In this document: piece after piece, positions 1 through 64,000 of the stretch
How positions within the stretch are numbered: the first letter of the stretch is position 1
Layout: every line of letters begins with the position of its first letter
From: Halolamina sp. CBA1230
GTDB lineage: Archaea > Halobacteriota > Halobacteria > Halobacteriales > Haloferacaceae
DNA length: 64,000 nucleotides
Assembly (NCBI RefSeq): GCF_002025255.2
Contig: NZ_CP054587.1
Coordinates: 2,046,001-2,110,000 of the forward strand
Direction: 5' to 3'
The notes under the pieces: generated by a model
Seen by the model: the letters and a program-made list of their open reading frames with translations, nothing else
The model's database searches: none
Told to the model about the DNA's origin: nothing
Program-made: the position numbers and the translations under genes

Positions 1-1
1 C

Positions 2-301
2 GCCCGGGACACCGAGCAGCTGGTCGAGCGCATCCGCGGGAGCCAGTACGGCGACGAGCTCTCCGCGGCGCTCGACGAGCTGGCGGAGGCGGACAGCCTC
101 ATCGGCTTCGAGCAGGCGCTCGAGGCCGCGCTGCTCGAGCACTCCCGCAACGCGGCACACGCCCACCCGATGTCGGTGTGTCCCGTGATCGCGTTCGTGC
201 TCGCGAAGGAGCGTGAGGCGGACAACATCCGTGCCATCGCCCGAGGCACCGAGGCGGGGCTCGACCCCGACGAGATCCGGGCGGAGCTGGTGGTACGATG
301 A
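2..301 (+). CDS. atpC: A-type ATP synthase subunit C, C-terminal part
   Basis: The open frame enters from the left edge and ends at TGA 299-301, giving about 99 residues of the C-terminus. Subunit C is the funnel-shaped piece that couples the membrane rotor to the central stalk of the archaeal ATP synthase. The visible segment has the conserved run [16 protein letters not shown] followed by [12 protein letters not shown], typical of the third C/V-ATPase d-like repeat. Its stop codon overlaps the start of atpF (ATGA), so the genes are translationally coupled. The start lies outside the window. The identification is secure because of the family motif and the atpF-A-B genes that follow. Confidence 0.93.
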
Positions 302-624
302 GTCAGGAGATCGCCGTGGTCGGGAGCCCGGAGTTCACGACCGGGTTCCGCCTCGCCGGCGTCCGGAAGTTCGAGGACGTCCCCGAGGAGGAGAAGGAGG
401 AACGGCTCGACGACGCCGTCGAGTCGACGATGGCCGACGACGACGTCGGCATCGTCGTGATGCACGACGACGACCTCGACTACCTCTCGCGGGGGACCCG
501 CGAGGACGTCGAGACGAGCGTCGAGCCGACGCTGGTCACCCTCGGTGGCGGCGCCGGCAGCGGCGGGCTGCGCGACCAGATCAAACGAGCCATCGGTATC
601 GACCTGATGGACGAGGAGGAGTAA
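298..624 (+). CDS. atpF: A-type ATP synthase subunit F
   Basis: A 108-residue protein of the V/A-ATPase subunit F family, part of the central rotor stalk that contacts the A3B3 head. The N-terminus has [18 protein letters not shown], the nucleotide-independent Rossmann-like start of this family, and the middle has [14 protein letters not shown]. The start ATG at 298 overlaps the atpC stop, and only two bases separate its stop from the ATG of atpA. Length is normal for the family (about 105 residues). Confidence 0.95.
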
Positions 625-626
625 CT

Positions 627-2393
627 ATGAGTCAGGCAACAGACGTCGCCGCGGATGACCGCGGCCAGATCGAGAGCGTGAGTGGTCCGGTCGTGACCGC
701 CGTCGACCTCGACGCCCGGATGAACGACGTCGTCTACGTGGGCGACGAAGGACTGATGGGCGAGGTTATCGAGATCGAGGGCAACGTCACGACGGTCCAA
801 GTGTACGAGGAGACCTCCGGGGTCGGCCCCGGCGAACCCGTCGTCAACACGGGCGAGCCGTTGACGGTCGACCTGGGTCCGGGGATGCTCGACTCCATCT
901 ACGACGGCGTCCAGCGCCCGCTGGACGTCCTCGAGGAGAAGATGGGGTCGGCGTTCCTCGACCGCGGGGTCGACGCCCCCGGCATCGACTTAGAGAAGGA
1001 GTGGGAGTTCGAGCCCGAAGTCGAGCCGGGCGACGTCGTCGATCCCAACGACATCGTCGGCGAGGTGCCCGAGACCCAGACGATCGACCACAAGGTGATG
1101 GTCCCGCCCGACTACGAGGGCGGCACCGTCGAGTCGGTCGAGGAGGGTGCGTTCAACGTCGAGGAGACGATCGTCACCCTGGAGAACGGCGAGGAGATCC
1201 AGATGCACCAGGAGTGGCCGGTGCGTGAGTCCCGGCCGGTCGAGGAGAAGCAGACCCCGACCGAGCCGCTGATCTCCGGCCAGCGCATCCTCGACGGCCT
1301 GTTCCCCCTCGCGAAGGGTGGGACGGCCGCGATCCCGGGCCCGTTCGGCTCCGGGAAGACGGTCACCCAGCAGAGCCTCGCGAAGTTCGCCGACGCCGAC
1401 ATCGTCGTCTACATCGGCTGTGGCGAGCGGGGCAACGAGATGACCGAAGTGATCGAGGACTTCCCGGAGCTGCCCGACCCTCAGACCGGGAACCCGCTGA
1501 TGGAGCGGACGACCCTGATCGCGAACACCTCGAACATGCCCGTGGCCGCACGGGAGTCCTGTGTGTACACCGGGATCACGATCGGGGAGTTCTACCGCGA
1601 CATGGGGTACGACGTCGCGCTGATGGCCGACTCCACCTCGCGGTGGGCGGAGGCGATGCGCGAGATCTCCTCCCGGCTGGAGGAGATGCCCGGCGAGGAG
1701 GGGTATCCGGCGTACCTCGCCGCGCGCCTCTCCCAGTTCTACGAGCGGGCGGGCTACTTCGAGAACGTCAACGGCAGCGAGGGGTCGATCTCGGTGATCG
1801 GCGCGGTCTCGCCGCCGGGCGGTGACTTCTCCGAGCCCGTCACCCAGAACACGCTGCGTATCGTCAAGACGTTCTGGGCGCTGGACTCCGACCTGGCCGA
1901 GCGCCGGCACTTCCCGGCGATCAACTGGGACGAGTCCTACTCGCTGTACAAGGACCAGCTCGACGAGTGGTTCGAGGAGAACGTCGACCCCGAGTGGCCC
2001 GACCGGCGACAGTGGGCCGTCGACACCCTCGACGAGGAGAGCGAACTCCAGGAGATCGTCCAACTCGTCGGGGAGGACGCGCTGCCCGACGACCAGCAGC
2101 TCACTCTCGAGGTCGCCCGCTACATCCGCGAAGGGTGGCTCCAGCAGAACGCGTTCATCGAGGTGGACCAGTACTGTCCGCCCGAGAAGACGTTCAAGAT
2201 GCTGGGGGCGATCAAGAAGTTCAACGACGAGGCGTTCGAGGCGCTCGATGCCGGCGTCCCGGTCGACGAGATCACCGACATCGACGCCGCGCCGAAGCTC
2301 AACCGCATCGCGACCACTCCCGACGACGAGGTCGACGAGCACGTCGAGGAGCTGAAAGAGGAAATCGAGACGCAGCTTCGAGAGCTCTACTGA
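627..2393 (+). CDS. atpA: A-type ATP synthase catalytic subunit A
   Basis: A 588-residue catalytic subunit of the archaeal ATP synthase; it makes ATP from the proton (or sodium) gradient at the cytoplasmic face of the membrane. Walker A GPFGSGKT is near residue 238, preceded by the non-homologous insert unique to A/A and V/A catalytic subunits (roughly residues 120-190). Further motifs are the GERGNEM turn and the [17 protein letters not shown] segment. I chose ATG 627 because it gives the expected N-terminus and sits two bases after atpF. A longer in-frame opening upstream overlaps atpF and is not credible. No intein is present. Confidence 0.97.
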
Positions 2394-3832
2394 TGAAAGA
2401 GTACCAGACCATCACCGAGATTTCCGGCCCGCTCGTCTTCGCGGAGGTCGACGAGTCCATCGGGTACGACGAGATGGTGGAGATCGAGACCGTCGACGGG
2501 GAGGAGCTCCGTGGACAGGTGCTCGAGTCCGCCGACGATCTCGTCGCGATCCAGGTGTTCGAGGGCACGAGCGGTATCGACCGCAACGCGTCCGTGCGGT
2601 TCACGGGCGAGACGCTGAAGATGCCCGTCACCGAGGACCTGCTCGGGCGGGTGCTGGACGGCTCGGGCTCGCCGATCGACGGTGGTCCCGACATCGTCCC
2701 CGAGGAGCGCCACGACATCGTCGGCGAGGCGATCAACCCCGTCTCCCGGGAGTACCCCGAGGAGTTCATCCAGACCGGCGTCTCCGCCATCGACGGCATG
2801 AACACGCTGGTCCGTGGCCAGAAGCTGCCGATCTTCTCCGCGTCGGGGCTGCCCCACAGCGAGCTCGCCCTCCAGATCGCCCGCCAGGCGACCGTCCCCG
2901 AGGAGGACGAGGAGAGCGACGACGGCGAGGGGTCGGAGTTCGCCGTGGTGTTCGGCGCGATGGGGATCACCCAGGAGGAGGCAAACGAGTTCATGGACGA
3001 CTTCGAGCGCACCGGCGCGCTGGAGCGCTCGGTCGTGTTCATGAACCTCGCCGACGACCCGGCGGTCGAGCGGACGGTCACGCCGCGGATGGCGCTGACC
3101 ACCGCCGAGTACCTCGCCTTCGAGAAGGGGTACCACGTGCTGACGATCCTGACGGACATGACCAACTACTGCGAGGCGCTCCGAGAGATCGGCGCCGCGC
3201 GTGAGGAGGTCCCCGGCCGGCGTGGCTACCCCGGGTACATGTACACCGACCTGGCCCAGCTCTACGAGCGGGCCGGCCGTATCGACGGCCGCGAGGGCTC
3301 GGTGACCCAGATCCCGATCCTCACCATGCCCGGCGAGGACGACACCCACCCGATCCCGGACCTCACCGGCTACATCACCGAGGGTCAGATCATGATGGAT
3401 CGGGACCTCGACAGCAAGGGGCTGGAGCCGCCCGTCAACGTTCTGCCCAGCCTCTCCCGGCTGATGGACGACGGGATCGGCGAGGGGCTGACCCGCGAGG
3501 ACCACGGCGACCTCAAAGACCAGCTGTTCGCGGCGTACGCGGAGGGTGAGGACCTTCGTGACCTCGTGAACATTGTCGGCCGCGAGGCGCTGTCGGAGAC
3601 CGACAACAAGTATCTCGACTTCGCCGACCAGTTCGAGACCGAGTTCGTCGATCAGGGGTTCCGGACCGACCGGGATATCGAGGAGACCCTCGACATCGGC
3701 TGGGAGCTCATCTCGCTGCTCCCGAAGACGGAGCTCAACCGTATCGGCGAGGACCTGATCGAGGAGTACTACGTCGAGGACCCCTCGGTCGACGCCGAGA
3801 GCGAGTCCGGGGAAGCACCCGCGGACGACTAA
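2393..3832 (+). CDS. atpB: A-type ATP synthase regulatory subunit B
   Basis: A 479-residue B subunit, the non-catalytic nucleotide-binding partner of AtpA in the A3B3 head. It starts [16 protein letters not shown] and has no intact P-loop, as expected; [18 protein letters not shown] stands where the Walker A lies in subunit A. A short acidic insertion ([13 protein letters not shown]) follows at about residue 180, and the C-terminal tail is acidic. Its ATG overlaps the atpA stop by one base. In many haloarchaea atpD follows; here a 460-base gap and then the thermosome gene come next. Confidence 0.97.
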
Positions 3833-3852
3833 GCCAGTCACGGCTCGTGACC

Positions 3853-3876
3853 GAGAGTGACCTCCGTGTCACTCTC
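3853..3876 (+). terminator. stem-loop after atpB
   Basis: A perfect 9-bp stem (GAGAGTGAC / GTCACTCTC, 6-nt loop) begins 20 nt after the atpB stop. No long T-run follows, so it may be a transcript-stabilising 3' end rather than a classical terminator. The rest of the 3833-4292 gap holds two repeated modules and two promoters, listed separately. Confidence 0.5.
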
Positions 3877-3925
3877 CCGGAGCGTGCTGCCGTGACTGTG
3901 CGGACACCGATCGCGGCTGGCGACC

Positions 3926-4017
3926 AGCGACCGCTGCCGGGCGGTCGCTCGGAGCGCCACGCCGCGATCGTGTAGCCAGTCACGGCTCGCGAGCGGCGAC
4001 CGCCGTCGGGCGGTCGC
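3926..4017 (+). repeat. two similar palindromic modules in the atpB-cct gap
   Basis: Stem AGCGACCGC/GCGGTCGCT (3926-3949) and stem GCGACCGCC/GGCGGTCGC (3996-4017) are near copies of each other. The phrase AGCCAGTCACGGCTCG also occurs twice, directly after atpB (3833) and again before the second stem. The region therefore looks like a short tandem duplication of a hairpin module. No protein-coding signal is seen between 3833 and 4208. Confidence 0.5.
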
Positions 4018-4208
4018 TCCGAGCCTGTTGCCTGATCGTGTCGCCGGACGTGGTTCTCACTCTCCGCTTTGCACCCCTCAGCGCTCGCTCTCGCTTGCGT
4101 GCGCGAGGAGGGAATTAACGCCCCAACGTTTCGCTGGTCGCCGATGTCCGCCGTCCTCCGTGGCGTTCCGGAACGGGTACTTAAACCCTATCGTGGGAAC
4201 AGTTAGCA

Positions 4209-4250
4209 ATGCACTGTACGGGATGTATGCGCCGCAGTCTCACGGCCTGA
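4209..4250 (+). CDS. possible 13-residue leader peptide ahead of the thermosome gene
   Basis: ATG 4209 opens a 13-codon frame reading MHCTGCMRRSLTA and ending at TGA 4248-4250. A good TATA element (ACTTAAAC, 4179-4186) lies 26 nt upstream, the spacing expected for a leaderless transcript that begins at this ATG. The thermosome's own TATA box begins 11 nt after the stop. The CxxC-like pair is suggestive but such a short frame can arise by chance. It could equally be only a distal promoter for the thermosome gene. Confidence 0.25.
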   Translation: MHCTGCMRRSLTA

Positions 4251-4255
4251 CCAAA

Positions 4256-4292
4256 ACATCTTTATAGAACCACGGACAATCTGTCGCTGAAC
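4256..4292 (+). promoter_or_regulatory. thermosome gene promoter (leaderless)
   Basis: TATA element TTTATAG at 4261-4267 is centred 29 nt before ATG 4293, with a purine/A-rich BRE-like stretch (CCAAAACA) immediately upstream. The spacing predicts transcription starting at or next to the start codon. A second TATA at 4179-4186 could give a longer transcript. Confidence 0.7.
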
Positions 4293-5975
4293 ATGAGTCA
4301 GCAACAGCGAATGGGCAACCAGCCCATGATCGTACTTTCCGAGGAGAGCCAGCGAACCTCCGGGAAGGACGCTCAGGAGATGAACATCACGGCCGGGAAG
4401 GCCGTCGCCGAGTCGGTCCGCACCACGCTCGGACCCAAAGGCATGGACAAGATGCTGGTCGACTCCTCGGGCGGCGTCGTCGTCACGAACGACGGCGTGA
4501 CGATCCTGAAGGAGATGGACATCGACCACCCCGCGGCCAACATGATCGTCGAAGTCTCCGAGACCCAGGAGGAGGAGGTCGGCGACGGCACGACGACCGC
4601 CGTCGTCGTCGGCGGCGAGCTTCTGGACCAGGCCGAGGAGCTGGTCGAGTCCGACGTTCACCCCACCACGATCGCCCAGGGGTACCGACAGGCCTCCCAG
4701 AAGGCCAAGGAGATCCTCAACGAGGAGGCCATCGAGGTCACGGCCGACGACCACGAGACGCTGACCAAGATCGCCGAGACGGCGATGACCGGCAAGGGCG
4801 CCGAGACGGCGAAGGATCAGCTGGCCGAGCTCGTCGTCGACGCGGTGCTTGCGGTGCGTGACGAGAACGGTATCGACACCGACAACGTCTCCGTCGAGAA
4901 AGTCGTCGGCGGCTCCATCGAGAACTCCGAGCTGATCGAGGGCGTCATCGTCGACAAGGAGCGCGTCAACGAGAACATGCCCTACGGCGTCGAGGACGCC
5001 AACGTCGCGCTGTTCGACGGCGCCATCGAGGTGAAGGAGACCGAGATCGACACCGAGGTCAACGTCACCGACCCCGACCAGCTCCAGCAGTTCATGGAGC
5101 AGGAGGAGGAGCAGCTCCGCGAGATGGTCGACCACCTCGTCGACGTCGGTACCGACGTCGTGTTCGTCGGCGACGGCATCGACGACATCGCCCAGCACTA
5201 CCTCGCCCAGCACGGCATCCTCGCGGTCCGCCGTGCCAAGAGTGACGACCTGAAGGCGCTCGCCCGCTCCACGGGTGCGACCGTCGTCTCCGCGCTGGAC
5301 GACATCGAGGAGGACGACATCGGCTTCGCCGGCAGCGTCGCCCAGAAGGACATCGGCGGCGACGAGCGCATCTTCGTCGAGGACGTTGAGGAGGCCCGCT
5401 CGGTCACGCTCGTCCTCCGCGGCGGCACCGACCACGTGGTCGACGAGCTCGAGCGCGCCATCGACGACTCCATCGGCGTCGTGCGCACGACGCTGAACGA
5501 CGGGCAGGTGCTGCCCGGCGGCGGCGCCCCCGAGACCGAGCTCGCGCTCCAGCTCCGCCAGTTCGCCGACTCCGTCGGCGGGCGCGAACAGCTGGCCGTC
5601 GAGGCGTTCGCGGACGCGCTGGAGGTCATCCCGCGCACCCTCGCCGAGAACGCGGGTCTCGATCCGATCGACTCGCTGGTCGACCTGCGCGCCAGCCACG
5701 ACGGCGGCAACTTCACCTCCGGCCTCGACGCCTACACCGGCGAGATCGTCGACATGGAGGAGGACGGCGTCGTCGAGCCGCTCCGCGTGAAGACCCAGGC
5801 CGTCGAGTCCGCGACGGAGGCCGCGACGATGATCCTCCGCATCGACGACGTGATCGCCGCGGGCGACCTCGCCGGCGGTCAGGTCGGCGACGACGACGGC
5901 GGGGACGAGATGCCGCCGGGCGGCGGCGGCATGGGCGGCATGGGCGGTATGGGCGGCATGGGCGGCGCTATGTAA
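4293..5975 (+). CDS. thermosome (group II chaperonin) subunit
   Basis: A 560-residue archaeal chaperonin of the CCT/TCP-1 family, which forms double rings that fold proteins in an ATP-driven cycle in the cytoplasm. The N-terminal equatorial domain has [15 protein letters not shown] and the ATP-binding GDGTTT at about residue 97; the C-terminal equatorial half has [14 protein letters not shown]. The tail ends in repeated GGMGGMGGM units, usual for haloarchaeal thermosomes and thought to project into the central cavity. Haloarchaea usually have two or three paralogues (cct1-3); sequence alone does not tell me which this is, so I give no symbol. Confidence 0.97.
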
Positions 5976-5977
5976 GC

Positions 5978-6160
5978 GAGGCGGGAAAACCGCCTCCGGC
6001 GAGGCAAACCGCCTCGGAAAGCCGAGCGGTCGAAGACCGCTCTTCCGTAGGCCGTCGAGCTTCGCTCGACGACGCCGACGAGGCAGGAATACACGAGCGT
6101 TCCGCCGCTCGACCGCCGTCCGATCAGAGGTCAGACGTCTCCCCACCCCGGAAACGGGGT
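5978..6160 (+). terminator. array of five stem-loops downstream of the thermosome gene
   Basis: Five perfect stems follow the stop codon: 5978-5996 (GAGGCGG/CCGCCTC), 6000-6016 (CGAGGC/GCCTCG), 6024-6042 (GAGCGGTC/GACCGCTC), 6054-6070 (GTCGAGC/GCTCGAC) and 6145-6160 (ACCCCG-GAAA-CGGGGT). None ends in a T-run. Their density suggests a structured 3' untranslated region or RNA-processing signal for an abundant mRNA. No gene is visible between 5976 and 6338; a possible promoter and T-run at 6201-6322 are discussed as a finding. Confidence 0.5.
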
Positions 6161-6338
6161 AAACGTTTAGCGCGTTTCTGTACGCTTGTCGTATTCTTCG
6201 GAATTTATTAGTGAGTACCTGCTGTTCTCTCAACCACCCGACTGGTCCGTCGGGTTGTCAGAGGCAGGCCGGCGGGTCCCATCGGTCCCGCACTACTCTT
6301 GTGTCGTCGTTCCGAGTTTTTTCCGCCGCGTTCGGCTG

Positions 6339-7460
6339 TTAGAACTCGCCGTCGACGATATCGGCGACCCGGCCGTCATCGTAGAGCTGTTCGTCCGTTC
6401 CGTAGAGATCCTCGGCCATCCGCTGGGTGACGACGAAATGCGTGATGGGGCCCTGGTACAGCGGGCCGCCGCGGTAGACGTCGCCGTTCCGGACCGCGGT
6501 CAGGTCGCTCGCCACGTCGTGGTTCTCCATGAACGCGACGACGGTGTCCTGGAACTCCTCGGCGGTCTGTGCCTCGTGCCCCCGGCAGAGCAACACGTCG
6601 GGGTCGACCTCGAGCAGCGTCTCGTAGTCGACGCTGCTGCGGTCGCTGTGGAAGTCACGCACGTCGGTGTCGGCGAACGCGTCGTTCACGCCGAGTTCGC
6701 GGAGGTGTTTGAAGCTCGTCCCCTCGCCGATGATGTACGGCGAGAACGACTCGGGCTCGTTACCGCCGGCCCAGACGACCGCTGCGGCGGGGCGCTCGCC
6801 CTCCGGCGGCAGCGCGGCCTCGACGTTCGACTGGAACTCGGCGTGGAGGTCGACGAACGCCTCGTAGCGCTCGGTCTCCTGGAACATTTCCGCGACCTTC
6901 TCGAACGCCTCGTAGAGGTCGTAGTACTCGTACTCCTCGTGCCAGCCGTAGCCGGTCGAGAAGATGCTGTTGCCGAAGAAGGGGCCGACGTTCTCCTCGA
7001 TCTCGTCGATGTCGTCCTCGTCCCAGCCGTCGAAGCGGTTCAGCAGGAAGTTCGGATCGATGACGTGGACGTCGGCGCCGAACTCGTAGAACAGCTCCTT
7101 GTCCACGCCGCCGTCCGAGAGGTCGTCGATGCCGCTCTTGTCGACGGAGACGCCGTCGATCTCGTCGTAGTACTTCGTGTGGTAGCGGCTGGCGAGCCAG
7201 AGCGCCTCCGGCGGCTGCCGGCCCAGCGCGGCGCCCATGTCGGCGTAGCTGCCGTTGTTGGCAACCCACGTCTCCGGCACGGCGTCGAACTCGACCTCGC
7301 CCATCGGCGCCATCGAGACGGTGTAGCTGTCGCCGTCGGCCGCTCCGTCCCCTTCGGTCTCGGTCCCGTCACCGCTGGTACAGCCGGCCAGTAGCCCGCT
7401 GGCGACCGCGGCGCTCCCAGCCAGATACGCTCGACGCGTCGGCGTCGTCTCTCGACTCAT
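6339..7460 (-). CDS. ABC transporter substrate-binding lipoprotein, iron-siderophore/cobalamin type
   Basis: A 373-residue exported binding protein. The N-terminus has TRRAYLAGS (twin-arginine) and the lipobox LLAGC, so it should cross the membrane folded via Tat and be lipid-anchored outside. The body has the TroA-like two-lobed architecture of class III binding proteins for Fe3+ chelates or vitamin B12 (for example GDVYRGGPLY near the end). No permease or ATPase gene is adjacent, so it is an orphan that must work with a transporter elsewhere. The promoter contains a DtxR-type palindrome between TATA box and start codon, arguing for iron (or manganese) control and thus for an iron chelate as ligand. 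Confidence 0.85.
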   Translation of the reverse strand: MSRETTPTRRAYLAGSAAVASGLLAGCTSGDGTETEGDGAADGDSYTVSMAPMGEVEFDAVPETWVANNGSYADMGAALGRQPPEALWLASRYHTKYYDEIDGVSVDKSGIDDLSDGGVDKELFYEFGADVHVIDPNFLLNRFDGWDEDDIDEIEENVGPFFGNSIFSTGYGWHEEYEYYDLYEAFEKVAEMFQETERYEAFVDLHAEFQSNVEAALPPEGERPAAAVVWAGGNEPESFSPYIIGEGTSFKHLRELGVNDAFADTDVRDFHSDRSSVDYETLLEVDPDVLLCRGHEAQTAEEFQDTVVAFMENHDVASDLTAVRNGDVYRGGPLYQGPITHFVVTQRMAEDLYGTDEQLYDDGRVADIVDGEF

Positions 7461-7465
7461 GCGAT

Positions 7466-7515
7466 TTAGGTCGACCTAACACGCTATAAGGGTGGCGGAG
7501 TTTAGGCGAGCCGAA
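7466..7515 (-). promoter_or_regulatory. iron-regulator-like palindromes and TATA box of the binding-protein gene
   Basis: TTAGGTCGACCTAA (7466-7479) is a perfect 14-nt palindrome lying 6 nt upstream of ATG 7460. A TATA-like CTTATAG (minus strand, 7484-7490) follows, and a second, imperfect copy TTAGGCGAGCCGAA (7502-7515) lies beyond it. The consensus TTAGGnnnnCCTAA is that of DtxR/IdeR-type metal repressors, which in haloarchaea (Idr/SirR proteins) control iron uptake. The first copy overlaps the transcription start, suiting repression; the second lies upstream of the TATA box. Confidence 0.7.
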
Positions 7516-7566
7516 TCCGTGTGTAGTCGGACACGGTCCGGTGGTGGACGTGGGTTGTTGGGCAGA

Positions 7567-7860
7567 GAAACGTCGAGGGATGGTGCACTACGTCCGGCCT
7601 CGTTCGAACCCCTCGGCACGGCTCCGGTACAGCACGGTCGACGACGCGCCGCGATGAAACGCGGCGCTGGTCGGCGTAGTGCTTCAGAAACGCCGAGGAA
7701 GGGATGTTGAACCACGGTCACTCGCTCGCTGCCGCTCGCTCGTTCCCTGATTCAAATCCCTCGACACGGCTCCGATACAGCACGGTCGACGACGCGCCGC
7801 GATGAAACGCGGCGCTGGTCGACGTAGTGCTTCAGAAACGCCGAGGAAGGGATTTGAACC
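7567..7860. repeat. imperfect direct repeats containing tRNA-Ser 3'-end fragments
   Basis: A stretch of about 110 bp at 7603-7712 recurs at 7751-7860 (offset 148) with only scattered changes. The second copy runs into the real tRNA-Ser 3' end; the first ends in a damaged copy of the same 3' end (GCCGAGGAAGGGATgTTGAACC, minus-strand tRNA sense, with one extra base). A further degenerate copy begins at about 7567. Such duplication of a tRNA 3' end is the usual scar of integrase-mediated insertion. No credible protein gene is seen between 7516 and 7838. Confidence 0.7.
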
Positions 7861-7923
7861 CTTGAGTCCGTGAGGACAGTAGATTTCGAATCTACCGCCT
7901 TGGCCAGGCTAGGCTACCTCGGC
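7839..7923 (-). tRNA. tRNA-Ser (anticodon CGA)
   Basis: The minus strand reads GCCGAGG ... CCTCGGC as a perfect 7-bp acceptor stem, with discriminator G as expected for serine. The anticodon arm is GTAGA-TTCGAAA-TCTAC, giving anticodon CGA. A long variable arm and the T-arm AAGGG-TTCAAAT-CCCTT complete a class II tRNA of 85 nt. No intron and no encoded CCA are visible. Confidence 0.95.
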
Positions 7924-7964
7924 TCACCTAACCATCGGACACGCTCCGGTTAATCCGTTACGAT

Positions 7965-8459
7965 TCAGCGTAGTGCGTTCACCAGCGCGACCGCGCCGGC
8001 CACCAGCAGGAACACCGACGCGATGGGCTGCCCGCCGGCCGCGGTGACGTACACCCCGTAGCCGACGGCGACCGCGAGGCTCCCGACGAGGAACGAGGAC
8101 ACGACGTGGACGACCTCCGCCCGCGTCGTGTCGGTCTCCTTCCCCAACTGCTCGCCCACCGAGACGGCGTTGCTGGCGGCGTCCCACGCGAGCACGCCCG
8201 CTAGCGCCGCGACGAGCACCGGCAGCGGCGGCGCGCCGGTGTAGCCGGCGTACAGCACGCCGAGCAGCAGGACTCCGCCGCCGTTGGTGACGAGCCGGCG
8301 CGACGCCCGCGCCAACCCCGCGACGAGCACGAGCAGCCCGGCCCCCGAGACGGCGGCGGCGGTCGGTGCCGCGACGGCCGTCGCGGTGATCGACAACAGC
8401 GCGAACCCGCCCGCGACGGCGATGCCGAAGCGGGACGGTTCTCGAGTAATCTCGCTCAT
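7965..8459 (-). CDS. integral membrane protein, last gene of the DUF58 operon (DUF7519-like)
   Basis: A 164-residue protein with about five hydrophobic helices and no recognisable catalytic motif. I chose ATG 8459 because it forms an ATGA overlap with the DUF58 gene before it, although an in-frame ATG lies three codons upstream. It is the fourth and last member of a tightly coupled operon (DUF4129, small membrane protein, DUF58, this gene) seen repeatedly in haloarchaea. The DUF number is from memory. The function is unknown; context suggests a role in assembling or anchoring the cell-envelope complex of DUF58 and DUF4129 proteins. Confidence 0.75.
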   Translation of the reverse strand: MSEITREPSRFGIAVAGGFALLSITATAVAAPTAAAVSGAGLLVLVAGLARASRRLVTNGGGVLLLGVLYAGYTGAPPLPVLVAALAGVLAWDAASNAVSVGEQLGKETDTTRAEVVHVVSSFLVGSLAVAVGYGVYVTAAGGQPIASVFLLVAGAVALVNALR

Positions 8460-9727
8460 CGGGACCACCTCCGGGTCGTCCGCTCCAGTTCGACCGCGAG
8501 CGGCCGCTCACCCCAGTCGATCACGCGAATCCCGTGGCTCCGGAGGTTCCGGAGCCGCAGGTCGCGTTCCAGCCGCGCGAGCCGGTGGGGGGCGGTGTCG
8601 TCGACCGTCGGGTCCGGACTGATCAGCGTGAGCTGGTGGCCGTAGGCGTCGAGTCGCTCGGCGACCGAGGCGATGTAGTCGTCGGTGACGGGACTGAACA
8701 GCACGATCTGTGCGTCCGCGGGGAGTCGGCGCCGGAGCCGCCGCAGCGAGATCGAGGGGTAGAACGACCCCTCCGAAGGTGCCACCGAGAACGCCGGGTG
8801 ATCGGCGAGCAGTCGCCGAGCGGTCGCACGGTGCTGTTCGCCCGTCGCGGGCGCGAGCCAGCACTCCTCGGGGCCGAAGCTCGCGATCCCCACGCGGTCG
8901 CCGGTCGAGAGCAGCGCCGAGAACGCCTCGCCCGCGGCCTCGACGCTGCGCTCGACGGCGTTGGGCGTCTCGTCGTCCGGCGCGCGGTACGCCGCCTCCC
9001 GGCTGTCGATCAGCAGCACCACCGTCGCCGCCCGCTCCTCGCGGAACGACACCGTCGAGAGCTCGCCGCTGCGGGCGTAGCGGTTCCAGTCCACCCGCGA
9101 GAGCGGGTCGCCGCGGCGGTACTCCCGGGTGGAGTGGAACTCCAGCCCGGAGCCGGCCACGTCGGTCGCGACCCGGCCGGAGTACGGCGTCGTGAGCCCG
9201 CGCAGCGGTAGGTCGCTGCTGGCTTCGAGCGTCGGGAGACAGCGCAGCGTCGTCCCCCCCTCGACTTCGACCGTCCGCTCCCGCGAGCCGCTGGCGTTGC
9301 GGACCACCGCCGTCAGCGGCTCCCACTCGTGGGTGCCCCGCGTCGTCGTCACGGTGTAGCTGAACGTCGTGCGCTTGCCCGGGCGGAGCGCGGTGCCCAG
9401 CCGCGCGGTGCCATCGGTGACCGAGAGCCCCGGCGGGACGCCGTCGATCAGCCGGAGATCCGGCAGCGTCGACGCCCCCTCGTTCTCGACGGTGACGGTC
9501 ACCGTCACCTCCTCGTCGGGGTTCGGGGAGTCGTCGGACAGCTCCCGGTCGACGCTGAGCGTCGCGGGCGGCGCCTCGCCGAGGCGGGCGTACGCCGAGA
9601 ACCCCACGCCGACCAGCGCGACGAGGAACAGGCCGGGGCGCTGGAACGGGAGGCCGAGCGCGAACGCGACGAACGCCAGCGCGCCGATCCCCGCCCAGTG
9701 TTCGGTGTCGACGGCGTCGGGGCTCAT
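8456..9727 (-). CDS. DUF58 protein with von Willebrand A-like domain
   Basis: A 423-residue protein. Two hydrophobic helices at residues ~10-45 are followed by an extracellular-type beta-rich domain (~60-170) and then the DUF58 signature (YRRGDPLSRVDWNRYARSG). A vWA-like fold follows (VVLLIDSREA), retaining only part of a metal-ion-dependent adhesion site. DUF58 proteins are usually encoded with a MoxR AAA ATPase and a DUF4129/transglutaminase partner and are thought to act in chaperone-like maturation. Here the DUF4129 partner is present but moxR is not adjacent. Both ends overlap the neighbouring genes by ATGA. Confidence 0.9.
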   Translation of the reverse strand: MSPDAVDTEHWAGIGALAFVAFALGLPFQRPGLFLVALVGVGFSAYARLGEAPPATLSVDRELSDDSPNPDEEVTVTVTVENEGASTLPDLRLIDGVPPGLSVTDGTARLGTALRPGKRTTFSYTVTTTRGTHEWEPLTAVVRNASGSRERTVEVEGGTTLRCLPTLEASSDLPLRGLTTPYSGRVATDVAGSGLEFHSTREYRRGDPLSRVDWNRYARSGELSTVSFREERAATVVLLIDSREAAYRAPDDETPNAVERSVEAAGEAFSALLSTGDRVGIASFGPEECWLAPATGEQHRATARRLLADHPAFSVAPSEGSFYPSISLRRLRRRLPADAQIVLFSPVTDDYIASVAERLDAYGHQLTLISPDPTVDDTAPHRLARLERDLRLRNLRSHGIRVIDWGERPLAVELERTTRRWSR

Positions 9728-10284
9728 CGCGCACCCCGCTCGGCGAGCTCGTCGATCACGCGAACCGTCCGGTCGAACGCCGCCTCGTACTGCGAGAACG
9801 GTGCCGCCGCGAGCAGGCGCGCCCGCTCGGCTGGGGCGAGACCGACGTCTTGGCTCAGGAACCACGCCGCGATCGGGTCGTCGGTCCACTCCCCGCGCTC
9901 GATCCGGTCGCGCGCCTCGCTCTCCGAGCAGTCCTCGGTGTCGGCGACGGCCACGGCCGCGACCGCGACGAGCCGCTCGCGGACCCGGTCGCGGGAGCGG
10001 TTCACCCCGCGGCCGCGGTTGCTCGCAAAGCCCATGATCTCGTGGAGGTCGTCGCCGGGGACGGGCGCCTCGTAGCGCCGTTCGGGGTCGCCGGTCTCCG
10101 TCTCGTAGATCTCCGTCCGGCGCCGGGCGAGGACGGCGCTCACCGACTGTATCCCGGCGGCGACCGCGACCAGCAGCACGAACACCCAGCTCCCGGGGAG
10201 AACGGCGGCGAACTCCTGCTGGAACGAGACGAACAGCCCAACGAGCACTGCTGCCGCGCCGACGCCAGCGAGCGCACGCCTCAT
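9724..10284 (-). CDS. small membrane protein of the DUF58 operon (DUF7269-like)
   Basis: A 186-residue protein with two transmembrane helices in the first 50 residues and a cytoplasmic, charged C-terminal domain of about 135 residues rich in Arg and Glu. ATG 10284 overlaps the stop of the upstream DUF4129 gene, and its own stop overlaps the DUF58 start. The family is common in haloarchaeal DUF58 loci but has no known activity; the DUF number is from memory. The context implies a fixed stoichiometry partner of the DUF58 and DUF4129 proteins. Confidence 0.75.
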   Translation of the reverse strand: MRRALAGVGAAAVLVGLFVSFQQEFAAVLPGSWVFVLLVAVAAGIQSVSAVLARRRTEIYETETGDPERRYEAPVPGDDLHEIMGFASNRGRGVNRSRDRVRERLVAVAAVAVADTEDCSESEARDRIERGEWTDDPIAAWFLSQDVGLAPAERARLLAAAPFSQYEAAFDRTVRVIDELAERGAR

Positions 10285-11252
10285 TCGTCGGCCTCCTCGG
10301 CGTAGCTCGACTCGATCCGTCGCAGCGCCGCGGTCGCCCGCTGCTCGCGCTCCTCGGTCACCTCGTGATCCCCGTAGCGCACCTCCTCGAACAGGTCGGT
10401 GAGTTCGCGCACGTCGTCGGGGGACATCCCCGCGTCGACGGCCGCGGCCGCGAACTCCGCGGGCGTCGAGGACTCCGGGTGGTCGACCGCGAGGTGGTGG
10501 GTCATCTCGACCCAGGCTCGGAACACCTCGTTGTCGAAGGCGTCGCCCGTCTCGATCCGGTCGGCGGCCTCGCCGGCAAGCCGGCCGACCGCCGCGATGT
10601 CGGGCTCCACCGTCTCCTCCTCGTCGCCCTCGCGGTCGATCTGGGAGTTGACGATATCGTCGGCCGAGGCGACGTACAGCAGCACGATCGCCGCGAGCAC
10701 CAGCACGACCAGCACGACAACGAGCAGGACCGACGGCTGGCTTGTCGCCGTCTCCGCGGCGGCGCCGAGCGAGCCACCGCCGCCGCTGGTCCCGTTCGTG
10801 GTCTGTGTGGCGTTGGCCGGCTCGCTGGCCGTCGACGCCTGCTGGAGCGTCCCACAGCTCCCGAGCGCGAACCAGAACATGTAGACGATCGGCCCGTAGA
10901 GCACGGCCGCCGCGAGCGCCATCGCCCGCGAGCCAGTTCGCCACCAGACGTACCCCGAGAGCGCAGCGACGGTGCCGGCGAGCAGCAGCTTCGCCGAGAG
11001 CGTCTGGAGGACGGCGATACAGGCGCCGCTGATCTCCCCGGTCCACCGCGAAGCGGAGCTGTTGGCGGCCGAACTGCCGTTAGCGGCGCCTTCGCTGCCG
11101 CCGCTGCCGCTTCCGATGCCATCGCCGCTCCCGGAGCCGATCCCGGAACCGGAGTCGGTCGCGGCTGGGTTCTCCAGGGTCGCGCCCGCGGCGCCGATCG
11201 CGAGGAGAGCGAGGAGGGCGAGGACGATCGCGACTGCAGTGTCCCGCTGCAC
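10281..11252 (-). CDS. DUF4129 domain membrane protein
   Basis: About 323 residues. A signal-anchor helix is followed by a Gly/Ser-rich low-complexity linker (residues ~30-65), then four or so further helices, and a C-terminal DUF4129 domain (EVFRAWVEMTHHL ... TPAEFAAAAVDAG ... LTDLFEEVRYG). DUF4129 is typically fused or linked to transglutaminase-like proteins in MoxR/DUF58 loci. A TATA-like element at about 11276-11282 predicts transcription starting near 11252, where an in-frame GTG lies; TTG 11270 would give six extra residues. It heads a four-gene operon with ATGA junctions. Confidence 0.8.
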   Translation of the reverse strand: MQRDTAVAIVLALLALLAIGAAGATLENPAATDSGSGIGSGSGDGIGSGSGGSEGAANGSSAANSSASRWTGEISGACIAVLQTLSAKLLLAGTVAALSGYVWWRTGSRAMALAAAVLYGPIVYMFWFALGSCGTLQQASTASEPANATQTTNGTSGGGGSLGAAAETATSQPSVLLVVVLVVLVLAAIVLLYVASADDIVNSQIDREGDEEETVEPDIAAVGRLAGEAADRIETGDAFDNEVFRAWVEMTHHLAVDHPESSTPAEFAAAAVDAGMSPDDVRELTDLFEEVRYGDHEVTEEREQRATAALRRIESSYAEEADE

Positions 11253-11340
11253 ACTGTGTGGTTGTTCCAACCAGTGTATAGTGGTTTCGTTGACGAAAGT
11301 GGGGATGACAGTGACTTGATCGCCGGCGAAGGGCCGGCGT

Positions 11341-12399
11341 TTACGCGAACGTGAGGATTTCGATCCCCTCCGTTTCGTAGTCGGTCATCGCCGCCAGACG
11401 GTCCGAGACGTCGTCGAGGCCCACCTCACGACCGACGAGCGCGCCCGGGTCGAGCGTCCCGCCGTCGACCATAGAGAGCAGTTCGTTGAAGCGTGCGGGC
11501 GGCATCCCCCGGGAGCCGAGCCAGTCGATCTCCCAGCGGGTCATCCAGTCGGTCGGCAGCGACACCTCCCCTTTCTCGGCGTCGGTGGTCAGCCCCACCT
11601 GCACGTGCGTGCCGCGGGAGCGGAGACAGCGGACCGAGTTCCGCGCGGTTTCGGCGCGGCCGAGCGCGTCGACGCTGACTGCGGCGCCGCCGTCGGTGAT
11701 CTCGCGGATTCGTCCAACCGCGTCCCCTTTAGCGCCGTTCACCGTCTCGCTGGCGCCCACCTCGGCCGCGCGGGCGAGCGCGTCGTCGCTCACGTCCACC
11801 GCGATCGGGCGCGCGCCCAGCGCGTCGGCGATCTGGACCGCCGAGAGGCCGACGCCGCCGCAGCCGTGGACTGCGACCCAGTCGCCGCCGCCCACGTCGG
11901 CGCGGTGAGCCAACGCGTGGAACGCGGTCATGTACCGACAGCCGACGGCCGCGACGTCACGAAAACTGACTCCGTCGGGCAGCGTCTGGAGGTTGTGGTC
12001 GGCATGGGGGACGGCGACCTGCTCGGCGAACGCGCCGGGCACGTCGCGCTCGAACCCCAGCGCGAGGCCGTTCTCGCAGGTGTTCCCGTGGCCGGTCCGA
12101 CACTCCCCACAGCCCCCGCAGCCGAGGCTGAACGGGACGACCACGCGGTCGCCCTCGCTGAACCGGTCGACGTCCTCGCCGACGGCGACGACGCGACCTG
12201 CGGGCTCGTGGCCCAGCACGTAATCCAGCGGCACCTGGTCGTCGGCCCACTCGCCGTGGCCCTGCCAGGCGTGCCAGTCGCTCCGGCAGATGCCGCAGGC
12301 CTCGACCGCGACGACGGCGCCGTCCGGCGCGGGGTCGGGGTCGGGGAGCTCGGTCACGTCGAGCGGTTCACTGTACTCGCGGAGCACTGCGGCGCGCAT
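11341..12399 (-). CDS. zinc-dependent alcohol dehydrogenase
   Basis: A 352-residue medium-chain dehydrogenase/reductase. The catalytic zinc motif region has EACGICRSDWHAW and YVLGHEPAGRV. The structural zinc lobe has four cysteines in CGGCGECRTGHGNTC. The NAD(P)-binding fold has GCGGVGLSAVQIA near residue 175. It oxidises an alcohol or reduces an aldehyde in the cytoplasm; the substrate cannot be told from sequence. Both zinc sites look intact and the length is standard. It stands alone between the DUF4129 operon and an NTF2-like gene. Confidence 0.92.
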   Translation of the reverse strand: MRAAVLREYSEPLDVTELPDPDPAPDGAVVAVEACGICRSDWHAWQGHGEWADDQVPLDYVLGHEPAGRVVAVGEDVDRFSEGDRVVVPFSLGCGGCGECRTGHGNTCENGLALGFERDVPGAFAEQVAVPHADHNLQTLPDGVSFRDVAAVGCRYMTAFHALAHRADVGGGDWVAVHGCGGVGLSAVQIADALGARPIAVDVSDDALARAAEVGASETVNGAKGDAVGRIREITDGGAAVSVDALGRAETARNSVRCLRSRGTHVQVGLTTDAEKGEVSLPTDWMTRWEIDWLGSRGMPPARFNELLSMVDGGTLDPGALVGREVGLDDVSDRLAAMTDYETEGIEILTFA

Positions 12400-12447
12400 T
12401 TGGCCGGGGTTGGGGTGGGGTGTGGGTAGGGCTGTCGGTGGGACGGC

Positions 12448-12876
12448 TTAGAGCCAGGGGTACTGCTCCGTGTCCCGGCCCGCGTAGTCCGGGTCGAGGT
12501 AGATGAACAGGCGCGCGATCTGGCCGTCCCGTACCTCGAACACGTCACACCAGCGTCCGCCGCCCGGCTCCCCGTCCGGGCGCCACGCCGTCCCGTCGGC
12601 CGTCTCGCCGGTGCTCGTCCCCTCGACGACGACCGTGTCGCCGTTGATAACGTAGTTGAACGTCTCGTAGTCGTGGTTCATGGCGTTCACCACCCCGCCC
12701 ACGTCGCCGAACATCTCCCCGATCTCCTCCCGGCCGGTCGCGATCCCCCACTTCGGGTAGAACACGCGTGCGTCCTCGGCGAACAGGTCGAGGAGGTCGC
12801 CGCCGCTGTCGAGCCGACGGAAGTACTCCAGCACGATACCTTTCCGGTCGATGTCCGCCTCGGTTAGCTCACGCAT
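12448..12876 (-). CDS. SnoaL/NTF2-like protein
   Basis: A 142-residue protein with the cone-shaped alpha+beta fold of the nuclear transport factor 2/SnoaL superfamily (YFRRLDSGGDLLDLFAEDARVFYP at the start, DVFEVRDGQIARLFIYLD near the end). Such proteins are small cyclases, isomerases or ligand binders; the pocket residues do not identify a substrate. I chose ATG 12876 because an AT-rich element (AAATAAC, 12899-12905) sits 26 nt upstream, matching a leaderless transcript. A longer frame to 12897 exists but would begin beside the TATA box. It may be co-regulated with the dehydrogenase 48 bases downstream. Confidence 0.8.
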   Translation of the reverse strand: MRELTEADIDRKGIVLEYFRRLDSGGDLLDLFAEDARVFYPKWGIATGREEIGEMFGDVGGVVNAMNHDYETFNYVINGDTVVVEGTSTGETADGTAWRPDGEPGGGRWCDVFEVRDGQIARLFIYLDPDYAGRDTEQYPWL

Positions 12877-13015
12877 ACATGTGTTAACGTTCACCACGAA
12901 ATAACGCTACCGACTGTGACACGACGGTCGCGGACAGACGGCGCCGACGGTTGTGAGACGCGGCGGACGGCGAACCCGACACAGCACCTAAGCGGCGCGC
13001 GAGCCTATCACTCCC

Positions 13016-13915
13016 ATGAACGTTCTCGTCACGGGCGCCACCGGCTTCGTCGGGGAGCGACTCGTCCCGACGCTGCTCGACGCCGGGCACGACGTGTCGG
13101 TGCTCGTCCGGGACCGATCGACGTACGACGCCCCGGATGGCGTCGACGTGTTCGAGGGTGACACACTCCAGCCTGAGAGCCTCGCGGCGGCGCTGGACGG
13201 GGTCGACGCCGCCTACTACCTGATCCACGCGATGGGCGGCGGCCGCGGCTTCGAGGAACGCGACCGCCGGGGCGCGCGCAACTTCGCCAGCGCGGCAGAT
13301 GGGGCGGGCGTCGACCGCGTGATCTACCTCAGTGGGCTGGGCGTCGATGGTGACGATCTCTCGGCCCACCTGCGCTCGCGCCGGGAGGTGGAGACGCTCC
13401 TCCGCCGCGGCGACTACGACCTGACGGTGCTCCGGGCGGCGATCATCGTCGGCGCGGGCGGCGCCAGCTTCCGGATCGTCCGCCAACTGAGTTCGCGACT
13501 GCCCGTGATGATCACGCCGCGCTGGGTGAAGACGCGGGTCCAGCCCATCGCGATCGCCGACGTGATCGCCTATCTCGTGGGTGTCCTCGACGAACCCGAG
13601 ACCGCCGACGGGACGTTCCAGATCGGCGGCCCGGAGGTGCTGACCTACCGCGAGATACTGTCGACGGTCGGCCGCATCCTCACGGGCCGCGAGCCGTACA
13701 TCGTCCCGGTGCCCGTGCTCACCCCGCGGCTCTCGGCGTACTGGGTCGACCTCGTCACCGACGTGCCCGCCGGGGTGGCGTACCCGCTCATCGACGGGAT
13801 GGCGACGGACGTGGTGGTGACCGACGACCGAATCCGCTCGCTGGTGCCGGTCGACCTCACGCCGTTCGAGACGGCGGTCGAACGCGCGCTCGAGGAGGAG
13901 GCGGCGGATCGCTGA
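13016..13915 (+). CDS. NAD(P)-binding epimerase/complex I NDUFA9-like protein
   Basis: A 299-residue extended SDR. The N-terminus has the Rossmann motif TGATGFVG, followed by LLDAGHDVSVLVRDRS. Instead of a strong YxxxK catalytic pair it has YYLIHAMGGG and VIYLSGLG, as in the NmrA/NDUFA9-like branch that binds NAD(P)H and serves as reductase or regulator. The next gene overlaps by one base (TGATG), so the two are co-translated. The substrate is unknown. Confidence 0.85.
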   Translation: MNVLVTGATGFVGERLVPTLLDAGHDVSVLVRDRSTYDAPDGVDVFEGDTLQPESLAAALDGVDAAYYLIHAMGGGRGFEERDRRGARNFASAADGAGVDRVIYLSGLGVDGDDLSAHLRSRREVETLLRRGDYDLTVLRAAIIVGAGGASFRIVRQLSSRLPVMITPRWVKTRVQPIAIADVIAYLVGVLDEPETADGTFQIGGPEVLTYREILSTVGRILTGREPYIVPVPVLTPRLSAYWVDLVTDVPAGVAYPLIDGMATDVVVTDDRIRSLVPVDLTPFETAVERALEEEAADR

Positions 13916-14619
13916 TGGCGCCACACCTGGGCGAGACGTGGGTGTACGAGAGCCTCGTGAGCGCGGTTCCGGTGGTCGATCTCTCCGACCGCACTGCCTT
14001 GCTGATCCAGTTCGTCGTCTTCGAGGCGATCATGCTTGCCACGGCGGCGGCCTACGACCTCTGGACGGCGGTGCCGGCCGGCACCGCGGCGATCGTCGTC
14101 GCGGTCGCGGGCAGCTGGCTGATGCTGACGTTCAGCCGCACCGTCCGCCACCTCCAGCCGCCGACGGCGTACCGCCGGCTGCTGTTCGGCTCCAGCATCG
14201 AACTCGCGCTCAGCGTCGTGGCGTTCGTGCTGTTCGTCACCTACCTGTTCGTCGTCGACCCGCGGGACGGCGGCTCGCTGCTGACCGACCTGCTCGGGGC
14301 GGACCCGCCCGCCGTCGCGGTGGTGCTCCTGCTGCTCGTCACCTGGGACGTGATCTACCGCATCGGCGCCTGCTGGTGGGCGACGGTGATGGGGTTCTGG
14401 CGCGCACTCCGGTTCGGCTTCGACCGCGAGACGACGCGGACGCTGACCCGTCTCGACGCGCGCAACGTCGCGTTCGCCGGCCTGCAGGTCGCGATGGTGC
14501 CGTTCGTGCTCGGCCACCCCGTGCTCGTCGGCGCGGTGGTCGGGCATCTTGTCGCGGTCGTCGTCGTCTCGATCGCGACGGTGGTGCTGCAGCGGCGTGC
14601 GGTCGCGGACGACGAGTAA
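13915..14619 (+). CDS. multi-pass membrane protein of unknown function
   Basis: A 234-residue protein with six or so hydrophobic helices (around residues 25-45, 50-70, 95-115, 135-155, 185-205, 210-228). I do not recognise catalytic motifs; two conserved-looking features are SRTVRHLQPPTAYRRL and the WDVIYRIGACWWA segment. It overlaps the epimerase-like gene upstream, so it probably works with it at the membrane. It may be one of the haloarchaeal DUF75xx membrane families, but I cannot name it with confidence. Confidence 0.75.
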   Translation: MAPHLGETWVYESLVSAVPVVDLSDRTALLIQFVVFEAIMLATAAAYDLWTAVPAGTAAIVVAVAGSWLMLTFSRTVRHLQPPTAYRRLLFGSSIELALSVVAFVLFVTYLFVVDPRDGGSLLTDLLGADPPAVAVVLLLLVTWDVIYRIGACWWATVMGFWRALRFGFDRETTRTLTRLDARNVAFAGLQVAMVPFVLGHPVLVGAVVGHLVAVVVVSIATVVLQRRAVADDE

Positions 14620-14732
14620 CCGCGCCCCACCATCCTGTATTCCGAAGCAAGATCGACTCCAAGTGAGTCCGTTCTCGGATCGGATGGGTCGTTCTCCAAC
14701 CTGTTTGTGTTATGTATTCGTGGAAAGAACTA

Positions 14733-14758
14733 TTGTATAAAGAAACATAAATAACGAT
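14733..14758 (+). promoter_or_regulatory. TATA region of the small Tat-exported protein gene
   Basis: TTGTATAAAG (14733-14742) lies about 23 nt before ATG 14759, inside a markedly AT-rich stretch (14700-14758). The spacing suits a leaderless mRNA. Confidence 0.6.
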
Positions 14759-15253
14759 ATGGTCTCACGTAGATCGGTTTTGCTTGGGGGTGGGTCGCTG
14801 TTGCTGGGCGGCTCCGTTGCCGCAGCGGGTGTATCGCTCTGGCTGGACGATGCTGAGACGTGGGACGCGGGTAATGTAGTTGTTAGGAACGTGAGTGACG
14901 CCACAGAACCGGTTCACGTGACTGTCGAACGGTGGTACGAATCGACGGAGTGTAGCGACGGCGAGACAAAAGAGGGAGATCGATGCTTCGATCAAACGTT
15001 CTCGGAACGTTCCAACGTCTCACCCGATACTGTGAACGTGTTCGAGGACGCGTACAGTACTCCCGGGCAGTACCGAGTTCGGGCACGAGCCAGCGAGGAC
15101 CGGACCGACGCGGACTCGAACATCGAACTCTGGACCGAAGACGGTGACGTGACAGGGATGGGAACGGAAGTCGTTATACTTCCCGATGGTGAACTCTCTG
15201 TGATGGGTTTCATCAACTCGGGAACTCGAAACCCGCCTCCGAACCACAGTTAG
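14759..15253 (+). CDS. small exported protein with twin-arginine signal, unknown function
   Basis: A 164-residue protein. The first 30 residues form a Tat-type signal (SRRSVLLGGGSLLLGG) without a lipobox cysteine. The mature part looks like an all-beta domain: VVVRNVSDATEPVHVTV, a Cys pair around residues 62-75, and a repeated pattern of strands ending in a Pro-rich tail. The flanking sequence (14640-15380) is distinctly less GC-rich than the rest of the window, so it may have been acquired recently. I do not recognise the family. Confidence 0.65.
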   Translation: MVSRRSVLLGGGSLLLGGSVAAAGVSLWLDDAETWDAGNVVVRNVSDATEPVHVTVERWYESTECSDGETKEGDRCFDQTFSERSNVSPDTVNVFEDAYSTPGQYRVRARASEDRTDADSNIELWTEDGDVTGMGTEVVILPDGELSVMGFINSGTRNPPPNHS

Positions 15254-15370
15254 CGCACCCGGAAACAGCGGCGTACCGTCGATGAGGAACCGACATTCGT
15301 CGTAATCGGACCTTCCGCGTTCGATCTACTGCCCAGCAGGATGTTTTCATCGATGAATTCTCCGGCAAAA

Positions 15371-15410
15371 CCCTTAAACCAGAGAGCGAGCCACCCTCCC
15401 CAAGCTCACC
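15371..15410 (+). promoter_or_regulatory. promoter of the pilus-like secretion operon
   Basis: TATA element CCCTTAAACC at 15371-15380, preceded by an A-rich BRE-like run, lies about 35 nt before ATG 15411. This predicts a short leader of roughly ten bases. It is the only promoter I see before 22334, so the seven following genes are likely one transcript. Confidence 0.6.
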
Positions 15411-17650
15411 ATGTCCACCCCGGAACCCCGGTTCGACCGCGTGCCGGCGCCAGCCCCGCCCCAGAGCGCCGACGCGTGGTACGCGCCCGAGACGCTCGCC
15501 CAGTACGAGAGCACGCCCGGCGTCGTCGCCACCGTCTCCCGCCACGACGGCGAGGAGGCCGAGTTCGCCTACGACGCCCGCGAACCGCCGCTCTCGCCGA
15601 GCGAGCGGACGGAGTTAGCGCGGGTCCGCGAGCAGTTCGCCGGCACGCAGCGCCGCCGCCCGCTCACGCGGCAGGGCGCCGTCGAACGCGCCGAGTCGGG
15701 GCTCCCACCGAAGTACGAGCGGACGCTCGACCGCCTGCTCTCGGGCGGGCCGGGCGCGCGCCGGCGCCTGCACTACCACGCGCTGCGGGACCTCCGACTG
15801 CTCGGCGATGTGACGCCGCTGGCGCTGGACGACGACGTCGGCGTCGCCGACAGCGAGGCGGCCGCGGACGGCAGTCTCGTCGTCCACACGACCGATTTCG
15901 CGCCCGCGGTGACCGATCTCGACGCGGACGGCGAGTTCGTCGACCGCGTCGCCGCCGAACGCCTGCGCCGCTACGAGGTCGAGTTCGCGGGCTACCCCGT
16001 CCCGGTCGTCGTCTACCGCGACGGGATGCTCGGTAGCGATCGGTTCGCCACGCGCTACGCGGTGCTCGAACCCGATCTCCTCCCGGGCGACGAGGCGCTG
16101 ATCGCGGAGTGCAAGGAGCGCATCTGGGAGGCGAGCACGGAGGACGTGATCGGTGGCGGCACCGACCGCCGCGCGTTCGTCGCCGAACGCGCCCGACAGC
16201 TGCTCTCCCGCAGACTCACCGGGCGGAACACCCGGGAGTGGCTCGCGTCGGCGGAGTACCGCGTTCGCTCGGCGCTCGCCGACCTCGGCGTCGGACTGCC
16301 GCCGGTCGACGACCGCTACGCCGAGGATCGGCTGGACGACTTGGTGTACCACGTCCTGCGTGATTACGTGGGACAGGGACCGCTGACGGTGCCGATCCGT
16401 GATCCCAACCTGGAGGACGTCGAGGCCAACCGCGTCGGCGAACGGGTGAAGGTCGTCCCGCGCAGCGACGTCGCCGACGGCGGCCGTGTGCCGACCAACC
16501 TCCAGTTCGACGCCGAGAGCAGTTTCGTCAACGTCGTCACCCAGCTCGCGGCGAGCGACGGCGTCGAACTCGACGCCTCGAACCCCAGCGCGAAGGTGAA
16601 CCTCGACCCGCCGGACGTCGACGAGACGGTCCGGTGTGCGGTCGCGCTGCCGGTCATCAGCGAGGGCGGCCCCCACGTCTCCATCCGCAAGCAGGCCGCC
16701 GAGACGATGACGCCGGTCGACCTGCTTCGGAACGACACGCTGTCGACCGATCTCGTCGCACTGCTCTGGCTCTGCTACGAGCACCAGGGCGTCGTGCTGT
16801 TCTCCGGCCCGACGGGGGTCGGGAAGACGACGCTGATGAACGCCCACATGCCCTTCGTCCCCTACGACGACCGGCCGGTCTCCATCGACGAGGGGTCCCG
16901 GGAGGTGCGCCTCCCCCACGAGACCGGCGTCTCGCTGACGACGCGGGATCACGAGAGCGAGTACAAGCGCGTGACGATGGCGGATCTGATGACGGAGTCG
17001 AACTACCTGAATCCCGATACGGAGGTGATCGCCGAGATCAACACGCCCGAGAGCTTCGAGACGTTCGCCGAGACCGTCAAACAGGACATGGCGTCGTCGG
17101 CACTACACACGCCGAGGACGTGCGGACGCTCGTCAACCGCGTGGTCGAGCAGGGTGTCCCGGCCTACCTGCTCGCGGAGATCGACCTCGTCGCCTTCCCC
17201 CACCGCTCGGACGGCGATCGCTACGTCGCCCGCGCGGTGGAGTTCCTCTCGCCCGAGCAGGCCGAGCAGCTCCCGCCCGGCGCGGGCGAGGTGATCGAGA
17301 AAGGCGACACCGAGATCCACTACAACGAGGTGTTCAGCCGCGACGTCGCCGGCGAGTTCTCGCTCTCGGGGCCGACCGACCCCGCGAGCCCGGACGACCG
17401 CGGGTTCCGACTGTTCCACCGGATCGCCGCCGCGACCGATCGCCGGCCGGACGCGGTCGAGCAGGAGTTCCGGCGCAAGCGCCGTTACGTGGAGTTCCTC
17501 GCCGACGAGGGCGTCGACGAGTTCGACGAGCTGTTCGACCTGCTGGCGGATCTCCGCACCGACGAGGCCGCGACGGTCGAACGCCTCCGGCGGACTGCGG
17601 TGGCCGACGGGGGACAGTCCGACGACGGGGGGACGGTCGATGAGTACTGA
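15411..17650 (+). pseudogene. type IV pilus/secretion ATPase (GspE/TadA/PilB family) with a -1 frameshift
   Basis: This is the hexameric ATPase that drives pilin assembly. Frame 1 encodes an N-terminal domain and Walker A GPTGVGKTT at residue ~466, then SIDEG and VIAEINTPESFETFAETVKQ. At base 17084 the frame breaks: the expected QGHGVVGTTHAEDV (His-box) continues only in the -1 frame, which then stays open to TGA 17648-17650. One G appears missing (CAGGACAT where CAGGGACAT would restore the frame). Repaired, the product would be 746 residues and overlap the next gene by 11 bases. As it stands, translation in the first frame would give 627 residues with a nonsense tail, probably inactive. The cause may be a sequence error, a recent mutation or recoding. 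Confidence 0.85.
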
Positions 17651-19547
17651 GCACGGCAGCCCCGGGAGTGTCGACGGCGACGCCGCGGCCTCCCGGCTCT
17701 CGGCGCTCGACCGGGCGCTGTACACGCTGTTCGCGAGCGAGGCCGACGCCGCGCGCCACAGCGCCCACCGCGAGCAGTACCGCGGCACCGACCTCGGCGT
17801 CGGCTTCGACGTGTACGTCGCCCGGCTCCACGGGCTCGCGTGGCTGGCCGCGGTGCTGGCGGTCGTTCCGACGCTCGCGATCGCGCTCGCAGCGCCGGAG
17901 GGGACGTACGACGTGGTCGCGGGGCTGCTCGCGCGGGTCGCGCCCGTCGGCGTCGCACCGCGACCGCCCCGGCTCCTCGTCGGTGCCGTCGTCGGAACCG
18001 TGGTCGGCGTCGCCACCCGCCACGGGGTGATCGCGCTCGGCGGGCGCTACCTCGGCTGGCTGGCGAGCGCTCGGCAGGCCGACATCGGGCGCACCCTCCC
18101 CGGCGCCGCCCGCTACCTCCACGCGCTCTCCTCGGGCGCCGACAGCCCCCGCGAGATGCTCCGGAAGGTGGCCGAGAACGACGCCTACGGCGAGACCGCC
18201 GTCGCCGCGCGGAAGGTGCTCAACACCGCCGCGCTCACCGGCAGCCTGAACGAGGGGCTGCGCCGGGTCGCCCGCGACACCCCCTCGCGGGACACGCTCG
18301 CGCCGTTCCTGCTGAAGTTCCGCGAACACAGCGAGCAGGGCGGCGACGCGCTGGCGAACTACCTCGGTCTCGAAGCTCGGATGCTCGGCCACCAGCGCTC
18401 GCAGGCCCAGCGGCGCAACGAGGGGTTCCTCGAACTGGTCGCGGAGCTGTTCGTCGTGCTGCTGGTGCTGCCCGCGCTACTCGTGGTCGTGCTGACCGTG
18501 ATGAGCGTGCTCGCACCCGGGCTCTCGGCGCAGATACCGACGCCGTTGGGGCCGATCACCACGCGGGCACTGCTGATCTACGGCGCCGCCGCGTTCGTGC
18601 TGCTCGTCGGCGCCGGCGCGGCGACGACGGTCGGCCACCTCCGACCGACGGAGCGACAGGTGACGTACAGCCGACCCGAGGGGCCGCTGGAGACGCTCCG
18701 TTCGACACTGACGAACCCCGCGAGCGCCGCCGTCGTGCTCGCGCCGCTGGCGCTCGCCGGGATCGGTGCGGGACATCTCGCCCGCATCCACCCGCTCGGC
18801 TCGCTGCTCGCGGGCTACGTCGCGTGGGGCGTCCCGGTCGGCGCCGTCGCGGTCCGCCGCGCGCGGATCGACGACGCGAAAGACCGGGAGATCCAGGAGT
18901 TCGTCCACGCCGTCTCGGGTCACGTCGGCCTCGGCCGGCCGTTCGGCGAAGCGGTCGAACTGGTCGCCGAGGACGTGGATCTCGGCCCGCTTCAGGAAGA
19001 CGTTGCCTCCTTGGCGTTCGACCTCTCGCTGTCGGACAGCCCCGACGGCGCCGACCGACGGACGGCGGCGCTCTCCCGGTTCGTCGACCGGGTCGGGACG
19101 CCGCTGGCTGCCCAGACGATGGGGCTAGTGACGGGCGCGTTCGACGCCGGCAGCGACACCGAGTCGGTGTTCGAGACGCTCCAGACTGAAGTCGGCCAAC
19201 TCTATCACGAGAAACGAGCCCTGCGGAGTGATCTCGCGGTGTACGTCGGCGTCGGCTGGGTGACGGCGCTGCTGGTGGTCGCGATCGTCGTCGCGGTCGA
19301 CCTGTACGTGCTCGACGGGTTCGCACAGCTGTCGGCGATGCCCGGCTCGGCCGGCTTCGCGCTGGATCCGAACGCGATCCGGCCCGAACGCGAGCGGTTC
19401 CGCTTCGCGGTCGTCGCCGTCGCGACCTCGATCGCCGCGGGCTGGTTCGCCGGGATGGCCAGCCGCGGCCCCTACGACGCGCTGTTGCACTCCGGCCTGT
19501 TGGGTGCGCTTGCCGCCGCAGTGTTCGCGGGGGTGGGGCTGGCGTGA
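17640..19547 (+). CDS. pilus/secretion platform membrane protein (GspF/TadC/PilC family)
   Basis: A 635-residue inner-membrane platform protein that pairs with the ATPase encoded just upstream. It contains two T2SSF-like repeats: cytoplasmic four-helix parts at roughly residues 150-260 (PGAARYLHALSSGADSPREMLR) and 410-510 (DREIQEFVHAVSGHVGLGRPFGEAVE). Pairs and groups of transmembrane helices stand between and after them. The duplicated architecture is usual in archaeal pilus and archaellum systems (compare ArlJ). The start overlaps the ATPase reading frame by 11 bases, evidence that the ATPase gene is, or recently was, translated through the downstream frame. Confidence 0.9.
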   Translation: MSTEHGSPGSVDGDAAASRLSALDRALYTLFASEADAARHSAHREQYRGTDLGVGFDVYVARLHGLAWLAAVLAVVPTLAIALAAPEGTYDVVAGLLARVAPVGVAPRPPRLLVGAVVGTVVGVATRHGVIALGGRYLGWLASARQADIGRTLPGAARYLHALSSGADSPREMLRKVAENDAYGETAVAARKVLNTAALTGSLNEGLRRVARDTPSRDTLAPFLLKFREHSEQGGDALANYLGLEARMLGHQRSQAQRRNEGFLELVAELFVVLLVLPALLVVVLTVMSVLAPGLSAQIPTPLGPITTRALLIYGAAAFVLLVGAGAATTVGHLRPTERQVTYSRPEGPLETLRSTLTNPASAAVVLAPLALAGIGAGHLARIHPLGSLLAGYVAWGVPVGAVAVRRARIDDAKDREIQEFVHAVSGHVGLGRPFGEAVELVAEDVDLGPLQEDVASLAFDLSLSDSPDGADRRTAALSRFVDRVGTPLAAQTMGLVTGAFDAGSDTESVFETLQTEVGQLYHEKRALRSDLAVYVGVGWVTALLVVAIVVAVDLYVLDGFAQLSAMPGSAGFALDPNAIRPERERFRFAVVAVATSIAAGWFAGMASRGPYDALLHSGLLGALAAAVFAGVGLA

Positions 19548-20272
19548 GCGACGGCGACAGCACCCCACGCCGTCGCGCGCAGTCGCACGTCGTCGGGGTC
19601 GCACTCCTCATCGCGATCACGACGATATCGATGGGCGCGCTCACGGCGGGCGTCGGCGGGATCGTCGAGAGCAACGCCGCGGCCGCCGACGCGGACCGCG
19701 TGGCCGACTCGTTCGCGGACATCGACTCCTCGGCGTCGACGGGCGTCGAGCGCCACGACCTCGCGTTCGGTGAGGGGAGCCTCTCGGTCGAACCCCGGAC
19801 GGTCAGGCTGTTCGACGGCGACCGCCGCGTCGCCGAACGCGAGGCGAAGGCGCTCGTGTTCGAGGCCGGCGATCGCCGGGCGACCTACCTCGCTGGCGGC
19901 GTCGTCCGAGGGGTGGGGAACGCCTCCCGGCTCGGCGAGGCGCCGCCGATCGCGACCGGCGACGGCCTCCTGCTCGTCGGCCTTCCCGTTCTGAACGTCG
20001 ACGGCAGCGCCTCGATCGCGGGGGAGAGCGTGACGGCGACGCTCCGGACCGACACCAGCCACGAGCGCCGCGAACTCGGCCGAGGCGAGTACCGCCTCGC
20101 GGTCGAGACCGCGACGCCGGGCGCGTGGGAGCGCTACTTCGCCGAGTCGAACGCGAGCGTGACCCGCCGGGCGTTCGACGGCGACGAGCACGGGAGCGTC
20201 GTTGCCACGTTCCCCGCCGAACGGACGGGGTATCTGGTGGTTCACGAGGTGGAACTGGAGGTGGAGACGTGA
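19544..20272 (+). CDS. prepilin-like protein 1 of the secretion operon
   Basis: A 242-residue protein with a class III signal: RRRAQSHVVGVALLIAIT, where a PibD-type peptidase would cut between A and Q and leave a hydrophobic helix for filament packing. This is the form closest to archaeal pilins and archaellins. The remaining ~200 residues form a probably extracellular beta-rich domain. The GTG start overlaps the stop of the platform gene (GTGA). The length is larger than a major pilin, so a minor or tip pilin is plausible. Confidence 0.75.
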   Translation: MSDGDSTPRRRAQSHVVGVALLIAITTISMGALTAGVGGIVESNAAAADADRVADSFADIDSSASTGVERHDLAFGEGSLSVEPRTVRLFDGDRRVAEREAKALVFEAGDRRATYLAGGVVRGVGNASRLGEAPPIATGDGLLLVGLPVLNVDGSASIAGESVTATLRTDTSHERRELGRGEYRLAVETATPGAWERYFAESNASVTRRAFDGDEHGSVVATFPAERTGYLVVHEVELEVET

Positions 20273-20745
20273 GGTTTGATGGCGACGACCGCGGGGTCAC
20301 CCCGGCGGTCGGGAAGGCGCTGGAGGTCGGGATCGTCGTCCTGTTTGTCGGGGCGATGACGACCGCGCTGTACGGCGGTGCGGTCCCCGACTACCGCGAC
20401 GCGGTCGGGGCCGAAGTCGGTGATCGGGCGGTCGTCGCGGCGGCCGAACGCGTCGAGAACGCCGTCCCGCCGACGGCGGGCAGCGTCCGGACCGTCCACG
20501 AGGTCGACCTGCCGCGAACGATCCGGGGGGAGAACTACCGGCTCGCCGTCGAGGACGGGGTACTCGTCCTCGACCACCCCTCGCCGGCCGTCGACGCCCG
20601 CGCTCGGCTCGCGCTCCCCCAGCGTGTCGAGTCGGTCGACGGCGCGTGGCGGAGTAGCGACGACGCGGTGGTGCTGGTCACCGGCGACCGTGGAGGACTG
20701 CACGTCGAACTCACTGCCAGTGACGCGCTCGGAGGGGAGCGATGA
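20269..20745 (+). CDS. prepilin-like protein 2 of the secretion operon
   Basis: A 158-residue protein that begins with a short charged leader and DDRGVTPAVGKALEVGIVVL, a class III-type cleavage site (G before V) and hydrophobic helix. The C-terminal ~120 residues look extracellular and beta-rich. The start is GTG 20269 overlapping the previous stop; a longer frame upstream would overlap prepilin 1 and lacks the signal at its N-terminus. The function is inferred from signal and context only. Confidence 0.75.
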   Translation: MRFDGDDRGVTPAVGKALEVGIVVLFVGAMTTALYGGAVPDYRDAVGAEVGDRAVVAAAERVENAVPPTAGSVRTVHEVDLPRTIRGENYRLAVEDGVLVLDHPSPAVDARARLALPQRVESVDGAWRSSDDAVVLVTGDRGGLHVELTASDALGGER

Positions 20746-21398
20746 CCGACGCCCGCGGGCAGGCGAACCTGCTCTCGCTCGTGGTCGCGCTCACCGCGCT
20801 GGTGTCGGCGACGACGCTGGGGCTGGTGATCGCCGACGGCGCGCTGGCGGGTGCCGATCGAGAGCCGGGCGAACGCCGTGCGGCCGTCGCTACGGCGGAG
20901 CGGCTCGTGAGCGCCGACGCGACGACGGTCCGGGAGAACGTGCTCGACGACGACACTGTCGGGGGGCTCTCGTTGTCGGACCTCGACGCCCTCGCTCCGC
21001 CCGTCGCGAACCGCTCGGTTCGAGTCCGGCTGGGCGACGAGACGCTACTCGAACGCGGTGATCCCACCGGCGCGACCGTCGAGCGGGTAGTGCTCGTCGC
21101 CGAACGGACGACACGGTCCCGCTCGCTCGCCGTCGGCGGTGGCGACGATCTCACGCTGCCCCGTCGGACCGACCGCGTGGAACTGACGTTCGGCGGCGGG
21201 TCGACGGTGGAGACGGTCCGGGCCAACGGCCGGATCGTGCTCCACGAACCCGGCGGGCTCACGGGGCAGTTCGTCGTCGAGCCCTCGCGGTACGAGACGG
21301 TGACGCTGGCGTTCGAGGGCGGGACGGCACAGATCGCAGTCGAGTCGACGCCCCTGCGGACGGAGAAAGCAACCCTGCGGGTGACCGTCGATGACTGA
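20742..21398 (+). CDS. prepilin-like protein 3 of the secretion operon
   Basis: A 218-residue protein starting TDARGQANLLSLVVALTALV, again a class III signal with a predicted cut between G and Q followed by a hydrophobic helix lacking charge. The mature domain has alternating short strands and several Thr/Val-rich stretches. ATG 20742 overlaps the upstream stop by four bases and the downstream gene starts inside its last codons. I recall this as one of a run of haloarchaeal DUF families always found behind PilB/PilC-type genes. Confidence 0.75.
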   Translation: MTDARGQANLLSLVVALTALVSATTLGLVIADGALAGADREPGERRAAVATAERLVSADATTVRENVLDDDTVGGLSLSDLDALAPPVANRSVRVRLGDETLLERGDPTGATVERVVLVAERTTRSRSLAVGGGDDLTLPRRTDRVELTFGGGSTVETVRANGRIVLHEPGGLTGQFVVEPSRYETVTLAFEGGTAQIAVESTPLRTEKATLRVTVDD

Positions 21399-21798
21399 CC
21401 GCGGCCAGCTCTCGCTCACGATGGTCGAGGCCGGTGTGGGGGTACTCCTGCTGTTCGCGGCGACGGCGACGTTCGCGCTCGGCCTCCCTGCTGCGGGCGT
21501 CGACGAGGCCCAACTCGATCGGTACGCCGACGACGCTGGGACGGTGCTCTCCCGCGAGCCGCCACAGCACGGCGGGCTGACCAGGCTCTCGGAGGTGACC
21601 CGGTCCGAGTCGGCGTTCGAACGCGAGCGCTCGGCGCTCTCACATCGCGTCGAGCGGATCCTCCCCGAGAACCTCATGTATCGCGTCGAAACACCTCACG
21701 GCGCCGTCGGCTTCCGACGACCGACCGGCGTCCCCACCGGCCGGGCAGCGGTGCCGACCGTGGGTGGTCGAGTGATAATCCGGGTGTGGTACGCGTGA
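21391..21798 (+). CDS. prepilin-like protein 4 of the secretion operon
   Basis: A 135-residue protein with the signal TDRGQLSLTMVEAGVGVLLL, cut predicted between G and Q. A glutamate at position 9 of the mature helix (VEAGV), close to position 5 where the conserved Glu of bacterial type IV pilins lies, is unusual among the five. The C-terminal part is short and basic. It overlaps both neighbours. The size is near that of a small minor pilin. Confidence 0.72.
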   Translation: MTDRGQLSLTMVEAGVGVLLLFAATATFALGLPAAGVDEAQLDRYADDAGTVLSREPPQHGGLTRLSEVTRSESAFERERSALSHRVERILPENLMYRVETPHGAVGFRRPTGVPTGRAAVPTVGGRVIIRVWYA

Positions 21799-22334
21799 AC
21801 CGGGCGTCGAGGGTCTGTGGGGACGACCGCGGGCAGACGGTGCTCGTCGCGGCGGCGATGCTCGCGCTGGCGCTGATCCCGCTGGGTTTTGCGTACCTCC
21901 AGCTGGGCTACCACGAGGACGTGGCGGCGTCGACGTCGCCGGAGACGCCCGGCAGTGAGACGATCCGGCTGCTCGAACGCGCGGTGTACGACGCCGGCGG
22001 CGAGGCGACGGGCCACCCCTGGCAGGGACGGGCCGGCGCAGTCCAGCAGGTGAACGCCTCGCTCGCGCCGCGGGAGCGGGATATCGAGGCCGCGCAGGTG
22101 ACCGGCGGGACCGTGGTCCGGACCGAACGCAACGAAAGCACTGCGGGCGCGTGGGCGGCCGAGAACTGTCCGAACAGTGCGGGACGGCTGTTCGGTGACT
22201 GCGAGGCGCTCGGTGGGATGATCGTCCAGGAGCGGGCCGGCGAGACCCACCTGCTCGCGGTCGCGTACGACATCCGCGTCGTCGACGACCGCGGGGAGAC
22301 GGCGCTGACGGTGGTGATCCGAGCCGACGGGTGA
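21795..22334 (+). CDS. prepilin-like protein 5 of the secretion operon
   Basis: A 179-residue protein (GTG 21795; an in-frame GTG three codons earlier is less likely because 21795 gives the GTGA overlap). The leader is followed by GDDRGQTVLVAAAMLALALI, a class III signal with a G/Q cut. Two cysteines (AENCPNSAGRLFGDCEALGG) could form a disulfide outside the cell. It is the last gene of the operon; it converges on a minus-strand gene 17 bases later. Confidence 0.73.
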   Translation: MNRASRVCGDDRGQTVLVAAAMLALALIPLGFAYLQLGYHEDVAASTSPETPGSETIRLLERAVYDAGGEATGHPWQGRAGAVQQVNASLAPRERDIEAAQVTGGTVVRTERNESTAGAWAAENCPNSAGRLFGDCEALGGMIVQERAGETHLLAVAYDIRVVDDRGETALTVVIRADG

Positions 22335-22350
22335 CGTGCTCCGAAGGCGG

Positions 22351-22725
22351 CTACCGCTCGTCTTCGTCGTTGATCTCGTCGACGTGCTCGGTCGTCTCGC
22401 GTTCGGTCTCGGCGATCTCCTCGCGCTCGGTGGTCGCGGGGTCGGCGTGTTCGGCCTCGCCGAGCTCCTCCATGATCGCGTCGCGGGCGGCCTGTTCGTC
22501 CTCGAACTCGTCGTCGAGGCGGTCGAGCACGCTGCCAAGCGACTCCTCCTCGGCGACGACCTCGTCGGGCGCGTCCCGGAGCTCCGCACGGATCTCGGCG
22601 CTGTTGCTCGGGAACTTCACGTCGTCGACGGCCGACTCGAACTCCTCGATGATCTCCGACTGGCGCTCGCGACGCTCACGCTGTCGGCGCTCGGCCTGTT
22701 CGTCGGCGGAAACATCGTCGGACAT
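22351..22725 (-). CDS. acidic coiled-coil-like haloarchaeal protein, unknown function
   Basis: A 124-residue, extremely charged protein: about a third of residues are Asp or Glu, with Arg/Gln clusters at the N-terminus (ADEQAERRQRERRERQ). The central part (residues ~25-75) has heptad-like hydrophobic spacing, suggesting helices or a coiled coil, and the C-terminus looks disordered. No cysteines, no membrane helix and no catalytic motif are visible. It lies 60 bases downstream of aIF2-beta on the same strand, so co-transcription is possible. I cannot name the family. Confidence 0.65.
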   Translation of the reverse strand: MSDDVSADEQAERRQRERRERQSEIIEEFESAVDDVKFPSNSAEIRAELRDAPDEVVAEEESLGSVLDRLDDEFEDEQAARDAIMEELGEAEHADPATTEREEIAETERETTEHVDEINDEDER

Positions 22726-22785
22726 GCCCCAATGTACGGCGTCGACGATGAAGGGCGTGACGGCCGGGAAGAAGCGAGCGAGGAG

Positions 22786-23397
22786 TTAGTTCACTTTCTG
22801 GGCGAACACGAGGTTGCCCGAGACGTTGTTGACCCGGGCACGGACCGTCTCCCCCTCCTCGGCGCCGGAGACGAACATCGTGTAGTCGCCGCGTTTGGCG
22901 ACGCCGTCGCCCTTGCGGCCGGTGTCGGTGATCTCGACTTCGTACGTCTCGCCCTCCTCGATCTCGGCGGTCGTCTCCTGGCTGCTGCTGGAGGACTGCT
23001 TGGTGACGGGGCGGAACGCCCCACACGCCTCACACCGCAGCATCATCGTGCCGTCCTCGTTGACCAGCCGGGTGTCGGGCAGGCCACACTCCGAACAGCG
23101 GACGAACTCCTCGACGTAGCTGTCGATGGCGCCCTGGAAGTCCCGCTCCGAGAAGCTCCCGTTGTACCGCGAGCGCCCGTCGCCGAACTGGCCGGCGGTG
23201 CCCAGTTCGCCCTGGATCTCGCGGTGGAGGTGTTCTGGCTCCCGCGAGAGGGCGTCGGCGATCTCCTTGAGGTTGGTGAGCCGCGTGAACGCCCCGTCTT
23301 TCTGTACCTGCGGGTCGGGGACGCTGAGACGCTCGTCGCTCCCGCCCAGTTCGGGCACGTTCTCCATCGCCCGATCGAGTTGCTCCTCGTACTCCAT
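22786..23397 (-). CDS. translation initiation factor 2 subunit beta with C-terminal TRAM domain
   Basis: A 203-residue haloarchaeal aIF2-beta. The core (residues ~20-135) has the alpha-beta domain with GDGRSRYNGSF and a C-terminal zinc ribbon with cysteine pairs CSECGLPDTRLV and LRCEACGAF. A serine linker then leads to a TRAM RNA-binding domain (GETYEVEITDTGRKGDGVAK). It is the subunit that helps aIF2 deliver initiator tRNA to the ribosome; the TRAM fusion is typical of haloarchaea. A TATA-like element lies 24-32 nt before ATG 23397 (GGTTTAGGG on the plus strand, 23421-23429), so the mRNA is probably leaderless. Confidence 0.93.
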   Translation of the reverse strand: MEYEEQLDRAMENVPELGGSDERLSVPDPQVQKDGAFTRLTNLKEIADALSREPEHLHREIQGELGTAGQFGDGRSRYNGSFSERDFQGAIDSYVEEFVRCSECGLPDTRLVNEDGTMMLRCEACGAFRPVTKQSSSSSQETTAEIEEGETYEVEITDTGRKGDGVAKRGDYTMFVSGAEEGETVRARVNNVSGNLVFAQKVN

Positions 23398-23565
23398 ACC
23401 CGTGATAATCGGCGCAGGAGGTTTAGGGCTTCCGAGGAGCCACCGATGTTGATCTCTCAGTCCTTCAACGCGTGCGCGAGCGCGCGAACGATCGAATGGA
23501 CGCACAGCCGCCGTTTCCGGCGGTCTGGGGAAACTACTTAACGGGTGCGGTCCAACGCTTCCGCT

Positions 23566-24024
23566 GTGAGCAAGATCACCTTCCGCGCCGACGACGCGCT
23601 CGTCGAGCAGTTGGACGCGCTCGACGCCTCCAAGAGCGAGGTGATGCGCGAGGCGCTCCGGGAGTTCCTCGACCGCCACCCCGACGTGGGCGGCGAGCGG
23701 GAGGTGACGACAGCGACCGACAGTGGCCAGCCGGAACCGACGGCGTCGACGCCCGAACTCACCGTCAACATCAACCTTGACGGGGAGGCGAGCGTCGACG
23801 CGCCGACGGAGACGGCCGTCGACGTGGTGACGGAAGAGACCGAGGAGGCGTGTAAACAGTGCGGAGCGACCGTGAGCGACGAACACTCCTTCTGCCCCAA
23901 CTGTGGCGAGGAGCACCGGCGCCGACCGCGCTGTGAGTGTGGCGAGGAGATCGAGTCGGACTGGGCGTTCTGCCCGGGCTGTGGCCGCCGCAGCTCGGCC
24001 TCCGACGTGTTCGACCGCGCGTAG
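23566..24024 (+). CDS. cdrL: CdrL-like regulator: ribbon-helix-helix plus double zinc ribbon
   Basis: A 152-residue protein. Residues ~3-40 form a ribbon-helix-helix DNA-binding domain (KITFRADDALVEQLDAL). After an acidic linker two zinc ribbons follow (CKQCGATVSDEHSFCPNC and CECGEEIESDWAFCPGCG). It sits directly upstream of cdrS-ftsZ2, the arrangement described for CdrL, the regulator of the cdrS-ftsZ2 cell-division operon in Halobacterium and Haloferax. GTG 23566 is chosen because a TATA element (ACTACTTAA, ~23533-23541) lies about 29 nt upstream. The assignment to CdrL rests on architecture and synteny. Confidence 0.85.
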   Translation: MSKITFRADDALVEQLDALDASKSEVMREALREFLDRHPDVGGEREVTTATDSGQPEPTASTPELTVNINLDGEASVDAPTETAVDVVTEETEEACKQCGATVSDEHSFCPNCGEEHRRRPRCECGEEIESDWAFCPGCGRRSSASDVFDRA

Positions 24025-24028
24025 CCGG

Positions 24029-24187
24029 TGTCTGACAACGTCGGCCAGTGTCTTACAACCGGCGGAAGCTTTTTATTAGATAGCTTCGTTAGTGTGGACG
24101 CGTAAGACGGTCGTCTTACAGAGCCGGGAGGACGGAGAGCCCGACCGGGTGGGACTGTAGGCGACGGCTCGCGCCGGTTCGTCTTAC
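24029..24187 (+). promoter_or_regulatory. cdrS-ftsZ2 promoter with repeated GTCTTAC operators
   Basis: The 178-base gap between cdrL and cdrS holds a TATA-like element (TTTTTATTAGA, 24070-24080) surrounded by related sites. These are TGTCTGACAAC (24029-24039), TGTCTTACAAC (24049-24059), the perfect inverted repeat GTAAGACG-GT-CGTCTTAC (24102-24119), and a further CGTCTTAC (24180-24187). Two sites lie upstream of the TATA box and the others at or after the likely start near 24103. This is a convincing operator cluster for the RHH proteins CdrL and/or CdrS, which bind DNA as dimers to short repeats. Confidence 0.7.
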
Positions 24188-24202
24188 CGGGGGAAACCAA
24201 CC

Positions 24203-24376
24203 ATGGAGCGTGTCACACTGCGAATACCACGACAGCAGGTCGAAGAGGTCGAACAGATGGTCGAGACTGGGGAGTTCCCCAACAGGAGCGAAGCGATCCG
24301 CTCGGCCGTCCGCGAGATGATCGACGAGAACGACGCGGCCGAGAGCGGCCGCGACCGCGGCTGGGCCAAGGTGTAA
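24203..24376 (+). CDS. cdrS: CdrS, small ribbon-helix-helix regulator of cell division
   Basis: A 57-residue RHH protein: strand [12 protein letters not shown], then helices with [20 protein letters not shown] and AVREMID. It is the signature of CopG/CdrS proteins. It lies three bases before ftsZ2, the conserved two-gene unit in which CdrS controls ftsZ2 and other division genes in haloarchaea. The start ATG 24203 is preceded by GTC-rich operator repeats. It is too short to reveal effector binding, and no second domain is present. Confidence 0.92.
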
Positions 24377-24379
24377 TAC

Positions 24380-25576
24380 ATGCAGGATATCGTTCAGGAC
24401 GCACTCGACAACGCGGAGGCCGAGCAGCGGTCGATGCAGGACGTCGACAGCGACGACGACGAGTTCGGGGACCCCCGGATCGTCATCGTCGGTGCCGGCG
24501 GGGCGGGGAACAACACCGTCAACCGCCTGTACAACATCGGCGTCGACGGCGCCGAGACCATCGCGATCAACACGGACAAGCAGCACCTGCAGATGATCGA
24601 GGCCGACACGAAGATCCTCGTCGGCAAATCCCTGACGCAGGGTCTCGGTGCGGGCGGCGACCCCGAGATGGGCGAGCGCGCGACCGAGATGGCCCAGGGC
24701 ACGATCAAGGAGGTGCTGGGTGACGCGGACCTCGTGTTCGTGACCGCCGGGATGGGCGGTGGGACCGGCACGGGTGCCGCCCCCGTCGTCTCCAACATCG
24801 CCAAAGAGCAGGGTGCGATCGTTGTGGGGATGGTCTCCACGCCGTTCAACGTCGAGCGCGCCCGCACCGTCAAGGCCGAGGAAGGCCTGGAGCGACTCCG
24901 CGAGGAGGCGGACTCGATCATCGTGCTGGACAACAACCGGCTGCTGGACTACGTCCCGAACCTGCCCATCGGGAAGGCGTTCTCCGTAATGGACCAGATC
25001 ATCGCCGAGACCGTCAAGGGGATCTCGGAGACGATCACGCAGCCGTCGCTGATCAACCTGGACTACGCCGACATGTCCACCATCATGAACCAGGGTGGCG
25101 TAGCAGTCATGCTCGTCGGCGAGACCCAGGACTCCAACAAGACCGACGAGGTGGTCAACGACGCGATGAACCACCCGCTGCTGGACGTGGACTACCGCGG
25201 CGCCACCGGCGGGCTGGTCCACATCACCGGCGGTCCCGACCTCACCCTCAAAGAGGCTGAGGGGATCGCCGACAGCATCACCGAGCGGCTGGAGGCCAGC
25301 GCCAACGTCATCTGGGGCGCCCGCATCCAGGAGGAGTACAAGGGGAAAGTGCGCGTCATGGCCATCATGACCGGCGTGAAGTCCGCGCAGGTGCTCGGGT
25401 CGACCACGCAGCAGCAGGCCAACGAGTCCCGCCGCGCGCTCAGCGACGACGACCTCGATGACGCCGACTTCGACGCCAGGACGAACGCCCAGACCGCGAG
25501 CCAGGGCGGCGCCGCCCGCGACGGCGGCGGTCGCGACCACGACGACAGCAACAGCAACGTCGACGTCATCCGCTGA
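24380..25576 (+). CDS. ftsZ2: cell division protein FtsZ2
   Basis: A 398-residue tubulin-superfamily GTPase that forms the mid-cell ring with FtsZ1 in haloarchaea and is needed for constriction. It has [14 protein letters not shown] at residues ~38-51 and the tubulin signature [10 protein letters not shown] at ~126. The T7 loop catalytic region ends [12 protein letters not shown]- and C-terminal tails are acidic and probably disordered (the C-terminus is rich in Asp, Gly and Ser). The N-terminus MQDIVQDAL and linkage to cdrS identify the FtsZ2 paralogue rather than FtsZ1. Confidence 0.95.
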
Positions 25577-25618
25577 CGCGGCGCCGTTCTCCCGTTTTTC
25601 CTCGCCGATCAGCCCCGG

Positions 25619-26263
25619 CTACACTACGTCGCCGCGGACCGTCGCCCCGTCCTGTTCCGCGCGACGCTGTTTGACAGTCTCGGCGGCCGCGCGGGCCTCC
25701 TCCTCGTCGGCGCCGAGCATCCCGAGCGCCTCGGGCAGCGTCGGGAAGGCGAGCTCGCCCGCCCGCAATTTCTCGATCGTCTCGGTCTCGCGTTCGCCGT
25801 CGATCCAGAGGCAGGCGCCCCGCGGATCGAGCACCTCCTCGTAGGCGTCGCGGTCGAGCGCCCCCTGGAGGCGCTGGGTGACGTTGTCGCCGAAGGGGGC
25901 GTTACACACCTCGAGGTGGATCGGCTCGTCTGGGTCGGTGAGGTGGGCGGCGAGACATTTCTCGGGGGCGGCGTAGCCGTTCTCGCTGGCCCGGAGGTGT
26001 TCGGGGAACTGTTCGGCCCACTCGGCGCGGACGGTGCTGCCGACGCCTTTCACGCCGTACTCCCGTTCGAACCGCTCGGCGGCCTCGTCGTCGCTCTCGA
26101 GCAGGATGTCCTTCGTGAGGTAGACGTCGAGGCGGTCGACGGGGTCGAGGCCGAGTGCGGCGTCGCCGTACAGCCAGATCTCCCGGACCGGCACGGGCAT
26201 CGTGTCGGACTCGACCGTGTCGAGCAGGGTCTCGACGCGATCCAGCGCGGCGGCACGCTCCAT
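25619..26263 (-). CDS. haloarchaeal conserved protein with nucleotidyltransferase-like start
   Basis: A 214-residue acidic soluble protein. Residues ~25-55 read VPVREIWLYGDAALGLDPVDRLDVYLTKD, in which the G-D ... LDVYLTKD pattern resembles the beginning of minimal nucleotidyltransferase folds but the second metal-binding acidic pair is not obvious. Later parts (CLWIDGERETETIEKLRAG) show no known motif. I chose the start MERAAALD at 26263; an upstream in-frame start adds nine residues. It converges on ftsZ2 and follows thrC on the same strand by 52 bases. I recall it as a haloarchaea-only DUF family of unknown function. Confidence 0.7.
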   Translation of the reverse strand: MERAAALDRVETLLDTVESDTMPVPVREIWLYGDAALGLDPVDRLDVYLTKDILLESDDEAAERFEREYGVKGVGSTVRAEWAEQFPEHLRASENGYAAPEKCLAAHLTDPDEPIHLEVCNAPFGDNVTQRLQGALDRDAYEEVLDPRGACLWIDGERETETIEKLRAGELAFPTLPEALGMLGADEEEARAAAETVKQRRAEQDGATVRGDVV

Positions 26264-26315
26264 ACGGCAGGGAAACGGGGCCGCGAGCAAGAGGCTGACG
26301 CTGTCGCCGGCGGCG

Positions 26316-27653
26316 TTACTCCTCGACTAGCCCCAGGACGGCGTCGACGTCGTCGGCGACCGGCTCGGGGTCGTCGCTCGCGGCGGTCGCGGCCTCGGGG
26401 TCCTTCAGCAGGTGGCCGGTCGTCAGACAGACCACGCGCTCGTCGGCGTCGACCACCTCGCGCTCGCGGAGCTTCCGCAGGCCGGCGATCGAGGCGGCGG
26501 AGGCGGGTTCGACCCCGATCCCCTCGCGGGCGAGGTCGCGCTGGGCCGCGGTGATCGCCTCGTCGTCGACCGCGACGGCAGTCCCGCCGGTCTCTCGGAC
26601 GCCGGGCAGCGCCTTCGGCGCGTTTACGGGCTCGCCGATCCGGATCGCGGTCGCGCGTGTCTCGACCTCCTCCCAGCGTTCGACGCTGTCGGCGCCGTTC
26701 TCGATCGCTTCGACGAACGGGGCCGCGCCCGACGCCTGCACGCCCGTGAGTTTCGGAACCTCCGAGCGTGGGAGCGCGCCCGACTGGACGAGTTCGCGGA
26801 AACACTTGTACAGCGCGGCGGTGTTGCCCGCGTTGCCGACCGGGAGCACGATACGGTCGGGGAAGCCGCCCTCCTCGTCGCGGAAGCGTTCGAGGATCTC
26901 GAGGCCGATCGTCTTCTGGCCCTCCAGCCGGAACGGGTTGAGCGAGTTCAGCAGGTACGCCTCGCCGCGGTTGGCGAGTTCCTGGACGATGTCGAGGCAG
27001 TCGTCGAAGTTCCCGTCGACCTCCAGGATGCGCGCGTCGTGGATCGCGGCCTGGGCCACCTTTCCGGCGGCAACCTTCCCGGCGGGCAGGAGCACCAGCG
27101 TTTCGAGTCCGGCGCGGGCGCCGTAGGCCGCGAGGGCGGCGGAGGTGTTCCCCGTCGACGCGCAGGCGAGGCGGTCGACGCCGACCGCGGCGGCGGCGCC
27201 GACGCCGACGGTCATCCCGCGGTCCTTGAAGCTTCCGGTGGGGTTCATCCCCTCGTGTTTCACCCGGAGGCGATCGACGCCGAGGTCGGCCTCGATCTTC
27301 GGAACTTCGTAGAGGGGGGTGTCGCCTTCGGGGAGGCTGACGCCACAGGGGTCGGCGGCGCCCTGTCGGCCGCCGTCGCCAGAGGGGTTCTCGGCGTCGA
27401 TCGGGCCGGTTCGACCAGTCTCGAACGGCAGCGCGGCGGCGTAGCGCCAGACGCCCTGGCCGGAGAAGTCGTCCCAGTCGGGCAACTCGGCGTAGCGGAC
27501 TTCGAGCAAGCTGCCGCAGTCGTCACAGGCGTAGCGCACCGCCGCGAACGGGGGGTAGGTCTCGCCGCAGTCGATACAGGCCAGCCAGCAGTCAGCGTCG
27601 GCGCCGTCGGGGCGGGTCGGCGCCGGCGCGTCGAGCGAGAGCGCGTCGGTCAT
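26316..27653 (-). CDS. thrC: threonine synthase
   Basis: A 445-residue fold-type II PLP enzyme that converts O-phosphohomoserine to threonine. The N-terminus has a zinc-ribbon-like pair (CIDCGETYPP, CDDCGSLLEV), typical of archaeal ThrC. The PLP lysine is K143 in TGSFKDRG; STGNTSAALAAY and the glycine-rich LPVGNAGNTAALY phosphate loop follow. The C-terminus has CLTTGHLLKDP, as in threonine synthases. A disordered insertion at residues ~80-105 follows the ribbon. No thrA/B genes are nearby. Confidence 0.94.
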   Translation of the reverse strand: MTDALSLDAPAPTRPDGADADCWLACIDCGETYPPFAAVRYACDDCGSLLEVRYAELPDWDDFSGQGVWRYAAALPFETGRTGPIDAENPSGDGGRQGAADPCGVSLPEGDTPLYEVPKIEADLGVDRLRVKHEGMNPTGSFKDRGMTVGVGAAAAVGVDRLACASTGNTSAALAAYGARAGLETLVLLPAGKVAAGKVAQAAIHDARILEVDGNFDDCLDIVQELANRGEAYLLNSLNPFRLEGQKTIGLEILERFRDEEGGFPDRIVLPVGNAGNTAALYKCFRELVQSGALPRSEVPKLTGVQASGAAPFVEAIENGADSVERWEEVETRATAIRIGEPVNAPKALPGVRETGGTAVAVDDEAITAAQRDLAREGIGVEPASAASIAGLRKLREREVVDADERVVCLTTGHLLKDPEAATAASDDPEPVADDVDAVLGLVEE

Positions 27654-27840
27654 CGGGAGCGACTCGGGGCGCGGGGGAGAAAAGTGGGTCGGGGATCGCC
27701 GGGTGGTTCGCGCGGTCGCTCGTGGGAAATGTCGGTTCGTGACCGAGCGCGAAAGCGGTGGACAGCTGCGTCGACGGTGTGTCCCCTGCGAACACGGACT
27801 GCGTGGACTTATGTGGCAGCACAACGTTCGTTCCGGCGAG

Positions 27841-28530
27841 ATGGAGGAGAGCATCGCCGGCTTCAAACGACGCGGCTCGTGGGGCGGCATCGTCGAGCAC
27901 GGCGAGCGGATCTCGCGTGCGCTCCGCGACGCCGGCGTCGACGGCGACGCGTTCGAGGAGTGGGACGAGTGGCGTCCCAAGACCCACGAGACACTCGGCG
28001 AGGACGTGGAGCAGAAAACCGCCGAGCAGGCGAGCATCAAGGAGGGCCCCGGCGAGCGCGAAGGGAAGGAGCCCGAGGACGACATCAAGTCCGCGGGCGA
28101 GAAGCTGACCGAGTCCTACGAGAAAGTCGAGGAGGGGGACAACAACGGCGCGCTGGAGCGCTGGCAGGACTCGATCGACTACGCCACCCGCGCGGCCGAC
28201 TCCGCGAGCCGGAAGGCGATCCGGACCGTCGAGGACACCGTCTACCGGAAGGTGATGACCCAGCTCGCGCCGTACTACTTCGACAACGAGCTGATCAGTG
28301 CCAACATCCAGCGCAGCTCCCGGGGTGACGAGACGGCGTTCGTGTTCGAGGTGAACGTCAACGACGACGAGCTGAAAGAGCAGGTCAGCGAGCGACTGTC
28401 GCAGTACGACGACGAGGTCGACCGCTGGCACGTCGACACCGAGAAGCAGGTCGAGACCGTCGAGGCCGCCGAGGGCGCGGAGTTCTCCTCCCCCGACAAC
28501 GAGGGGGAGTCGAAATCGACGACGAACTAA
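27841..28530 (+). CDS. haloarchaeal helical protein of unknown function (DUF5828-like)
   Basis: A 229-residue acidic soluble protein that starts MEESIAGFKRRGSWGGIVEH and is mostly charged helix (KPEDDIKSAGEKLTESYEKVEEG-type composition), followed by a short alpha-beta segment (YYFDNELISANIQRSSRGDE). No catalytic motif is visible. A TATA-like ACTTATG at 27807-27813 lies 31 nt upstream of ATG 27841, so the mRNA is probably leaderless. I recall the family as restricted to haloarchaea; the DUF number is from memory. The upstream 187 bases (27654-27840) hold nothing else that I can see. Confidence 0.7.
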   Translation: MEESIAGFKRRGSWGGIVEHGERISRALRDAGVDGDAFEEWDEWRPKTHETLGEDVEQKTAEQASIKEGPGEREGKEPEDDIKSAGEKLTESYEKVEEGDNNGALERWQDSIDYATRAADSASRKAIRTVEDTVYRKVMTQLAPYYFDNELISANIQRSSRGDETAFVFEVNVNDDELKEQVSERLSQYDDEVDRWHVDTEKQVETVEAAEGAEFSSPDNEGESKSTTN

Positions 28531-28585
28531 GGTCGCTCACGCCCGACCGGAACCGATTTTCGCCGCTCTCCCGACAGCACCGACG

Positions 28586-29119
28586 ATGGCCGACTGGATC
28601 GAACGCGGCGAACCCGTCGCGGTCGAGACCGTCCTCCGGGAGTGGGTCGAGCGCGAGGCCCGGAAGGACGAGTACCCCGACGCCGACCCGTCGGGCTGGA
28701 GTCGCGAACGCCTCCTGCGCGAACTCACTGACACTTACGAGGAGCCCGCGGAGCCGGTCGTTGACGACCGACTCGACTGGTACGCGGTCGACCTCGCTGG
28801 CGAGGAACTGGGCGAACTGGGGACGTTCCCCGGGTCCGGGTGGGCGTGGCTCTCCGGCGACGGCACCGTCGCGGGTGCGGTCGAACGGCTGGACGACCCC
28901 GCGGTCGCCGTGGACTGCCCGGACGCCGCCGAGACAGTCGCGTGGTTCGCGGCCCACGCCGACCGGGCGTTCGGCGCGGCGGTCGCGTGGCAGCGCGACG
29001 GCGAGTGGCCGCCCCGCCTGCTCGACGGCAACCACCGGGCCTGCGGCGTCCACCGGGCGGCGCGGGACGGGGAGTCGGTCTCGCTCACCGTCCACCTCGG
29101 TCGCTCGACCCCGCCCTGA
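28586..29119 (+). CDS. conserved protein with ParB-like DGNHRA motif
   Basis: A 177-residue acidic protein of unknown function. Near its C-terminus it has [18 protein letters not shown], resembling the DGNHR box of ParB/Srx-like nucleotide-binding domains, but the upstream G-E-R motifs of true ParB proteins are not obvious. The N-terminal half ([20 protein letters not shown]) is helical. It lies 51 bases ahead of the ribosomal protein L39e gene but that gene has its own TATA box. The family is not recognised with confidence. Confidence 0.65.
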
Positions 29120-29137
29120 GCGTCCGGATGGACAGCG

Positions 29138-29169
29138 TTTTACGTCGAGCGAGGGAACTGGCGGGCACT
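29138..29169 (+). promoter_or_regulatory. promoter of the rpl39e-rpl31e-eif6 operon
   Basis: TATA element TTTTACG at 29138-29144 is centred 29 nt before ATG 29170, predicting a leaderless mRNA for L39e and coupled downstream genes. Confidence 0.6.
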
Positions 29170-29322
29170 ATGGGGAAGAAGTCGAAAGCGCAGAAGAAGC
29201 GACTCGGTAAGAAGGAGCGACAGAACTCCCGCGTGCCGGCGTGGGTGATGATGAAGACCGACATGGAAGTCACCCGCAACCCGAAGCGGCGCAACTGGCG
29301 GCGGTCTAACATCGACGAGTAA
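29170..29322 (+). CDS. rpl39e: large-subunit ribosomal protein eL39
   Basis: A 50-residue basic protein ([18 protein letters not shown], later [14 protein letters not shown]) that lines the ribosomal exit tunnel in archaea and eukaryotes. The length and the end motif are standard. Its stop codon overlaps the ATG of the L31e gene by one base (TAATG). It is unusually basic for this acidic proteome, as expected of a deeply buried rRNA-binding protein. Confidence 0.97.
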
Positions 29323-29600
29323 TGAGCGCGAGCGACTTCGAGGAGCGGGTTGTCACCGTCCCGCTGCGAGACGCGAAGAAGGCCCCCAAGCAGGAGCGGG
29401 CCGACGCCGCGATGTCGATCATCACCGAACACCTCGCGACCCAGTTCTCCGTCGAGGAGGAGGAGGTCCGTCTGGACCCGGCCGTCAACGAGACCGTCTG
29501 GGAGCGCGGGCGAAGCAAGCCCCCGAGCTCGATCCGCGTGCGGGCCGCACGGTTCGACGAGGACGGCGAGACGGTCGTCGAAGCCGAGCCGGCGGAGTAA
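29322..29600 (+). CDS. rpl31e: large-subunit ribosomal protein eL31
   Basis: A 92-residue archaeal L31e located at the rim of the exit tunnel, where chaperones and SRP dock. It has VTVPLRDAKKAPKQERADAA at the start and VNETVWERGRSKPPSSIRVR in the middle. The ATG overlaps the L39e stop, and aIF6 follows after six bases, giving the standard archaeal order L39e-L31e-aIF6. Confidence 0.96.
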   Translation: MSASDFEERVVTVPLRDAKKAPKQERADAAMSIITEHLATQFSVEEEEVRLDPAVNETVWERGRSKPPSSIRVRAARFDEDGETVVEAEPAE

Positions 29601-29606
29601 CACGCC

Positions 29607-30272
29607 GTGTTCCGCGCGGCTTTCGCCGGCTCCTCGTACGTCGGGGTGTTCGCGCGAGCGACCGAGGACTGTCTGCTGATCCGCCCCGACGCCGAGGACG
29701 ACGTGATCGAGGGGATGAGCGACGAGCTCGGCGTCGACACCCTGCCGACCACCGTCGCCGGCTCCAACACCGTCGGCGCGCTCTCGGTCGGCAACGAGAA
29801 CGGCCTGCTCGTCTCCGGCCGTGTCACCGAACGCGAGCGCGAGCGCATCGAGTCCGCGATCGACAGCCCCGTCTACGGACTACCGGGAAAGATCAACGCC
29901 GCGGGCAACGTCGTGCTCGCCAACGACAGCGGCGCGTACGTCCATCCGGACCTGACCGACGAACAGGTCGACGTGGTCGCTGAGGCGCTGTCGGTCCCCG
30001 TCGAACGAGGGTCGCTGGGCGACGTGGACACCGTCGGCACCGCCGCGGTCGCGACCAACGAGGGCGTGCTCTGTCAGCCCGACGCCCGCGAAGCCGAACT
30101 CGAGGCGGTCGAGGAGCTGCTCGACGTGTACGCCGACGTGGGCACCATCAACTACGGTGCCCCGCTCGTCGGCTCGGGGCTGGTCGCCAACGACGAGGGG
30201 TACGTCGTCGGCCGCGACACGACCGGGCCGGAGCTGGGTCGGATCGAGGACACGCTCGGTTACTTGGACTGA
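29607..30272 (+). CDS. eif6: translation initiation factor 6 (anti-association factor)
   Basis: A 221-residue aIF6 that binds the large ribosomal subunit and blocks premature joining. The five-fold pseudo-symmetric fold shows as repeated units with a GxxNTVG or GN.VLAND-like turn ([51 protein letters not shown]). The start is GTG 29607 ([15 protein letters not shown]). A CACGGCG/CGCCGTG stem follows the stop at ~30276-30295 and may end the transcript before the L18Ae gene. Confidence 0.95.
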
Positions 30273-30395
30273 GCCACGGCGATTGACCGCCGTGTCACGC
30301 CCGCGGAGCCCGATGCCGCGGCTCCAAGGGGTTCGACGCCACCGGGGGAGTACCCTTTCGGAAGCTACTTCCCGCTCGCCCGGCCATTCTCGGCT

Positions 30396-30617
30396 ATGAG
30401 TCAGTTTACTGTGAGCGGTACGTTCGAGGCCCGGGACGGGCGCCAGGCCTTCGAGCGGAGCGTCGACGCCGAGAACGAGTCGGTCGCCGAGGAACACGTG
30501 CTCTCGCAGTTCGGCGCGGAGCACAACCTCAAGCGCACGCAGATCGAGGTCAGTGAGGTGCGGAGCACCTCTAGCAGTCGGACGGAGTCCGACGACAACG
30601 AGGTGACCGCCGCATGA
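30396..30617 (+). CDS. rpl18a: large-subunit ribosomal protein eL20 (L18Ae/LX)
   Basis: A 73-residue LX protein of archaeal large subunits. It begins SQFTVSGTFEARDGRQAF and has EEHVLSQFGAEHNLKRTQIEV, the standard core, followed by a Ser/Thr-rich acidic tail. Its stop overlaps the start of the prefoldin alpha gene by ATGA, and ftsY comes next. This rplX-pfdA-ftsY order is widely conserved in archaea and links ribosome, chaperone and targeting functions. Confidence 0.94.
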   Translation: MSQFTVSGTFEARDGRQAFERSVDAENESVAEEHVLSQFGAEHNLKRTQIEVSEVRSTSSSRTESDDNEVTAA

Positions 30618-31078
30618 TGGGCGGAGGCCAGCAGCAGCTCCAGCAGCTCTCCCAGGAGCTCGAGGAGCTCGACGCCGAGATCGAGGAGAAGGAAGCCGAG
30701 ATCGAGGAGTTCCAGGACGAGAAGGCGGGCGTCGACGACGCCATCGAGGCGATCGAGACGCTCGAGAGCGGCTCGACGGTGCAGGTGCCGCTCGGCGGCG
30801 GCGCGTACGTCCGCGCGGAAGTGCAGGACATCGACGAGATCATCGTCGACCTCGGCGGCGGCTACGCGGCCGAGCAGGAGCAGGGCGACGCCATCGACGC
30901 CCTCGAGTCGAAGAAGGACTCGCTCGACGACCGCATCAGCCAGGTGCGCGACGAGATCAACGATCTCGAGGAGGAGAGCGCCGAGCTCGAACAGCGAGCC
31001 CAGCAGATGCAGCAGCAGATGCAGCAGCAGCAGATGCAGCAGATGCAGGACATGCAGGGCGAAGAAGGCGGCGAGTAA
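30614..31078 (+). CDS. pfdA: prefoldin subunit alpha
   Basis: A 154-residue coiled-coil chaperone subunit that, as an alpha2-beta4 hexamer, captures nascent proteins and passes them to the thermosome. Two long helices (residues ~5-50 and ~90-140) flank a central beta hairpin with STVQVPLGGGAYVRAEVQD and VIVDLGGGYAAE. The C-terminus is an unusual run of Gln and Met (repeated QQMQQQ), longer than in most homologues and probably flexible. It overlaps rpl18a and is six bases ahead of ftsY. Confidence 0.95.
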   Translation: MMGGGQQQLQQLSQELEELDAEIEEKEAEIEEFQDEKAGVDDAIEAIETLESGSTVQVPLGGGAYVRAEVQDIDEIIVDLGGGYAAEQEQGDAIDALESKKDSLDDRISQVRDEINDLEEESAELEQRAQQMQQQMQQQQMQQMQDMQGEEGGE

Positions 31079-31084
31079 GGTCCC

Positions 31085-32164
31085 ATGTTCGACGGACTGA
31101 AGGATAAGCTCGGCTCGTTCCGCGACGACGTTGAGGAGGAGGTCGAGGAGAAGGAGGCCGAAGCGCAGGCCGAAGCCGAGGCTGACGCGGAGGCCGAGGC
31201 CGAATCGGCCGACGACGAGCCCTCGACCCCCGCCGCGGCGCCGGAGCGCGAGCCGAGCGACGACGACGACGGCGGCCCCGGCCGGCTGCGCCAGGCCGCC
31301 GCCTTCGCGACCGGGCGGGTGATCATCGAGGAGGAGGACTTAGAGGAGCCGCTCTGGTCGCTGGAGATGGCGCTGCTCGAGAGCGACGTGGAGATGAGCG
31401 TCGCCGAGGAGATTCTCGACACCGTTCGGGAGAAACTGATCGGCGAGAGCCGAAAGCAGGTCGACACCACCGCCGAACTGGTCGAGGAGGCGCTGCACGA
31501 CGCGCTGGTCGACGTGATCTCCGTCGGCCAGTTCGACTTCGAGCAGCGGATCGCCGAGGCCGACAAGCCCGTCACCGTCGTGTTCACGGGCGTCAACGGC
31601 GTCGGCAAGACGACCTCGATCGCCAAGATGAGCGAGTGGCTGGGCGAGCGCGGCTACAGCTCCGTGCTCGCCAACGGCGACACCTACCGCGCCGGCGCCA
31701 GCGAGCAGATCTCCAAACACGCCGAGAACGTCGGCCGGAAGGTGATCGCCCACGAGCAGGGCGGCGACCCCGCCGCCGTCATCTACGACGGCGTCGAGTA
31801 CGCCGAAGCCAACGACGTGGACGTGGTGCTGGGCGACACTGCGGGTCGCCTCCACACCTCCAACGACCTGATGACGCAGTTGGAGAAGATCGACCGCGTG
31901 GTCGACCCCGAGATGACGCTGTTCGTCGACGAGGCCGTCGCCGGACAGGACGCGGTCGAGCGCGCCAAGGAGTTCGACGATGCCGCCGAGATCGACGGCA
32001 CGATCCTGACGAAGGCCGACGCCGACTCCTCCGGCGGCGCCGCGATCTCGATCGCCCACGTCACGGGCAAGCCAGTCCTGTTCCTCGGCACCGGGCAGGG
32101 GTACGACGACCTCCGTGAGTTCGACCCCGAGGCGCTGGTCGACGAGCTGCTCGGCGACGAGTAG
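31085..32164 (+). CDS. ftsY: signal recognition particle receptor FtsY
   Basis: A 359-residue SRP-type GTPase that docks ribosome-SRP complexes at the membrane. An acidic, Ala/Glu-rich N-terminal A region (residues ~15-65) precedes the N domain. The G domain has Walker A GVNGVGKTTS at residue ~169, DTYRAGASEQ, DTAGR and TKADADSSGG. All G motifs are intact. SRP54, its partner, is encoded at 34685. The next gene converges from the other strand after six bases. Confidence 0.96.
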   Translation: MFDGLKDKLGSFRDDVEEEVEEKEAEAQAEAEADAEAEAESADDEPSTPAAAPEREPSDDDDGGPGRLRQAAAFATGRVIIEEEDLEEPLWSLEMALLESDVEMSVAEEILDTVREKLIGESRKQVDTTAELVEEALHDALVDVISVGQFDFEQRIAEADKPVTVVFTGVNGVGKTTSIAKMSEWLGERGYSSVLANGDTYRAGASEQISKHAENVGRKVIAHEQGGDPAAVIYDGVEYAEANDVDVVLGDTAGRLHTSNDLMTQLEKIDRVVDPEMTLFVDEAVAGQDAVERAKEFDDAAEIDGTILTKADADSSGGAAISIAHVTGKPVLFLGTGQGYDDLREFDPEALVDELLGDE

Positions 32165-32170
32165 CCGTTC

Positions 32171-33328
32171 TCAGTTTTCACAGGCGGGACAGGCGATCAG
32201 GTCGTCCCGCCGTTTCACCAGCACCCCGTTGCCCAGCGGCGCGGCCAGCGACACGTCGTCGAGTCGCCAGCGTTCGCTCCCATCGTCGAGAGCGAGCGCG
32301 ACGACGCCGAGCGTATCTCCGGCCGAGACGACCGCGGTGTCGCCGCCGACGACGGGCCGGCCCGCGCTCTCGAAGTCGACCGACCACGTCTTCTCCCCGG
32401 TCTCGGCGCCGAGTCCGTGGATCGTACTCCCGTCCGAGAGGACCAACTGTTCCCCGACCCCCGCGGGTGGCGGGAACGTCGGGCGATCGTCCAGCGTCGG
32501 CGTCGTCCACTGGCGTTCCCCGCTCGCGGCGTCGAGCGCCACCAGTTCCGACTTTGCCGGGACGAACAGCAGCGAGCCGATCCGGGCGGGCGCGCGGAAC
32601 GCGCGCAGGTCCGGCACCGACCAGAGGATCTCACCGTTCGCCCTGTCGAGCGCGTACACGCCACGGTCGCCCGAACTGACGACTGGAACGTACACTCGTT
32701 CGTCGTCGACGGCCGGCGGGTAGGGGATCGCGGGCGCCTCCTCGGGGTCGCCGAACGGCTGGCGCCAGCGCTCTCCTTCCCCGGGAGCGTAGGCGTACGC
32801 GCCATCGGCGTCGCCACCGAACAGGACGTCGTCGGCGGCTCTGGGCATCGTCGGGCGGTTCGCGAGCGAGTAGTGATCCACCTCGTCGCCGCTGTCGAGG
32901 ACGCGGAGGTGGGCGCCATCGGACGTCTGGAAGACGGCCACGGTGTGGCCGTCGGCGAGCACCGGCGGCGCGGCGATCGTCGGGGGGAGTCGCTCGTGGG
33001 CCGTTCGCTCCCCGCTCCGTACGTCGAACTGGCTCCAGAACCCCGCGTCGCCGCTCCGGCCGAGCGCGACGAGGCGGTCGCCGCCGGCGACGACGCCCGC
33101 GAACGCGTCCAGGCCGTCCTCGGGGGCGAGTGTGGTCTCCCAGCGTTCCGCGACGCGTGAGGGGACAGTCAGGTCCGGCAGCGCCGAGGCGTTTGCCGCG
33201 CCGCCGCCGGGATGAGGCCATTCGATACCGTCGGGTTCGACGGGCGTGCAGTCGCCCCCGGCACAGCCGGCGAAGCCGAGCGCCGCGCCGGTGCCGAGCG
33301 CCGCGAGCAGATCGCGTCGGGAGGGCAT
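32171..33328 (-). CDS. PQQ-type beta-propeller lipoprotein
   Basis: A 385-residue exported protein. The N-terminus SRRDLLAALGTGAALGFAGC carries a twin-arginine and a lipobox. The mature protein has repeated WD/PQQ-like blades (RANGEILWSV, AASGERQWTT, AETGEKTWSV, DDGSERWRLD), consistent with a seven- or eight-bladed propeller. A zinc-knuckle-like CPAC at the extreme C-terminus is odd. No PQQ-dehydrogenase active-site signature is visible, so a binding or scaffold role (BamB-like) is more likely than catalysis. I chose ATG 33328, which gives the lipobox; longer frames have no signal. Confidence 0.85.
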   Translation of the reverse strand: MPSRRDLLAALGTGAALGFAGCAGGDCTPVEPDGIEWPHPGGGAANASALPDLTVPSRVAERWETTLAPEDGLDAFAGVVAGGDRLVALGRSGDAGFWSQFDVRSGERTAHERLPPTIAAPPVLADGHTVAVFQTSDGAHLRVLDSGDEVDHYSLANRPTMPRAADDVLFGGDADGAYAYAPGEGERWRQPFGDPEEAPAIPYPPAVDDERVYVPVVSSGDRGVYALDRANGEILWSVPDLRAFRAPARIGSLLFVPAKSELVALDAASGERQWTTPTLDDRPTFPPPAGVGEQLVLSDGSTIHGLGAETGEKTWSVDFESAGRPVVGGDTAVVSAGDTLGVVALALDDGSERWRLDDVSLAAPLGNGVLVKRRDDLIACPACEN

Positions 33329-33406
33329 TCGCTCCCTGTTCGGTGCGGGGGCACTTGGCCGCTCCGGCGCGGGACGGTTTTCCGTCGGGACGCCCAACCT
33401 CGACCC

Positions 33407-33928
33407 ATGCCCACCGTCGTCGCGTTCGAGACCGAGGCAGGCGCCGTGCTCGCGGCCGACCGACTGGTCGTGGAGAACGACCGTGTCAGCAGCAAGAACG
33501 CCGAGCGGATCGCCGCGTTCGGCGACTGCGGCGCGGCGGCCGTCGCCGACCCCGACCAGTTCCGGCGCGAACTCGACGGGGAGCGCCGGGCGTACGGCGC
33601 CGACCACGACACGGACCCGGGGATCGAGGCGTTCGTCCGGATGGCCACGAACGTCGCTACGGCGGTCGGCACCGACGCCGCCGTGACCGCGCGCGACGAC
33701 GACGGCCGCGCGCGAGTCCGAGCGGTGTACGCCGACGGGAGCGTCATCGCCGACTCGCCGGTCGCGCTCGGGACGGGTGCGGAGTTGGCGTTCGGGCGGC
33801 TGGAGGCCGGCGTCCCCGAGGATCCCGCCGAGGCCGAGTCGTTCGCGCGGGAGGTGATCGAGGGCGTCGCCGAGCGCGATACGCGGACGGGCGACGAGGC
33901 CGACGTCTGGACGCTCGCGAACGCATAA
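33407..33928 (+). CDS. compact proteasome-beta-like (Ntn-hydrolase) protein
   Basis: A 173-residue protein that aligns by eye with the haloarchaeal proteasome beta subunit: TVVAFETEAGAVLAADR then VSSKNAERIAAFG then LGTGAELAFGRLEAG. Counting the first Thr (residue 3) as Thr1, Asp16 and Lys28 fall where I recall the catalytic Asp and Lys of PsmB. Only two residues precede Thr1, so there is essentially no propeptide. It is shorter than true beta subunits (about 200 mature residues) because several loops are reduced. A functional Thr protease, a degenerate structural relative or a different Ntn hydrolase are all possible. No other proteasome gene is close. Confidence 0.65.
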   Translation: MPTVVAFETEAGAVLAADRLVVENDRVSSKNAERIAAFGDCGAAAVADPDQFRRELDGERRAYGADHDTDPGIEAFVRMATNVATAVGTDAAVTARDDDGRARVRAVYADGSVIADSPVALGTGAELAFGRLEAGVPEDPAEAESFAREVIEGVAERDTRTGDEADVWTLANA

Positions 33929-33970
33929 GCCATCCGAAACGTAGTTAGCTGGCTGACTGTTCTTGTCGGT

Positions 33971-34606
33971 ATGGACGACCACGCGCAGTTGAACCGACGG
34001 GACGTGTTACGGGCGGGCGCCGGTCTCGGCGTCGTCGGCGCCGCCGGCTGTCTCGACGCACCTGCACCGGCGCCGCTGTTCGCCGAGAGCTTCGAGGACG
34101 GCCTCGACTGGGAGACGGCGGCCCACATCGGCCCCGAGGAGGAGCTGTCGGAGTTCGAGTGGGCGATCGACCGCTCCGACGCCCAGGCCGCGGAGGGCGA
34201 GTGGAGTCTCTCGGCGTTCACCGAGGGCGACCACGACGACGGCACCGCGTGGGCGACGACCGATGTCGATCCGGGCGATGCCGACGCCTTCGAGGTATCC
34301 TTCGAGGCGTGGAGCGAGTCGGAGTCGTTCAACGTCCTGCGGAACGTCGTCGCCTCCCTCGGTCCCGAGGCGCCCGAGAACGAGGAAGACTTCCCCGATC
34401 CGGGCCAGAACTCCTCGAACGTCGACGGCGCACTCTACGGCGGCCTGCGCGAACCGCTGCATCTGGCCGAGGGCTGGCGGGAGTACAGCTTCACGTGGGA
34501 GCCCGACTCGGTGCCTGAGACGCTCTCGCTCGCCCTCGGCGTCACCGTGATCTGGGAGGCCGACGCGACGCACTACCTCGATTCGGTGACCGTCGAACCG
34601 TTGTAG
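33971..34606 (+). CDS. Tat-exported lipoprotein with jelly-roll-like domain
   Basis: A 211-residue protein. NRRDVLRAGAGLGVVGAAGC is a twin-arginine signal and lipobox. The mature part has FAESFEDGLDWET near its start and YSFTWEPDSVPETLSLALGVTVIWE near its end, the usual pattern of beta-sandwich carbohydrate- or surface-binding domains (an opening F.E.F.DGL, closing strands with W). It has no catalytic residues I can recognise. It stands alone, 42 bases after the proteasome-like gene. Confidence 0.72.
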   Translation: MDDHAQLNRRDVLRAGAGLGVVGAAGCLDAPAPAPLFAESFEDGLDWETAAHIGPEEELSEFEWAIDRSDAQAAEGEWSLSAFTEGDHDDGTAWATTDVDPGDADAFEVSFEAWSESESFNVLRNVVASLGPEAPENEEDFPDPGQNSSNVDGALYGGLREPLHLAEGWREYSFTWEPDSVPETLSLALGVTVIWEADATHYLDSVTVEPL

Positions 34607-34653
34607 CGGCGGGGTCAGGGCGCCTGGGTCGACGCCACTGGGACGGACAAGCG

Positions 34654-34684
34654 TTTATGGGTCCACCGTCAAGGATGGGGTAAG
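34654..34684 (+). promoter_or_regulatory. SRP54 gene promoter (leaderless)
   Basis: TATA-like TTTATGG (34654-34660) is centred 28 nt before ATG 34685, giving a predicted leaderless transcript. Confidence 0.55.
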
Positions 34685-36070
34685 ATGGTACTCGACAACC
34701 TCGGGAGCTCCCTGCGGGGCACGATGGACAAGCTCCGCGGGAAGTCCCGCCTGGACGAGGAGGACGTCCAGGAGATCGTCAAGGAGATCCAGCGCTCGCT
34801 GCTCCAGGCCGACGTCGAGGTCGACCTGGTGATGGATCTCTCCTCGAACATCGAGGAGCGCGCGCTGAACGAGGAGCCACCCGGCGGCACCTCCGCACGG
34901 GACCACATCCTCAAGATCGTCTACGAGGAGATGGTCGAGGTCGTCGGCGACTCTACCGAGATCCCGCTGGAACCCCAGACGATCATGCTCTCGGGGCTCC
35001 AGGGGTCGGGGAAGACGACGACGGCGGCCAAGATCGCGTGGTGGTTCTCGAAGAAGGGGCTGCGCCCGGCGGTCATCCAGACCGACACGTTCCGGCCCGG
35101 CGCCTACGAGCAGGCCAAGCAGATGGCCGAGAACGCCGAGGTGCAGTTCTACGGCGACCCCGACGCCGAGGACCCCGTCCAGATCGCCCGCGACGGCCTC
35201 GACGCGACGGAAGACGCCGACGTGCACATCGTCGACACCGCCGGCCGGCACGCGCTGGAGTCCGAACTCATCGAGGAGATTGAGGAGATCGAGCGCGAAG
35301 TGAACCCCGACCGGAACCTCCTGGTGCTCGACGCCGCGATCGGGCAGGGCGCAAAGGAGCAGGCCCGCGAGTTCGACGACGCCATCGGCGTCGACGGCGT
35401 GACGATCACCAAGCTCGACGGGACCGCGAAAGGTGGGGGCGCGCTGACGGCGGTCAACGAGACCGACTCCTCCATTGCCTTCCTCGGCACCGGCGAGACC
35501 GTCCAGGACATCGAGCGCTTCGAGCCCGACGGGTTCATCTCCCGACTGCTCGGGATGGGCGACCTCAAGCAGCTCTCCGAGCGCGTCGAGCGCGCGATGG
35601 AGGAGACCGGCGACGAGGACGAGGACTGGGAGCCCGAGGACATGCTGGAGGGGTCGTTCACCCTGAAAGACATGCAGCGCCAGATGGACGCGATGAACAA
35701 GATGGGGCCGCTCGACCAGGTGATGGACATGATCCCCGGGATGGGCGGCGGGATGATGGACCAGCTCCCGGACGACGCGATGGACGTGACCCAGGACCGG
35801 ATGCGCAGCTTCGAGGTGATCATGGACTCGATGACCGAGGAGGAGCTCGAGGACCCCCGCTCCATCGGCGCCTCGCAGGTCCAGCGCATCGCCCGCGGCT
35901 CTGGCTGTGAGGAGGAGACGGTCCAGGAGCTGCTCCAGCAGCACAAGATGATGGACCAGACCCTGAACCAGTTCCAGGGGATGGGCGACGGCGACATGCA
36001 GCGCATGATGAAGAAGATGCAGGGCGGCGACGGCGGCGGCGGGATGGGCGGCATGGGGCCGTTCGGGTAG
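34685..36070 (+). CDS. srp54: signal recognition particle protein SRP54
   Basis: A 461-residue GTPase that binds signal peptides on the ribosome and delivers them to FtsY. The N domain occupies residues 1-90. Walker [11 protein letters not shown] is at ~104, followed by [15 protein letters not shown] and [11 protein letters not shown]. The M domain from ~295 is rich in Met (repeated MGGGMM and QMDAMNKMG) and ends in a Gly/Met tail. It forms the other half of the SRP pathway with FtsY of this window. All motifs are intact. Confidence 0.97.
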
Positions 36071-36112
36071 TCCCGCGAACAGTTTTTGAGGCCCTCGCTC
36101 CAACCGGGGAGC

Positions 36113-36322
36113 GTGCCAGTTCTGGACGACCTCTCCGGGTTCGAGTTCGAGGACGTGATGGCCGACGTGTTCCGCAACCTCGGCTACGAGAACGTCCGGC
36201 AGGCGAGCAAGACCGCCGACGAGGGGCGGGACCTGCTGCTGGAGGAGGTCGTCGACGGCCGGCGTCGCGGCGTCGTCGTCGAGTGCAAGCATACTGGAAC
36301 GGTCGGCCGGCCGGTCGTTCAG
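36113..36322 (+). pseudogene. N-terminal remnant of a restriction-endonuclease-like gene
   Basis: Starting at GTG 36113 the frame encodes VPVLDDLSGFEFEDVMADVF, then LGYENVRQASKTADEGRDLL and VVVECKHTG, the first part of an Mrr/HJR-type endonuclease domain with the D...ECK catalytic pattern intact. After GRPVVQ (36305-36322) homology ends and mobile-element sequence begins. The C-terminal part of what I judge to be the same gene resumes at 37909. The intervening middle domain of the parent gene is not present anywhere in the gap, so the insertion was accompanied by a deletion. Confidence 0.7.
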
Positions 36323-36526
36323 CATAACACAAGGTGGAGCCTCCGGCCTCAAGGAGTCGTTCGAAAGACCGGCGGTCTTTCGTGATGACGAAAATCTTTG
36401 ATTTTCGAACCACGACCGAAGGGAGCGAGTAGGCCGGAGAGGAAACCGACATGGGACGACACAAACGGCGCACTCCGGCCGGCAGACTCCCGGATATATA
36501 AGTACCGTTGGCCCTTCTCTGAAGTC

Positions 36527-37777
36527 ATGGATGTGCGTCGTACCGCCGTCGTGAAACTCGCCGTTTCCGACGAGCAACGCGACGCACTCCACCGAACCGC
36601 CGAGCAATACCTGTACTGCGCGAACCGAACCGCCGACTACTGCTGGTCGGACACCTCCTACACCGAGTGTAAGACCAACAAGCGGGAGGTTCGTGACGCG
36701 CTTTACTCCGAACTCCGCAAGGAGACGGACCTACAGGCACAACTCGTCCAAGCCGCGATACGTCGCGCAGTCGAAGCCGTCAAAGGCGTTATCGAACGCT
36801 GGAAGAAGGGGCAGCACGTCTCTTCTCCCACGTTCACTGCTGAGACAATGGACTACGACACCCGAAGCGCGACATTCTACCGAAATAAGGTGTCGCTGGC
36901 AAGCGTCGAGGGCCGGGTCGAACCCACGTTCGTTCTCCCGGCAGATAGCCCGACGCCCTACGAGCGGTACGTCCTCTCCGAGGGCTACGAGTTCTGCGAG
37001 AGTACCCTCCGGTACGACGCGGCGACCGACGAGTTCTACCTCCACATCTCGACACGGCGGATAGACGGTGACGATGCCGAGGTTTCGGTAGATACCGGGC
37101 ACCCCGACCAAACGGTCCTCGGTATCGACCTCGGCGTCAACAGTCTCGCTGTCTCCTCAACCGGCACGTTCTGGCAGGGAGACGACTACGACCACTGGTG
37201 CGGTGAGTTCGAGAAGCGACGTGGAGAGATGCAACAGCGCGGTACGCAAGCCGCGCATAACGCCCTGCTGCGCCTCGGCAAACGTGAAGAAGCATGGCGC
37301 AAACAGTACATTCACACTGTCGCTAACGAACTTGTGATGGAGGCCGTCGAACACGACTGCGACGTAATCGTGTTCGAGGACTTGACCGACATTCGAGAGC
37401 GGCTTCCGCAGGCGAAGTGGCACCACGTCTGGGCGTTCCGACGCCTGTACGAGTACGTTTCCTACAAAGCGCCCGAGCAGGGCGTCTCCGTGGAGCAAGT
37501 CGAACCGAACCACACGTCCCAACGCTGTTCTCGGACGGACTGCGGGTTCACACACGAGGATAACCGCCACGGAGAACACTTCGAGTGCCAGAAATGCGGG
37601 TACGAGGTAAACGCGGACTACAACGGCGCGAAGAACATCGGGCTACGGTACGCTCGAAAGCGAACACACAGACTCCGTTCCTCGCCCAAGTCGGGGAGCG
37701 GAGACGCAGAAGTAGACCTGCGTGTGAATGGTGGGACGGTGAACGGCGAGAGTCACCAGCCTATTGCTGGCGACTGA
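36527..37777 (+). CDS. tnpB: TnpB, RNA-guided nuclease of the IS200/IS605 family
   Basis: A 416-residue TnpB, the ancestor-type relative of Cas12. The RuvC-like catalytic residues are all present: D201 in GIDLGVNSLAVS, E284 in VIVFEDLTDIRERL and D364 in VNADYNGAKNIG. The zinc finger has C334, C339, C354 and C357. A WED/REC-like helical N-terminal half precedes them. ATG 36527 is preceded by GGATATATAAGTACC (36492-36506), a strong TATA box at leaderless spacing. TnpB proteins use a guide RNA from the right end of their element to cut DNA and help retain the element; the intact active site suggests it is still functional. Confidence 0.92.
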   Translation: MDVRRTAVVKLAVSDEQRDALHRTAEQYLYCANRTADYCWSDTSYTECKTNKREVRDALYSELRKETDLQAQLVQAAIRRAVEAVKGVIERWKKGQHVSSPTFTAETMDYDTRSATFYRNKVSLASVEGRVEPTFVLPADSPTPYERYVLSEGYEFCESTLRYDAATDEFYLHISTRRIDGDDAEVSVDTGHPDQTVLGIDLGVNSLAVSSTGTFWQGDDYDHWCGEFEKRRGEMQQRGTQAAHNALLRLGKREEAWRKQYIHTVANELVMEAVEHDCDVIVFEDLTDIRERLPQAKWHHVWAFRRLYEYVSYKAPEQGVSVEQVEPNHTSQRCSRTDCGFTHEDNRHGEHFECQKCGYEVNADYNGAKNIGLRYARKRTHRLRSSPKSGSGDAEVDLRVNGGTVNGESHQPIAGD

Positions 37778-37908
37778 TTGCCGGGAGTCCACATCAAAGC
37801 CCCATCACCAGAAATCTCTGATTTCTGGTTAGCAGTCAGAACGCATCGCGTTCTGACGACACCCTCAAGGACCGAGGCGCGTATGCGCCGAGGGAGTAGG
37901 GTGGGGTA
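37778..37908 (+). ncRNA. candidate guide RNA (omega/reRNA) region at the right end of the tnpB element
   Basis: Immediately after tnpB come three strong stems: CCAGAAATC/GATTTCTGG (37808-37828), GTCAGAACGC/GCGTTCTGAC (37835-37857, perfect 10 bp) and GGCGC/GCGCC inside a longer CCCTC...GAGGG arrangement (37862-37901). In characterised TnpB systems the guide RNA overlaps the 3' end of tnpB and ends at the element's right boundary, so that the guide segment is the flanking DNA just beyond. Here that would be the sequence from about 37909. Neither a promoter nor expression can be shown from sequence. Confidence 0.5.
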
Positions 37909-38418
37909 GTTTACTACACCGGCGACAACAACGTCACCTACACCAAGACCTGCGAGCCCCGGCAGTCCGACGTGACGGTGCAGTCGATCACGCCCGTCTA
38001 CCTGCCCGAGATCCGCCAGACGACCGAACTCGGCGAGTACCGCTACCCCTACGAGTACTACGCCGCCGGCCCCTCCAGAGTGACCGTCGAGGACAGGATC
38101 CACCGCTGTGTCCACTGCGACGCCGACGCGTCGACGTACACCTACTGCGAGAACTGCGGCAGCGTCAACTGTGGGAGCCACATCGAGACCGAGCGCCTGG
38201 AGGGGACACCCGTCTGTACCGGCTGTGCGGTCACCGAGCGGTTCGCACTCAGCAGGAAGTACTTCTACGACGAGGCGAACCGCGACGCGTTCGCCGAGCA
38301 GTACGCCGAGATGGGGCTCCACGAGAAGGCGATGGAGAACGTCCCGCTGACCGTCGGGCTCGGCGTCACGCTACTCGTGCTGCTCGTCGCCGTGGCCGCG
38401 TCGTTCGGCGTCGTCTAG
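37909..38418 (+). pseudogene. C-terminal remnant of the interrupted endonuclease-like gene
   Basis: From codon 37909 the frame reads VYYTGDNNVTYTKTC and continues 169 residues to TAG 38416-38418. It holds a cysteine-rich zinc-ribbon region (CVHCD, YTYCENCGSVNCGSH, PVCTGCAVTERF) and one transmembrane helix at the C-terminus (LTVGLGVTLLVLLVAVAASF). It lacks its own promoter and start; GTG 37972 could restart translation. I match it to the 36113 fragment because, from memory, haloarchaeal proteins join an Mrr-like N-terminus to this zinc-ribbon/membrane C-terminus. If expressed alone it would be a membrane-anchored zinc-ribbon protein. Confidence 0.65.
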
Positions 38419-38479
38419 CGCTCGTCGCGTTCGCCGCATCCCCGCGCTTTTTGCCCGCGGCCGGGGTAGCGCCCCCCGG

Positions 38480-39730
38480 ATGGAGCTTCGCCGCCTCGCG
38501 CGCTACGACGCGCTCGTGCTCACGTCGCTTTTGTGGTTCATGGCGAAGTTCGTGCGCTACCTGTTCCCGCCGCTGTTCGAGCCGTTCCAGGCCGCCTTCG
38601 GCGTCTCGAACACCGCGACCGGGCTGGCCTTTTCGGCGCTGATGACGGTGTACGCGCTGATGCAGTTCCCCTCGGGCGTGATCGCCGACCGACAGGGACC
38701 CGTCCGGGTGATCGCCGGCGGCGCCGTCGTCGCCGCCGCCGGCTCCCTGGCGCTGGTGGTGCCGATCCCGCTGCCCGACCTCTCGGTGCCGCTGGGCCCG
38801 ATCGAGACGGTGCCGGGCGAGTTCCTCGCCGTCGTCGGCGGGATGCTGCTGATCGGTCTCGGGACGGGGACACACAAGACCGTCGCCGTCCGCCTGCTCG
38901 CGGCGGTCCACGAGCACCGGACCGGCCGCGCGCTGGGCGTGCTCGACACCGTCGCGGCGTTCGGCGGCGTCGCGGCGCCGCTGGCGGTCACCTACGCGCT
39001 GCCGGACTGGCGGGGCCTGTTCCTCGCCAGCGTCGTCGTCGTCGCCGCGCTGACCGTGCTGTTCGTCCGTCGGACGCCGCGGCATCTGGACGGCACCGGC
39101 GCCGTCGCTGCAGCCAGCGGCGACGACAACGGGATCGACGGCTCGCTGCTCGGCTACCTCGAACTGATTCGACCGCCCCGCGTTGCGTTGTTCGTCGGCG
39201 TCACCGTCGCGTTCGCCTTCGGCTACAACGGCGTCATCGCGTTCCTGCCGAGCTATCTCGCCGCCGACGCCGGGTTCGGGCTGGAGACGAACGTCGCCAA
39301 CACGATCTACTCCGTGCTGTTCGTTGTCGCGTTGATCCAGTTGGGGACTGGCGAACTCACCGACCGCGTGGGGCGGCTGCCGATGCTGTTCGCCACCGTC
39401 GTCGCCGCCGTCGGCGGCGCGGCGTTGCTGCTCTCGGTCGAGGGCGTGCTCGCCGTCGGCGCCGCGGTCGCCCTGTTCGGACTGGGCTGTCACGGGTTCC
39501 GCCCCGTCCGGAGCGCCTTTCTGATGTCGCTGCTGCCCGACGACGCCGCCGGCGGCGGACTCGGGGTGGTGCGAACCATCCTGATGTCCGCCGGCGCCGT
39601 CGCGCCGGGCGTGACGGGGTTTCTGATCGACACGCAGGGGTACGACGTCGCGTTCGCGACCCTCGGCGGCGCGCTGGTGGTCTCGCTCGCCCTGCTCGGA
39701 GTTATCGCCCTGCTGGGCGGCGAGGAGTGA
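38480..39730 (+). CDS. major facilitator superfamily transporter
   Basis: A 416-residue protein with 12 predicted transmembrane helices. The family motif A region between helices 2 and 3 reads GVIADRQGPVRV, and a second copy in the C-terminal half reads GELTDRVGRLPML. It belongs to the general sugar/drug/nitrate-type MFS; the substrate cannot be predicted. GC-rich Ala/Val helices are typical. A T-run in GGCTTTTTTGCC follows at 39742-39753 and could end the transcript or serve as a TATA-like box for the next gene. Confidence 0.88.
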   Translation: MELRRLARYDALVLTSLLWFMAKFVRYLFPPLFEPFQAAFGVSNTATGLAFSALMTVYALMQFPSGVIADRQGPVRVIAGGAVVAAAGSLALVVPIPLPDLSVPLGPIETVPGEFLAVVGGMLLIGLGTGTHKTVAVRLLAAVHEHRTGRALGVLDTVAAFGGVAAPLAVTYALPDWRGLFLASVVVVAALTVLFVRRTPRHLDGTGAVAAASGDDNGIDGSLLGYLELIRPPRVALFVGVTVAFAFGYNGVIAFLPSYLAADAGFGLETNVANTIYSVLFVVALIQLGTGELTDRVGRLPMLFATVVAAVGGAALLLSVEGVLAVGAAVALFGLGCHGFRPVRSAFLMSLLPDDAAGGGLGVVRTILMSAGAVAPGVTGFLIDTQGYDVAFATLGGALVVSLALLGVIALLGGEE

Positions 39731-39775
39731 GCGCGCTGGCGGGCTTTTTTGCCGCGTGGCGTCGACGATCCGCCA

Positions 39776-40357
39776 ATGAGCGTCCTCGCCGTCGCCCGGG
39801 AGGCGTACGAGGCCGCGCTGCCCGCGCTGGGCGCGAGCGTTGTCGGGGGGTTGCTGGCGGGGGCCGTGCTCGGCGGGATGCAGGCCGAACTCCGGGCGGT
39901 GCCGGGGCTGCTGGTGCTCGTCCCCGCGCTGCTGGCGACGCGGGGGAACGTGTACGGCAGCCTCGGCGCGCGGCTCTCGACCGGGCTCCACCAGGGGCTG
40001 GTCGAACCGCGGGTCGACCTCGGCAATCGACGGCTGCGCGGGGCGATGGCGGCCGCGCTGGCCAACGGGCTGCTCGCGAGCGCCGTCGCCGCCGTCGCGG
40101 TGTTCTTGATCCTCACGGCGCTGGGGGATACGGTGGCGCCCGTGACGACGCTGGTCGCGATCAGCCTCGTCGCGGGCGTGCTCTCCGGCGTCGCGCTGAT
40201 CGGCGTGGTGGTCGTCGTCGTGTTCGCGGGCTACCGGCGTGGGCGTGACCCCGACACGCTCGTCGGCCCGGTCGTCACGACGACGGGCGACGTGTTCGGC
40301 GTCGCCTTCCTGCTGCTCGCGGTGCGGCTCGTGCTGGCCGTCGGGGGTGGCGCGTGA
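39776..40357 (+). CDS. MgtE-type transporter, first half (SLC41-like)
   Basis: A 193-residue membrane protein with about five helices equal to the MgtE transmembrane domain without the cytoplasmic N and CBS sensor domains. The diagnostic helix-5 motif is GPVVTTTGDVFG, in which the Asp corresponds to the essential metal-binding Asp of MgtE. VPALLATRGNVYGSLGARL matches the first helices. It overlaps the next, homologous gene by GTGA. Two such domains probably assemble as a heterodimer that moves Mg2+ or another divalent cation. Regulation by CBS domains is absent. Confidence 0.85.
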   Translation: MSVLAVAREAYEAALPALGASVVGGLLAGAVLGGMQAELRAVPGLLVLVPALLATRGNVYGSLGARLSTGLHQGLVEPRVDLGNRRLRGAMAAALANGLLASAVAAVAVFLILTALGDTVAPVTTLVAISLVAGVLSGVALIGVVVVVVFAGYRRGRDPDTLVGPVVTTTGDVFGVAFLLLAVRLVLAVGGGA

Positions 40358-40911
40358 CGACGGAGTGGTCGGTCCGCGCGATCACGCGGGCGATGCTGCC
40401 CGTGCTGCTCGCGCTGACGATGGTCGAGGTCGGCTCGGGGCTCGTGTTGGGGTCGTTCGCGGCGTCGCTGTACCGCTACCCGACGCTGCTGGTGCTCGTC
40501 CCCGTCACCATCGGCACCGCGGGCAACCTCGGGAGCGTCCTCGCCTCGCGGCTCTCGACGGCGTTCCACCTCGGGACGCTCGAGTTCTCGCCCGCGGACG
40601 AGTCGCTGGCGGGCAACGCGGTCGCGACCGTCGCGCTCGCGGTGACGCTGTTCCCCGTCGTCGGCGCCGGGGCGTGGGCGCTGCGCTCGCTGCTCGGCGG
40701 GGCGCGGCTGTCGGTCGGGACGGTGATCTGGATATCGCTTCTCAGTGGCGTGGTGCTCGCGGTGCTGGCGGTTCTGATCACGCTCGGCGCGACGTACGTC
40801 GCCTACCGCTACCGACTGGACCCCGACGACGTGGTGATCCCGGTCGTCACGAACACTTGCGACGTGCTGGGCGTGGTGGTGCTGTTCGCGGTGGTGCAGG
40901 TCACGCTCTAG
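40354..40911 (+). CDS. MgtE-type transporter, second half (SLC41-like)
   Basis: A 185-residue paralogue of the gene before it. It has LVLVPVTIGTAGNLGSVLASRLSTAF and the helix-5 motif IPVVTNTCDVLG with the conserved Asp. The start is GTG 40354 inside the overlapping stop of the first gene, so both are made together. The last two codons overlap the stop of the convergent ClC gene by a shared CTAG. Ion specificity is inferred from the family only. Confidence 0.85.
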   Translation: MTTEWSVRAITRAMLPVLLALTMVEVGSGLVLGSFAASLYRYPTLLVLVPVTIGTAGNLGSVLASRLSTAFHLGTLEFSPADESLAGNAVATVALAVTLFPVVGAGAWALRSLLGGARLSVGTVIWISLLSGVVLAVLAVLITLGATYVAYRYRLDPDDVVIPVVTNTCDVLGVVVLFAVVQVTL

Positions 40912-42158
40912 TCGTCAGCGACCTCGTCGTCGTCGAGCGCGAACAGTGGCCCCGTCTGTTCACGGCGCGGCTCCTCGGTGCCGACGAACCCGACCGAGGG
41001 GCCGACGACGAACGACGCGAGGCTCCCGAGGAACACCGGGACGATCGCCGCGCCGTTGGTGAGCGAGATGGCGATCAACGCCGAGGACAGCGGCGTCCCG
41101 GTGACGGTCGCGTTGAACGCGGCCATCCCCGTGAGCATCGCGATCGGGGCGGGGAGCCCCGGGACGACCAGCGAGAGCGCCTGCCCGAGCACCGCCCCCA
41201 TGAACATGTGGGGGATGATGAGACCGCCGTGCCAGTTTCCCTGGATCGTGAGCGCCGCGGCGATCATCTCGCCGCCCAGCACCGCGACGAGGAGCGCGAG
41301 CGAGTGGTTCCCGTTCAGCACCGCGTTGATCTGGTTGCCGCCGTAGAAGTAGGTGAGCGGGAGCGCGTAGCCGAGCAGCCCGATCCCGAGCCCCGCCAGC
41401 GTCGTCCGGACGATCAGCCGGGGGGAGTAGCGGTTGAACAGTCGTCCGACGGCCGAAAACACACGGTTGTAGACGTGCCCGAGCGGCACGGCTGCGACCC
41501 CGACGAGCAGCGCCGCGGCGAGGTGGAACGGGGCGTACTCGTACATCAGGTCCGCCTCCCAGACGTTGAACAGCGAGAGCCCGCCGAGCGACACCATCAC
41601 GAGGTAGCCGCTGAAGCTGGCGACGAGCGTAGGGACGATCGCCTCGTAGTACTCGATCCCGCGACGGTGGGGGAGTTCCAGCCAGAGCAAGGAGCCGCCG
41701 ATGGGCGCGCCGAGGATCGTGCCGAACCCCGCGCCCATCCCGGCGAGGGTGAGCAGTTTGCGGCCGCCGGCGTCGAGGCGGTCGCCGACGCGAGTACCCA
41801 GCGAGCCGCCGACGACGCTCATCATCCCCTCGGGGCCGGCACCCTGCCCGGCGATCAGTCCGAGGAAGTTCGACGGGACGACCGGAACGTTGTCTCGTGA
41901 CGGGATGGCGCCGTGTTCGTGGAAGTCGCGGACGACCGCCGCCAGCGAGCCGGGGTAGTGAGTCAGCATCCCGATGCCGCCGATGAGGACGCCGGCGACG
42001 GTGCTGACGACGATCCGATGCCACGGGACGACGGTCCCGCTCCAGAGGATATCGAGCCCGGCCTTCCACGCCATCCGGAACCCCGTCGCGAACAGGCCGA
42101 CGGCGACGCCGACGACGGTCGCTAGCAGGAGCGTCCGGTGGTACCGACCGAGGCGCAT
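40908..42158 (-). CDS. ClC-family chloride channel/transporter, divergent branch
   Basis: A 416-residue protein with roughly ten to twelve membrane helices. Selectivity-filter regions are recognisable: GLIAGQGAGPEGMM in place of the GREGP loop, and NWHGGLIIPHMFMGA for GxFxP. At the usual gating-glutamate position there is an Ala (GAGP), while a Glu follows the Pro (GPEG), as in a divergent prokaryotic branch. There are no C-terminal CBS domains and the tail is acidic. It may exchange or conduct chloride or fluoride; the altered filter makes the mechanism uncertain. Confidence 0.87.
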   Translation of the reverse strand: MRLGRYHRTLLLATVVGVAVGLFATGFRMAWKAGLDILWSGTVVPWHRIVVSTVAGVLIGGIGMLTHYPGSLAAVVRDFHEHGAIPSRDNVPVVPSNFLGLIAGQGAGPEGMMSVVGGSLGTRVGDRLDAGGRKLLTLAGMGAGFGTILGAPIGGSLLWLELPHRRGIEYYEAIVPTLVASFSGYLVMVSLGGLSLFNVWEADLMYEYAPFHLAAALLVGVAAVPLGHVYNRVFSAVGRLFNRYSPRLIVRTTLAGLGIGLLGYALPLTYFYGGNQINAVLNGNHSLALLVAVLGGEMIAAALTIQGNWHGGLIIPHMFMGAVLGQALSLVVPGLPAPIAMLTGMAAFNATVTGTPLSSALIAISLTNGAAIVPVFLGSLASFVVGPSVGFVGTEEPRREQTGPLFALDDDEVADD

Positions 42159-42161
42159 CGA

Positions 42162-42611
42162 TCAGTTCGAGGCGTGGTAGTCGTCGGTGTCTCGCCGATC
42201 CGTCTCGGGGTCGATCGGTCGCCCCTCCTCGGTCGGCGGGGCGACGTGGTCGATGAACGACTCCACGTCCGGCTCGCGTACGTCGACGCGGACCTTGATG
42301 TCGCCGAGTTCGTCCTCGGAGCCGACGGCGAAGTTGACGACACCCTCGAAGGCGGGCTGTTTCTTCAGCGAGAACGCGAACCCCCCATCGTCCACGCCGT
42401 TGAAGAACTCCCGGCGCGCGGTGTCGAGGATCTCCTGCTCGTGGAGCACGTCGGAGAACGCGTCCAGCGAGTGGCTCTCGGCGACGAAGCGGTCGGGTTC
42501 GCGCCGGAACTCCGCATCGGGGAACAGGTTGGTGACGGCGTCCTCGACGCGGTCGGCTACCTCCGTCGCCTGCACTGGCACCTCGATCGTGACGTCGATA
42601 CTGTAGATCAT
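42162..42611 (-). CDS. UPF0201 family RNA-binding-like protein
   Basis: A 149-residue archaeal protein with the UPF0201 layout: YSIDVTIEVPVQATEVADRVEDAVTNLFPDA, then LDTARREFFNG and FSLKKQPAFEGVVNF. The fold is related to ribosomal L5-type RNA-binding domains. A poorly conserved acidic tail of 40 residues follows. It overlaps the UPF0200 gene upstream (ATGA), a pairing conserved across archaea. The molecular function is not established. Confidence 0.88.
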   Translation of the reverse strand: MIYSIDVTIEVPVQATEVADRVEDAVTNLFPDAEFRREPDRFVAESHSLDAFSDVLHEQEILDTARREFFNGVDDGGFAFSLKKQPAFEGVVNFAVGSEDELGDIKVRVDVREPDVESFIDHVAPPTEEGRPIDPETDRRDTDDYHASN

Positions 42612-43186
42612 CTCTCTTCCTCGTGGATGTCGGTCGTTCCGCGCTCCAGCACCGCCCGTACCTGCTCGCGGAAGCGTTCGAGACTGTCGTCGTTGTCGAT
42701 GGTGAGGTCGGCGGCGTCGATCACTTCGCCCATCCCGAAGCCGAGTTCGCGCTCCTCGCGCTCGCGGAGCTTCTCGCGGTCGAGGTCGGTCGCCTCGCGC
42801 CCGCGGTCGCCCAGTCGCTTCGCACGCAGGTCGAAGGGGGCCTCGATGGAGACGAGCAGGAAGTCCTCGCCGAAGGCGTCGACGAACCGCTCCACTTCGG
42901 CCATCGAGCGCAGGCCGTCGACGAGCACGATCGGCTCGTCGTCCTGCCCCTCGGCGGCCTCCCGGACCATCGGGATACAGCGGTCGGCGATGGCGGTCTC
43001 GCCCTCCTCCTCGCGGAGCTTTCCGGCGATCTCGCCGTGGTGTTCGGTGGGGTCGAGCCCGCGCCGCCGGGTCTCCGCCCGGATCACGTCGCCCATCGTC
43101 ACGACGGGGATATCCTCCTCCCGGGCGACCGCGGCGGCCTCGCCCTTGCCGCTGCCCGGCAGCCCGACGGTGCCGATGATACGCAT
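42608..43186 (-). CDS. UPF0200 family P-loop kinase-like protein
   Basis: A 192-residue NTPase: Walker A GLPGSGKGEA at residue ~8 and a later VLVDGLRSMAEVERF segment as in dephospho-CoA-kinase and adenylate-kinase-like enzymes. A LID-like Arg/Glu region (RGREATDLDREKLREREE) is present. Some databases label this family as dephospho-CoA kinase-like, but its substrate is unproven. It forms a two-gene operon with the UPF0201 gene. ATG 43186 starts directly at the beta strand leading into the P-loop (MRIIGTVGLPGSG). Confidence 0.88.
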   Translation of the reverse strand: MRIIGTVGLPGSGKGEAAAVAREEDIPVVTMGDVIRAETRRRGLDPTEHHGEIAGKLREEEGETAIADRCIPMVREAAEGQDDEPIVLVDGLRSMAEVERFVDAFGEDFLLVSIEAPFDLRAKRLGDRGREATDLDREKLREREERELGFGMGEVIDAADLTIDNDDSLERFREQVRAVLERGTTDIHEEER

Positions 43187-43270
43187 CGGCTCGGGGTTCT
43201 CGGCTGGCGGGGTTAAGGGCTACGGGACGAACCCGGCCGCTTTTGCGCGCGGAGGGTAATTGACGGGTGA

Positions 43271-43370
43271 GGGCGCGTAGCTCAGCTGGACAGAGCGTCG
43301 GACTTCTAACCCCGGTGGGCTCGCGGGGGGAGCCATCCGGTGGTCGTGGGTTCGAATCCCACCGCGCCCG
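43271..43370 (+). tRNA. tRNA-Arg (anticodon UCU) with a 26-nt intron
   Basis: The acceptor stem is GGGCGCG/CGCGCCC with discriminator G, and the D-arm contains GCTCAGCTGGACAGAGC. The anticodon arm is TCGGA-CTTCTA / A-TCCGG, interrupted after position 37 by a 26-nt GC-rich insert. The T-arm is GTGGG-TTCGAAT-CCCAC. The mature length would be 74 nt. Archaeal introns at 37/38 are cut by the splicing endonuclease at a bulge-helix-bulge structure, which the C-run/G-run in the insert could form. Confidence 0.93.
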
Positions 43371-43493
43371 CTTCCCGTGTCGAACGAAGTGAGACCGAGA
43401 GCGCCGGCGGTGGGATTCCGAATCAGGGAGCGGGAGGTGAGCGAGCGAAGCGAGCGAACGGGAGCGACCGTGGTTCGAATCCCACCGCGCCCG
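43371..43493 (+). repeat. duplicated tRNA-Arg 3' end (attachment-site scar)
   Basis: TTCGAATCCCACCGCGCCCG (the T-loop and acceptor 3' end of tRNA-Arg, 43351-43370) occurs again exactly at 43474-43493, 123 bases later. This is the signature of a tRNA attachment site after integration. No integrase remains. The sequence beyond, up to 44121, is less GC-rich and holds one small membrane-protein gene, so a decayed element may extend that far. No other gene is visible in 43494-43640. Confidence 0.75.
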
Positions 43494-43640
43494 TTCACTC
43501 CTTGTCGTTCACGACCGCGAGACTGCTCCACCCGTCGTGTCCGCTTGATCTCTGCTGAAGGTTTTCGTTCGGAGACGTCTGTCTCTCACCGGTTGTCGAT
43601 ACAGGAGACTCAACGTATCGGTCCGTACAGTGGGGATCAA

Positions 43641-43877
43641 TCACGTCTCGCCGCTTGGCGGCTTCCCGGACCCCTCACGTCGGGCGATACCCGCAAAGAG
43701 ACCAACCCCGACGAGTACGGCGAGTACTCCGGGGAGAAGATAGGCAATATTCGGAGCACAACTGTTCGCCCCGCCAGCAACGTTCGTACACATCTGGCGT
43801 TGGAACGCGTACCAGATTCCGATAGTCCCGCCGACGACGTTGAGCGCACCCACACCCTGTAGAAGTCGCGTCCTCAT
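43641..43877 (-). CDS. small two-helix membrane protein
   Basis: A 78-residue protein with two hydrophobic helices (around LLQGVGALNVVGGTIGIWYA and YLLPGVLAVLVGVGLFAGIA) and two cysteines between them (QMCTNVAGGANSCAPN). The tail is basic, suggesting a cytoplasmic C-terminus. ATG 43877 is the only ATG near the start; GTG 43898 is an alternative. It lies in a lower-GC stretch next to a tRNA attachment scar, so it may be cargo of a mobile element. I do not recognise the family. Confidence 0.55.
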   Translation of the reverse strand: MRTRLLQGVGALNVVGGTIGIWYAFQRQMCTNVAGGANSCAPNIAYLLPGVLAVLVGVGLFAGIARREGSGKPPSGET

Positions 43878-44121
43878 AGTTACAGTATCACCGTTCACTG
43901 ACAAATGCCTTGCAGAAAGTCAAATAGCTCATTGAGCAATACGCAGTAACAGGTGTTTCCGGGTAGAAAACCTCCGAAACCACGTTTCGACAGAACTCCC
44001 ATCGTGCACCGCAAGGATCGCATAGTCGCGGAGCGCCCGTCGCTCTCGGACCGTGCAGCGAACAGAACGGGCGAACCGAGTTCTCGTCGTTCGAATCCCC
44101 CTCTCCACTGCCCGACGACCC

Positions 44122-44778
44122 TCACTCCCGATACCCGGCGCTCACCACCACCGTCCCGAACACGAACGTCCCACTCTCCACCCTGTCCATCCGCGCTTCC
44201 AACCCACGCCGGGCGGCTGCCGTCCGGCGATCGAGTTGCCCGAGCGCGTTCTCGCCGCCGGCGTCGAACAGCGACGTGCTCAGGCGCGTGAACGCCCACA
44301 GCGCCGCGTTCGCCGTGCGGTTCCCCCGCGGCGCGAAACTGGCGACGACGACGCGGTCGGCCAATTCGCACCACTCACCGACCACCGCCGCCGGATCGGG
44401 AAACAGCGACGTGACGAACGTCGACAGCACCGCGTCCGCGTCGGCGACCGGCGGGGTGGCGGCGTCGGCCTGCACGAGCGAGACGTTCTGCCAGCCGCGG
44501 CGGGCGACGAGCGCCCGCGCACGGTCGAGCATCCGCCCGGTGAGGTCGACGCCGACGACGTGGCCCGACGGACCGACCGCTTCGCGGAGCGCGGGAAGGT
44601 TCGGCCCGGGGCCGCAGCCGAACTCGACCACCGTGTCGCCGCGGTTCAGGTCCAGCGCCTCGACGCAGGCGTCCCTGACGCCGCCGACGTCGGCGGTCGC
44701 TCGCGCGAACCAGTCGTAGAACCGCGCCCAGCGGCCGTAGCTCTCCCGCACGCGGTCGCGGTGCTCGGGAGCGGTCAC
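44122..44778 (-). CDS. SAM-dependent class I methyltransferase
   Basis: A 218-residue methyltransferase. Motif I is VVEFGCGPGPNLPAL, the acidic loop that binds SAM follows as VVGVDLTGRMLDRA, and VSLVQADAATPPVADADAVL corresponds to motifs II/III. The N-terminus RESYGRWARFYDWFA resembles the UbiE/PMT-type family (small molecules, lipids or quinones). The GTG start overlaps the preceding gene by GTGA. The substrate is unknown. The 44779-side partner has a cysteine-rich domain. Confidence 0.85.
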   Translation of the reverse strand: MTAPEHRDRVRESYGRWARFYDWFARATADVGGVRDACVEALDLNRGDTVVEFGCGPGPNLPALREAVGPSGHVVGVDLTGRMLDRARALVARRGWQNVSLVQADAATPPVADADAVLSTFVTSLFPDPAAVVGEWCELADRVVVASFAPRGNRTANAALWAFTRLSTSLFDAGGENALGQLDRRTAAARRGLEARMDRVESGTFVFGTVVVSAGYRE

Positions 44779-45536
44779 GACTCGCTCACCGCGTCGGGCG
44801 GCGTCTTCGGCCACCACTGCTCGGGGCTCTCCCGGGCGACCGTCGAGTAGCACTGCGCCGATCCGGCACAGCCTCGCGGCCGCTGGTAGTCGATCCCGCG
44901 CTCCGCGAGGTAGGTGACGTAGCCGTCGTCGACGCGGTCGAGCTTCTCGTGACAGAGCCAGCGCTTTCCACAGCGGTCGGCGCCGAGGTTCCGGTACGGG
45001 CAGGTGAACGTCGTGCGCTCGGCGCCGTCGGTCGCGGTGTCGTCGATCCGGACGCCGACGAGGCGGTAGGCGAGCCTGAGCCGGCGGACCACGGTCTCGG
45101 GTGCGCTGGCGCGGAGGAACAGCCCGTGGGCTACGGCGTAGCCGAAATCGTGCAGCGCGCGCTCGACTGGCGTGAGGTCGTCGGGATCGTCTTCGAGCAG
45201 GTCCCGGAGGTCGCCGTACCACGCCGCTACCTCGGCGATTACCGGGTGTGCGTCGGCGGCCTCCGTCAGTCGTCTTCGGCGTTCGCGAAGCGGCGCGGCA
45301 CCGTCGCTCAGGCGGAACGCGGGGACGGCTTCGGCGTGGGCGAGCAGTTCCTCGCGGAGGGCGTCGCCGTCGGCGTAGGCGTCTGTGAGGTCCCGGAGAC
45401 GGTCGTACCACGCGCCGGCCATGCGGTCGTAGGCGCCGTCGAGCAGGTCGTCGGCGTGGGCGAACTGGTCGTCGTCGGGTGGCTGTGGGAAGCGGTCGAT
45501 CAGGCGGCGTAGCTGCTGGGGTTCGGGCCCCGCCAT
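44775..45536 (-). CDS. conserved protein with C-terminal cysteine-rich domain
   Basis: A 253-residue soluble protein. The N-terminal ~140 residues are acidic helix. The C-terminal ~95 residues carry five cysteines (TFTCPYRNLGADRCGKRWLC and GCAGSAQC) that could bind zinc or an iron-sulfur cluster; the last stretch resembles the L-2-amino-thiazoline-4-carboxylic acid hydrolase-like fold only faintly. It is translated together with the methyltransferase that follows, so the pair may modify the same substrate. I do not recognise the family with confidence. Confidence 0.65.
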   Translation of the reverse strand: MAGPEPQQLRRLIDRFPQPPDDDQFAHADDLLDGAYDRMAGAWYDRLRDLTDAYADGDALREELLAHAEAVPAFRLSDGAAPLRERRRRLTEAADAHPVIAEVAAWYGDLRDLLEDDPDDLTPVERALHDFGYAVAHGLFLRASAPETVVRRLRLAYRLVGVRIDDTATDGAERTTFTCPYRNLGADRCGKRWLCHEKLDRVDDGYVTYLAERGIDYQRPRGCAGSAQCYSTVARESPEQWWPKTPPDAVSES

Positions 45537-45644
45537 ACGTGTGGATGGGTGTCAGGGTACTTGAACGTGGGTACGCGGTTATTCGGAGTTGTTCTTTTCC
45601 TCGGCGGTAGTGACTACGTTTTCGGGTACTGCGACGGCAACCGC

Positions 45645-46018
45645 GACCGCAACAGCATCTCGACCGTTGACTTCTGAGACAGCAACAGCGACCGCAACAG
45701 CATCTCGAAGCATGACCACTTGTGACCGCAAGGCGCTGGACACGAGGTCCAGCGCAGCGCTGATTCCCCACCCCTCCCCCCGCGGCCGGCGGCGGTCGCC
45801 GGCCGCGAGGCGTCCACCGCACCGCCGCCGGAATTGGCGCGAAGCGTTCGCGGCTCCGTCCGCGAACCGAGCGCGAGGGACGAAGGAGCGAACGAACGTG
45901 AGCGAGTGAGTCGGCTGGGGAGGTCTGTGGGCTGTGCGGGGTGGTGCGGTCGCAAGTGGTCTAGCATCGAGCTGCTGTCGCGGTCTCAGTTGCCAACGAT
46001 CGAGCTGCTGTCGCGGTC
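45645..46018. repeat. 374-nt nested inverted-repeat (foldback) structure
   Basis: The left arm (45645-45729) and right arm (45946-46018) are imperfect inverted copies. Each contains two repeats of GACCGCRACAGCAKCTCGA, and the innermost 40 nt match at about 33 positions. Between them lie further perfect stems: GCGCTGGAC/GTCCAGCGC (45732-45753), GCGGCCGGCG/CGCCGGCCGC (45781-45805) and GTTCGCGG/CCGCGAAC (45847-45868). No gene fits. It occupies most of the 45537-46102 gap between divergent genes and could be a foldback/MITE-like insertion or a structured RNA. Confidence 0.7.
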
Positions 46019-46102
46019 GGTTCGCTATCTCGATCGTAAACCAAATCCACTACCATCCAATCCGCCCAACCCCTTTTCCCCCTGAACCACCTCCACACCA
46101 CC

Positions 46103-46612
46103 ATGACCCCCGTCGTCTACGACCTCGACGGCACGCTCGTCTCCCTCCCCGTCGACTGGAACGCTGCACGCGACGACCTCGCCGCCGACCTCCGATCCCG
46201 CGGCCTCGACCCCGGCGACCGCGACCTCTGGGGGCTGCTCGACCTCGCGGAGTCGACCGACACCCGCGAGCGCTTCGAGGCGGTCGTCGGCGAGCACGAG
46301 CGCGAAGCCGCCCGCGAGGCGCCCGCGCTGGCCCTGATCGACGACCTCCGCGCCCACGACGGCCCCGTTGGCGTCTGCTCGCTCAACAGCGAGGCCGCCT
46401 GCCGGATCGCGCTCGAGCGCCACGGCCTCGACGTCGAGGCCGTCGTCGGCCGGGACACGGTCGGCAGCTACAAACCCGACCCCGAACCGCTGCTCGCGAC
46501 GCTGTCGGCGATGGGCGTCGACGGCGACGAGGCGGTGTTCGTCGGCGACTCCGAGCGCGACCGGGAGACCGCCGAGCGGGCCGGCGTGCGCTTTCGCTGG
46601 GTCGAGGAGTAG
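46103..46612 (+). CDS. HAD superfamily phosphatase
   Basis: A 169-residue HAD hydrolase. Motif I is VVYDLDGTLVS, motif II GVCSLNS, motif III lysine in SYKPDPEPL, and motif IV FVGDSERDRETA. A small helical cap follows motif I, as in phosphoglycolate phosphatase-like enzymes. It dephosphorylates a small metabolite; the exact substrate cannot be told. It is somewhat shorter than typical members (about 210). It converges with the next gene, whose stop directly follows. Confidence 0.9.
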   Translation: MTPVVYDLDGTLVSLPVDWNAARDDLAADLRSRGLDPGDRDLWGLLDLAESTDTRERFEAVVGEHEREAAREAPALALIDDLRAHDGPVGVCSLNSEAACRIALERHGLDVEAVVGRDTVGSYKPDPEPLLATLSAMGVDGDEAVFVGDSERDRETAERAGVRFRWVEE

Positions 46613-46864
46613 CTACTCGTCGCTGTCGTCGGCTCGCTCCTTCCGCCGCGCGTAGAGGTACACACACAGTCCCGTGAGCACCCACACCGGCGCGCCGACC
46701 CGGACGGCGAACGACACTCGAGAGCCCCAGTCCGGGAGCGTGGCCTGCGTCGACAGCAGCGTCACGAGCGGCGCGCCGACGACGATGGTCAGCACGAACG
46801 TCACCTGCATCACCCAGCCGAAATCCACCCCGTCGGGGTCGGTCGTGGCGACGCGTTCGGGCAT
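46613..46864 (-). CDS. small haloarchaeal membrane protein (DUF5822-like)
   Basis: An 83-residue protein with two transmembrane helices (FGWVMQVTFVLTIVVGAPLV and FAVRVGAPVWVLTGLCVYLY) and charged ends. The short N-terminal TTDPDGVDFGWVMQ is strikingly regular in haloarchaeal homologues I recall; the DUF number is from memory. It overlaps the hydrolase gene by ATGA and is probably co-expressed. The function is unknown. Confidence 0.72.
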   Translation of the reverse strand: MPERVATTDPDGVDFGWVMQVTFVLTIVVGAPLVTLLSTQATLPDWGSRVSFAVRVGAPVWVLTGLCVYLYARRKERADDSDE

Positions 46865-47634
46865 CAGAGACGGTCGAGGAACGACGCCAGCGCGCTGTTG
46901 AACGCCTCGGGCTGTTCGAGCATCGCCAGGTGGGCGGCGTCGTCGATCACCGCGACCTCGCAGTACGGGATCGCCTCCGACAGCGCCTCGTGGTAGTGCG
47001 GCGGCGTGAGCTGGTCGTGCTCGCCGACGACCGCGAGCGTCGGCACGTCGATCTCCTCCAGCCGCTCGCGCACGTCGAACGTGTGGCAGGTCCGGAAATC
47101 CCGGGCCGTGACTTCTCGGCCCGTATCGCGCATCGCCGCCTCGCTGATCTCCACCAGCTCGTCGTCGGGGTCGTGGAACAGCCGATCCGGGCCGTGGAGG
47201 AACTCCACCGCGCGGTCGAAATCCGACTGGAGCCAGACGAGCAGGTCGTCGAGCACGGGCAGTCGCGCGCCCGTCCCCGCGAGCACGAGACCGTCGAGGT
47301 CGAGATCGCGCTCGATCGCGACCAGCATCGCCACCGCGCCGCCCAGCGAGTTGCCACACAGCACGCGATCGCCCGTCGCCTCGGCGACGGCGACGACGTC
47401 GGCGGCGTACCCCGACAGCGTCTCATACCCCGCCTGGGCGGTCAGCGACCCGCTCTCGCCGTGGTCGCTCAGATCCATCGCCGTCACCGGCGTCCGGTCG
47501 GCCAGCCGCGACTGCGACTTCCAGACGCCCGCGTTCCCGCCGCTCCCGTGAACACAGAGCAGTCCCGGCCCCTCGTCGACCCGTGCCGAACGACGGTACG
47601 AGGTCCCCCGGCCGTGGTGCGAAACCCGCTTCAT
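46864..47634 (-). CDS. alpha/beta hydrolase
   Basis: A 256-residue serine hydrolase of the alpha/beta fold. The oxyanion region is CVHGSGGNAGVWK, the nucleophile elbow is CGNSLGGAVAML (Ser), the acid is VVGEHDQLTPP (Asp) and the base DDAAHLAMLEQP (His), so the triad is complete. The family includes esterases, C-C hydrolases and haloperoxidase-like proteins; the substrate is undetermined. It overlaps the small membrane protein gene downstream. Confidence 0.88.
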   Translation of the reverse strand: MKRVSHHGRGTSYRRSARVDEGPGLLCVHGSGGNAGVWKSQSRLADRTPVTAMDLSDHGESGSLTAQAGYETLSGYAADVVAVAEATGDRVLCGNSLGGAVAMLVAIERDLDLDGLVLAGTGARLPVLDDLLVWLQSDFDRAVEFLHGPDRLFHDPDDELVEISEAAMRDTGREVTARDFRTCHTFDVRERLEEIDVPTLAVVGEHDQLTPPHYHEALSEAIPYCEVAVIDDAAHLAMLEQPEAFNSALASFLDRL

Positions 47635-47782
47635 ACCTGCGTGTCAGCCGGGGCGAGCATAAATCCGCGGGAGAGCGCCCAGGCCAGTGGGCCGAACGCC
47701 GCCCGTGACAGCCGCCGAACCGAACCGCTACATCACCCGTTCCGGTGTGGGTCGTCGCCCTCGTGCGGTTTTCTGGCGAAGT

Positions 47783-47818
47783 CTTTAAATACGCACACCG
47801 ATTACTTGGGGTTAGCTA
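47783..47818 (+). promoter_or_regulatory. promoter of the Hsp20-like/Cdc48 operon
   Basis: TATA element CTTTAAATAC at 47783-47792 is centred 31 nt before ATG 47819, with a GCGAAGT BRE-like segment upstream. It predicts a leaderless or nearly leaderless mRNA for the two genes. Confidence 0.6.
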
Positions 47819-48070
47819 ATGACCACTCACCAACGCAGCATTCGTGACGAGGAGTTCGGTCGCGTCTACGAGTACGACGACAGTCTCGTGGTCGCGCTCG
47901 ATCTCGCCGACGCCGAGGGGGAGGTCGCCGTCGACACCGTCGGCGAGACCGTCATCGTCGTGGTCGAGGGGCCGGAGGGCACCTCGACCGAACGGGAGAT
48001 CGAGCTCCCCGGCGAACCTCGTGAGAGCAGCGTGAACAACGGCGTGCTGACGATCGAGGTGGAACAATGA
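47819..48070 (+). CDS. small CS/Hsp20-like protein paired with Cdc48
   Basis: An 83-residue acidic protein. The strand pattern [47 protein letters not shown] and TIEVEQ resembles the alpha-crystallin/CS beta-sandwich, including the final NGVLTIEV strand typical of Hsp20 proteins, without their long arms. Its stop overlaps the start of the Cdc48 gene by ATGA. The tight coupling suggests it is an adaptor or substrate-binding co-factor of the AAA ATPase. I recall the family as a haloarchaeal DUF. Confidence 0.7.
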
Positions 48071-50349
48071 AGCTCACTGTCAAGCCGCTGAAGCAGAAAG
48101 ACGCCGGCCGCCGCCTCGCGGCGGTCGATCGCGTCGCCGCCGACGAGATGGATCTCTCCGGCGGCGACTTCATCCGCATCGAGGGGAAGCAGGGCGCCGC
48201 CATCGCTCGCGTCTGGCCGGGCTACCCGGAGGACGACGGCACCGGCGTCGTGCGCATCGATGGCCGGCTCCGCCAGGAGGCCAGCGTCGGCATCGACGAC
48301 CGCGTTGAGGTCGAGCCCGCCGACGTGAACCCCGCCGAGAGCGTCACCGTCGCGCTCCCCCAGAACATGGGGATCCGCGGTGACATCGGCGGCCTCGTAC
48401 GCAAGGAGCTCTCGGGCCAGCCCGTCACCGCCGGGCAGGACGTCCAGCTCCCGCTGGGGTTCGGCCTCATGGGCGGGCAGGGGCAGGCAGTCCCGCTGAA
48501 GATCGCCGAAACCGACCCCGACGGGACGGTCGTGATCACGGACTCGACTGAGGTCGAGATCAGCCAGCAGCCCGCCGAGCAGATCCGCGACGAGCGCGGC
48601 GGTGCCGCGGGTGCCGGCGGCGCCGGGAGCACCGAAGGCCCCGACGTGACCTACGAGGACATCGGCGGCCTCGACGACGAACTCGAGCAGGTCAGGGAGA
48701 TGATCGAGCTCCCGATGCGCCACCCCGAGCTGTTCAGCCGGCTGGGGATCGAGCCCCCGAAGGGCGTGCTGCTGCACGGCCCGCCCGGCACCGGGAAGAC
48801 GCTGATCGCCAAGGCCGTCGCCAACGAGATCGACGCCTCGTTCCACACTATCTCGGGCCCCGAGATCATGTCGAAGTACTACGGGGAGTCCGAGGAGCAG
48901 CTGCGCGAGGTGTTCGAGGAGGCCCAGCAGGAGAGCCCCGCGATCATCTTCATGGACGAGCTCGACTCGATCGCGCCCCAGCGTGACGAGGCCGGCGGCG
49001 ACGTGGAGCGCCGCGTCGTGGCCCAACTGCTCAGCCTGATGGACGGGCTGGAGGAGCGCGGGGAGCTGGTCGTCATCGGCGCCACCAACCGCGTCGACGC
49101 CATCGACCCCGCGCTCCGTCGCGGTGGCCGCTTCGACCGCGAGATCGAGATCGGCGTGCCCGACACCCACGGCCGCGAGGAGATCCTGCAGGTCCACACG
49201 CGCAACATGCCGCTGGCGGAGGACGTGGAGATCGAGGAGCTCGCGGAGAACACCCACGGGTTCGTCGGCGCCGACCTGGAGTCGCTGGCCAAGGAGTCCG
49301 CGATGATCGCGCTCCGGCGGTTCCGCCCCGAACTCGACCTCGAGGCGGACGAGATCGACGCGGAGACGCTGGAACGACTCGACGTCACCGAGGCCGACTT
49401 CAAGAAGGCACTCCGCGGGATCGAACCCAGCGCACTCCGGGAGGTGTTCGTCGAGGTGCCCGACATCACCTGGGAGGACGTCGGCGGCCTCGAAGGCACG
49501 AAGGAGCGCCTGCGCGAGACGATCCAGTGGCCGCTCGACTACCCCGAGGTGTTCGAGCAGATGGACGTCGACAGCGCGAAAGGCGTGCTGCTGTACGGTC
49601 CGCCCGGCACCGGGAAGACGCTGCTCGCGAAAGCGGTGGCCAACGAGGCCGAGAGCAACTTCATCTCGGTGAAAGGGCCGGAGCTGCTGGACAAGTACGT
49701 CGGCGAGTCCGAGAAGGGCGTCCGCGAGATCTTCAGCAAGGCCCGCGAGAACGCCCCGACGGTGGTGTTCTTCGACGAGATCGACGCCATCGCGACCGAG
49801 CGCGGGAAGAACTCCGGCGACTCCGGCGTCGGCGAGCGCGTCGTCTCCCAGCTCCTCACGGAGCTCGACGGACTCGAGGAACTGGAGGACGTGGTGGTCG
49901 TCGCCACCACGAACCGTCCGGACCTGATCGACAGCGCGCTGATCCGCCCCGGCCGGCTGGACCGCCACGTCCACGTGCCCGTGCCCGACGAGGACGCCCG
50001 CCGCGCGATCCTCGAGGTGCACACCCGCGAGAAGCCGCTGGCCGACGACGTGGATCTCGACGAGATCGCGAGCCGCACCGACGGGTTCGTCGGCGCGGAC
50101 CTCGAGGCGCTGGCCCGCGAGGCGTCGATGAACGCCACCCGGGAGTTCATCAACAGCGTCTCGCCCGAGGAGACCGTCGAGAGCGTGGGGAACGTCCGCG
50201 TGACGATGGACCACTTCGAGGACGCGCTCGACGAGGTGGTGGCCTCCGTCACCGACGACACCCGCGAGCAGTACCAGCAGATCGAGGAGCGTTTCCAGAA
50301 GAGCGAACCCGCCGAGGGGACCGAGCCCGCGGCGCCGACGTTCCAGTAA
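48067..50349 (+). CDS. Cdc48/VAT-type AAA+ ATPase
   Basis: A 760-residue unfoldase with the classic N-D1-D2 layout. The N domain (residues ~1-185) begins [21 protein letters not shown]1 Walker [14 protein letters not shown] is at ~238, its Walker [13 protein letters not shown] follows, and pore loop [10 protein letters not shown]2 Walker A is at ~511 with [11 protein letters not shown] and KYVGESEKG. All catalytic motifs are present in both rings. Archaeal Cdc48 unfolds proteins for the proteasome; the C-terminus here (APTFQ) lacks an obvious HbYX proteasome-docking motif. The operon partner is the Hsp20-like protein. Confidence 0.96.
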
Positions 50350-50432
50350 CGGCGGCTCGCGGCTCCGGCTTTCCAGTTCGCGGCGTCGATCCCGTTTTCG
50401 CCGTTCGTTCCGATCGACTGACTCCGAAGCAG

Positions 50433-51245
50433 TCACTTCTTCGCGCCCTGCCGGACGGCGTTGACTGCCGCACCGAGCAGCACGACGATGCTGGCGAAGT
50501 AGAGCCAGGTGACGAACAGCAGGAGCGCGCCGAGCACGCCGTAGGCGCCGTAGCGGCCAGCGCTGTCGGCGTAGATCCGGAACGCGACCTGGAGGACGAC
50601 CCAGCCAACGGCGGCGACGACGGCGCCCGGGACCACCGCCCGGATCGACGTGTCGACCGGCGAGAGGACGTAGTAGATCGGGACGAACACGGTCGCCAGC
50701 ACGACCGCGAGGGCGATCCGCCGCGGGTCGCCGACGACGGGGACGGACAGCGGGACGGTCGGGAGCACGACGTCGACGAACACGACGACCGTGATCGCGA
50801 GCACGAGGCCGGCGCCCACGACGATGCCGTTCCGGAACTGCTCGAGCAACGAACTGTCGGGCGCGTCCCGGTACATCTCCCTGACGCCCTGGTCGAGCCC
50901 CCGGAACACCCGGAGCGCGCTCCAGGCCAGCACGACGACGCCCACCACCGACGCCGTCCCTCGACCGGCGGTGTCGGTCAGCATCTCGGCCACGGCTCGC
51001 TGGCCCGACGACGAGAGCTGCTGACCCATCAGAGCCAGCACGCGGTCGGTCAGGGGTTCGCCGCCGAGGAGCGAGCTGACCGCAACGAGGAGCAGGAGGA
51101 GGGGGACGACCGACACGAACGCGTAGTAGGCGACCCCGGCGGCCACGTGCGTGAGGTTCTGCCGGCGCGCGAGAGCGACGACGGCGCGAACGGTCGACGC
51201 GGCCGAGTGGAGCCTGTCGGGCACGACCCGTGACACGACGCTCAT
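50433..51245 (-). CDS. YihY/BrkB family membrane protein
   Basis: A 270-residue protein with six transmembrane helices. The family signature is TVRAVVALARRQNLTHVAAGVAYYAFVSVVPLLLLLVA, with the later ALRVFRGLDQGVREMY and GAYGVLGALLLFVTWLYFASIVVLLGAAVNA. The family was once annotated as ribonuclease BN but is a membrane protein of unknown transport function. ATG 51245 is preferred; an in-frame ATG four codons upstream exists. The 225 bases before the next gene (51246-51470) hold nothing I recognise. Confidence 0.87.
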   Translation of the reverse strand: MSVVSRVVPDRLHSAASTVRAVVALARRQNLTHVAAGVAYYAFVSVVPLLLLLVAVSSLLGGEPLTDRVLALMGQQLSSSGQRAVAEMLTDTAGRGTASVVGVVVLAWSALRVFRGLDQGVREMYRDAPDSSLLEQFRNGIVVGAGLVLAITVVVFVDVVLPTVPLSVPVVGDPRRIALAVVLATVFVPIYYVLSPVDTSIRAVVPGAVVAAVGWVVLQVAFRIYADSAGRYGAYGVLGALLLFVTWLYFASIVVLLGAAVNAVRQGAKK

Positions 51246-51470
51246 CGTCGGCGCCACGGGGTGTCGTTATCGTGCCGACAGCACGCCCGTTCGTTCGGCA
51301 TCCGGGCGGACAGTCCACGAGTCGTCACCCCGGCGAACGGACCACCCCTGGCGGGGAGGCGACGAGCGACGTCTGCCATACACGCACGTCGGGCCCAGCG
51401 ACGGTTTGTTACGGGAGTCGTACCGGTCTCGAGGCGACGCCTACCGACGCGATCGGCGGGATGTGGGACG

Positions 51471-52436
51471 CTACGCGTCGGGCAGATCGTACTCGACGCC
51501 AGTGAGATCCTCCGAGACCGCCCAGAGGCGATCGGCGGCCGCCTCGTCGGACGACGCGGCGCTCGACTCCTGGATCTCCGGCGCGCCGCGCATGTTCAGC
51601 AGGCCGCCGGGACCGACGTACTCGCCGCCGTCGATCCCGTCCTCGGTCGCCGCGTACAGCATCGGCAGCGCGCCCTGAGTGGCCGACTGGCCGAGCAGGG
51701 CGTTGGCGGCTTTCATCATCCAGAGCCGCAGCGTCGAGCCCGCCTCCTTGGGCCCGCGAGCCTGGAGGTTCGTGTCGGCGAAGCCGGGGTGGCAGCCGAC
51801 GCTGGTGACGTTCTCGTCGTCGGCCGCGAGCCGCCGGTCCAGTTCGTAGGCGAAGAGGAGGTTCGCGAGTTTGCTCTGGGCGTAGGCGCCCCACTTGTCG
51901 TACGACTCCTCGCCCTGGAGGTCGTCGAACTCGATCTCGCCCTGCTCGTGGACGCCGCTGCTCTGGGTGACTACTCTGGTCTCGCCGTCGGTCGCCCGGA
52001 GGTCGTCGAGCAGGTGGCCCGTGAGCGCGAAGTGGCCGAGGTGGTTGACCCCGAACTGGCGCTCGAACCCGTCTTCGGTCTCGCCGCGGGGGACCGCCAT
52101 CACGCCGGCGTTGTTACAGAGCACGTGCAGCTCGTCGAACCGCTCGCCGAACTGGTCGGCGAAGCTCGCGACCGAGTCCAGATCCGCCAGATCGAGCTCC
52201 ATCACCGTCAGCGACCCCGCGTCGGGCGCCGACGCCCACGCGGGCGCGTCGGCGAGCGATTCCCGGATCTCCTCGGCGGCCGTCCGCCCGCGGTCGAGGC
52301 TCCGGCAGGCCATCACCACGTCGGCGCCGTGGCCCGCGAACGCCGCGGTGGCCTCGTAGCCGAGCCCGCTGTTCGCGCCGGTGACGACGACGGTGCGGCC
52401 ACGCTGCTCGGATATCGACGAACGGTCCCAGCTCAT
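51471..52436 (-). CDS. short-chain dehydrogenase (retinol-dehydrogenase-like)
   Basis: A 321-residue SDR. The coenzyme motif is TGANSGLG at residue ~19, the central NNAGVMAVPRG motif follows, Ser in VVTQSSGVHE and Tyr/Lys in YAQSKLANLLFAYEL complete the catalytic triad. The length and CHPGFADTNLQ segment match the eukaryote-like retinol dehydrogenase/WW-domain oxidoreductase branch. It reduces a carbonyl with NADPH or NADH; the substrate is unknown. ATG 52436 starts 9 codons before the fold. Confidence 0.9.
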   Translation of the reverse strand: MSWDRSSISEQRGRTVVVTGANSGLGYEATAAFAGHGADVVMACRSLDRGRTAAEEIRESLADAPAWASAPDAGSLTVMELDLADLDSVASFADQFGERFDELHVLCNNAGVMAVPRGETEDGFERQFGVNHLGHFALTGHLLDDLRATDGETRVVTQSSGVHEQGEIEFDDLQGEESYDKWGAYAQSKLANLLFAYELDRRLAADDENVTSVGCHPGFADTNLQARGPKEAGSTLRLWMMKAANALLGQSATQGALPMLYAATEDGIDGGEYVGPGGLLNMRGAPEIQESSAASSDEAAADRLWAVSEDLTGVEYDLPDA

Positions 52437-52530
52437 GGCTGAACGTTTGGTCAGCTCGCTTGGTAACGCTTCCGGTCAGACGCCTCGTCGGAGCGTGAAC
52501 CCGCCGTCCGTCGCCGTCTCAACGGGGAGG

Positions 52531-52560
52531 CTTTTACTGGCACGGGCGGAACCCCGAACC
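52531..52560 (+). promoter_or_regulatory. histidine kinase gene promoter
   Basis: CTTTTACTGG at 52531-52540 resembles a TATA box and is centred about 27 nt before ATG 52561, consistent with a leaderless mRNA. Confidence 0.5.
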
Positions 52561-54186
52561 ATGGCTTCGCTCGTCAGCGCTCTCGTCGTTCTCGGTGGGC
52601 TCGGCGGGTGTACGCTGTGTTGGCTGGGGTACCGGGTCCACCGGCTGTCACCACGGTTGGGGCGAGGGGCGTTCACCCTGTTCGCCGGGACGCTCGGCGT
52701 CGGCTGCCTGGCAACGGCTCTCGTCGGCCTCGTTCCGGCGGCCGGCGTCGGCATCGGTGGAGCGATATGGCCACAGCTCCCGGTGTGGTTCTGGCTGTTC
52801 GCGACGTACCCCTGGTTCCTCTTCACCCTCCAGTACACGGGGACCCGGATCGACGTCGGCGGGCGGACGGCCGGACTGCTGGCGCTGCCGTACGCGTTCG
52901 TCGCCCTGCAGCTCGCGCTGAGTCCGGTCGACTCGGGCAACGCCGTCCTGAGTTCGCTGGGCTCGGTGACGTTCATCTACACCGTCGCGCTCGTCGCCGG
53001 GGGGAGCTATCTGCTGTGCCAGTCCGCGTCCGCCGCCGGCCACGTCTCGCTCGGTCAGGGTGTCAGCATCGCTGCCGCACCGGTACTCCCGCTGGTCGTG
53101 TGGAACACGATGACCCCGCCGGCCGAGATGGCGCCGGGAGGGAGAGCAGCCGTGTTCGCTGCCGGCACCGGTGTCACGACGCTGGCTGTCGCCGTCGCGC
53201 TCGCCCGATACGACCTGTTCGGCACGACGCCGGCCATCGGAACGCTCGGGAAACGTGGGCTCGTCGAGGAGACGGACGACCTGATGCTGGTCGTCGACGA
53301 CCGCGACCGAGTCGTCGAACGCAACGGGACCGCGGCCGACGTGCTCGGAACGGACCGTTCCGAGGCGGCCGGGAGCCCGCTGACCGAGCTACTCGGCCAC
53401 AGCACCGAGACGCTTCGACGCACGGAGACGGTGTCGGTCGAGACGACCGCCGGCACGCGCCAGTACGACCCGCAGGTGTCGGCGGTCAGTGACCCCCACG
53501 GGAACGGGCTCGGCGCGCGCCTCAGCCTCCGGGACGTGACCGATCGCGAACTCCGCGAACAGCGTCTCGCGGTCCTGAACCGCGTCCTCAGACACAACCT
53601 CCGCAACGAGGCCGACGTGGTGAAAGCCAACGCCGAAGTGCTCGACGACGAGCCACGGGCGGACGCCATCATCGACGCCGTGGACTCCATCGCCGCGCTC
53701 GGTCGCCGGACTCGTCGGATCGACCGGTTCATCTCCGAGTCACACGACGACGCACGGCTCGACGTCGGCCGGGCGGTTGAGCGCGCCGTCGACGACGCCG
53801 GCGCCGCGGACGCGGCCGTCTCGGTCAGCGTCGACACCCCTTCGTCCGCGACCGTGGTGAGCAACGAGCGCGCGCTCACCAGTGCCGTCGAGAGCGCCGT
53901 CGACAACGCGCTCACCCACGCCGACGACGCCGTCGCCGTCACCGTCACGGAACGGCCGGCCGGGTACACCGTTCGAGTCACCGACGACGGCCCGGGCATC
54001 CCCGACGGGGAGCTCGACGCGCTGGCGGCCGGGACCGAACCCAGCCTCGAACACGGCACCGGCCTCGGCCTCTGGCAGCTCAAGTGGGCCGTGATGACGC
54101 TCAACGGCGAGCTCTCCTTCGAGACCGACGGCGGGACGACGGTCGAGATCACCGTCCCCGACGGCTCCGAGTCTCACGATCGATAG
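52561..54186 (+). CDS. membrane sensor histidine kinase with 7TM and PAS domains
   Basis: A 541-residue signalling protein. Residues ~1-225 carry seven helices of the histidine-kinase 7TM type. A PAS domain follows (~235-340, VEETDDLMLVVDDRDRVVERNG). The dimerisation/phosphoacceptor helix reads NRVLRHNLRNEADV (His phosphorylated), and the ATPase domain has NALTHADD (N box), DDGPGIPDG (G1) and GTGLGLWQLK (G2). Haloarchaeal bat-like kinases commonly have this architecture. No response regulator is adjacent. ATG 52561 is chosen over an upstream in-frame start because of the TATA box. Confidence 0.9.
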   Translation: MASLVSALVVLGGLGGCTLCWLGYRVHRLSPRLGRGAFTLFAGTLGVGCLATALVGLVPAAGVGIGGAIWPQLPVWFWLFATYPWFLFTLQYTGTRIDVGGRTAGLLALPYAFVALQLALSPVDSGNAVLSSLGSVTFIYTVALVAGGSYLLCQSASAAGHVSLGQGVSIAAAPVLPLVVWNTMTPPAEMAPGGRAAVFAAGTGVTTLAVAVALARYDLFGTTPAIGTLGKRGLVEETDDLMLVVDDRDRVVERNGTAADVLGTDRSEAAGSPLTELLGHSTETLRRTETVSVETTAGTRQYDPQVSAVSDPHGNGLGARLSLRDVTDRELREQRLAVLNRVLRHNLRNEADVVKANAEVLDDEPRADAIIDAVDSIAALGRRTRRIDRFISESHDDARLDVGRAVERAVDDAGAADAAVSVSVDTPSSATVVSNERALTSAVESAVDNALTHADDAVAVTVTERPAGYTVRVTDDGPGIPDGELDALAAGTEPSLEHGTGLGLWQLKWAVMTLNGELSFETDGGTTVEITVPDGSESHDR

Positions 54187-54230
54187 CCGGCGCCGGACCA
54201 TCTATCACCCCGCCGGCTGAACGGGCGTTC

Positions 54231-54965
54231 ATGAGCGTGATCCGAACCGACGACCTGCGGAAGTCATACGGCGACGTGGCCGCGCTCGACGGCCTCTCGC
54301 TGTCGGTCGAGTCGGGCGAACTGTACGGGCTGCTCGGCCCCAACGGCGCGGGGAAGACGACGGCGATGGAGGTGCTGACCGGGCAGACCCTCGCCGATTC
54401 GGGCGAGGCCGCGGTCTTGGAGGTCGACCCCGAGACAGACCCCATCGGCGTCCGCGAACGAGTGGGGATCCTCCCCGAGAAGGAGTCGCCGCCCAGCTTC
54501 TCGACGCCGCGGGAGTACTTCCAGTTCGTCGGCGCCGTCCGGGGGATGGCCGACGAGCGCGTCGACGAGGGGACCGAGCGCTGGGCCGAGCGCCTGAGCT
54601 TCGCCGAGAAGCTCGACACGCTCTCGACGGATCTCTCGCGGGGCCAGCAGCAGAAGACGATGATCGCCGGCGCCTTTCTCCACGAGCCCGAGGTGGTGTT
54701 CATCGACGAACCGCTCGCCAACCTCGACCCCATCGTCCAGGAGCGCGTGAGGCGGTTTCTCACGAGCTACCGCGAGGCGGGCAACACCGTCGTCGTCTCG
54801 ACACACAACGTCGAGGTCGCGGCGGAGCTCTGCTCGCGGGTCGGGATCGTCAACGCCGGCGAACTGGTCGCGGAGGTCGAACCGAGCGAGCTCGACGAGG
54901 ACGAGACGCTGCTCGACGTGTTCGTCGCGAACGTCGATGCAGGGGAGTGGACCGACGATGAGTGA
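54231..54965 (+). CDS. ABC transporter ATP-binding protein
   Basis: A 244-residue ATPase. Walker A is GLLGPNGAGKTTAME, Q-loop GILPEKESPP, signature LSRGQQQKTM, Walker B VVFIDEPLANLD and H-loop STHNVEVA. The membership is the CcmA/drug-export-type subfamily (similar to NatA). The permease gene starts eight bases before its stop, so the two form a two-gene transporter. The substrate is unknown. Confidence 0.92.
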   Translation: MSVIRTDDLRKSYGDVAALDGLSLSVESGELYGLLGPNGAGKTTAMEVLTGQTLADSGEAAVLEVDPETDPIGVRERVGILPEKESPPSFSTPREYFQFVGAVRGMADERVDEGTERWAERLSFAEKLDTLSTDLSRGQQQKTMIAGAFLHEPEVVFIDEPLANLDPIVQERVRRFLTSYREAGNTVVVSTHNVEVAAELCSRVGIVNAGELVAEVEPSELDEDETLLDVFVANVDAGEWTDDE

Positions 54966-56412
54966 GGAGGGGAGCGCGGAGCAGCCGAGCCAGTGGGACC
55001 GCGACCGGCGCGTGTTCCGGGAGATGCTGCGCGAGGAGTGGCGCCTGCACAGCGAACTGCTCGGCGGCGGCCGCTTCGGCGCGTTCCCGCTGCTGGTGGT
55101 CGCGCTCGTCGCCGGCGCGGTCTGGCTGCTGGACTTCACGGGCACCGACCCCGGCGCCGTCGTCGCCGGGATGCACGCGCTGGCGTTCGTGTTCGGCCTC
55201 CATACCGGTTCGATCGGCTTCGTCGGCCGCGACGCGGTGGGGAACGTGCTCGGCGACGTGACGCTGATCGTGTTCTCCGCCCGGACGCTGCCGCTCTCGC
55301 AGGCGCGCTTGCTGGGGATCTTCGTGCTGAAAGACGTGATCTACTACGCGATCCTGTTCCTACTGCCGATGGCCGTCGGCGTCGCGCCCGCGGCGCTGGC
55401 CGGCGCCGAGGTCGGCCTCGCGACGATCCCGCTGCTGTGGGGGACGCTCGTGGCCACGTTCGTGCTCGGGATCGGTCTCACGATCGCCGGCGTGGGGCTC
55501 TCGGCGAACGGACTCCCGGGTCGTGGGCTGCTGCTCCTTCTCCTCGCCGGCGCCGCCGTGGCGTGGTACGCGGGCGTTCCGGTCCTCGGCTACACGCCGT
55601 ACGGCCTCCACGAGAGCCCGGACCTCGTGAGCGCCGCCGCCTCCGTCGCGCTGATCCTCGCGGCGTACGCCGTCGGCGCGGCGACGTTCGACCCGCAGGT
55701 CCAGTCGACCGATCGCTCCGTGGGGCCAGATTTCCGCCGCTGGCTCGCCCGCGTCGACGACCCCGTAGCGGCGAAAACCCTCCTCGATGTCCACCGCAGC
55801 TCCGGCGGCTTCGGGAAGGTGCTGTTCTCCGCGGCGATCCTGCTCGGCGTCACCGCGGGACTCGTCGACCTCGCGTCGGACATCACCGGCGTCGCGCCCT
55901 CCGTCGGCGTCTCCTTCGGCGCGGTGCTGGGGCTGACTGGCTTTACGACGTACAACTGGCTCACGACGAACGACGACGTAGAGAGCTACCTCGCCCACCC
56001 GATCGACGCCGAGGCGGTGTTCCACGGGAAACTCCGGGCGTTCCTGCTGCTCGGCCCCGCGGTGGGGCTGGCGTTCTACGCGGTGGGCGTTCTCTGGCGC
56101 GGGACGCCACTGGGGGAGGCCGTCGTCGGCGCGGCCGTCCTCGTCGGCGTCGCCTGCTACGTGTTCGGGCTGACGATCTACCTCGCCGGGCTCTCGCCCA
56201 ACGAGTTCCTGTTCGACACCGGACTGTACGCCGCCTTCGGTGCCGCCGTCGCGGTCCCGCTGGTGCCGATCCTGGTGGTCGCGTTCGCGCTGGCGCCGGT
56301 GTCTGGGGGACTGTTGGCGGCGCTCGGCGTGGGTGGCGTGGCACTGGCCGCGGCGGGGCTGGGGCTGTACCGGCGGTCGCTCCCGAAGTGGGGGGCGTAC
56401 CACCGGGAGTAG
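54958..56412 (+). CDS. ABC transporter permease
   Basis: A 484-residue membrane protein with twelve or so helices. It has an acidic N-terminus (SEEGSAEQPSQWDRDRRVFREMLREEW) typical of haloarchaeal ABC-2-like permeases, then alternating hydrophobic and loop segments. No signature beyond hydrophobicity is visible. ATG 54958 overlaps the ATPase gene. It probably exports a compound or lipid with the ATPase; the family branch is unnamed here. Confidence 0.82.
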   Translation: MSEEGSAEQPSQWDRDRRVFREMLREEWRLHSELLGGGRFGAFPLLVVALVAGAVWLLDFTGTDPGAVVAGMHALAFVFGLHTGSIGFVGRDAVGNVLGDVTLIVFSARTLPLSQARLLGIFVLKDVIYYAILFLLPMAVGVAPAALAGAEVGLATIPLLWGTLVATFVLGIGLTIAGVGLSANGLPGRGLLLLLLAGAAVAWYAGVPVLGYTPYGLHESPDLVSAAASVALILAAYAVGAATFDPQVQSTDRSVGPDFRRWLARVDDPVAAKTLLDVHRSSGGFGKVLFSAAILLGVTAGLVDLASDITGVAPSVGVSFGAVLGLTGFTTYNWLTTNDDVESYLAHPIDAEAVFHGKLRAFLLLGPAVGLAFYAVGVLWRGTPLGEAVVGAAVLVGVACYVFGLTIYLAGLSPNEFLFDTGLYAAFGAAVAVPLVPILVVAFALAPVSGGLLAALGVGGVALAAAGLGLYRRSLPKWGAYHRE

Positions 56413-56465
56413 CCGCGCCGCCCGATTCACACCCTTTTTGCGAGCACCGCCGATAGTCCCACGTA

Positions 56466-58187
56466 ATGGACGAGGATCTCCGCGAGCGGGTCGAACGGGA
56501 GGCCGAGAAGCACGCCCTGTTCAACGCGCTCGAACACGGCAGCGACGCCGAGGTCGGCCCGATCATGGGGCCGCTGATGGGCGAGAACCCCGACTTTCGC
56601 CAGCACGGCGACGAGATCGCGGGCGTCGTCGCCCCGGTCGTCTCCCGCGTCAACGGGATGGAGGAAGCGGCCCAGGAGGAGCGCCTGCAGGAGATCGCTC
56701 CCGACCTGTACGAGGAGCTGATGGCCGAGGAGGAGGCGGACGACCAGATCCTGCCCGACCTCCCGAACGCCGAGGAGTACGACGAGATCCGCATGCGCGC
56801 GGCACCCAACCCCAACGGCCCGTGGCATCTCGGCCACGCCCGCATGCCGTCGGTGATGGGCACCTACACCGAGGAGATATACGACGGCCACTTCATCGTC
56901 CGGTTCGACGACACCGATCCCGAAACCAAGCGGCCGGATCTGGACGCCTACGACGCGATCCTCGACGACATCGAGTACCTCGGCTTCACGCCCGACCAGG
57001 TGCTGAAAGCCTCCGACCGCGTCGAGACGTACTACGAGCACGCCCGGAACCTCATCGACGAGGGCGGCGCGTACACCTGCTCCTGCTCGGGCGAGACGTT
57101 CTCGGAACTCAAAAACGACGCCGAGGCCTGCCCGCACCGCGAGAAGGACCGGGAGACGGTTCACGAGGAGTTCGATGCGATGGTCGCCGGCGAGTACAGT
57201 TCCGGCGAGATGGTGCTCCGGGTGAAGACCGACATCGAGCACAAGAACCCCGCGCTCCGTGACTGGGTCGCGTTCCGGATGGTCGACACCCCCCACCCCC
57301 GCGAGGAGGCCAGCGAGTACCGCTGCTGGCCGATGCTCGACTTCCAGTCCGGTATCGACGACCACCTCACCGGCGTCACCCACATCATCCGCGGCATCGA
57401 CCTGCAGGACTCCGCGAAGCGCCAGCGGTTCGTGTACGACTACTTCGACTGGGAGTACCCCGAAGTGCTCCACTGGGGCCACGTCCAGATCGACGCCTAC
57501 GACGTGAAGATGAGCACGTCGACGATCATCGAGAAGATCGAGAACGGCGAGCTCTCGGGCTGGGACGACCCGCGCGCCCCCACCATCGCCTCCGTGCGCC
57601 GGCGCGGGATTCGGGGGCAGGCGCTCGTCGACGCGATGCTCGAACTCGGGCTCTCCACCTCCGACGTGGATCTGGCGATGTCGACGGTGTACTCCAACAA
57701 CCGCGAGCTGATCGACGACGACGCCGACCGGCGGTTCTTCGTCCGCGACGGCGTCGAAGTGGCGGTTTCGGCCGGTCCCGAGGTCGCCAATCCGCCGCTG
57801 CACCCCGACCACGAGGAGCGCGGCGACCGTGATATTCCCGTCGGCGACGCGGTGCTGGTCGAGGAGCAGGACCTGCCCGAGGAAGGCGGCAAGGTCTGGC
57901 TCAAAGGGTTCGGTCCCGTAAAGCGAACCGCCGACGGCTTCGAACACACCGACGACGATCTCTCGGTCGTCAAGAGCGGCGACGTGGACGTGATCCACTG
58001 GGTGCCAGCGGGCGAGAGTGTCGACGTGCGACTGCGGACGATGGACGGCGATGAGACCGGCCGCGCGGAGCCGGGGTACGCCGAGTACGACGAGAACGAG
58101 ATGGTCCAGTTCGAGCGCGTCGGCTTCGCGCGAGTCGACGAGCAGGTCGCAGAGGGGGAGTCGATGGCGTACTACGCCCACCCGTAG
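56466..58187 (+). CDS. gltX: glutamyl-tRNA synthetase
   Basis: A 573-residue archaeal-type GluRS that charges tRNA-Glu (and, in archaea, tRNA-Gln for the transamidation route). The N-terminal ~95 residues form an archaeal extension. The HIGH-like motif is PNPNGPWHLGH around residue 121; KMSTS occurs as VKMSTSTI at ~348. The C-terminal beta-barrels are of the GlnRS type rather than the bacterial alpha-helical cage. Length and motifs are standard. Confidence 0.96.
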   Translation: MDEDLRERVEREAEKHALFNALEHGSDAEVGPIMGPLMGENPDFRQHGDEIAGVVAPVVSRVNGMEEAAQEERLQEIAPDLYEELMAEEEADDQILPDLPNAEEYDEIRMRAAPNPNGPWHLGHARMPSVMGTYTEEIYDGHFIVRFDDTDPETKRPDLDAYDAILDDIEYLGFTPDQVLKASDRVETYYEHARNLIDEGGAYTCSCSGETFSELKNDAEACPHREKDRETVHEEFDAMVAGEYSSGEMVLRVKTDIEHKNPALRDWVAFRMVDTPHPREEASEYRCWPMLDFQSGIDDHLTGVTHIIRGIDLQDSAKRQRFVYDYFDWEYPEVLHWGHVQIDAYDVKMSTSTIIEKIENGELSGWDDPRAPTIASVRRRGIRGQALVDAMLELGLSTSDVDLAMSTVYSNNRELIDDDADRRFFVRDGVEVAVSAGPEVANPPLHPDHEERGDRDIPVGDAVLVEEQDLPEEGGKVWLKGFGPVKRTADGFEHTDDDLSVVKSGDVDVIHWVPAGESVDVRLRTMDGDETGRAEPGYAEYDENEMVQFERVGFARVDEQVAEGESMAYYAHP

Positions 58188-58214
58188 TCGCTCGCGTTCG
58201 GCAGTTCTCCGGCG

Positions 58215-58628
58215 TCAGGAGGAGATGAGGACGACGGCGACGATCGCCAGTCCGATGCCGGCGACGTTCGCCGTACTGAGGTCCGCCTCGAAGTAGACGA
58301 CCCCGACGATCACGGGGATGACGAAGTACAGCGCGGCGATCGCCGACACGACCGCGATGCTCCCCTTCTCGAGCGCGGCGTAGAAGCTGATGGACCCGAT
58401 CGCGAGAAACGCCCCCGAAAGTAGCGCAAAGCCCACGTCCGTCCCGGTGCCGGAGATCGGCCGGCGCATCCAGAGGACGTACCCGCCGACGAGGGTTATA
58501 CTCGCCACGTAGGAGAGGAACACGGCGTTCACGGCCGACAGCGACCGGGTCGCGACGCCCGCAGTCACCGCCCACCCGCCGAACAACACCAGCGCGCCGA
58601 ACGCGAGCACGATCCCGAGACTGATCAC
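58215..58628 (-). CDS. EamA/DMT-type small transporter
   Basis: A 137-residue membrane protein with about five helices (GIVLAFGALVLFGGWAV; NAVFLSYVASITLVGGYVL; ALLSGAFLAIGSISFYAAL; AVVSAIAALYFVIPVIVGVV; GIGLAIVAVVLIS). This equals one EamA half, so it would dimerise to form a ten-helix transporter of the drug/metabolite superfamily. The start is GTG 58628. The substrate is unknown. Confidence 0.82.
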   Translation of the reverse strand: MISLGIVLAFGALVLFGGWAVTAGVATRSLSAVNAVFLSYVASITLVGGYVLWMRRPISGTGTDVGFALLSGAFLAIGSISFYAALEKGSIAVVSAIAALYFVIPVIVGVVYFEADLSTANVAGIGLAIVAVVLISS

Positions 58629-58696
58629 GTCGGGGAGAGTCGAACCGGACGGACAAAAACTTCGTTCTCGACGGACTCGGTGGGGTTCACACCAGC

Positions 58697-59140
58697 CTAC
58701 GCCCGGTACGCGACCACGTCGTCCAGCAACTCGGCGGTCCACGGCGGCGTATCCTCGTCCTCGACCACGGCGTCGGCGCTGCGCCACTCGACCGCCGCCA
58801 CCTCCTCGGGGTCGGCCACGCGGGCCTCGCCGCCGGCGTAGTCGGCGGTGACGACGACGTTCAGACACGTCGGGCCGTAATCGAGCTCGAACGTCGTGCT
58901 CGTCACCTGCGCGATGTTCTGGATCTCGACGCCGGCCTCCTCGCGGGCCTCGCGTTTCGCGGTCGCTTCGAGCACGTCGGCCTCGCCCGGGCCGGCCTCC
59001 ACTTTCCCGCCGGGGAACCCGAGCATCCCGGGTGCGTGGTCCTCGTTCTCGCTCCGGACGATCACGAGGTACTTCGTTCCCTCCGTCGTCTCGCGGGCGA
59101 TCACGGGGTCGACGTTGACGACGTACTGCGGGTCCGTCAT
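58697..59140 (-). CDS. Nudix hydrolase
   Basis: A 147-residue Nudix protein. The box reads GFPGGKVEAGPGEADVLEAT followed by AKREAREEAGV; the REAREEAG metal-binding part is intact, with a two-residue longer spacer than the canonical box. Such proteins hydrolyse nucleoside diphosphates linked to other groups (for example oxidised nucleotides or sugars). I chose the start MTDPQYVV at 59140; an upstream start would add eight residues. It stands alone on the minus strand. Confidence 0.85.
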   Translation of the reverse strand: MTDPQYVVNVDPVIARETTEGTKYLVIVRSENEDHAPGMLGFPGGKVEAGPGEADVLEATAKREAREEAGVEIQNIAQVTSTTFELDYGPTCLNVVVTADYAGGEARVADPEEVAAVEWRSADAVVEDEDTPPWTAELLDDVVAYRA

Positions 59141-59218
59141 TCGCGTGTACTCGTCGCAAGCCACGGCACAGTCTCCGTCGTCTCGGAACGGAGTCCGAGA
59201 CAGGTCGCGAGCCGTGGC

Positions 59219-59464
59219 TCACTCATGCGCCGCGTCCCACTCGTCGGGCTTTTTCACGTTGCCACAGACGTTGCACTCGATCCGGCCCATCGCGTCCATC
59301 GCGTTGTCGGTCGTCTCGCAGTTGCCACAGAAGTAGCCCCAGCGCTCCTCGCCGGCCTCGGAGACGTAGGCGACGAGGAAGGGCGCCTTCGACCCCTTCT
59401 CGCCGTCGGTGTGGTCGACGTACACCGTCTCGCCGTCCGCGGTCCGGATCGCCTCCAGTTGCAT
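59219..59464 (-). CDS. small zinc-ribbon protein (DUF5816-like)
   Basis: An 81-residue acidic protein whose four cysteines come in two pairs (YFCGNCETTDNAMDAMGRIECNVCG, split at C-x2-C each), a clear zinc ribbon. The start has TADGETVYVDHTDGEKGSKAP. I recall haloarchaeal homologues of unknown function; the DUF number is from memory. The downstream end of the previous gene lies 78 bases away. It could be an RNA- or DNA-binding adaptor. Confidence 0.75.
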   Translation of the reverse strand: MQLEAIRTADGETVYVDHTDGEKGSKAPFLVAYVSEAGEERWGYFCGNCETTDNAMDAMGRIECNVCGNVKKPDEWDAAHE

Positions 59465-59503
59465 GCCCGAGCCAACGCGCGGCGGGGTGAAGAACGTACG
59501 GCT

Positions 59504-60172
59504 CTATCGCGTCGCCTGCTTCCAGTCGGACAAGCCGAGCCGTTCGCCGTCCAGATCCTCGGCGTCGACGCTCGTCGCCGCCCAGCGGAACAGCCCCACC
59601 ACGTCGGCGGGATCGCGCCCCTGCCCGCCCGTGAGATCGCTGGCGACGCCACCGGGGTCGACGACACCGACGGCGGGCTCGATCTCGGCGGCGAACTGCC
59701 GCGCCACCGCTTCGGCGGCGGCTTTCGACACCGCGTAGCCGCCGTAGCCCGGTTTCGCCTCTTGGGCGACCGACCCGGAGGGGACCAGCACCCGCGCGTC
59801 GTCGGCGAGGTGGGGTAGCGCTTCCTTGACCGCGACGAACACGCCGCGGGCGTTGGTGCGGTACTCGTCGTCGAAGGCGGCGTACCCCTCGTCGGCCAGC
59901 CGTTGCTCGCCGGGATCGCCGTGGAAGACGGCCGCACAGGGGACGACGAGGTCGATCTCGCCGGTCCGGGCGGCGTCCTCCATCAGGTACTCGACGTCGA
60001 ACTCGTCGCGAGCGTCGACGCGCATCGTCTCGACGCGGTCGGCGTCCGCGAAGCGTCCTCCCTCCTCGTGGACGCCCGCGAACACCGTCGCACCCTCGTC
60101 GGCGAACGCCTCGACCAGCGCGCCGCCGATGGCGCCGCCGGCGCCGGTCACGACGACCGTCGTGTGCTCCAT
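59504..60172 (-). CDS. short-chain dehydrogenase
   Basis: A 222-residue classical SDR. The coenzyme motif is TGAGGAIGGAL; the central motif is VVPCAAVFHG in place of NNAG; Ser in VLVPSGSVAQ and YGGYAVSKAAAEAV give the catalytic Ser-Tyr-Lys. It is short for the family and the NNAG change is mild. An oxidoreductase of unknown substrate, encoded divergently from the small membrane protein at 60267. Confidence 0.87.
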   Translation of the reverse strand: MEHTTVVVTGAGGAIGGALVEAFADEGATVFAGVHEEGGRFADADRVETMRVDARDEFDVEYLMEDAARTGEIDLVVPCAAVFHGDPGEQRLADEGYAAFDDEYRTNARGVFVAVKEALPHLADDARVLVPSGSVAQEAKPGYGGYAVSKAAAEAVARQFAAEIEPAVGVVDPGGVASDLTGGQGRDPADVVGLFRWAATSVDAEDLDGERLGLSDWKQATR

Positions 60173-60266
60173 AGCGGCCGGTGGGGCGCCGGCGACTTGA
60201 CGGTGTCCGTGACCACAGGACGTATCAGCACACTCAAGTATCTGAGAATCAATCGACTGGGCTACC

Positions 60267-60653
60267 ATGTCACGGGTACTTCGTACCTCCGGCTACGTCG
60301 CGCTGACGGTCCAGATGATCTGGGGGATGATCCAGTCGTACATGATCTCCCCGATGGGGCCGGGGCTCCCGGCCGTCTCGGTCGGCGCCCACGCCCACTT
60401 CGGGATCCTCGCGATCCTCGCGGTGGTGTCCGGGTTCGCCATCGAGCGCACGACGCTGTCGGGCACCCGCCGGCAGGTCGCCGTCTGGGGGCTTATCGCC
60501 GGCCAGTGGCTGCTGCCCGCGACGGTGCTGATGGAGGGCGTGTTCCCGCCGGCGCTGATGCTGGCGTACGTCTGGGGGCTCCTGCTGACGGTTTCGATGG
60601 CGCTGCTCGCGTGGGGGACGATCACCGCCGACGAGGCGACCGCGACCGCCTGA
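60267..60653 (+). CDS. four-helix membrane protein
   Basis: A 128-residue protein with four hydrophobic helices (YVALTVQMIWGMIQSYMI; AHFGILAILAVVSGFAI; VAVWGLIAGQWLLPATVL; LAYVWGLLLTVSMALLAWG). It has a His at AHAHF and a methionine-rich first loop, which could bind metal or haem, but I have no basis for a function. It lies 49 bases ahead of the carotenoid operon on the same strand, though crtD has its own TATA box. Confidence 0.65.
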   Translation: MSRVLRTSGYVALTVQMIWGMIQSYMISPMGPGLPAVSVGAHAHFGILAILAVVSGFAIERTTLSGTRRQVAVWGLIAGQWLLPATVLMEGVFPPALMLAYVWGLLLTVSMALLAWGTITADEATATA

Positions 60654-60669
60654 AACCTGCCAGCGTCGG

Positions 60670-60702
60670 CCGTTTTAAGCCCCACGCGCCCCTGCTGGCT
60701 GC
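60670..60702 (+). promoter_or_regulatory. bacterioruberin operon promoter
   Basis: GTTTTAAGCC at 60670-60679 is centred about 28 nt before ATG 60703, the spacing of a leaderless haloarchaeal transcript. Confidence 0.6.
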
Positions 60703-62262
60703 ATGGACGTAGCCCCGGACCTCGCCTCGCTCTCCGGCCGCGATATCGTCGTGATCGGCGGCGGCGTCGGCGGCCTCTCGACGGCCTGTTACCTCGCTGA
60801 CGCGGGCGCCGACGTGACGCTGCTCGAACGCAACGAGCAGCTCGGCGGCCGCGCGAGCGTGCTGGAGCGCGACGGGTTCCGGTTCGACATGGGCCCGTCG
60901 TGGTATCTGATGCCCGACGTGTTCGAGCGGTTCTTCTCGCATTTCGACCGGGACGTGCGCGACTACTACGGACTGAACCGGCTCGACCCCCACTACCGGA
61001 TCCAGTGGAAGGACGGCGACTCGCTGGATCTCGCGCCCGACGTGGCGACCAACGTCGAGCGGTTCGAGCAGTACGAGGACGGCGCCGGCGACGCGCTGCG
61101 GGAGTACCTCGACGAGTCCGAGTACACCTACGAGGTGGGGATGGAGCAGTTCGTCTACGAGGACCGTCCGCGCCTGCGGGACTACCTCGACCCCGACGTG
61201 GGCCGGCAGGCGCGCGGCCTCGCCCTCCTCGGATCGATGCAGGACCACGTCGAGGAGTACTTCGACCACCCCAAACTCCAGCAGGTGATGCAGTACACCC
61301 TCGTCTTCCTCGGGGGGTCGCCGCGGAACACGCCGGCGCTGTACAACCTCATGAGCCACGTCGACTTCGACCTCGGCGTCTACTACCCGGAGGGCGGCCT
61401 CGCGGCGGTGATCGACGGCCTCGTCGACCTCGGGAGCGAACTCGGCGTGACGTACCGCGCCGGCGCGGACGTCCAGCGGATCCACGGCCAGCGCGGCGGT
61501 TTCAAGGTCGACTACGCCGCCGCCGACCCGGCCGAGTTCGCGCCGAGCGATCGCCACCGCGAGCACCGCGTCGACTCGGGGGGCTACGAACTCGCCGACC
61601 TCGTGGTCAGCGACGCCGACTACGCCCACACCGAGCAGGAACTCCTGCCCGAGAACAAGCGTCAGTACAGCGAGGAGTACTGGGACTCCCGCACGTACGC
61701 ACCCTCCGCGTTCCTGCTCTACATGGGCGTCGAGGGCGACCTGCCCGAGCTCGCCCACCACACGCTCGTCCTCCCGACCGAGTGGGACCAGCACTTCGAG
61801 ACGATTTTCGACGAACCGGCGTGGCCCGACGACCCGGCGTACTACCTCTGTGCGCCGTCGAAAACCGACGACTCGGTCGCTCCCGAGGGGCACAGCAACG
61901 TCTTCGCGCTCGTCCCCATCGCGCCCGGACTGGACGACGACCCCGAAACGCGCGAGGCGTACCGCGAGACGGTGCTCGACGACATCGCCGAGAACACGGG
62001 GACCGACCTCCGGGACCGCATCGTCGTCGAGGAGACGTTCTCGGTCTCGGAGTTCGGCGCCCGGTACAACGCGCGGCAGGGCTCCGCACTGGGGCTGGCC
62101 CACACCCTGAAACAGACCGCCCTGCTCCGCCCTTCCCACGCCTCCAGCGAGGTGCCGGGGCTGTACTTCACCGGCTCGTACACCACCCCCGGGATCGGCG
62201 TCCCGATGTGTCTGATCAGCGGGCAACTGACCGCCGAGGCGATGAGCGACCGCGAAGCCTGA
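60703..62262 (+). CDS. crtD: carotenoid 3,4-desaturase CrtD
   Basis: A 519-residue FAD-dependent phytoene-desaturase family enzyme. The FAD-binding start is VVIGGGVGGLSTACYLADAGADVTLLERN, with GGRASVLERDGFRFDMGPSWY; the C-terminal FAD box is GLYFTGSYTTPGIGVPMCLISGQ. Its position directly before an UbiA-type gene and cruF matches crtD-lyeJ-cruF of bacterioruberin synthesis described in Haloarcula, where CrtD introduces the 3,4 double bonds. ATG 60703 is chosen because of the promoter. Phytoene desaturase CrtI is the close alternative, judged less likely because of synteny. Confidence 0.88.
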   Translation: MDVAPDLASLSGRDIVVIGGGVGGLSTACYLADAGADVTLLERNEQLGGRASVLERDGFRFDMGPSWYLMPDVFERFFSHFDRDVRDYYGLNRLDPHYRIQWKDGDSLDLAPDVATNVERFEQYEDGAGDALREYLDESEYTYEVGMEQFVYEDRPRLRDYLDPDVGRQARGLALLGSMQDHVEEYFDHPKLQQVMQYTLVFLGGSPRNTPALYNLMSHVDFDLGVYYPEGGLAAVIDGLVDLGSELGVTYRAGADVQRIHGQRGGFKVDYAAADPAEFAPSDRHREHRVDSGGYELADLVVSDADYAHTEQELLPENKRQYSEEYWDSRTYAPSAFLLYMGVEGDLPELAHHTLVLPTEWDQHFETIFDEPAWPDDPAYYLCAPSKTDDSVAPEGHSNVFALVPIAPGLDDDPETREAYRETVLDDIAENTGTDLRDRIVVEETFSVSEFGARYNARQGSALGLAHTLKQTALLRPSHASSEVPGLYFTGSYTTPGIGVPMCLISGQLTAEAMSDREA

Positions 62263-63104
62263 TGCTTGGCTACCTGCTGACGCTGTCGCGCCCGCGGTTC
62301 TGGCTGTACACCGCCGGGCCCGTGCTCGTCGGCGTCGCCTACGCCGCCGACGCGGTGGGCGACCTGCTCGCGCCCCTTCCGGCCCTCCTCTTCTGCTACT
62401 TCCTGCTCCCGGCGAACGTCTACCTCTACGGCGTCAACGACCGCTTCGACCGCGAGATCGACGCCGAGAACCCCAAGAAGGCGGCGGAGGGGAGCCCGGA
62501 AGCGCGCTGGCGCGACTCGCCGGCGGTGACGGCCGTCGTCGCCGCCTCCGGAGCCGTGGGACTCGCACTGTTCCCGCTCACGCCCCGTGTCGCGTGGCCT
62601 TACCTCGCGGGCTTTTTCGCGCTCGCGACCGCCTACAGCGCGCCGCCGCTGCGGTTCAAAGCCCGCCCGCTGCTCGACTCGCTCTCGAACGGGCTCTACC
62701 TCCTCCCGGGCGCGGCCGCCTACGCCGCGCTCGCAGGTGTCCACCCGCCCGCGCCGGCGCTCGCCGGCGGCTGGCTCTGGACGATGGCGATGCACACCTA
62801 CTCCGCGATTCCGGACATCGAACCCGACCGCGCGGCCGGGATCGAGACCACGGCGACCGTCTTGGGCGAGCGTCGAACGTACCGCTACTGCGGTGCCTGC
62901 TGGACGCTCGCCGCGGTCGCGTTCGGCCTGCTCGACCCGCGGTTGGGTGCGCTGCTCGGGATCTACCCACTCTTCCTGCTCGCGACCGTCGGCGCCGGCG
63001 TCGACGTGGATCGGGCGTACTGGTGGTTCCCGGTCGTCAACGGCGTCGTGGGGATGCTGCTGACGTTCGGCGGCCTGCTCCGCCTCGTGGGGGTGCTCGC
63101 GTGA
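62262..63104 (+). CDS. lyeJ: lycopene elongase/hydratase LyeJ (UbiA family)
   Basis: A 280-residue membrane prenyltransferase with about eight helices. The two diphosphate/Mg-binding motifs are YGVNDRFDREIDAENP and YSAIPDIEPDRAAGIETTA. It adds C5 units to lycopene in the first steps to bacterioruberin. Its ATG overlaps the crtD stop by one base, and cruF starts within its last codons. The identification follows from the motifs and operon order; other UbiA proteins (menaquinone or haem) are less likely here. Confidence 0.9.
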   Translation: MLGYLLTLSRPRFWLYTAGPVLVGVAYAADAVGDLLAPLPALLFCYFLLPANVYLYGVNDRFDREIDAENPKKAAEGSPEARWRDSPAVTAVVAASGAVGLALFPLTPRVAWPYLAGFFALATAYSAPPLRFKARPLLDSLSNGLYLLPGAAAYAALAGVHPPAPALAGGWLWTMAMHTYSAIPDIEPDRAAGIETTATVLGERRTYRYCGACWTLAAVAFGLLDPRLGALLGIYPLFLLATVGAGVDVDRAYWWFPVVNGVVGMLLTFGGLLRLVGVLA

Positions 63105-63958
63105 GCGTCGCCGCGTGGCTGCCCGACGACCCGGCGGACCGCCGCTCGTGGGAGACGGCGCTTTCGGAGCTGATCCGCGAGCACCGATTCACCATCGCGG
63201 TCGTGTTCCCCGCGGTGGGCGCGCTCTCGCTGATCGCCAGCGCGGAGTGGGCGCCGCTGCCGGACGTGCTCGCGTTCAACCCCCTGTTCGTGCTGACGGG
63301 CGTGCTGGTGATGCGCTCGCCGCTGATCGTCGGCGTGCTCCCGGTCGTCGACCGCCGCGCGGCGCTCGGCGCCGCGGCGCTGGCGGCGTACAGCTACGCC
63401 ATCGAGATAATCGGCGTCACCACGGGCTGGCCGTACGGCGCCTTCGAGTACGGCGTCTCGCTCGGACCGATGCTGGGCGGCGTCCCGATCGCGCTGCCCG
63501 TGTTCTTCCTCCCGCTGGTCGCGAACGCCTACCTGCTCTGTCTGCTCCTACTGGGGCCGCTCGCGGATCGTGCGCTCCCGCGGCTGCTCTCGGTGATCGC
63601 GCTGGTGCTCGCGATGGACGTGGTGCTCGACCCCGGCGCGGTCGCGCTGGGGTTCTGGGCGTACGGCGGCGGCGCGTTCTACGGCGTCCCCCTCTCGAAC
63701 TACGCGGGCTGGATGCTCTCGGCGACGGTCGCGGTGGTCGTCCTCGACGCCACGTTCGACCGGGCCGCGCTGCGCGCGCGGCTGGACGCCTGTGAGTTCG
63801 CGCTGGACGACATGGTGAGCTTCGTCCTGCTGTGGGGCGGCGTGAACGCCGTCTACGGCAACTGGATCCCCGTGCTGGTCGCCGCAGTCATCGGCGCCGG
63901 CCTGCTCCGGACGGACCGGTTCGACGCGGGGATGGTGCCCGGAGTCCGGGGCCGGTAG
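63101..63958 (+). CDS. cruF: bisanhydrobacterioruberin hydratase CruF
   Basis: A 285-residue membrane protein with about eight helices and little charge. It has ITTGW-like and polar pocket motifs (YSYAIEIIGVTTGWPYGAFEYG; DVVLDPGAVALGFWAYGGG), typical of the CruF family. It hydrates the ends of the carotenoid to give bacterioruberin, the red membrane pigment. The GTG start overlaps the lyeJ stop (GTGA). It ends 42 bases before the window's edge. Confidence 0.9.
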   Translation: MSVAAWLPDDPADRRSWETALSELIREHRFTIAVVFPAVGALSLIASAEWAPLPDVLAFNPLFVLTGVLVMRSPLIVGVLPVVDRRAALGAAALAAYSYAIEIIGVTTGWPYGAFEYGVSLGPMLGGVPIALPVFFLPLVANAYLLCLLLLGPLADRALPRLLSVIALVLAMDVVLDPGAVALGFWAYGGGAFYGVPLSNYAGWMLSATVAVVVLDATFDRAALRARLDACEFALDDMVSFVLLWGGVNAVYGNWIPVLVAAVIGAGLLRTDRFDAGMVPGVRGR

Positions 63959-64000
63959 CCTGCCCGGCGACTCAGCCGCCGAGGAACTGGCGACGGACCG

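Follow-up and report, generated by a model that had tools for sequence, protein, structure and literature searches.

The window analyzed here comprises 64,000 nucleotides of the 3.47 Mb genome of the haloarchaeon Halolamina sp. CBA1230. It contains a block of seven genes in which an assembly ATPase and a platform protein precede five small genes in tandem, all on the plus strand (Table 1). A first-pass annotation made from the letters alone had described five prepilin-like genes behind one ATPase/platform pair. The five open reading frames are present where it placed them and PilC is intact with its T2SSF domains, but the frame of the ATPase is broken. The five small genes overlap at their start and stop codons by 4–13 nt, and their translation is therefore probably coupled. 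The start codon of the second gene is a GTG overlapping the stop codon of the first; for the fifth gene a GTG at 21795 may serve as an alternative start. All five Pfam matches lie far over the cut-off and confirm the DUF numbers given in the annotation. In the literature that we searched, none of these five family names was found. Outside the seven-gene block none of the neighboring genes tested was conserved past the genus, and no copy of the window PilC was found on plasmids. One Peptidase_A24 gene at C1:1875038 (8.6e-12) is the candidate for PibD in this genome.

Table 1. Features of the seven-gene block (window coordinates; the slash marks the predicted cleavage position).
Feature	Position	Strand	Remarks
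PilB-type (VirB11-like) assembly ATPase, predicted pilB1 orthologue	15411..17650	+	T2SSE 9.4e-13; frame broken by 1-nt deletion
pilB frame parts	15411-17080, then 17081-17650	+	break between 17080 and 17081
Frameshift point in the NTGHG codons; also mobile-DNA junction in L095 and L332	17080..17081	+	
PilC-type platform protein, predicted pilC1 orthologue	17640..19547	+	two T2SSF stretches, T2SSF 2.1e-17
Predicted prepilin 1, DUF7289, PilA-like H-domain, site RA/QSHVVG	19544..20272	+	Pfam 9.6e-55
Predicted prepilin 2, DUF7266, site RG/VTPAVGK, invariant Lys +7	20269..20745	+	Pfam 3.7e-56
Predicted prepilin 3, DUF7263, site RG/QANLLS	20742..21398	+	Pfam 1.2e-75
Predicted prepilin 4, DUF7262, site RG/QLSLTM, invariant Glu +8	21391..21798	+	Pfam 2.5e-57
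Predicted prepilin 5, DUF7261, site RG/QTVLVA, conserved Cys pair	21786..22334	+	Pfam 4.8e-63

For each prepilin family the sequences from 83 dereplicated loci were aligned. Arg at position -2 is kept in 412 of the 414 rows of the five family alignments, and the full site rule (a charged residue at -2, Gly, Ala or Ser at -1 and a hydrophobic stretch from +1 to +22) is satisfied in 410 of 412 rows. Position +1 is almost invariably Gln in four families and mostly Val or Leu in DUF7266. When a similar rule was applied to the 56 likely genes of the window, it automatically picked up four of the five prepilin genes; the DUF7266 gene escaped solely because the ORF caller had taken an upstream start. 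Among the 51 other likely genes the rule was satisfied once (Fisher p about 1e-6, with all five prepilins counted as found). The PibD-type sites proposed earlier for all five proteins thus hold as predictions, and their conservation supports an assignment of all five to the class III (PibD-type) prepilins. Two charged residues within the hydrophobic helices are invariant, Lys at +7 of DUF7266 (83/83) and Glu at +8 of DUF7262 (81/81). We can only guess that these two might be paired in the core of a filament.

The mature domains had been described as different from each other, and they do belong to five distinct Pfam families. AlphaFold2 models of two of them, DUF7266 (pLDDT 90) and DUF7262 (pLDDT 88), look pilin-like in outline and unlike each other: in the former a long N-terminal helix leads into about seven strands, in the latter a first helix precedes three more helices and four strands. 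For both proteins a fold search against solved structures returned only meaningless weak matches, so that the support for pilin folds comes from this architecture.

Relation to known pilus operons

The system itself is already known, though little studied, under the names pilB1-C1 and pil-2 and as the pilBC plus five-gene block of H. walsbyi. The first-pass annotation, whose reading was largely right, had overlooked this prior knowledge as well as the frameshift in pilB. Primers for H. volcanii pilB1-C1 were printed by Legerme and Pohlschroder (PMC6491452). Of 15 Haloferax genomes, 4 contain an exact match to the pilB1 start primer, which is the sole one and lies at the start of the orthologous PilB; the reversed-pattern controls gave 0 matches. 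The other two primers fit with 1 mismatch each, the upstream primer 687 bp ahead of the orthologous Haloferax PilB and the PilC-end primer where the orthologous PilC terminates. Since three published primers sit in position in the Haloferax genomes, the window operon is, judged by its sequence, of the pilB1-C1 type and orthologous to hvo_0620-0619. The H. volcanii operon (hvo_0620, hvo_0619, hvo_0618 and following) resembles the window in the end of PilC, in the overlap with the next gene and in DUF7262/7263; it differs in that the window pilB is frameshifted. Its ATPase belongs to clade 4C of Makarova et al. 2016 (PMC4858521; PMC6491452), and through orthology to H. volcanii pilB1 this placement may be carried over to the window ATPase. 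In H. volcanii, pilB1::tn and delta-pilB1-C1 mutants show weaker adhesion, and pilB3-C3 complements in trans (PMC6491452); the phenotype is that of pilB1-C1 mutants of this species, not of the individual small proteins and not of Halolamina.

The pil-2 locus of H. salinarum (OE1347R to OE1332R) was described as seven co-transcribed ORFs spanning 6.9 kb, namely pilB2-pilC2 plus five genes, only three of which were called prepilins by FlaFind (PMC4292770). At the corresponding locus of H. salinarum DSM 3754 (L134) we found all five prepilin families in the same layout as in the window. The pilC gene of this locus carries an in-frame stop, as reported for pilC2 of strain R1 (PMC4292770). In H. 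walsbyi DV3 pilB/pilC are likewise followed by 5 genes, described as a strain-variable surface locus with a predicted class III site in only two of the five (PMC3119063). All seven genes are found with the layout of the window in H. walsbyi J07HQW1 (L107).

Several other known systems were considered and rejected. PilB4-C4 of H. volcanii has two large pilins (PMC4371748), and the primers indicate pilB1. For an archaellum the scores are far too low, as the FlaI model reached 110.6 bits and ArlJ 35.2 bits against a cut-off of 550 each. Adhesion pili of the PilA/PilB3-C3 type have a near-identical PilA H-domain and pilins unlinked to pilBC, whereas the window encodes five different H-domains, all linked to pilBC, and only the DUF7289 protein gives an additional Pilin_N match, just below the cut-off (6.5e-5). 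In bacterial type II secretion most pseudopilins carry Glu at +5, and their GspG-K folds are recognisable; in the window set there is no conserved acid at +5 in any of the five, and Glu at +8 occurs in DUF7262 only.

Inheritance of the prepilin block

Next, we compared loci encoding a PilC of the window type, the identity of which ranges from 47 to 92% across loci. The five prepilin genes were complete, on one strand and in a fixed order in 92 of 92 loci, and none of the five was present at a further 19 loci (one of them a short contig), whereby some genomes count twice in these totals. Partial sets were not found among the 111 loci. In L040, L044 and L093 PilC and the five prepilins are present and no PilB lies upstream. 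The distribution is patchy: the operon occurs in 8 of 15 Haloferax species, and DUF7263 was found in 55 of 146 genomes of the order.

The loci lacking prepilins belong mostly to Halorubrum, whose PilC shows about 51% identity to that of the window. In the PilC tree these motors nest within the five-pilin clade, beside those of H. vacuolatum and Halopenitus, where the five prepilins are present, and the labels "five" and "none" need only 2 changes on the tree. DUF7263 and DUF7262 were absent from the sampled Halorubrum genomes except for one weak sub-threshold match. Because the prepilin-less motors sit within the five-pilin clade, the sequences indicate that the five-gene set was lost as a block in Halorubrum at least once, with PilB and PilC retained. 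A second block loss, again with PilB and PilC retained, probably took place in Natronomonas aquatica. Loss of the whole block from a retained motor is the best evidence in our analysis and supports the view that the five prepilins are one obligate functional unit, kept or lost together. The suggestion of a multi-pilin machine, made from the window sequence alone, gains support from this all-or-none inheritance in 111 loci. Since Halorubrum retained the motor without the five, the PilB-PilC motor can presumably serve other clients.

A second operon comprising PilB-PilC and five prepilins is located in the same genome (L056:5284-14258; C1:545283-554257). It encodes DUF7287, DUF7288, DUF7261-like and DUF7266-like proteins and a DUF7289+DUF7308 protein, and its PilB has sub-threshold PilB3-like domains. 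It differs from the window operon in gene order, in two subunits without detectable relation, in its larger subunits and in the lack of Lys +7. When profiles of the mature domains of both sets were compared, only the DUF7289 domains were clearly homologous (hhalign probability 94). The occurrence of two unlike sets of five in one genome suggests that five subunits are a design and not an accident. In addition, a T4P-like locus of this genome (L058:2374-12962) encodes DUF7283, DUF7285, DUF7284 and a 1019-aa DUF7286 protein adjoining an FtsZ-family gene.

The pilB frameshift and mobile elements in pilB

In the window one base of an Asn codon of pilB is missing after position 17080, where relatives read ETVNTGHGVVGTTHAEDV and the window AA-ACAGGACATGGC. 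The ORF at 15411-17294 thereby enters the wrong frame, while the true C-terminal part runs on to 17650. The deletion severs the His box and the C-terminus from the frame of a gene that is intact in most relatives; in the pilB screen some "STOP" flags reflect alignments past the variable C-terminus and are not mutations. The sequence beyond the indel is still coding-like, which points to a break that either occurred recently or is not real; the missing base may be a sequencing error.

Proviruses and other elements were found within pilB of this operon type in several genera. In H. halophilum (Halorubrum) a 7.6-kb element (L195:3969-11534) with integrase and head-protease-like genes, flanked by copies of TCAACGC, lies just after Walker A. 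A different element occupies the same pilB codons in H. vacuolatum, with its ends on separate contigs (L198/L199). Both are bordered by a short target duplication and have CTACTAGTAG-like ends in inverted orientation, and this end motif is common to three elements. Strain SHR40 carries a 30.5-kb element (L196/L197) in pilB about 50 bases upstream of the post-Walker A site, and a 2.5-kb low-GC insert in another pilB (L031:2741-5270) contains an 805-aa pentapeptide-repeat/channel-like ORF. Two further junctions with pilB are located at NTGHG, the codons of the window deletion. One belongs to a Haloarcula element (L095:1976), which shares an accessory protein (53% identical) with the H. halophilum element. 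The other is found on the tailed-virus contig IMGVR_UViG_3300027007_000010 (L332:1-204), which carries terminase and tape-measure genes. In two strains of H. salinarum, NRC-1 and 63-R2, pilB2 has already been reported to carry a 10-kb element, accompanied by an 8-bp duplication (PMC10264941). Our survey revealed no such insertions in pilC or in the five prepilin genes; as it started from pilC, pilin blocks that are interrupted may have escaped it.

Directly after the window indel five of ten codons end in A or T, as compared with 7.8% in the pilB gene. The clustering is notable if this fixed place alone is considered (P 0.0015), but not if it has to stand out as the strongest stretch anywhere in pilB (P 0.26). 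This patch and the coincidence in place with the NTGHG junctions are suggestive, and the frameshift may be a scar of integration or excision. A search among the genomes with the 14-mer following the frameshift gave no sign of an origin from an element; its matches were chance-like, and the reversed control was of similar scale. Tentatively, and with more doubt than confidence, we propose that pilB is a recurrent target of haloarchaeal proviruses and related elements, with hot spots at NTGHG and just behind Walker A, that one type of pilus would be switched or broken as these elements enter and leave the gene, and that the window frameshift would be such a scar.

Possible assembly and role of the five prepilins

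We consider it likely that the window holds the Halolamina copy of the pilB1-C1 operon, the five prepilins of which would be cleaved by PibD and extruded by PilB/PilC as an obligate set aiding adhesion. PibD would remove the short charged leader from each prepilin, and the PilB ATPase beneath the PilC platform would extrude the five as one filament or as a tip-plus-filament structure, which would help the cell to adhere. As the likeliest roles, DUF7289 and DUF7266 with their PilA-like N-termini would provide one or two core subunits, and DUF7263, DUF7262 and DUF7261 would act as initiating or capping minor pilins. In this strain the own motor is frameshifted, and unless this is a sequencing error the pilins would depend for their assembly on another PilB-C pair acting in trans, or would stay unassembled. 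As a counterpoint, adhesion in H. volcanii is dominated by PilA1-6/PilB3-C3.

Alternatively, all five could be minor pilins of an initiation or tip complex, with the filament body formed by a major pilin encoded elsewhere, e.g. of the PilA family. H. volcanii pilB3-C3 assembles the trans-encoded PilA1-6 and can replace PilB1-C1 (PMC6491452), and the motor pair kept by Halorubrum fits with other clients. However, a dedicated major pilin within the operon was proposed for related clades by Makarova et al. 2016 (PMC4858521), and no separate pilin family tracking the operon came to light in our analysis. We regard a major pilin from elsewhere as rather unlikely. Less probable still is a decay of the system in this strain, in which the frameshift in pilB would mark the onset of loss and the five genes would be relics. 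Broken pilB genes in several other genomes, the pilC stop in H. salinarum (also in pilC2 of R1; PMC4292770) and the two block losses would agree with decay, but PilC and all five prepilins are intact in the window and the coding-like frame beyond the indel speaks for a recent or artefactual break. A short pseudopilus for secretion or display in place of an adhesive pilus, operating in the manner of the type II secretion machine with its five pseudopilins, would explain five different prepilins per motor, the apparent absence of a dominant PilA-type subunit and the second set of five in this genome. It is nevertheless very improbable given a conserved operon without secreted-substrate gene or secretin partner, the adhesion phenotype of the orthologue (PMC6491452) and the outcome of our searches by sequence and by fold, which matched no bacterial pseudopilin.

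While the pilus system had been described before, new here are the all-or-none behavior of the five-pilin block, the recognition of all five as prepilins by conservation, the motor retained in Halorubrum and the repeated insertions in pilB. For five DUF families of Pfam that are uncharacterised, the analysis offers a concrete reading as members of an obligate set of prepilins. Halorubrum, which retained the motor and dropped all five jointly, provides a natural experiment, and the handling of five different subunits by one archaeal motor becomes testable. Furthermore, an archaeal pilus ATPase gene is flagged as a repeated landing site for proviruses. If this is true and the pilus is a virus receptor, integration into pilB would amount to a block of superinfection, for which the prophage in Listeria comK offers a comparison.
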